Virus record (IMG/VR): IMGVR_UViG_3300044645_001426
Span: 1 to 20,239 of that record
Length of the DNA: 20,239 nt
DNA from: a virus
Reading direction: 5' to 3' (one strand)
The position numbers and the translations under genes were made by a program. This document shows, one piece after another, positions 1 to 20,239 of the stretch. Below the pieces are notes generated by a model that saw only the letters and a program-made list of their open reading frames with translations, had not been told where the DNA came from and ran no database searches. Each line of letters starts with the position of its first letter. Position 1 is the stretch's first letter.

Positions 1-42
1 GATGGGGTCAACCACGCACCGTGAAAGGAATTCGTCTTGCAT
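1..42 (-). CDS. Unidentified gene, N-terminal fragment cut by the window edge
   Basis: An ATG at 42..40 opens a frame that stays open to the left edge and gives 14 codons, MQDEFLSRCVVDPI. A ribosome binding site AGGA lies about 8 nt before the ATG, and a strong sigma70-type promoter lies just upstream (67..95), so this is very likely the start of a real gene. It is the first gene of a new transcription unit after the tail-structural block. The fragment is too short to identify, so I give no function. Confidence 0.5.
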   Translation of the reverse strand, partial: MQDEFLSRCVVDPI

Positions 43-66
43 TGGGGGTTTCCTGATTACCCTCGT

Positions 67-95
67 ATTATAGGGTCTTTTGGGGTCCCCGTCAA
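67..95 (-). promoter_or_regulatory. Sigma70-type early promoter, TTGACG-N17-TATAAT
   Basis: On the minus strand TTGACG (95..90) is followed after exactly 17 nt by a perfect TATAAT (72..67). The predicted start is near position 60, which leaves a leader of about 18 nt containing AGGA before the ATG at 42. The -35 hexamer contains the TGA stop codon of the upstream gene (94..92). It should be read by the unmodified host RNA polymerase early in infection. Confidence 0.8.
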
Positions 96-388
96 GAGAG
101 GGTGATATTAGCAGATCTTAACACTCCGTCAGTACCGCGAACCTTAATTCTTAAATTTGTATTACTTGTAAGTTCAAACGAGAATTGAGAGTTAGATGGT
201 GGAGTTGATGTTGTTCCTAATCCAACCGTTGATATTCCAGTAATAAGAGTGCTACCAACAACGTGAAGTTTTGATGTTGGAGTTGTAATTCCTATTCCAA
301 TATTACTAGAAACTGTAAGATTTTGAAGTTCCAGGTCCTCAATATCTTGTGGATCATCTAATTCAGTATAAATCTGTGCTTTAGACAT
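92..388 (-). CDS. Small fibre-like virion structural protein (98 aa)
   Basis: This short protein carries the motif IGIGITTPTSKLHVVGST at about residues 30-47, followed by a Thr/Ser/Gly-rich beta-type segment. The pattern G-I-G-x-T-x-P-x-x-K-L-x-V-x-G is common in repeated stretches of cyanophage tail-fibre and other virion proteins, so a small fibre or spike-associated subunit is the best guess. It has an excellent ribosome binding site, AAGGAG, 8 nt before the ATG, which overlaps the end of the preceding gene. It is the last gene of the minus-strand structural block. The role is inferred from the motif and context only. Confidence 0.6.
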   Translation of the reverse strand: MSKAQIYTELDDPQDIEDLELQNLTVSSNIGIGITTPTSKLHVVGSTLITGISTVGLGTTSTPPSNSQFSFELTSNTNLRIKVRGTDGVLRSANITLS

Positions 389-392
389 TCAA

Positions 393-1268
393 TCACTCCT
401 TTGTATCGTAAGTATATCCAGCAATGGACCGTTGAGTATTATCTCCTGGATAATCTTCAATGGTTCCCTTATATTCTGGAATGAGTTTTTCTGTATCAAT
501 TCGTTCACCGAAGATATGATAGAAGCAATCTATCGGCATACCGCCTTTTGATTGAAGATAGATTTTATTATCTCCAATTCTTTTAACAATTACATCCTGA
601 TGCGAACCAACAGGAGTAAGTGAAACTGTAATTGTATTCTCATCTACTAAATTTGTCCAGTATTCGGGAAGATGAATTTCTGTTTGGTTCTTAACTCTTC
701 CTCTAACATAAACAGCAGCCTCAGGACCTTCTACGCAGGCGTGAGTAAGTCTCCATCCTTCCTTTGAAGGGTGAGGAATATCAAAGTTCTTTTTACTACG
801 CAATCTATGTCTTCTACAATTAGAGTATACATCACCTCCCGCGTCTATATCATTTTGAACCTTATGAAATCCAACAATATCAACATTACCAACGAATAGT
901 GCAGATTCCGTCGATGGAGTTGTTACAACATCTCCTGGACCTGCGCCATCTGGAGCACATCTTACATTTCTTGTAACGTGAGGACCTGCTTTTACTACTA
1001 ATGAATATGGACCTATGATATTCTTATTACAAATTGATAATCCTCCAAAACATGATGATGTGGGAATGGGAGAGTCTGTGTTATTGCAGGGGCCAATCAT
1101 TAATGATGCTTCTACAGTTCTAAATGTATTTTCATCACCAATGATTGTCGGTCCATCCAAATAAACAGACCCTCTAATTACTTTTCTATCAAGTCCAAAA
1201 CATTCAGGATAACCAATACCAGTGGTTAACTGATGGGAAATATGAAGTGTATCAAATTGAAAAGACAT
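393..1268 (-). CDS. Virion structural protein with fibre-type beta domain (291 aa)
   Basis: The C-terminal half (about residues 158-265) contains KKNFDIPHP, then LTHACVEGPE, then LPEYW and later ITVSLTPVG. This order resembles a beta domain seen in many phage and bacterial fibre-like proteins, typically written K-x-F-x-I-x-H-P, H-x-x-V-E-x-P-(D/E), L-P-x-Y. The N-terminal half (residues 20-135) is Gly/Pro-rich with several cysteines and looks like extended beta structure. It lies 5 nt downstream of the spike-like gene and just upstream of the 98-aa fibre-like gene, which suggests a tail-tip or short-fibre role. I see no strong Shine-Dalgarno sequence before the ATG. The exact T4 counterpart, if any, is unknown. 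Confidence 0.6.
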   Translation of the reverse strand: MSFQFDTLHISHQLTTGIGYPECFGLDRKVIRGSVYLDGPTIIGDENTFRTVEASLMIGPCNNTDSPIPTSSCFGGLSICNKNIIGPYSLVVKAGPHVTRNVRCAPDGAGPGDVVTTPSTESALFVGNVDIVGFHKVQNDIDAGGDVYSNCRRHRLRSKKNFDIPHPSKEGWRLTHACVEGPEAAVYVRGRVKNQTEIHLPEYWTNLVDENTITVSLTPVGSHQDVIVKRIGDNKIYLQSKGGMPIDCFYHIFGERIDTEKLIPEYKGTIEDYPGDNTQRSIAGYTYDTKE

Positions 1269-1273
1269 ATTTT

Positions 1274-1882
1274 TTATAAGAAACGATTGACTGTATCAAA
1301 TACTTGACTTGTTGCTGGGAGTGCTTTTGCTCCCAGTTGTGCGGCTGCTGATGTAAATCCACCAACGAAGTTTGATGCTAAGTTCATAGCAGTATTACTT
1401 ACTATATCTACTGCTTGAGGACTGAATAACTTAATTCCATTTTCTGAAGTAACTTTAAACTTTCCAGTTTTAATTCTAACTTCATTATTAGAATCTATGT
1501 TGATAACACCTGTTGTTTCATCATAACCATCTGCTCTTAAATCAATATCGACTGCCTGCAGACGAATTCTTCCATTTGGTGCTTTTAGAACTAGGTCCCC
1601 ATTTTCTACCTGTATGTATCCACCAATTTCACCTTCTTTTACATTGTCGCCACACTTGACTTCCCATACACCAGGATTTCTTTGAAGAGTCCAACCTTTT
1701 CTTGGACCATCATTTTCCATCTGAATATAATGTAAAGAATTGAATGCTTGCAATCCAATCCCAGACAACACATCTGCTTCAAGACCACCTTGACCAGATA
1801 GATTCAGACCACCAAAGTATACTTTACCCCAGCGATTTCCATATTCTAATGCTTCAAAAGTTTCCTTAGGTCCACTACTCAT
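1274..1882 (-). CDS. Beta-helix spike protein, like a detached gp5 C-terminal needle (202 aa)
   Basis: Residues about 88-172 are short alternating beta segments of the type G-D-L-x-L-x-A, G-R-I-R-L, V-D-I-D-L, E-V-R-I-K and K-F-K-V-T. This is the pattern of the triple-stranded beta-helix in the T4 gp5 needle and VgrG-type spikes. The N-terminus includes a Trp/Gly-rich region around residues 60-75. The ATG overlaps the stop codon of gp5 by 8 nt (1875-1882), so the two are translationally coupled. In T4 the needle is part of gp5 itself; here it seems to be a separate polypeptide made next to the hub. I infer that it trimerises under gp5 to form the membrane-piercing spike. The fold is well supported by the repeat pattern; assembly is inference. 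Confidence 0.65.
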   Translation of the reverse strand: MSSGPKETFEALEYGNRWGKVYFGGLNLSGQGGLEADVLSGIGLQAFNSLHYIQMENDGPRKGWTLQRNPGVWEVKCGDNVKEGEIGGYIQVENGDLVLKAPNGRIRLQAVDIDLRADGYDETTGVINIDSNNEVRIKTGKFKVTSENGIKLFSPQAVDIVSNTAMNLASNFVGGFTSAAAQLGAKALPATSQVFDTVNRFL

Positions 1883-4358
1883 TATACTTACCTACACAGT
1901 CTACTACACTAATAATTTTTGAACCAGGTGGTATGGTGATGTTATTTAGGTCTATGCTAGAAACAGGAATAAATTTGAATACTGGTACTGCTTCAAAATT
2001 AAATCCTGTTTTTGATTCTATACGAATAAAGGGAACTTCGTCAAATCCAAGACCACCATTAATTACAGTCACCGTAGTAACTTCACCGTTCTCATTTACA
2101 TCAAAGTCTAAATCAGCACCTTTATTATCATCAATTGTAATCGTATCTGTTGTTGTAAATCCAAATCCGGGATTAGTAATAACAACCGTATCAATGACTG
2201 TTATCACAGGAACTGTGGTTGGTAACGGAACTCCTGGAGTTGGTGCTGGTTGTCCACCAGTTTCAGTAGGAGTTCCGGTGGAAGGTGCAGTGGTTCCTGG
2301 AATAGATGGGGCAATAGTTGTAATTCCGATTGTTGTCTCGCCAGAAGAGATTGGAGTAGTTATCGGTGGTAAGGTAGGAACATTTGTAGGAAGACATGGT
2401 GCAGTAATTGTTCCAGTTCCTTCGATAACAATTTTAGCAAGAGGTCCAAGACCAGTTAAAGATTGTTGTACTTCTCCAGTTACACCAAAAAGATCTGCTG
2501 TAGTTCCATTGGGTAGATAAACTTCATCCCCAGGAACAACACTGAAAGTTTCTCCGCAGGAATAAACTTCATAACCAACACCATTTACTTCTTTACCATT
2601 AATGGTTTGGGTGCTTCCTGTTCTAAACAGAATAGTCTCATCGGGTAGGGAGAAAATAAATCCAGCACCACCAGTAGATCCATTGGGAGCAGGTAAATAC
2701 TGAGTTCCTGAATCAATAGGAATAGCACCAGTAAGATTTAATATTTCCTGTTCAAAGCGATTGAATCTTCCTGTTGGTTCCATAATTGGTTGGAGCACAG
2801 CACCACCACCAATACCACAGGAGTCTATAACTCTAATCTGCGGTTCGTATGTATATCCAGAACCAAAAGCAGAGAAGTCAAGACCTAAAATTGCTCCAGT
2901 CGCACTTACAACTGCATTTGCTTCAGCACCGCGGCCACCTCCACCAACGATTTGTACTCTTGGTGGACCACATGGAACTTGTCTTGAATTACATGGATTT
3001 GAAGCCGTTCCTGATTCACTTCCAGGCAATGCAGTTTCAACTTCACTAATAATATTTCTTATCTTTCTACTTATCCCTGCTTCAACCTCCACTTCAATAT
3101 CTTTTGGTCCATTCCAGAAACTCCATTGTTTAGTATCTGGACATTTCTTCTCGTCAGTATCACATTCAAAAAATCCAAGAAGATCTAAAACAAAGTCTAG
3201 AACGTCAAGAACTTTATCTGCAAATCCAGCACCAATGTTTATAACAGAATTAATCGCGTTAACTGCAGTATCGACAGCGCCATTAATCTGACCAAGTACA
3301 TTTCCAAGTAAAGCACCAACAAATGAAGTTGCAGCACATAAGGGAGCAGTTACATAATTATCAATAAACTGCTTAGTAAGGTTTTTTACAACACCAAGAA
3401 CCTTATCTTTAATTTTATTGAAAGCACATGCTAAACCACTCAGTGCTCCTTGGACATTTAAATTAAATCCAGGTCTTAGGAAAGGAGGGAGGAGATTCAT
3501 CACTCCAGAAATCCCTTTATTAATTAAATTAATAAGAAATCCTCTCGCACGATCTAAAAGAGTGTTTGTAAGACCTGCTATTGCCCTTGTTACTGATTTG
3601 ATTATCCCATCAATACTTGATACAAGGTCAGAAGCACCTCTCTTTGCTAGATTGGTGTAATAAGATAATTTGTTTAATAGTAATTTTATATTGCTAATAA
3701 TATCAGCGGGCCCCTCACACTTTAGTGGTTTATATATCGGTTCTTTTACGTTACCATCATAAAGTTTTGTTTGGTGTGCAATGCTTGCTTGTTGAGGACT
3801 TGCATTTGCTTCAATTGGTTTTTTATCTTTCTCTAAATTCTGATCCTTTTCTGGGACTTTTTTTAATTTTTCCCCACACATTCCTTTGTTTGCAGTTCTT
3901 AACTGAAAGAACTGTGGAGGATCTCCTTGAAATATACTTGGTTCATTCTGTTCGTTTACACCAAAGCATCCAAGAATTACAGGATTTCTTCCTTCTTTTC
4001 CGTCAGCATAAAAACCAATTACATGTGCTCCTTGTCTCAGCGCGGAAGTTTGTTTTGTTCCACCAAGACCAGATCCTGCTGTAACTGGATAAACAACTTC
4101 CGCCATCTCCAGCAGATCTGCTTCATCTGATTTTCCTTTGATTGCGTAGTGTCTTCCTACAACAGCGACTTTATACCTCTTACCCCATCCTTTTCTTGGA
4201 CGAGCCTCTAACTTATCCGCATTATGTATTTTAGAGTACTCATTAGATCTATCATCATTAGTGCAACCTGCCCAGTACATGTCGTCAACAATGACTCCAT
4301 GCCACCAGTACATAAGCATAGAGTGGGCTGATTCGTCATCAAAAAAATTATCGTTCAT
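1875..4358 (-). CDS. 5: Baseplate hub protein gp5-like: OB-fold N-terminus, no visible lysozyme (827 aa)
   Basis: Residues about 17-135 resemble the T4 gp5 OB-fold: WWHGVIVDD, then YKVAVVGRH, then YPVTAGSGLGG, GAHVIGFYADG and NPVILGCFG. I see no lysozyme domain after it. Instead, residues 215-400 are hydrophobic and helix-rich, with several stretches that could be amphipathic or membrane-active. Then come Gly-rich beta repeats (465-520 and 720-800) separated by a Thr/Pro-rich linker (about 655-718). T4 gp5 is 575 aa, so this protein is much longer. It follows gp27, its usual partner, with only the CP12-like gene between, and overlaps the beta-helix spike gene by 8 nt. It should form the central hub trimer. 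The lysozyme role appears to be taken over by the 996-aa protein upstream. Confidence 0.75.
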   Translation of the reverse strand: MNDNFFDDESAHSMLMYWWHGVIVDDMYWAGCTNDDRSNEYSKIHNADKLEARPRKGWGKRYKVAVVGRHYAIKGKSDEADLLEMAEVVYPVTAGSGLGGTKQTSALRQGAHVIGFYADGKEGRNPVILGCFGVNEQNEPSIFQGDPPQFFQLRTANKGMCGEKLKKVPEKDQNLEKDKKPIEANASPQQASIAHQTKLYDGNVKEPIYKPLKCEGPADIISNIKLLLNKLSYYTNLAKRGASDLVSSIDGIIKSVTRAIAGLTNTLLDRARGFLINLINKGISGVMNLLPPFLRPGFNLNVQGALSGLACAFNKIKDKVLGVVKNLTKQFIDNYVTAPLCAATSFVGALLGNVLGQINGAVDTAVNAINSVINIGAGFADKVLDVLDFVLDLLGFFECDTDEKKCPDTKQWSFWNGPKDIEVEVEAGISRKIRNIISEVETALPGSESGTASNPCNSRQVPCGPPRVQIVGGGGRGAEANAVVSATGAILGLDFSAFGSGYTYEPQIRVIDSCGIGGGAVLQPIMEPTGRFNRFEQEILNLTGAIPIDSGTQYLPAPNGSTGGAGFIFSLPDETILFRTGSTQTINGKEVNGVGYEVYSCGETFSVVPGDEVYLPNGTTADLFGVTGEVQQSLTGLGPLAKIVIEGTGTITAPCLPTNVPTLPPITTPISSGETTIGITTIAPSIPGTTAPSTGTPTETGGQPAPTPGVPLPTTVPVITVIDTVVITNPGFGFTTTDTITIDDNKGADLDFDVNENGEVTTVTVINGGLGFDEVPFIRIESKTGFNFEAVPVFKFIPVSSIDLNNITIPPGSKIISVVDCVGKYNE

Positions 4359-4366
4359 TGATTATC

Positions 4367-4579
4367 TCAGTCGTAAATTCTACACTCTAAGGCATTAGGG
4401 TTCTCATCACAGTACATTTCAAATGGAGTTGGATCATGATCAGTATCTGGATGATTTGCTTGATACTTTTCTAAGTGCTCTAATTCGTCTTCCAAATGAC
4501 GACGGCGTTGTCCGCTTGTGTTAGGGTTATCTAACTCATCGCGATCATTATTAATGTGTTGTTGAATTGATTTTTCCAT
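4367..4579 (-). CDS. cp12: CP12-like regulator of the Calvin cycle (70 aa)
   Basis: The C-terminus reads DPTPFEMYCDENPNALECRIYD in pieces: a D-P start, then Y-C-D-E-N-P, then E-C-R-I-Y-D. CP12 proteins end in a closely similar motif, C-x-x-N-P-x-x-x-E-C-(R/K)-x-Y-D, whose cysteine pair controls binding to GAPDH. The preceding region is charged and helical (RRRHLEDELEHLEKY). The N-terminal cysteine pair of many host CP12s is absent. CP12 holds GAPDH and phosphoribulokinase in an inactive complex, and cyanophages are known to carry it to turn down carbon fixation. The gene starts 1 nt after the gp27 stop and ends 8 nt before gp5, so it is embedded in the tail-hub operon. It could instead be a structural protein with a convergent motif. 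Confidence 0.62.
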   Translation of the reverse strand: MEKSIQQHINNDRDELDNPNTSGQRRRHLEDELEHLEKYQANHPDTDHDPTPFEMYCDENPNALECRIYD

Positions 4580-4580
4580 T

Positions 4581-5909
4581 TTACTTAAATGGCTTTCTGT
4601 AAATTGAATCTCTAACTAGATTGAGTCTTGTATAACAATTATTTTTTGTTATGCGGTGACACACATCCGCTATCATATATATACCACCAACTTTCTGGCT
4701 TACAACTCTACTAGTCTTTCCGGAAACTTCTGGGAAGTCACAGTAAATCAAATCGCCTGCTCTTAATCTAAAGTCTCCAGCAATAGCAATAGAAAGTTTA
4801 TTTGAATATAATTGATTGTATCTCATTATTGACTGTCTTATAATCTCATCCATATTAAAGTTTGGTTGTTGAGACAATGGTATCTGTTGAGCTAGAGTTG
4901 TACCTGTAGGAAGAATACCATCATCAGACATCTTAGCACTTACAGTACGAGTGGGTTTTTCTTGTATCTTCAAGTCCTCAGCAATCTTTGGTCTTTCCAA
5001 CCCACCATTGTTATCACCCATATATGAAATAGATGATCCTATAGATACCTCATTATAGACATTCTTCATTCTGTTAAATTCTTGTTTTCTGATTGTAGAC
5101 ATAGCACCAGAATTAACAAGTTTATCAAGATTTATAGTTCCAATAAATGAGTAATCTAAAATTTTACCGTCATATCCCTCAGGTATTTCTCCAATTAATT
5201 GATTAAAGATCAACTTTCTTTTTGGTTTTTGTTTGAAAAGCACATCGATGGATCTAAAATTATATCCATCATAAGTTTCATAGAATAGGTACCCTGCAAG
5301 TTTACCAAAAGCATCTGGAAGTTGAGGAACACACTTCTTACCTAATAAAGTGCAAAGATAAAAAGGTTTTTCGGTATGTCCTATAAAATTATAACCGTTT
5401 AGTCCAGGATCAATAATAAGATTCTTAGGAGTCTTCAAACAATTTCTCAGTATCGATTCCACTGAGTCTGTAATTTTTCCATCATATCTTCCATAGACCC
5501 AGTTGTCTGCAATCTTATTATCAATTGCTTCTTTAGAGTACATATCAACACTAAAGACCACTTTGTTTACATCTTCACTTGATGCACCTGGGTCTCCATT
5601 AATACGTAATTGTTTGTCTTCAATAAAACTTAATTGAGTTTCATATCCATCAGTAATCTTTAAGAAGACTTTTTCGCCTGAAGTCATATTGACATCATCT
5701 TTCTCAAAGACAGATGATCCATCTTCATCTTTTCTGTATCCAGTATCAACAAAAGTTGCCTCTGCTCTTACTGTATTATCAAGAATACTTTCATAGTAAT
5801 TTAATTCAATGCACGCTGAAGCAACATCAACGGGATCATTATAATTTGAATAAACTTCAAATAAATTTATCTGGCCGCTACCTGCCTGTGCTGCAAAATT
5901 TTCCGCCAT
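4581..5909 (-). CDS. 27: Baseplate hub protein gp27-like (442 aa)
   Basis: This looks like the T4 gp27 / VgrG-N hub family: an N-terminal beta-barrel domain (FEVYSNYNDPVDVASACIELNYYESILDN and onward), a central segment with EIPEGYDGKILDYSF, and a C-terminal domain ending in DFRLRAGDLIYCDFPEV, GIYMIADVCHRI and CYTRLNLVRDS. T4 gp27 is 391 aa, so the length is comparable. The gp27 trimer forms the torus that connects the gp5 spike to the tail tube. It sits directly upstream of the CP12-like gene and gp5 in the same operon. An AAGGA ribosome binding site lies 4 nt before the ATG, only 1 nt after the stop of the 996-aa gene. Family assignment rests on overall pattern and position. Confidence 0.72.
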   Translation of the reverse strand: MAENFAAQAGSGQINLFEVYSNYNDPVDVASACIELNYYESILDNTVRAEATFVDTGYRKDEDGSSVFEKDDVNMTSGEKVFLKITDGYETQLSFIEDKQLRINGDPGASSEDVNKVVFSVDMYSKEAIDNKIADNWVYGRYDGKITDSVESILRNCLKTPKNLIIDPGLNGYNFIGHTEKPFYLCTLLGKKCVPQLPDAFGKLAGYLFYETYDGYNFRSIDVLFKQKPKRKLIFNQLIGEIPEGYDGKILDYSFIGTINLDKLVNSGAMSTIRKQEFNRMKNVYNEVSIGSSISYMGDNNGGLERPKIAEDLKIQEKPTRTVSAKMSDDGILPTGTTLAQQIPLSQQPNFNMDEIIRQSIMRYNQLYSNKLSIAIAGDFRLRAGDLIYCDFPEVSGKTSRVVSQKVGGIYMIADVCHRITKNNCYTRLNLVRDSIYRKPFK

Positions 5910-5910
5910 C

Positions 5911-8901
5911 TTATCCTTTACTTAGACTTGGAGTATTACCAGTACTATTATTTACACCAGCAACTGGGAAAGAAATACCTTTACTTCTTCCCATTGGTAC
6001 AGGAACTGGTTTTTCAATAATCATTGGTTGTATTGCAATCATCATACCTCCATCAGCATAAGAAGGATAAGATCTTAGAGATGATACATTTCTGTTTGGA
6101 GATTGTTTTGGAACAACTCCGCCACCTTGATAAGCAACATGAACGTGATCACTATGACCAGATGGTTCATTTCCTGCATGAAGAAGTTCAACTGGTTTAA
6201 CGCCTTTTATCTTATTAAATTCTGCAACTGCTTTCAATATTGGTCCTTGTTCATTAGCATAAGCACCAAGATCAATAGCTCTTCCCTGATAATGCAAAGA
6301 TCCTGGACTATGACCCGAAGTTAAACTATATGGGGGATGTTCCGGATGCCTATGAATGCTACCAGGAACAACTCCTTTTTTCTTCATAAACCTTCCAAGT
6401 TCACCTGCAATTTTGCTACCTGCGGATCCATATCCTTTACCTAAATCCGTTTTAGTAGAAGGAGTAGATTCATCAACTTTACCTTTAACAACTTCTTTAT
6501 TAACTTCTGCCGGCATCAATGTTCCTTTTTTAAACCTACCAATGTTTGCACCTCTTGGTTCAAACCCAAAAGTATGGCCATAACGACTTACCTCTGTAGA
6601 ATTATCAAGATCATCATATTTTTTTTCAAAAGAGTCTGATCTAAAATTATCTCTGGGTCCAACAAAAGTTCTTGCTTTTTCTTGTTTACTTCTATCTAAT
6701 AATGCTGCTGCAATTTTTTCAACAATATTTCCAGTATATCCTTTATATTTTTTAGCAAATGCAATAGCAGTTTCTTTTGAGTTTATTTTTCCCCACTCAT
6801 TAACTCCACCATAGTCACTAACTGGTTGAAACTGACCTGGTTGTAAAATAACTCCCTTTATATTTTTTGGCCATCCAGGTAAAGAAACTCTATTATAAAT
6901 TGCTTGAGCTGCATCAACAGCACCTTGATATCCATCGGTAGGTATTCCATTTTCAAACAGAGCAGCAGTAACTAGTAACCAAAAATCAGGACTTTCTGAA
7001 GTGACCTTTACACTTCCCATACTTCCTGGACTTGTATCAAGTTCTGTTCCCTCTTTTCCTTCCTCTCCTGTAGTATCTTTCTTAAACTCATTATACTTAC
7101 CAGGCATCAATTGCTTTTGAACTTCTCTAATTGCCTCATCAACTTTCTGGTAAATTAGATTATCTAATGCTTTTGTAATACCTTCTGCAGGACCCACTTC
7201 ACTACTTTTAGTGAGATCTCTTGGTTTAATCACACCACCAGTCTGCATTTTAGAGACTTCTTTTTCAATATTCGAAATGCTTGCAGATATTTGTCTATTT
7301 GCAATAGAAGTAATTAGATGTGATATTCCACCACTTAATCCTCTGATTGCATCTTTAGGTAACTTTTGACCTAAAGCAATATCAACAGCACCTCCCATTA
7401 AAGCACCAATACCAAAAGGAATATCCTTAAGAACTTTTGCTGCGTTTGTTAATGCCTTATATGGATTTGGTAGTGCCTTAATTTTTGCTTCTCTTTGTGC
7501 TATCTGTTCTGCACTTGCATTTTCTGGTAGTGGGGGAAGCAAGTTCCACCAAGCACCCTTCTGTTCGCCTTCAATATCAGTTCTTATTGATGGGTCTGGA
7601 TATAATTCACGTATTTTTTTCTTTCCACCAACATCTTTTCCTGGTTGAGATTGCTTTGGTTTAATTTTTGGTGGTCTTCTCTGCGTAATCTTAAGTGTTC
7701 TGGATGGACCACGCCCTTGAGGTTTTCCGCCTCTTGTTACTGAACCGCCACCTTGTTTTCTCTGAACGTTACCTTGTGATTTTTTATTTTCAAATAAAAC
7801 TTCATATAACTTTCCTGCTAGTTCAGCGCCCGCTAATCCACCAATAAAAGTTCCAAATCCAGGAAGAATTAAAGATCCAACAGCACCAAGTAATAAAGTT
7901 CCAACACCTCTAAAAGCAGCTTTACCTGGATTATCTCCAAGAGCCCAAGATAAACCAAATTCAATTAATGCTCCAAGAATTGGAAGTCTTGATAGGGGAC
8001 CTTTTGCTAACCTTAATAATTGTTTAACACCTTGCTTACCAACAACTGCTTGAGCTCCTTTTTTTATTCCAATTCTTGATGCCTGTGCGGTTCTTTGTAT
8101 AATTCCTTTTTTCGCTGCTCTTTTAGTTAATTCTTGTGCGGCACCTTTCCCTACTTCCTTTGCACCTGCTTTTTTAGATGTTTCTTTTGCAATTTTTTCT
8201 GCTTTTAATTGTTTGCCAAAAGCGTCAATCGCTCCCGTAAGAGCCATTCCACCAATCAGAGCATAGTTAATATATTCGTTTAGCTTGCCTGATAGATTAT
8301 CAAAATCTTTCTGTGCTTTATCTCCACCAATACTCTTTGCAATTCCTCTTATCTTATCATAAGCATCATATCCACGTTCAACAAAACTAACAAAAGATGA
8401 AAGAAGAAACTTAAATGTATTCTCTACTACACCATAAACTCCACTAATGAGTTTTACTACACCAAGAAGTTTCGGAAGTTGATCTTGGAACTTAGTAAAT
8501 AACCAACCAAGAGCAGTGAAGAATAAGAACCTTTTAATTCTATCCAAGAAACTCATTCCTGGAACGGAAAGACCAGGTAGATTAAATTTCTTTGCTTCCT
8601 TCGGTGCTTCTAATTTTTCTTCTTCTTTTTTAAATTCTTCTTTCTCTTTTTCTTTTCTTTTGGTTTCTGATTTTTTCTTAGATACTAAAAGATCCGATTG
8701 GAAAAACTTTTCAACCTTAACTAACTTATTGTTTACATCTACTGCATCTTTTTGATTACTTTCATCAAGTAATCCTTTTGTTATTGAAGTACTTTTTTTA
8801 GAGATCTTAAGAGGACTAGTAAAGTTTGACTTTCCAATCTTAGTGATTGATGTGGACTTTGCTGATGGAAGTAACTTAGATGGGTTTGTAATTTTCGCCA
8901 T
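5911..8901 (-). CDS. Tape-measure-like tail protein with SleB-like and M15-like cell-wall hydrolase domains (996 aa)
   Basis: Residues 1-105 are Lys/Ser-rich and charged. A hydrophobic module follows (118-138, with FLFFTALGWLFTKF), then Ala/Gly/Lys-rich helices and further hydrophobic stretches (208-226, 300-370). Residues about 638-785 resemble SleB-type cell wall hydrolases (Hydrolase_2): TAALFENGIP with a candidate catalytic E650, AAQAIYNRV, and VILQPGQFQPV. Residues about 830-925 look like a zinc peptidase of the M15 type: SLHYQGRAIDLG (H870, D877) and HSDHVHVAY (H919, H921). Several short GGG motifs, typical of phage tape-measure proteins, are scattered through it. An AGGA ribosome binding site precedes the ATG, which starts 4 nt after the previous stop. 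I infer a tail-lumen protein that digests peptidoglycan on ejection. Hydrolase domains are fairly clear; the tape-measure label is inference. Confidence 0.68.
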   Translation of the reverse strand: MAKITNPSKLLPSAKSTSITKIGKSNFTSPLKISKKSTSITKGLLDESNQKDAVDVNNKLVKVEKFFQSDLLVSKKKSETKRKEKEKEEFKKEEEKLEAPKEAKKFNLPGLSVPGMSFLDRIKRFLFFTALGWLFTKFQDQLPKLLGVVKLISGVYGVVENTFKFLLSSFVSFVERGYDAYDKIRGIAKSIGGDKAQKDFDNLSGKLNEYINYALIGGMALTGAIDAFGKQLKAEKIAKETSKKAGAKEVGKGAAQELTKRAAKKGIIQRTAQASRIGIKKGAQAVVGKQGVKQLLRLAKGPLSRLPILGALIEFGLSWALGDNPGKAAFRGVGTLLLGAVGSLILPGFGTFIGGLAGAELAGKLYEVLFENKKSQGNVQRKQGGGSVTRGGKPQGRGPSRTLKITQRRPPKIKPKQSQPGKDVGGKKKIRELYPDPSIRTDIEGEQKGAWWNLLPPLPENASAEQIAQREAKIKALPNPYKALTNAAKVLKDIPFGIGALMGGAVDIALGQKLPKDAIRGLSGGISHLITSIANRQISASISNIEKEVSKMQTGGVIKPRDLTKSSEVGPAEGITKALDNLIYQKVDEAIREVQKQLMPGKYNEFKKDTTGEEGKEGTELDTSPGSMGSVKVTSESPDFWLLVTAALFENGIPTDGYQGAVDAAQAIYNRVSLPGWPKNIKGVILQPGQFQPVSDYGGVNEWGKINSKETAIAFAKKYKGYTGNIVEKIAAALLDRSKQEKARTFVGPRDNFRSDSFEKKYDDLDNSTEVSRYGHTFGFEPRGANIGRFKKGTLMPAEVNKEVVKGKVDESTPSTKTDLGKGYGSAGSKIAGELGRFMKKKGVVPGSIHRHPEHPPYSLTSGHSPGSLHYQGRAIDLGAYANEQGPILKAVAEFNKIKGVKPVELLHAGNEPSGHSDHVHVAYQGGGVVPKQSPNRNVSSLRSYPSYADGGMMIAIQPMIIEKPVPVPMGRSKGISFPVAGVNNSTGNTPSLSKG

Positions 8902-8905
8902 TGTG

Positions 8906-11533
8906 CTATCCTACTATTCCTAGAATGCTTGCGGTTTCTGCAATTTGTCTTGCTCCACTTACAGAAACTACAGGGAACACAGGTGCTCTTGAACCTGCAC
9001 CTGAAGAGTTCCCTGCATTCCCAGATCCAGATGCAGATTGTACGATTGGTGGGAGGGTCATTATACCACCACTACCACCTCTAGAAAGAGGAGTAATGTT
9101 TGGTACATTCTTGGATTTCATTCCAACTTTTGCTGGATTGGAGTTACTATCAGTCATAGCAACAAGTTTATCAATTAAAGAAGTTCCAAGACGTGATACA
9201 GTATCTACAGGAAGAACATACTCGCCTGGTTGCAATGCAGTAAGTTGTCTGTCTGCAGTTGCTCCGCGAATGTTAAATCCACTATTTTCCTTGACTAAGC
9301 CACGGATTGGTCCTCCACCTTGCTTTCTTGGTAATGGTTCTCCTCTCATATTAGAAGCACCACTTCCCCTAAAGTTTCTCCAAGTCCCACCAACACCAAA
9401 ATTCTTAAGTAAGAATGCTTCGTCGCCGATTGCCTTCAAAGTCTCTGGATTTACTCCGCTTCTTTGTCCTTGAATATAAGTTTTTTCTAAACTCTCAGCA
9501 GTAACTTCTCCACCACCTTGAAGCATCAGTGGTCTATCAATTCCAGGTCTTCTATATCTATCACCAGGAGCATATTTAATTTTTGGACTTTTTGGATTCG
9601 GGTTATATGGATATGGACTTTCTCTAAAACTTTTTAAATCACTCCATTCTCTTAAATCAAATCCAGGCATTCTATAGTTTTCTATTGGTTTGCCCGGTAA
9701 TTTATCAGCAAAAGTTCTTTTATCCCTAAAAGGATTAATTCTTTCCCACCAAGGTCTTACGTTATTATCAATATTTCTATTTTTGAATCCTTCCAAATCA
9801 AATAATCTTTTTCTTGCGTCTCCTATAGCATATTTTAATGGCGTCCTAGCATTATTAAGTGCATCCCAAGCAGAACGGGAAGAAGTCATCTTTGGACTTC
9901 CAATTTTTACCTGAATATTACCACCACCCTGCATACCAACAATACCACCACCTTGTTTTCTTGGTAGTGGTTCTCCTCTCATATCAGAAGCACCACTTCC
10001 CTTGAAGTTTTTCCAGGTTCCACCGACACCGAAATTCTTAAGTAAGAATGCTTCATCACCGATTGCTTTTAATGCATCAGGATTCATTCCAGACTTTTGT
10101 CCCTGTATATAAGTTCTTTCTAAACTTTCTGGTGTAATATTACCAACAATACCACCAGTATTATACATCTTACCCATCTTGGGTTTATTCGCACCAGGAC
10201 CACCATACTGGCGATTTAAAGCAAGAAGATTATTCGCACCTACAGCATCAACTGTCTTTTTATTCATTACAACTTCGCCTGGTTGAGCGATAATCATCTG
10301 AGTATCAGGACCAAATCCAGATACTTTTTGTCCTGTTGTGCTGTCTATACCATCATAACCAGTCGATAGTTTAGGTACTTCTCCTCCAGCATTAAACATT
10401 GCTCCTGGAACTGGAGCAACAATTCCCTGCTGTTGTTGTCCTGTTGTTAGTTCTTGTTGAGCGAAAAATCCACCAAGTTTCTTATACCAAGGAGCTCCAG
10501 GATCTTTCTGAGTTGCCGCTGCGCTTTCTCTTTGCTTATCAAGTTCTGGTTTTAATCTCTCTCTTTCCCCTGTTCTTGCTATGGTTCCAGCAACAGCAGT
10601 TGTTGTAATTAAAGTTGCTAATGGATTAGCGGCTGCAAATCTTCCTAGTCCAGCAACTGCTTTTGCTATTCTTGGTATTAACTTTACTAATTTACCAGCA
10701 AAAGATCCAACTATTTTTAAAGTTACTCTAACAAATTTTCCGAAAGGAGTAAAGAAAAGAATAGCAGCACCAAGTAATGTGGGCCACCAGTCCTTTAAAA
10801 ATCTTCCGAGAACTTGAATTTTCTTTTTATTTGCTGGGTCACCTAACCAACCCATCAACTGAGTAAATGCTCTACCAAGTAAAGTGAAGAATATAAATTT
10901 CCAGATACGATCTATGATACTTTGAAAAGGAGCAAGCATCTTCTTTGCTGCTCCAGAGATCGCAGAGATACCTTTTCTAAATCCTTCAAGACCTGCTTCT
11001 CTTTTCCCTCTTTTCTCAGTTTCTTTTTCTTTTCTTTCTTGATCTGATTGCTTCTTATCAAACTTAAACTTTGATGCTAAAACACCTAAGATAGAATTTA
11101 GGGTTTTTTTGATCTGATTGAAACCACCTACACTTTCTTCTTTTTTCTCAGTAACATCTTTTACATTAGTTGGTATAATTTTTTGAGGAACTATCTTTGC
11201 AGTTTTTGCTTTTACAATTGCTCCTGTTTTTGGCGATGCTCCACCAACACCAGCACCAGTAGTACCAGCAGAAACTTTTGCTTTTGATGTCTTAACTTTA
11301 AATCTTAATCCTTTATCTTTTATTGCACGAACTTTTTTAAGTTCTTCCCTTAAAAGTTCGTCTTCTTCTCTTGGAAGTTCTTTACCAACTAATCTTCCAA
11401 TTGCTAATTTCTTTTTTAATATATTAAAATAAGTCTGATAATCTAATTCAACGCCAGGATTTAATCCAAGTAACCGTAAAATTACTTCATCGATTGCTTC
11501 GGTTTTTACTTTGTTACTTGGATTACTAACCAT
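8906..11533 (-). CDS. Tape-measure-like tail protein (875 aa)
   Basis: The N-terminal 85 residues are helical and charged. A long Lys-rich linker and a KRE-rich helix (155-185) lead to a hydrophobic module at 204-228 (IIDRIWKFIFFTLLGRAFTQ), then hydrophobic helices at about 245-320. The C-terminal half has GGG turns and the phage tape-measure signature PGE-x-V followed by V-x-x-x-G-x-x-x-L (residues 418-440, and again at 769-790). A 65-residue segment occurs twice (466-530 and 677-741). The gene overlaps the 59-aa ORF by 8 nt. Position after a tube-type protein and gp26/chaperone-like genes mirrors lambda G-T-H, which supports a tape-measure role. T4 gp29 is shorter (590 aa); I could not align to it by eye. 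Confidence 0.65.
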   Translation of the reverse strand: MVSNPSNKVKTEAIDEVILRLLGLNPGVELDYQTYFNILKKKLAIGRLVGKELPREEDELLREELKKVRAIKDKGLRFKVKTSKAKVSAGTTGAGVGGASPKTGAIVKAKTAKIVPQKIIPTNVKDVTEKKEESVGGFNQIKKTLNSILGVLASKFKFDKKQSDQERKEKETEKRGKREAGLEGFRKGISAISGAAKKMLAPFQSIIDRIWKFIFFTLLGRAFTQLMGWLGDPANKKKIQVLGRFLKDWWPTLLGAAILFFTPFGKFVRVTLKIVGSFAGKLVKLIPRIAKAVAGLGRFAAANPLATLITTTAVAGTIARTGERERLKPELDKQRESAAATQKDPGAPWYKKLGGFFAQQELTTGQQQQGIVAPVPGAMFNAGGEVPKLSTGYDGIDSTTGQKVSGFGPDTQMIIAQPGEVVMNKKTVDAVGANNLLALNRQYGGPGANKPKMGKMYNTGGIVGNITPESLERTYIQGQKSGMNPDALKAIGDEAFLLKNFGVGGTWKNFKGSGASDMRGEPLPRKQGGGIVGMQGGGNIQVKIGSPKMTSSRSAWDALNNARTPLKYAIGDARKRLFDLEGFKNRNIDNNVRPWWERINPFRDKRTFADKLPGKPIENYRMPGFDLREWSDLKSFRESPYPYNPNPKSPKIKYAPGDRYRRPGIDRPLMLQGGGEVTAESLEKTYIQGQRSGVNPETLKAIGDEAFLLKNFGVGGTWRNFRGSGASNMRGEPLPRKQGGGPIRGLVKENSGFNIRGATADRQLTALQPGEYVLPVDTVSRLGTSLIDKLVAMTDSNSNPAKVGMKSKNVPNITPLSRGGSGGIMTLPPIVQSASGSGNAGNSSGAGSRAPVFPVVSVSGARQIAETASILGIVG
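9311..9505 (-). repeat. Internal duplication, copy 2 (codes residues 677-741 of the 875-aa protein)
   Basis: This 195-bp segment encodes 65 residues that match the copy at 9944..10138 at 55 positions. Both begin near (V/I)T-x-ESLE, include AIGDEAFLLKNFGVGGTW and end in EPLPRKQGGG. Third-position changes are frequent, so the duplication is not recent. Confidence 0.9.
9944..10138 (-). repeat. Internal duplication, copy 1 (codes residues 466-530 of the 875-aa protein)
   Basis: Partner of the 9311..9505 segment. The 10 amino-acid differences are mostly conservative (K/R, D/E, I/V). The two copies are separated by 146 residues of a different, Pro/Arg-rich sequence. Confidence 0.9.
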
Positions 11534-11705
11534 TTGCTCTCTGTTGTGCTTTTTGCTCTTCTTCTTCTATATGTTGCTTTAATAAAATTGTATAGATGTC
11601 TCTTTCAAAGGGCATCATATTTTCAATTTCAGTAAGACTCCATTTATGATATTGAATCAGGGCAAAATTTAACTTGAAGTAACTCTCCAAGTCCATGTGA
11701 CTCAT
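11526..11705 (-). CDS. Small tail-assembly chaperone-like ORF (59 aa), possible -1 frameshift extension of gp26
   Basis: ATG at 11705, stop TAG at 11526-11528. The protein starts MSHMDLESYFKLNFALIQYH, continues with KWSLTEIENMMPFERDIY and ends in a Glu/Gln-rich helix. The layout of a Tyr/His helix followed by a W-S-x-x-E-I-x-x-M-P-x-x-E-R segment recalls the second (T) part of G/GT tail assembly chaperones. T4 has gene 51 in this position, but T4 gp51 is much longer, so I do not assign that symbol. The ORF lies in the -1 frame relative to gp26, its ATG comes 2 nt after the gp26 stop, and there is no Shine-Dalgarno sequence. It overlaps the next gene by 8 nt. It may be made alone by coupling, or as part of a gp26 fusion. 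Confidence 0.7.
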   Translation of the reverse strand: MSHMDLESYFKLNFALIQYHKWSLTEIENMMPFERDIYTILLKQHIEEEEQKAQQRANG

Positions 11706-11707
11706 AC

Positions 11708-12427
11708 TTACGCGAAAAAACTTGATAACCCTTCAAGAACAACTTCACTTTCAACTTCAGTATTTGGATTTTTAATAGTAACTTTATGAGATAGTTTAGG
11801 CATTGTTTCAAAGAACTTTTCAATATCTTTGAACTGAGTGGAATTCATTTGTTCTAAGAACTCTAATATTTCTTTCTTAGAAACATCAGCAGAAGCCCAA
11901 ACTTCATCTTCCGTATAAATCTTATCAATACAAGAAGCAATTAAATCAAATGATTGATCCATTGTATTATCAGCGGATAAATCAAAGTTACTCTTAATAA
12001 ATTGATCCAGTGATGGATATTTCATTTCCATCATAATCGAATCATCAACTTTGATTTGTTTATTATGATCCGGGTTCTTTTGAACCTTAATATCATCAAC
12101 GTTGATTTTTACAGGAACTGTAGTAGTCTCATCATCAGGACAGATAAGATTGACTTCAATTTCTTCACCGACTGATTTTCCACGAATATTCAAGAACAAA
12201 TATTCAATATCAAAAGTAGGTAATGCTTCTACTTTAATACCCTTTGTTTCAATGCAGTTTTTAATAACAGTTTTAATTGCTGTAGTAATTTGTTTGGTGT
12301 CTTCAGATTCCAAAGCGAGAACCAAAAGTTTTTCTTCCTTTACCAAAAATGGACGATACTTAATTGTTTGTCCGGTAGATGGAAGTTCAAGTTCATACGT
12401 TGGTGTAGAAATGCGAGGTAATACCAT
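11708..12427 (-). CDS. 26: Baseplate hub assembly protein gp26-like (239 aa)
   Basis: Starts MVLPRISTPTYELELPSTG and continues with KYRPFLVKEEKLL, the N-terminal pattern I associate with gp26 of T4-like cyanophages. T4 gp26 is 208 aa and is needed for hub assembly; it is not clearly a stable virion component. I chose ATG 12427 over the TTG at 12439 because the conserved start fits it. A weak late box AATAAATA lies at 12456..12463. The gene ends in AGT TTT TTC GCG TAA, which contains a T TTT TTC slippery heptamer (11720..11714) in the correct frame for a -1 shift into the following ORF. Shifted product would be 300 aa. The chaperone role is inferred from gene order and the frameshift site. Confidence 0.75.
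   Translation of the reverse strand: MVLPRISTPTYELELPSTGQTIKYRPFLVKEEKLLVLALESEDTKQITTAIKTVIKNCIETKGIKVEALPTFDIEYLFLNIRGKSVGEEIEVNLICPDDETTTVPVKINVDDIKVQKNPDHNKQIKVDDSIMMEMKYPSLDQFIKSNFDLSADNTMDQSFDLIASCIDKIYTEDEVWASADVSKKEILEFLEQMNSTQFKDIEKFFETMPKLSHKVTIKNPNTEVESEVVLEGLSSFFA
11714..11720 (-). promoter_or_regulatory. Candidate programmed -1 frameshift site, T TTT TTC
   Basis: The heptamer fits X XXY YYZ in the gp26 frame, three codons from its end. A -1 slip would read TTT TTT CGC GTA AGT ATG and enter the 59-aa ORF without meeting a stop. I found no strong stimulatory stem nearby; only a 5-bp ACTTG/CAAGT stem starts 21 nt downstream, which is weak and rather far. Confidence 0.5.
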
Positions 12428-12455
12428 TTTAAAATTCAATTAATACTATCTGGTT

Positions 12456-12463
12456 TATTTATT
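12456..12463 (-). promoter_or_regulatory. Possible late promoter, AATAAATA
   Basis: This 8-mer differs from the T4 late consensus TATAAATA only at the first base. It sits in the 51-nt gap between the tube-like gene and gp26, 28 nt before the gp26 ATG. Cyanophage late boxes are often written NATAAATA, which it satisfies. AT-rich DNA makes chance matches common. Confidence 0.4.
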
Positions 12464-12478
12464 TTAGTTTATTGGGAC

Positions 12479-13672
12479 TTAGAATAAAGATATACTGGGG
12501 TTATCAGCAACAGCACCAGTTCCAGCATTTTTATTGTAATTAGGTTCTGATGCAGTTTGCGTTGATACTCTAGATAACTCCTGAGATCCTGCAGATGTTC
12601 TCTGAGATCCTGCAGATGTTCTCTGAGATCCCGAATTGTTTCCTCTAACTAAAGTGGCTGAACCAGATCCAGTTGGTTGTCCAAGTAACGTAGAAGGAAC
12701 TCCAGGAGCAGTACTCTGTGGAGCAAGTGGAGATCCTCCAAACGAAGGAATTCCTGCAGCAGGTCCACCAAACACTGGATTTGTGAATTCTGGAATTGCG
12801 GGAAGAGTCGAAGGAACATTTGGATTTCCTATAGATGGAAGTCCTGGTACTGGTGTTGGTCCAGGTTCTGTTGGTCTACCTGCCTTCACTACTTTTCTCA
12901 CATAACGAATATATGTAAATGATACCGTACATTTTAATAGTTGCGAGGAATCATAAGAAACAGGCATTGATGTAATACTAATCGGATACGCTCGGATAAA
13001 CTTGTATTCTAAAGCAGTTCCAAAAACATCTCTTTCAAATTTAGTAATATATAAAGCATCTGTTTGATAATCATTTGGAAAATTTACACGATAAAAATAA
13101 TTTCTAGTTTCTAAAGCAGTTTGTAAATTTTCCCCAGCGCAGTAAGAAATCCACCTTTCAAAGAAAGTTATAATATCATAATTACGATCTACATAAAAAG
13201 TAAAATCAATTCTATCATCATATTGTTTTCTGTATGCGTGCCTTTCAGTAACTCCAGTATGATCATCATTGATTTCGTTCGTCATCATTGAGGACCCTGG
13301 AAGAGATGCCTCAGAACAAGAAAGTTCAATGAGTTCTTGACTCGTGGGGTTATTATAATTAACTCCACCTTGTTGTATAAACGCTAACGCAGGTCCAGGT
13401 GGTTGAAATTTACACACATAATGAGATGTTAAGGCATTATTTAATAGAAGTGCCTTAACTTTAAAATTACTTACTATAGATGGAGTTGGACTACCACCAG
13501 ATGAAGATGATGGCGAATCACCGGGCGTAGAAGATGTAGGATTTGGAACACCAGGTGCTGGAGTTGGTCCAAGTGGATTTTGATCTAATCCAGGCAATCC
13601 AGGCACACTCGGATCAACACCAAACTCAGGATTTTGAAACTGATCGGATGAAGTTACCGGGAATCTAGCCAC
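12479..13672 (-). CDS. Tail-tube-fold protein, possibly gp54-like tube initiator, with low-complexity ends (397 aa)
   Basis: The core (about residues 68-262) has the look of a gp19/gp54 tail-tube domain: SHYVCKF, ELSCSEASLPG, YRKQYDDRIDFTFYVDRNY, FFERWISY, YITKFERDV, YKFIRAYPISITSMPVSYD and KCTVSFTYIRY. Flanks of about 65 residues (N) and 130 residues (C) are rich in Pro, Gly, Ser and Thr and include tandem GSQRTSA repeats. The start is GTG at 13672, because a stop lies in frame just upstream; no Shine-Dalgarno sequence is visible. It is followed by gp26 and tape-measure-like genes, the usual place for a tube protein. The main tube gp19 is normally beside the sheath gene, so this is more likely a tube initiator or paralogue. 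Confidence 0.6.
   Translation of the reverse strand: MARFPVTSSDQFQNPEFGVDPSVPGLPGLDQNPLGPTPAPGVPNPTSSTPGDSPSSSSGGSPTPSIVSNFKVKALLLNNALTSHYVCKFQPPGPALAFIQQGGVNYNNPTSQELIELSCSEASLPGSSMMTNEINDDHTGVTERHAYRKQYDDRIDFTFYVDRNYDIITFFERWISYCAGENLQTALETRNYFYRVNFPNDYQTDALYITKFERDVFGTALEYKFIRAYPISITSMPVSYDSSQLLKCTVSFTYIRYVRKVVKAGRPTEPGPTPVPGLPSIGNPNVPSTLPAIPEFTNPVFGGPAAGIPSFGGSPLAPQSTAPGVPSTLLGQPTGSGSATLVRGNNSGSQRTSAGSQRTSAGSQELSRVSTQTASEPNYNKNAGTGAVADNPSISLF
12581..12631 (-). repeat. 21-bp tandem repeat, two full copies and a partial third
   Basis: The units 12581..12601 and 12602..12622 are identical (plus-strand CTGAGATCCTGCAGATGTTCT) and a third begins at 12623. They keep the frame and encode GSQRTSA-GSQRTSA-GSQ in the C-terminal low-complexity tail of the tube-like protein. 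Confidence 0.92.
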
Positions 13673-13676
13673 GATT

Positions 13677-13684
13677 TATAAATA
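13677..13684 (+). promoter_or_regulatory. T4-type late promoter TATAAATA for the gp4-48-53 operon
   Basis: A perfect TATAAATA lies 30 nt before the gp4 ATG in the 42-bp gap between divergent genes. A start about 6 nt downstream would give a leader of roughly 25 nt. The box overlaps a near-palindrome (TTTATAAA), so the minus strand reads TATAAATC at the same place, too close to the divergent GTG to serve it. Confidence 0.75.
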
Positions 13685-13714
13685 GATTTGCTTATATATT
13701 ATGTATGCGACGTA

Positions 13715-14152
13715 ATGGCGGAAAGTATAAAGAGCATCTATAAACCATCGCATCCTGAAAAGTATCAGGGGAATCCAAACAATATCGTCTGTAGAAGTAG
13801 TTGGGAAAGGCGGTTTTGTTATTATTGTGATCATAATCCAGACATAGTTTCTTGGGCATCAGAAGAATTTTGTATCAAGTATATCTCACCAGTGGATAAT
13901 AGAATTCATCGGTACTTTCCAGACTACTTAATTAAAGTAAAAGAGCAATCTGGAAATATTAAAACATACGTAATTGAAGTAAAACCAAAAAAACAAACTG
14001 TTGCTCCGAAGAAAAAATCAAGAGTAACTAAAACATACTTGAACGAGTGTAGAACTTATGCAGTGAATCAAGCGAAGTGGAAAGCTGCTGAGGAATGGTG
14101 TAAAGATAGACTATTAGAATTTAAAATTATTACTGAAGAAGATTTGTTTTAA
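13715..14152 (+). CDS. 4: Head completion protein gp4 (145 aa)
   Basis: Matches the T4 gp4 (gp50/4) pattern: YKPSHPEKYQGNP, then CRSSWERRFCYYCD, a central RYFPDYLI, then YVIEVKPKKQT, and a C-terminal NQAKWKAAEEW and FKIITEEDL. T4 gp4 is 150 aa. The order E-x-n, PD (69-70), E88-V-K90 resembles a PD-(D/E)XK nuclease core, as has been noted for this family. It acts in finishing the packaged head before tail joining. I chose ATG 13715 (MAESIK) over the upstream TTG at 13688, since the T4 start aligns with it. First gene of the plus-strand late operon; no clear Shine-Dalgarno sequence. Confidence 0.88.
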   Translation: MAESIKSIYKPSHPEKYQGNPNNIVCRSSWERRFCYYCDHNPDIVSWASEEFCIKYISPVDNRIHRYFPDYLIKVKEQSGNIKTYVIEVKPKKQTVAPKKKSRVTKTYLNECRTYAVNQAKWKAAEEWCKDRLLEFKIITEEDLF

Positions 14153-14155
14153 GGG

Positions 14156-14163
14156 TCTAAATA
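14156..14163 (+). promoter_or_regulatory. Possible weak late promoter, TCTAAATA
   Basis: One mismatch to TATAAATA, in the 26-nt gap between gp4 and gp48 and 16 nt before the gp48 ATG. It could add transcripts for gp48 and gp53. Given the short leader and the mismatch I hold it loosely. Confidence 0.3.
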
Positions 14164-14178
14164 GTTAAAAAGTCTATA

Positions 14179-15366
14179 ATGGCGGAATCAACCCCATATC
14201 TTCTTCCGAATACTCAGGGAAGATACGTTACAGTACCTGTTACAAATACAAGTGGAGAAGTCTATCGTATAAATGACGATGGAACCAGGACGATTTACGC
14301 TGATTATTTTGTAGAGAACGGAAATACTATTCTTGAATCATCTACATTTGCCTCGGAAGAATTTAATAGAAATTTAGCACAGAATTCTCAGGGATATAGA
14401 TCAACAATCGGCAATTCTATAATTCAGGCAAGTGGTGGTCCTACTCAGACAGCAGCACCAAATTCGGATCAACAAGGCGGTTCTGCTCCGATAACTCAAC
14501 CGACCACGGGTACTGAACTTACTGCTGCTATGTTGGTGTATCCCGAAGATCTTGGAAGTACCGAGCAAGATAGAATTAAATTTCAGGCATTAAAATATGT
14601 TCCAAGAGGATTACCAGATAATACTTCAGGGCAATTTGAATCAATCAAACCAAATTACGAAATAGCAGATATACCAGTATTTTTACCAATTCAGTCTCCA
14701 ATCACAGATCAAAATTCCGTTGGATGGGAAGGAGATACATTGAATCCAATTGAATTGAAAGCAGTTCAGTTATCATTATCTCTGATGCAAAACGAAAATA
14801 TGGAGCAATTGCAACAAGAGGTAGCAAAAACTTTTACTGCTGCTATGAATACCTTAAAAAAAGAATCGCAAGCAGTAAGAACTTATCTTGCCGGACAAGC
14901 AGTTGGTGTTAATAACCTTCTTTCCAGATTGGATGGACAAGTCCTTAATCCAAACTTAGAGTTATTATTTCAAGGTCCACAGTTAAGACCTTTCAATTTT
15001 ACCTTTAAAATGTCTGCTAGAAATAGACCAGAAGCAATAATTATTAAAAAAATTATAAAATACTTTAAACAAAATATGTCGTCTAGTGTTGGAGATAATG
15101 GTTTATTTTTAAAAGCACCTAACATCTTTAAAATTGAATATCAAAAAGGAAGAACAACCAAACACCGGTCAATAAATTTAATCAAAGAATGTGCTCTTAC
15201 AAATTGCTCCGTTGATTATACTCCCCTAGGAAGTTATATGACTTACAGTGATGATGAGGCTACAATGATTGCCTATACTATGACGTTATCATTCCAAGAA
15301 CTTACCCCAGTTTATGATAGAGATTATCTCACCGGTGAAGGAAAAGATCACCCCATAGGATACTAA
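14179..15366 (+). CDS. 48: Baseplate tail tube cap gp48 (395 aa)
   Basis: The C-terminal half is the family signature: NPNLELLFQGPQLRPF, then NFTFKMSARNRPEA, IIKYFKQNM, FLKAPNIFKIEY, CALTNCSVDYTPLGSYMTY and TMTLSFQELTPVYDRDY. This is a tail-tube-like fold used in T4 gp48, which caps the hub and starts tube polymerisation. T4 gp48 is 364 aa. Residues 1-115 are a Gln/Ser/Thr-rich variable region. A helical region with repeated Gln/Lys occurs at about 200-245. It lies between gp4 and gp53; an AGGA site near its end serves gp53, whose ATG starts 1 nt after this stop. Confidence 0.88.
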   Translation: MAESTPYLLPNTQGRYVTVPVTNTSGEVYRINDDGTRTIYADYFVENGNTILESSTFASEEFNRNLAQNSQGYRSTIGNSIIQASGGPTQTAAPNSDQQGGSAPITQPTTGTELTAAMLVYPEDLGSTEQDRIKFQALKYVPRGLPDNTSGQFESIKPNYEIADIPVFLPIQSPITDQNSVGWEGDTLNPIELKAVQLSLSLMQNENMEQLQQEVAKTFTAAMNTLKKESQAVRTYLAGQAVGVNNLLSRLDGQVLNPNLELLFQGPQLRPFNFTFKMSARNRPEAIIIKKIIKYFKQNMSSSVGDNGLFLKAPNIFKIEYQKGRTTKHRSINLIKECALTNCSVDYTPLGSYMTYSDDEATMIAYTMTLSFQELTPVYDRDYLTGEGKDHPIGY

Positions 15367-15367
15367 A

Positions 15368-16390
15368 ATGGCAAAACCATACTTCAGACAAGTACCTAAC
15401 TTTGAGTACATCAGTAGAAATACTGACGAACAGAATATTTCTGACTATGTACCCGTAAAGAATTTCTTCAAACGTGGAAAACTTCGCGATGATATTTTCG
15501 GCAATCTAAACTTCTTTGAGAAGTATTCAATCATTGGTAACGAAAGACCTGATAATGTTGCCTTTAAGTACTACAATGATGATACTTTAGACTGGATAGT
15601 TCTTCTTTCAAATAACATTCTGAATATCCAATCAGAATGGCCTATGACGCAAAGAACTTTTGATAAGGTAATGTTAGAAAAATATGGTTCTTATGAAAAC
15701 TTATATTCAGGTATTCATCATTATGAAACAGAGGAGATACGTGACTCTTTAGGTTTTGTTGTTCTGAAGTCGGGTATTCGTGTTCCTCCTGATTGGAAAA
15801 CTAACGGAAACTTTGTAGAAATCAGCAACTCATCTATTCTTTTCATTTCTTCGGGCGATGGCGTTAATCCATCAACCACAGTAAATGTAGGAACTACTAA
15901 TGGTATTATAGGTCTTGAAGTTGGAAGTGAAGTTATTATTGATGGTGTATCTGAAGTTGAATACAACGGTAGATTCGTTGTTACTGGTATCAGTGCGTTT
16001 TCTGGTAATATTGCTTTCAACTTTACATTTGAACTTGCATCAGTACCAAATATAGCAACTCCAGTATTATCAACAGCAAGAACAGAATTAATCAGTTATG
16101 TTCTTCCGGAGACAACAGAAACACGTGGTAACTCTTATTACTATGAATTCTGGGATCCAGGTCAAGGCAATACTGTCTTAGTTCCTTCAAGTGAGTTTGT
16201 GAGACCGATTACTAATTATCAATATGAATTAAGAATTGAAGACGATAAGAGAAACATTTATGTACTTAAACCAAGATACCTGAATGTTGTATTCAATGAC
16301 CTTGATGATGTTTTTCCTTATAAGAGAGGAGGTTCTCAGTTCATTTCACCAACTCTTAAGCGCGGAGACAATATACGCTTATATACTTGA
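15368..16390 (+). CDS. 53: Baseplate wedge subunit gp53 (340 aa)
   Basis: The N-terminal part (residues 1-120) fits gp53: VKNFFKRGKLRDDIFGN, YSIIGNERPDNVAFKYYNDDTLDWIVLLSNN and WPMTQRTFDKVMLEKYGS. The end region with ITNYQYELRIEDDKRNIYVLKP resembles the LysM-like part described for T4 gp53. T4 gp53 is 196 aa, so this version is far longer. The extra length is mostly a beta-rich segment at about 145-245 with repeated V-G-x-x-x-I/V turns. gp53 joins wedges into the six-fold baseplate. It is the last gene of the plus operon and ends at a bidirectional terminator. Confidence 0.85.
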   Translation: MAKPYFRQVPNFEYISRNTDEQNISDYVPVKNFFKRGKLRDDIFGNLNFFEKYSIIGNERPDNVAFKYYNDDTLDWIVLLSNNILNIQSEWPMTQRTFDKVMLEKYGSYENLYSGIHHYETEEIRDSLGFVVLKSGIRVPPDWKTNGNFVEISNSSILFISSGDGVNPSTTVNVGTTNGIIGLEVGSEVIIDGVSEVEYNGRFVVTGISAFSGNIAFNFTFELASVPNIATPVLSTARTELISYVLPETTETRGNSYYYEFWDPGQGNTVLVPSSEFVRPITNYQYELRIEDDKRNIYVLKPRYLNVVFNDLDDVFPYKRGGSQFISPTLKRGDNIRLYT

Positions 16391-16398
16391 ATAATAAA

Positions 16399-16420
16399 AA
16401 AGGAGCATTGCTGCTCCTTT
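16399..16420. terminator. Bidirectional terminator between convergent gp53 and gp32
   Basis: A perfect 9-bp stem (AAAGGAGCA / TGCTCCTTT) closes a 4-nt loop (TTGC). On the minus strand the stem is followed by TTTATTATT, a good U-rich tail for ending gp32. On the plus strand the tail is weaker (AGAAATTT) but the stem itself ends in T's. It fills the 39-bp gap between the two stop codons. Confidence 0.85.
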
Positions 16421-16429
16421 AGAAATTTA

Positions 16430-17386
16430 TCAGTCTTCAGCCAATTTCTGGAAATACGACATTGCATCATCTTCATCATCGTCATCCTGAGTAATCTTAG
16501 GAAGTGAAGGAGACTTAGAACGACTATAGGATTCTTCTAGTTCTTCCATTACACGTTCTTCACGACTTGCAGGAGCACTGTAAGACTCATACTCATCTTC
16601 TTGCTCCAGTACAGCACGAGACTGTGTGGGAGAAGAAGTTTTACTGAGACCAAGGACATTATTCATACGTCGTTCAAGATCCTCATAGGACTTGAATTGG
16701 TCTGGTGATGTAATTGCACTCAGGGAATACTCTTTCTTCCAGAGGGCTTCAAGAGCATCATCATCATCCAGTAGTGGTGCAACTCGGTCAAATTCCGACT
16801 TGTCGTAATTCCAATACCCATCTTTCTTTACGATTTTGAGTTTGAAGTTAGCACCCTGCCAGAAATCAAAAGGATTGATTGGATCCTCATCATCAAATTC
16901 TGGTTGCATAGCATTAAGAATCTTATCAAAGATTTTCTTACCATACTTAAACAGAAATACTTTACCTTCGTTCTGAGGATTTGCAGGATCCTTTACAACG
17001 TAGATGTTAGAGTAGTAAGATAGTTTACGCTTTTGCTTACGTACAGTTTCTTTATCTTTCTCATTGCCACTGTTCCACAGACCGCGATTATACTCACTCA
17101 CGGGGTCTTTTTGTCCAATGGTAGTGAGACTGTTTTCAATATACCATCCTCCGTTACCTTGGAATGCATGAGAATACATTTTTGCCCAGGGAACCTCTTC
17201 GCCATCAGGAGCAGGTAGGAAGCGAATGACTGCAGAACCTACACCCGTTTTATCCATCTCTGGTTTCCAGAGACGTTCATCAGCACCATTATTTGATGTT
17301 GTACTCATCTTCTCAACTTGCTTCACCAGTTTTTCAGTCAGTGAACCAAGGGAGGATTGCTTTTTAAGATTTGAAAAATTTGACAT
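16430..17386 (-). CDS. 32: Single-stranded DNA-binding protein gp32 (318 aa)
   Basis: Clear gp32: N-terminal LKKQSS (LAST-like motif for cooperative binding), core with VIRFLPAPDGEEVPW, HAFQGNGGWYIENS, KQKRKLSYYSNIYVVKDPANP and KVFLFKYGKKIFDKI, and a very acidic C-terminal tail (QDDDDEDDAMSYF) for protein partners. T4 gp32 is 301 aa. The T4 zinc ligands (one His, three Cys) are not kept: the His remains but the protein contains no cysteine at all. It coats ssDNA in replication and recombination and recruits gp59. A GAGG ribosome binding site lies 6 nt before the ATG, and it has its own sigma70-type promoter. Confidence 0.95.
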   Translation of the reverse strand: MSNFSNLKKQSSLGSLTEKLVKQVEKMSTTSNNGADERLWKPEMDKTGVGSAVIRFLPAPDGEEVPWAKMYSHAFQGNGGWYIENSLTTIGQKDPVSEYNRGLWNSGNEKDKETVRKQKRKLSYYSNIYVVKDPANPQNEGKVFLFKYGKKIFDKILNAMQPEFDDEDPINPFDFWQGANFKLKIVKKDGYWNYDKSEFDRVAPLLDDDDALEALWKKEYSLSAITSPDQFKSYEDLERRMNNVLGLSKTSSPTQSRAVLEQEDEYESYSAPASREERVMEELEESYSRSKSPSLPKITQDDDDEDDAMSYFQKLAED

Positions 17387-17430
17387 TTATGCCTCGTATT
17401 GAATAGGATTTGGCCTTTGTGTACTTTGCT

Positions 17431-17459
17431 ATTCTACAGGTCTGACTCTGCTTTGTCAA
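17431..17459 (-). promoter_or_regulatory. Sigma70-type promoter for gp32, TTGACA-N17-TAGAAT
   Basis: TTGACA at 17459..17454 is perfect, the spacer is 17 nt, and TAGAAT (17436..17431) has one mismatch to TATAAT. The TAG inside the -10 is the stop codon of the upstream DUF1825 gene. The start would fall near 17424, giving a leader of about 38 nt to gp32. This allows strong gp32 expression apart from the upstream operon. Confidence 0.75.
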
Positions 17460-17778
17460 TCTGGTCTTTCATGACCTCAAGCATTTTGGACATGTTATTG
17501 AAAATGACGTTCATATCAACTCCAGAAGGAAGACCCATTAGGATTGCAGAATCCATGATTCTTTCCTTCATTTCTTTTGCTTCAATATCATCGGAAAGAC
17601 TTAATCGCGTATAAAGAACTTTTTGTTTGTCAAGAAGTCTTTCTAAAAGTTCAACATGCTTCATCTTATCTTCTTTAGTCATACCAGGAAACCTAAATAC
17701 GTTTCCGTATATGTCTTCTTGAAGTTCAGAAATTTCAGTCATCTCTGCGCGGACGACTTCAGATTCAAAAAAACTCAT
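17434..17778 (-). CDS. DUF1825 family protein (114 aa)
   Basis: Starts MSFFESEVVRAEM, then ELQEDIYGNVFRF, LLERLLDKQKVLYTRLSLSDD and a C-terminal helical region NVIFNNMSKMLEVMKDQID. This matches what I know of DUF1825, a short all-helical family widespread in cyanobacteria (where proteins begin M-x-F-F-x-S-E-x-V) and in cyanophages. Function is unknown. It overlaps the gp59 stop by ATGA and has an AGGAG ribosome binding site, so it is co-translated with gp59 and sits directly before gp32. Its place between the helicase loader and gp32 hints at a replication-linked role, but that is only context. Confidence 0.75.
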   Translation of the reverse strand: MSFFESEVVRAEMTEISELQEDIYGNVFRFPGMTKEDKMKHVELLERLLDKQKVLYTRLSLSDDIEAKEMKERIMDSAILMGLPSGVDMNVIFNNMSKMLEVMKDQIDKAESDL

Positions 17779-18386
17779 TGTTCTCCTAAAATAACTTCTT
17801 TCAAAATTCTCTTATAACAAAATACATCTATATGTATGAAAGGAGAATACTTTTGAATTCTTCTACTTACGGTTTCCCACACAGGGTCTTTAAGTTTTTT
17901 ATCAAAGTTATTTCTAAACAGAAAAATTTTATCATAGATTACTAAAGTCTCTAGACTAAGTTTTCCACTCAGAAACTTCTTTAAGAGTGGTGGATGTCCT
18001 TTATTACATTTAAATACATCATCAAATTTATTCTCTTCAAAGAAACTTTGAGATTCTTGTTTAAAAATATAGGATAATGATTGAACTTTTTTCTGCCAGT
18101 TTCTGTACCTATCTTCACCTTCTTTTACTATGCTTCCAACCCATAATGTTTCTGGATTGTCATAGGAAACAAAATTAGATACAAAAAAATCAATTATTTC
18201 TTTATCTGATTTTTGTCGGGAAAGTTTTTCAAACCAAAATCTGTCCCGCCGGCCGTAGAAAGATTCAATACTACATTTTGATTTTCCGCGAAATTTATGA
18301 TAATCAAAATTTTCTTTGGTGAAATGATTTTTTAGAGACAAATATGTTTTATATACTTCAAATGGTGTCACTTTGGAGATACTCAT
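17775..18386 (-). CDS. 59: Helicase loader gp59 (203 aa)
   Basis: Fits T4 gp59 (217 aa) by length and pattern: FEVYKTYLSLKNHF at the N-terminus, then YHKFRGKSKCS, RRDRFWFEKLSRQKSDKEIIDFFVSNFV, ETLWVGSI and SLSYIFKQESQSFFEENKFDDVF, then LLKKFLSGKLSLETLVIYD. gp59 loads the gp41 helicase onto gp32-coated forks. Order 33-59-32 is as in T4. A GAGGAG site lies about 10 nt before the ATG. The first 29 nt overlap the 3' end of the HNH gene, so the endonuclease gene reaches into gp59. Confidence 0.88.
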   Translation of the reverse strand: MSISKVTPFEVYKTYLSLKNHFTKENFDYHKFRGKSKCSIESFYGRRDRFWFEKLSRQKSDKEIIDFFVSNFVSYDNPETLWVGSIVKEGEDRYRNWQKKVQSLSYIFKQESQSFFEENKFDDVFKCNKGHPPLLKKFLSGKLSLETLVIYDKIFLFRNNFDKKLKDPVWETVSRRIQKYSPFIHIDVFCYKRILKEVILGEQ

Positions 18387-18795
18387 AAATTAATTTTCTC
18401 CTCATATCAAAATCAACATTTTCTAACCAATACTTTCTCATCAGTTTATTTTCAGCATTAGTATATTTCCTATGACATTTTTTACATAAAATCTCACATT
18501 TTTTCCATTCACCACTAATCATTGTGTGACGATAAGATGCTTCTGTTATTTTAACTAGAGGATCAATATGATTGAATTCTAAGTTTTGTGTTGAAGAACA
18601 GTTTTTACATTTTCCGCCAAGATTTTTAATAATTTGTTCTTTTAATGAATAGTATAAATCTTTTTGTTTTTCTAATATTGTCTCTTTATTTCTATGATAC
18701 CACTCTCTTTGTAGTTCTTGAGTTCTTTTTTTCTTAGCAGGATCTTTACGATAATTTCGCATATACTCTGCTTTCTGTTCTTTAGACCAACTCAT
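18358..18795 (-). CDS. Free-standing HNH homing endonuclease (145 aa)
   Basis: A basic N-terminal region (YMRNYRKDPAKKKR, REWYHRNKETILEKQ) likely binds DNA. The HNH core is CKNC (C63, C66), LEFNHIDP (H76), then W97 and ILCKKCHRKYTNAEN (C104, C107, H108), a zinc-bound beta-beta-alpha fold. It sits between gp33 and gp59, which adjoin in T4, so it is an insertion; both neighbours are intact, so no intron is implied. The 3' end overlaps gp59 by 29 nt. Unlike its neighbours it has a perfect late TATAAATA box (18819..18826) 23 nt before the ATG and no clear Shine-Dalgarno sequence. Confidence 0.85.
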   Translation of the reverse strand: MSWSKEQKAEYMRNYRKDPAKKKRTQELQREWYHRNKETILEKQKDLYYSLKEQIIKNLGGKCKNCSSTQNLEFNHIDPLVKITEASYRHTMISGEWKKCEILCKKCHRKYTNAENKLMRKYWLENVDFDMRRKLIYEYLQSDTI

Positions 18796-18818
18796 TTTAT
18801 TTAAGAAAAGTCTTTAAA

Positions 18819-18826
18819 TATTTATA
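18819..18826 (-). promoter_or_regulatory. T4-type late promoter TATAAATA before the HNH gene
   Basis: A perfect 8/8 match in the 41-nt gap between gp33 and the HNH gene, properly placed for a leader of about 17 nt. The same AT-rich gap could give such a match by chance, but position and strand fit. Confidence 0.6.
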
Positions 18827-18836
18827 TAAAAATAAA

Positions 18837-19094
18837 TCAAAAAATCAATTTAGCGCGTGAGGTTTTCTTGAGAAAATTAAGTTCCATTGCTTCGTACTTA
18901 ATTTTTTCCTTCAATGGTTTAGAAATTAGTTTTGGAACTGATTCTAGATCAATACTATTTTGCTCACAGAAATATACGATTGCATCGATATAATTCATTT
19001 CAACATTTACCTGAACAAGTTTTTCTATTTCTTGTGCGAATTTGGACGGGCAGAAAAATTTACTTTCTAGTACTTTTTCTAATTCATTTTCCAT
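18837..19094 (-). CDS. 33: Late-promoter transcription co-activator gp33 (85 aa)
   Basis: The core KFAQEIEKLV, MNYIDAIVYFCEQNSIDLESV and KPLKEKIKYEAMELNFL is the pattern I know for cyanophage gp33. In T4, gp33 bridges RNA polymerase (beta flap) to the sliding clamp gp45 and, with sigma factor gp55, activates late promoters. I chose ATG 19094 because an AGG lies just upstream (TTTTAGGTCAA); the upstream TTG at 19118 has no support. A sigma70-type promoter lies about 50 nt upstream. It would enable the TATAAATA promoters in this window. Confidence 0.8.
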   Translation of the reverse strand: MENELEKVLESKFFCPSKFAQEIEKLVQVNVEMNYIDAIVYFCEQNSIDLESVPKLISKPLKEKIKYEAMELNFLKKTSRAKLIF

Positions 19095-19142
19095 TTGACC
19101 TAAAACAGTAATATGCAAAACTTTAAACGTAAACTTACTATA

Positions 19143-19171
19143 AGTATACCAATATATTCTTATGCTGTCAA
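19143..19171 (-). promoter_or_regulatory. Sigma70-type promoter for gp33, TTGACA-N17-TATACT
   Basis: Perfect TTGACA (19171..19166), 17-nt spacer, and TATACT (19148..19143) with one mismatch. The -35 lies in the last codons of the exonuclease gene. The start would fall near 19136, a leader of about 42 nt to the gp33 ATG. Confidence 0.75.
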
Positions 19172-19834
19172 TTCATCTAATTTATCATTAACAAATTTCT
19201 TAATGTACTGTGTTAGTAATTTTAAATATTTTTTCTTATCTCTCTCTTCATAAACAACACAGTCTCCATCTTCACATGCCATAATGATAACAAATTTCTT
19301 TACCACTAGTCCAGTGAGTTCATAAAGCATTGCAGCATATGCAGCACACTGAACAAAATACCCATCAATCCATTCTCTGGGTTTTTCTTGTTTAGAAGTC
19401 TTAAAGTCAATGATGGAAAGTTCTCCATCAAACTCTGCTATACAGTCACATGTTCCGGCAACACCAAGAACTTCACTATATAATGCTCCTTCAAGAGCAT
19501 GGATATTATTTATACGTTCTAATGTTGGTTTAGAAATTTTAAAGAGATGTTCTGAGATTGGTTGTACTGAAGGAAGATCTTTGTTATATAAATGATTTTC
19601 AACAAGAGTATGCATATCAGTTCCCCGACTTGTTGCTCTCTTCGTAATCTTATCAGCTTCTTCCGCACCAATCCGCTTTCTCCACTTATTGAAAAAGTCT
19701 TTTTTATAATGACTAATGACCGAAGTGATTGATACTAATTTTTTATTTCCCGAAGGTAATTTATAGTATCTCACGCCATCTATCAGTTCACGATCAAGAA
19801 CTGGTAGATTCAATTCAACATGATTAAAGGTCAT
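19160..19834 (-). CDS. PD-(D/E)XK exonuclease of the RecB/Cas4-MGME1 type (224 aa)
   Basis: Motifs in order: SITSVISHYKK (N-terminal), RGTDMHTLVE (R70-E79), EVLGVAGTCDCIAEF with D130, then IIDFKTSK giving the catalytic D143-x-K145, and QCAAYAAML (Q162, Y166). This spacing is typical of RecB-like and MGME1-like exonucleases. T4-like cyanophages commonly carry such a gene near phoH and gp33. It likely trims DNA ends or flaps in replication or recombination. There is no iron-sulphur cysteine cluster like that of Cas4. The ATG overlaps the phoH stop as ATGA. Confidence 0.82.
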   Translation of the reverse strand: MTFNHVELNLPVLDRELIDGVRYYKLPSGNKKLVSITSVISHYKKDFFNKWRKRIGAEEADKITKRATSRGTDMHTLVENHLYNKDLPSVQPISEHLFKISKPTLERINNIHALEGALYSEVLGVAGTCDCIAEFDGELSIIDFKTSKQEKPREWIDGYFVQCAAYAAMLYELTGLVVKKFVIIMACEDGDCVVYEERDKKKYLKLLTQYIKKFVNDKLDELTA

Positions 19835-20239
19835 ACGCAGACTTCCATTTTTGCAAGAATATACTCCTTAACGAATCCAGAGCGAACAATATCATCAACA
19901 CCAAATTCAACAACATCCATAGATGGCATAATACGAAGAATTCTCATAAAGTCAATGATTCCATTCTTCTCATTCGTCTTAATAAGATCTGATTGTGTGG
20001 CATCACCACAGAACATAATCTTACTATTCTCACCTACACGAGTGATAATAGAATCTAGTTCGTGGAAGTTAAGATTCTGGAATTCATCTACGATAATGAT
20101 AGCATTATCCAGAGTAGTTCCCCGAATAAAAGAAGTACTCCAAAAACTAATCGTGCCTTGAGTTTTAAGGTTTCCATAGAGCATTTCAAATGATGCGTCA
20201 TCTGGCAGTTGGAACATATACTTTACCATATTCTTATAT
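19831..20239 (-). CDS. phoH: PhoH-like ATPase, C-terminal part (cut by the window edge)
   Basis: FQLPDD, GTISFWSTSFIRGTTLDNAII, the Walker B IIVDEFQNLN, then RVGENSKIMFCGDATQSDL and FGVDDIVRSGFVKEYI mark the PhoH family. The frame is open beyond the ATG at 20229 (preceding codons Y-K-N), so the true start and the Walker A loop lie to the right of the window. PhoH is an ATPase/helicase-like protein common in marine phages; its role is uncertain. It is followed by the exonuclease with a 4-nt overlap. Confidence 0.9.
   Translation of the reverse strand, partial: YKNMVKYMFQLPDDASFEMLYGNLKTQGTISFWSTSFIRGTTLDNAIIIVDEFQNLNFHELDSIITRVGENSKIMFCGDATQSDLIKTNEKNGIIDFMRILRIMPSMDVVEFGVDDIVRSGFVKEYILAKMEVCV

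Follow-up and report, generated by a model that had tools for sequence, protein, structure and literature searches.

The gp26 and gp51 reading frames of T4-like cyanophages very probably form one tail assembly chaperone gene with a -1 frameshifted long form

The window, a 20-kb IMG/VR virus record of 20,239 nucleotides, carried a single copy of gp26 on the minus strand (positions 11708–12427) coding for a 239 aa protein of Pfam PF12322 (T4_baseplate; E 1.8e-77) and PHROG 150, the predicted short-form tail assembly chaperone and equivalent of lambda gpG. As the earlier note had described, the gene ended in AGT TTT TTC GCG TAA and placed a T_TTT_TTC slippery heptamer (11720–11714, minus strand) in the correct phase. 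The following open reading frame (ORF), gp51 (59 aa plus stop; 11526–11705, minus strand), lay in the -1 frame, was open through the heptamer, and its product was collinear with the C-terminal end of T4-type gp51. A slip at the heptamer would read a -1 extension of 62 aa (11526–11714, minus strand) that matched the baseplate hub assembly catalyst family PHROG 634 (E 1.2e-27) and is the candidate equivalent of the lambda T-part, giving the coding capacity for a fusion of 238 + 62 = 300 aa beside the 239 aa form with a predicted junction of ...GLSSFFRVSMSHMDL, exactly as anticipated. The gp51 ATG was situated 2 nt past the gp26 stop with no Shine-Dalgarno (SD)-like sequence beside it. The nearest such sequence was GAAGGG (11734–11729, minus strand), a putative upstream stimulator at which anti-SD pairing energy reached its regional minimum, and its AGGG cannot be the gp51 ribosome-binding site because it is too distant (~23 nt) from the ATG. 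Across 6370 codon positions in 19 window ORFs, 34 in-phase X_XXY_YYZ motifs (Y = A/T) were counted, and T_TTT_TTC occurred in phase only once, at the end of gp26.

The flanking genes had been described as tube-like and tape-measure-like. The first description was borne out, as the upstream gene (12479–13672, minus strand) matched PHROG 45 (E 1.3e-32) and Pfam PF23849 (Phage_TTP_2; E 6.6e-14), and the second was weak by sequence, with the 875 aa probable tape measure protein encoded directly after gp51 (8906–11533, minus strand) matching PHROG 37649 at E 0.0055. In phage phiM12, a gene near the same position carried an annotation of similarity to tape measure proteins. Elsewhere in the window, a gene for a 996 aa protein carrying a Hydrolase_2 cell-wall hydrolase domain (5911–8901) adjoined the probable tape measure gene, and the tail-tube-like protein contained short repeats (GSQRTSAGSQRTSAGSQ) close to its C-terminus (12580–12640).

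Comparison with relatives revealed strong conservation of the junction. A close set comprising 80 IMG/VR relatives (71–88% identity), S-PM2, SynMITS9220M01, and the window yielded 81 distinct junctions, all of which contained NNT TTT TTC with gp51 in the -1 frame. Codons 237–238 of gp26 were TTT TTC in all 77 close relatives compared, and the preceding Ser codon ended in T in 77/77 vs. 61% elsewhere in gp26. Only four of 97 conserved degenerate columns used a single codon; two of the four were the heptamer codons, and F238 was the sole one among them fixed on TTC. Phe-Phe pairs elsewhere in the close-set gp26 genes were encoded by TTC TTT (63) or TTT TTT (17) and never by TTT TTC. The peptide patterns used for fetching relatives exclude the terminal Phe-Phe site and therefore the conservation of the heptamer is not a retrieval artefact. 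Judged by this codon usage, the in-phase X_XXY_YYZ heptamer at the end of gp26 is under selection.

The alignment across relatives proposed in the earlier note was extended to a wider set of 200 scorable loci with identity down to ~28%, and the heptamer and -1 relation were kept over ~28–88% protein identity. Relatives lacking the slippery run or carrying gp51 in another frame had been named as the outcome that would speak against frameshifting; gp51 was detected at 199 of the 200 loci and was in the -1 frame in all 199, and T_TTT_TTC or T_TTT_TTT was present at every locus except in two Vibrio ackermannviruses. The former heptamer was kept in phiW-14, YB07, AS-yj, phiWae14, PX29, VH7D, 65.2, X1, and a Desulfovibrio phage, and the latter occurred in phages C48C1 and phiM12. 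Few loci emerged from two scans aimed at distant relatives.

An in-frame ATG was found 2–14 nt past the gp26 stop in most relatives, including the window, and it occupied the same place in 49 of the 81 close junctions, as would be expected if the frameshift fusion were accompanied by some free gp51 where an ATG exists. Such a dual output is compatible with the frameshift explanation, adding a third product only, and is considered improbable: 32 of the 81 junctions had another codon at that position and, since the ATG-ATG region is also part of the hairpin past the stop, ATG retention need not imply initiation. The window retains its gp51 ATG and could therefore still initiate gp51 separately. 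A far less likely option is that gp51 is solely a separate small protein, reinitiated at its own ATG, with the T run incidental. The ATGs just past the stop fit this option, as do TAATG overlaps in ackermannviruses, but no start codon was present in at least 25 of the 156 distinct junctions (25 without ATG, GTG, or TTG in the -1 frame before the conserved core; GTG or TTG were the sole starts in 14 further junctions), and explaining this absence on a 165-tip gp26 tree took no fewer than 10 changes. In phages without a gp51 start codon, frameshifting is therefore the sole evident route to gp51, and the gene was left unannotated in, for example, AS-yj and 65.2. The fixation of the heptamer at synonymous sites, the joined protein encoded by T4, and the lack of an SD sequence within range of the gp51 ATG also argue against an exclusively separate gp51.

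Two candidate stimulators of slippage were identified. The best anti-SD match started ~15 nt before the heptamer (minimum 8–15 nt upstream) with a mean pairing energy of -6.4 kcal/mol over 167 junctions, compared with ~0 averaged over all positions. This SD-like site overlaps conserved Glu-Gly codons and coding constraint therefore contributes to it; the pairing of GAA-GGG and GAG-GGH codons as a sign of selection on the site was not significant after counting relatedness. Past the stop, relatives contained a hairpin, for example GGTCC-ATAT-GGACC or GGTTC-ATAT-GAACC, with both-side changes in 5/5 pairs (29 cells vs. 10.8 in shuffles), and the junction had the lowest mean folding z-score within the scanned region. 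Several relatives without an ATG at the start position had a longer stem. Hairpins of example relatives ranged from -9.7 to -14.5 kcal/mol, compared with -4.5 kcal/mol for the corresponding position in the window (11689–11703, minus strand), where the stem-loop was no better than shuffles (z 0.26) and its role as a stimulator is unsupported. The putative stimulators are thus both present at the family level, with the SD-like site alone in the window. An alternative in which RNA polymerase, and not the ribosome, slips on the T run (8 T in some relatives) to generate the long form is barely credible, as six T is generally considered short for transcriptional slippage and the codon phase, upstream SD-like site, and downstream hairpin are translational features.

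The predicted fusion was collinear over its whole length with T4 gp51, which is one in-frame protein. In hhalign, the 300 aa fusion profile and T4-type gp51 aligned across the junction (E 4e-20; 245 columns in global mode), and T4-type gp26 aligned with the short form. T4 gp26 and T4 gp51 both matched the gp26 family, and T4 gp51 matched the gp51 family as well. On these alignments, the locus has the coding capacity for a short form and an N-terminally identical long form, of which T4 gp51 is a natural example. T4 gp26 also weakly matched the gp28 family (PHROG 1140, E 9e-4; L085:7803–8429 and 10349–10882), so a third relative may exist in gp28, whose gene directly precedes tape measure gene 29.

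The AlphaFold model of the window gp26 (pLDDT 86) had as its top three matches among 682 PDB chains 2OB9 (Z 7.9), the HK97 tail assembly chaperone, and the related 3FGX (Z 7.9) and 3KLU (Z 7.3), both of which are chaperones (PMC9603447). The matches spanned 84–86 residues within the first 96, suggesting with moderate confidence that gp26 has the HK97 gp13-type chaperone fold. A Foldseek search alone with the gp26 model gave nothing significant, a second comparison of the T4-type gp51 model with the PDB listed no chaperone and nothing above Z 4.8, a search by sequence found no solved structures for gp26 or T4 gp51, and an NCBIfam search gave nothing over the cut-off. The gp26 model also resembled 5IR0 (Z 5.4), ORF19 of a Vibrio cholerae PICI-like element, and by this structural likeness a satellite may carry a chaperone-like protein.

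Relatives differed in how the two forms were encoded. In T4, the long (gp51) and short (gp26) genes are separate and divergent, and a divergent short/long pair was also found in Aeromonas phage 31, Proteus phiP4-3, and the RB49-type phage kvi. RB43 carried long (gp51-type) and short (gp26-type) genes in tandem (L211:2501–3794), perhaps an intermediate between the single frameshifted gene and the T4 divergent pair. Four Vibrio ackermannviruses lacked the classic heptamer, having CTT TT(C/T) or GTT TTT with the -1 relation kept. The gp26 stop and gp51 start overlapped as TAATG in these Vibrio ackermannviruses (L090 ~3579, L091 ~3570, L209 ~3175, and L215 ~3175), which suggests coupled reinitiation instead of or alongside frameshifting. 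A tentative proposal, for which the odds are a little short of even, is that T4-type phages have three interchangeable means of setting the short:long ratio: a -1 frameshift accompanied by an SD-like site and covarying hairpin in Kyanoviridae and others, duplication into separate genes (tandem in RB43 and divergent in T4), and, among Vibrio ackermannviruses, perhaps stop/start-coupled reinitiation. In one IMG/VR contig, the reading frame of a T4-type gp51 copy was broken (L225:2001–2746), reflecting a sequencing error or a lesion.

The preferred reading, with a probability of about 0.92, is that gp26 and the gp51 ORF are one two-form tail assembly chaperone gene with the long form made via a -1 slip. 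Based on the sequence comparisons, a one-base backward slip of ribosomes where gp26 ends is very probable and would give an additional longer protein. The majority would terminate at the gp26 stop to yield the 239 aa short form while a minority would slip on T_TTT_TTC to yield the 300 aa gp26-gp51 long form. The slip is probably promoted by the AGGG ahead of the heptamer and, among relatives, also by the small hairpin beyond the stop. On the lambda model, the tape measure protein would be coated by many copies of the short form and few of the long one, whose gp51 tail would recruit tube or hub proteins. We infer the slippage itself, the slip rate, and the chaperone role.

The slippery heptamer of lambda G/GT is generally known to differ from T_TTT_TTC. 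Lambda produces a short form and a minor -1 extended form from genes adjoining the tape measure gene, as predicted for the window, where the next gene is a probable tape measure gene. A review describes G-T frameshifting as conserved in phages with long tails “except T4” (PMC5009743). The two forms come from two separate genes in T4 and its near relatives, in contrast to the predicted -1 site of the window, and T4 gp26 and gp51 are listed in a review as hub assembly chaperones with gp51 absent from the final particle (PMC3004832). A chaperone frameshift in the Vandenendeviridae (Pseudomonas phage Adele) rests on comparable evidence, the -1 frame being open in all genomes with an invariant poly-T motif, although this is another phage family and the motif is GTTTTT (PMC12846349). 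According to citing papers, Vladimirov et al. (2022; Virology) identified the T4-like chaperone genes (PMC10274946; PMC12846349), which belong to the same protein family as that of the window with short and long forms; these genes are described as containing poly-T slippery signals (PMC12846349), with a short gene plus a long fusion gene replacing frameshifting in some T4-like phages (PMC10274946). The literature searched, in which Vladimirov et al. (2022) was represented by citing papers, contained no direct earlier report of the cyanophage site. The suggestion that gp26 and its partner form a G/GT-type chaperone system, consistent with the collinearity with T4 gp51 and the predicted gp26 fold, is supported for T4-like gp26/gp51 and, as those papers present it, was largely anticipated by Vladimirov et al. 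(2022); possibly new are the layout of the stimulators and the finding that gp51 start codons were lost repeatedly.

In an abundant marine phage group, a pair annotated as “baseplate hub subunit” and “hub assembly catalyst” would become a single frameshifted chaperone gene, of which gene callers miss gp51 where the start codon is absent. The two hub-assembly genes of T4 would be tied to the lambda G/GT system, and the relatives would offer a natural set of stimulators in which the frameshift rate could be compared with the two-gene solution of T4.
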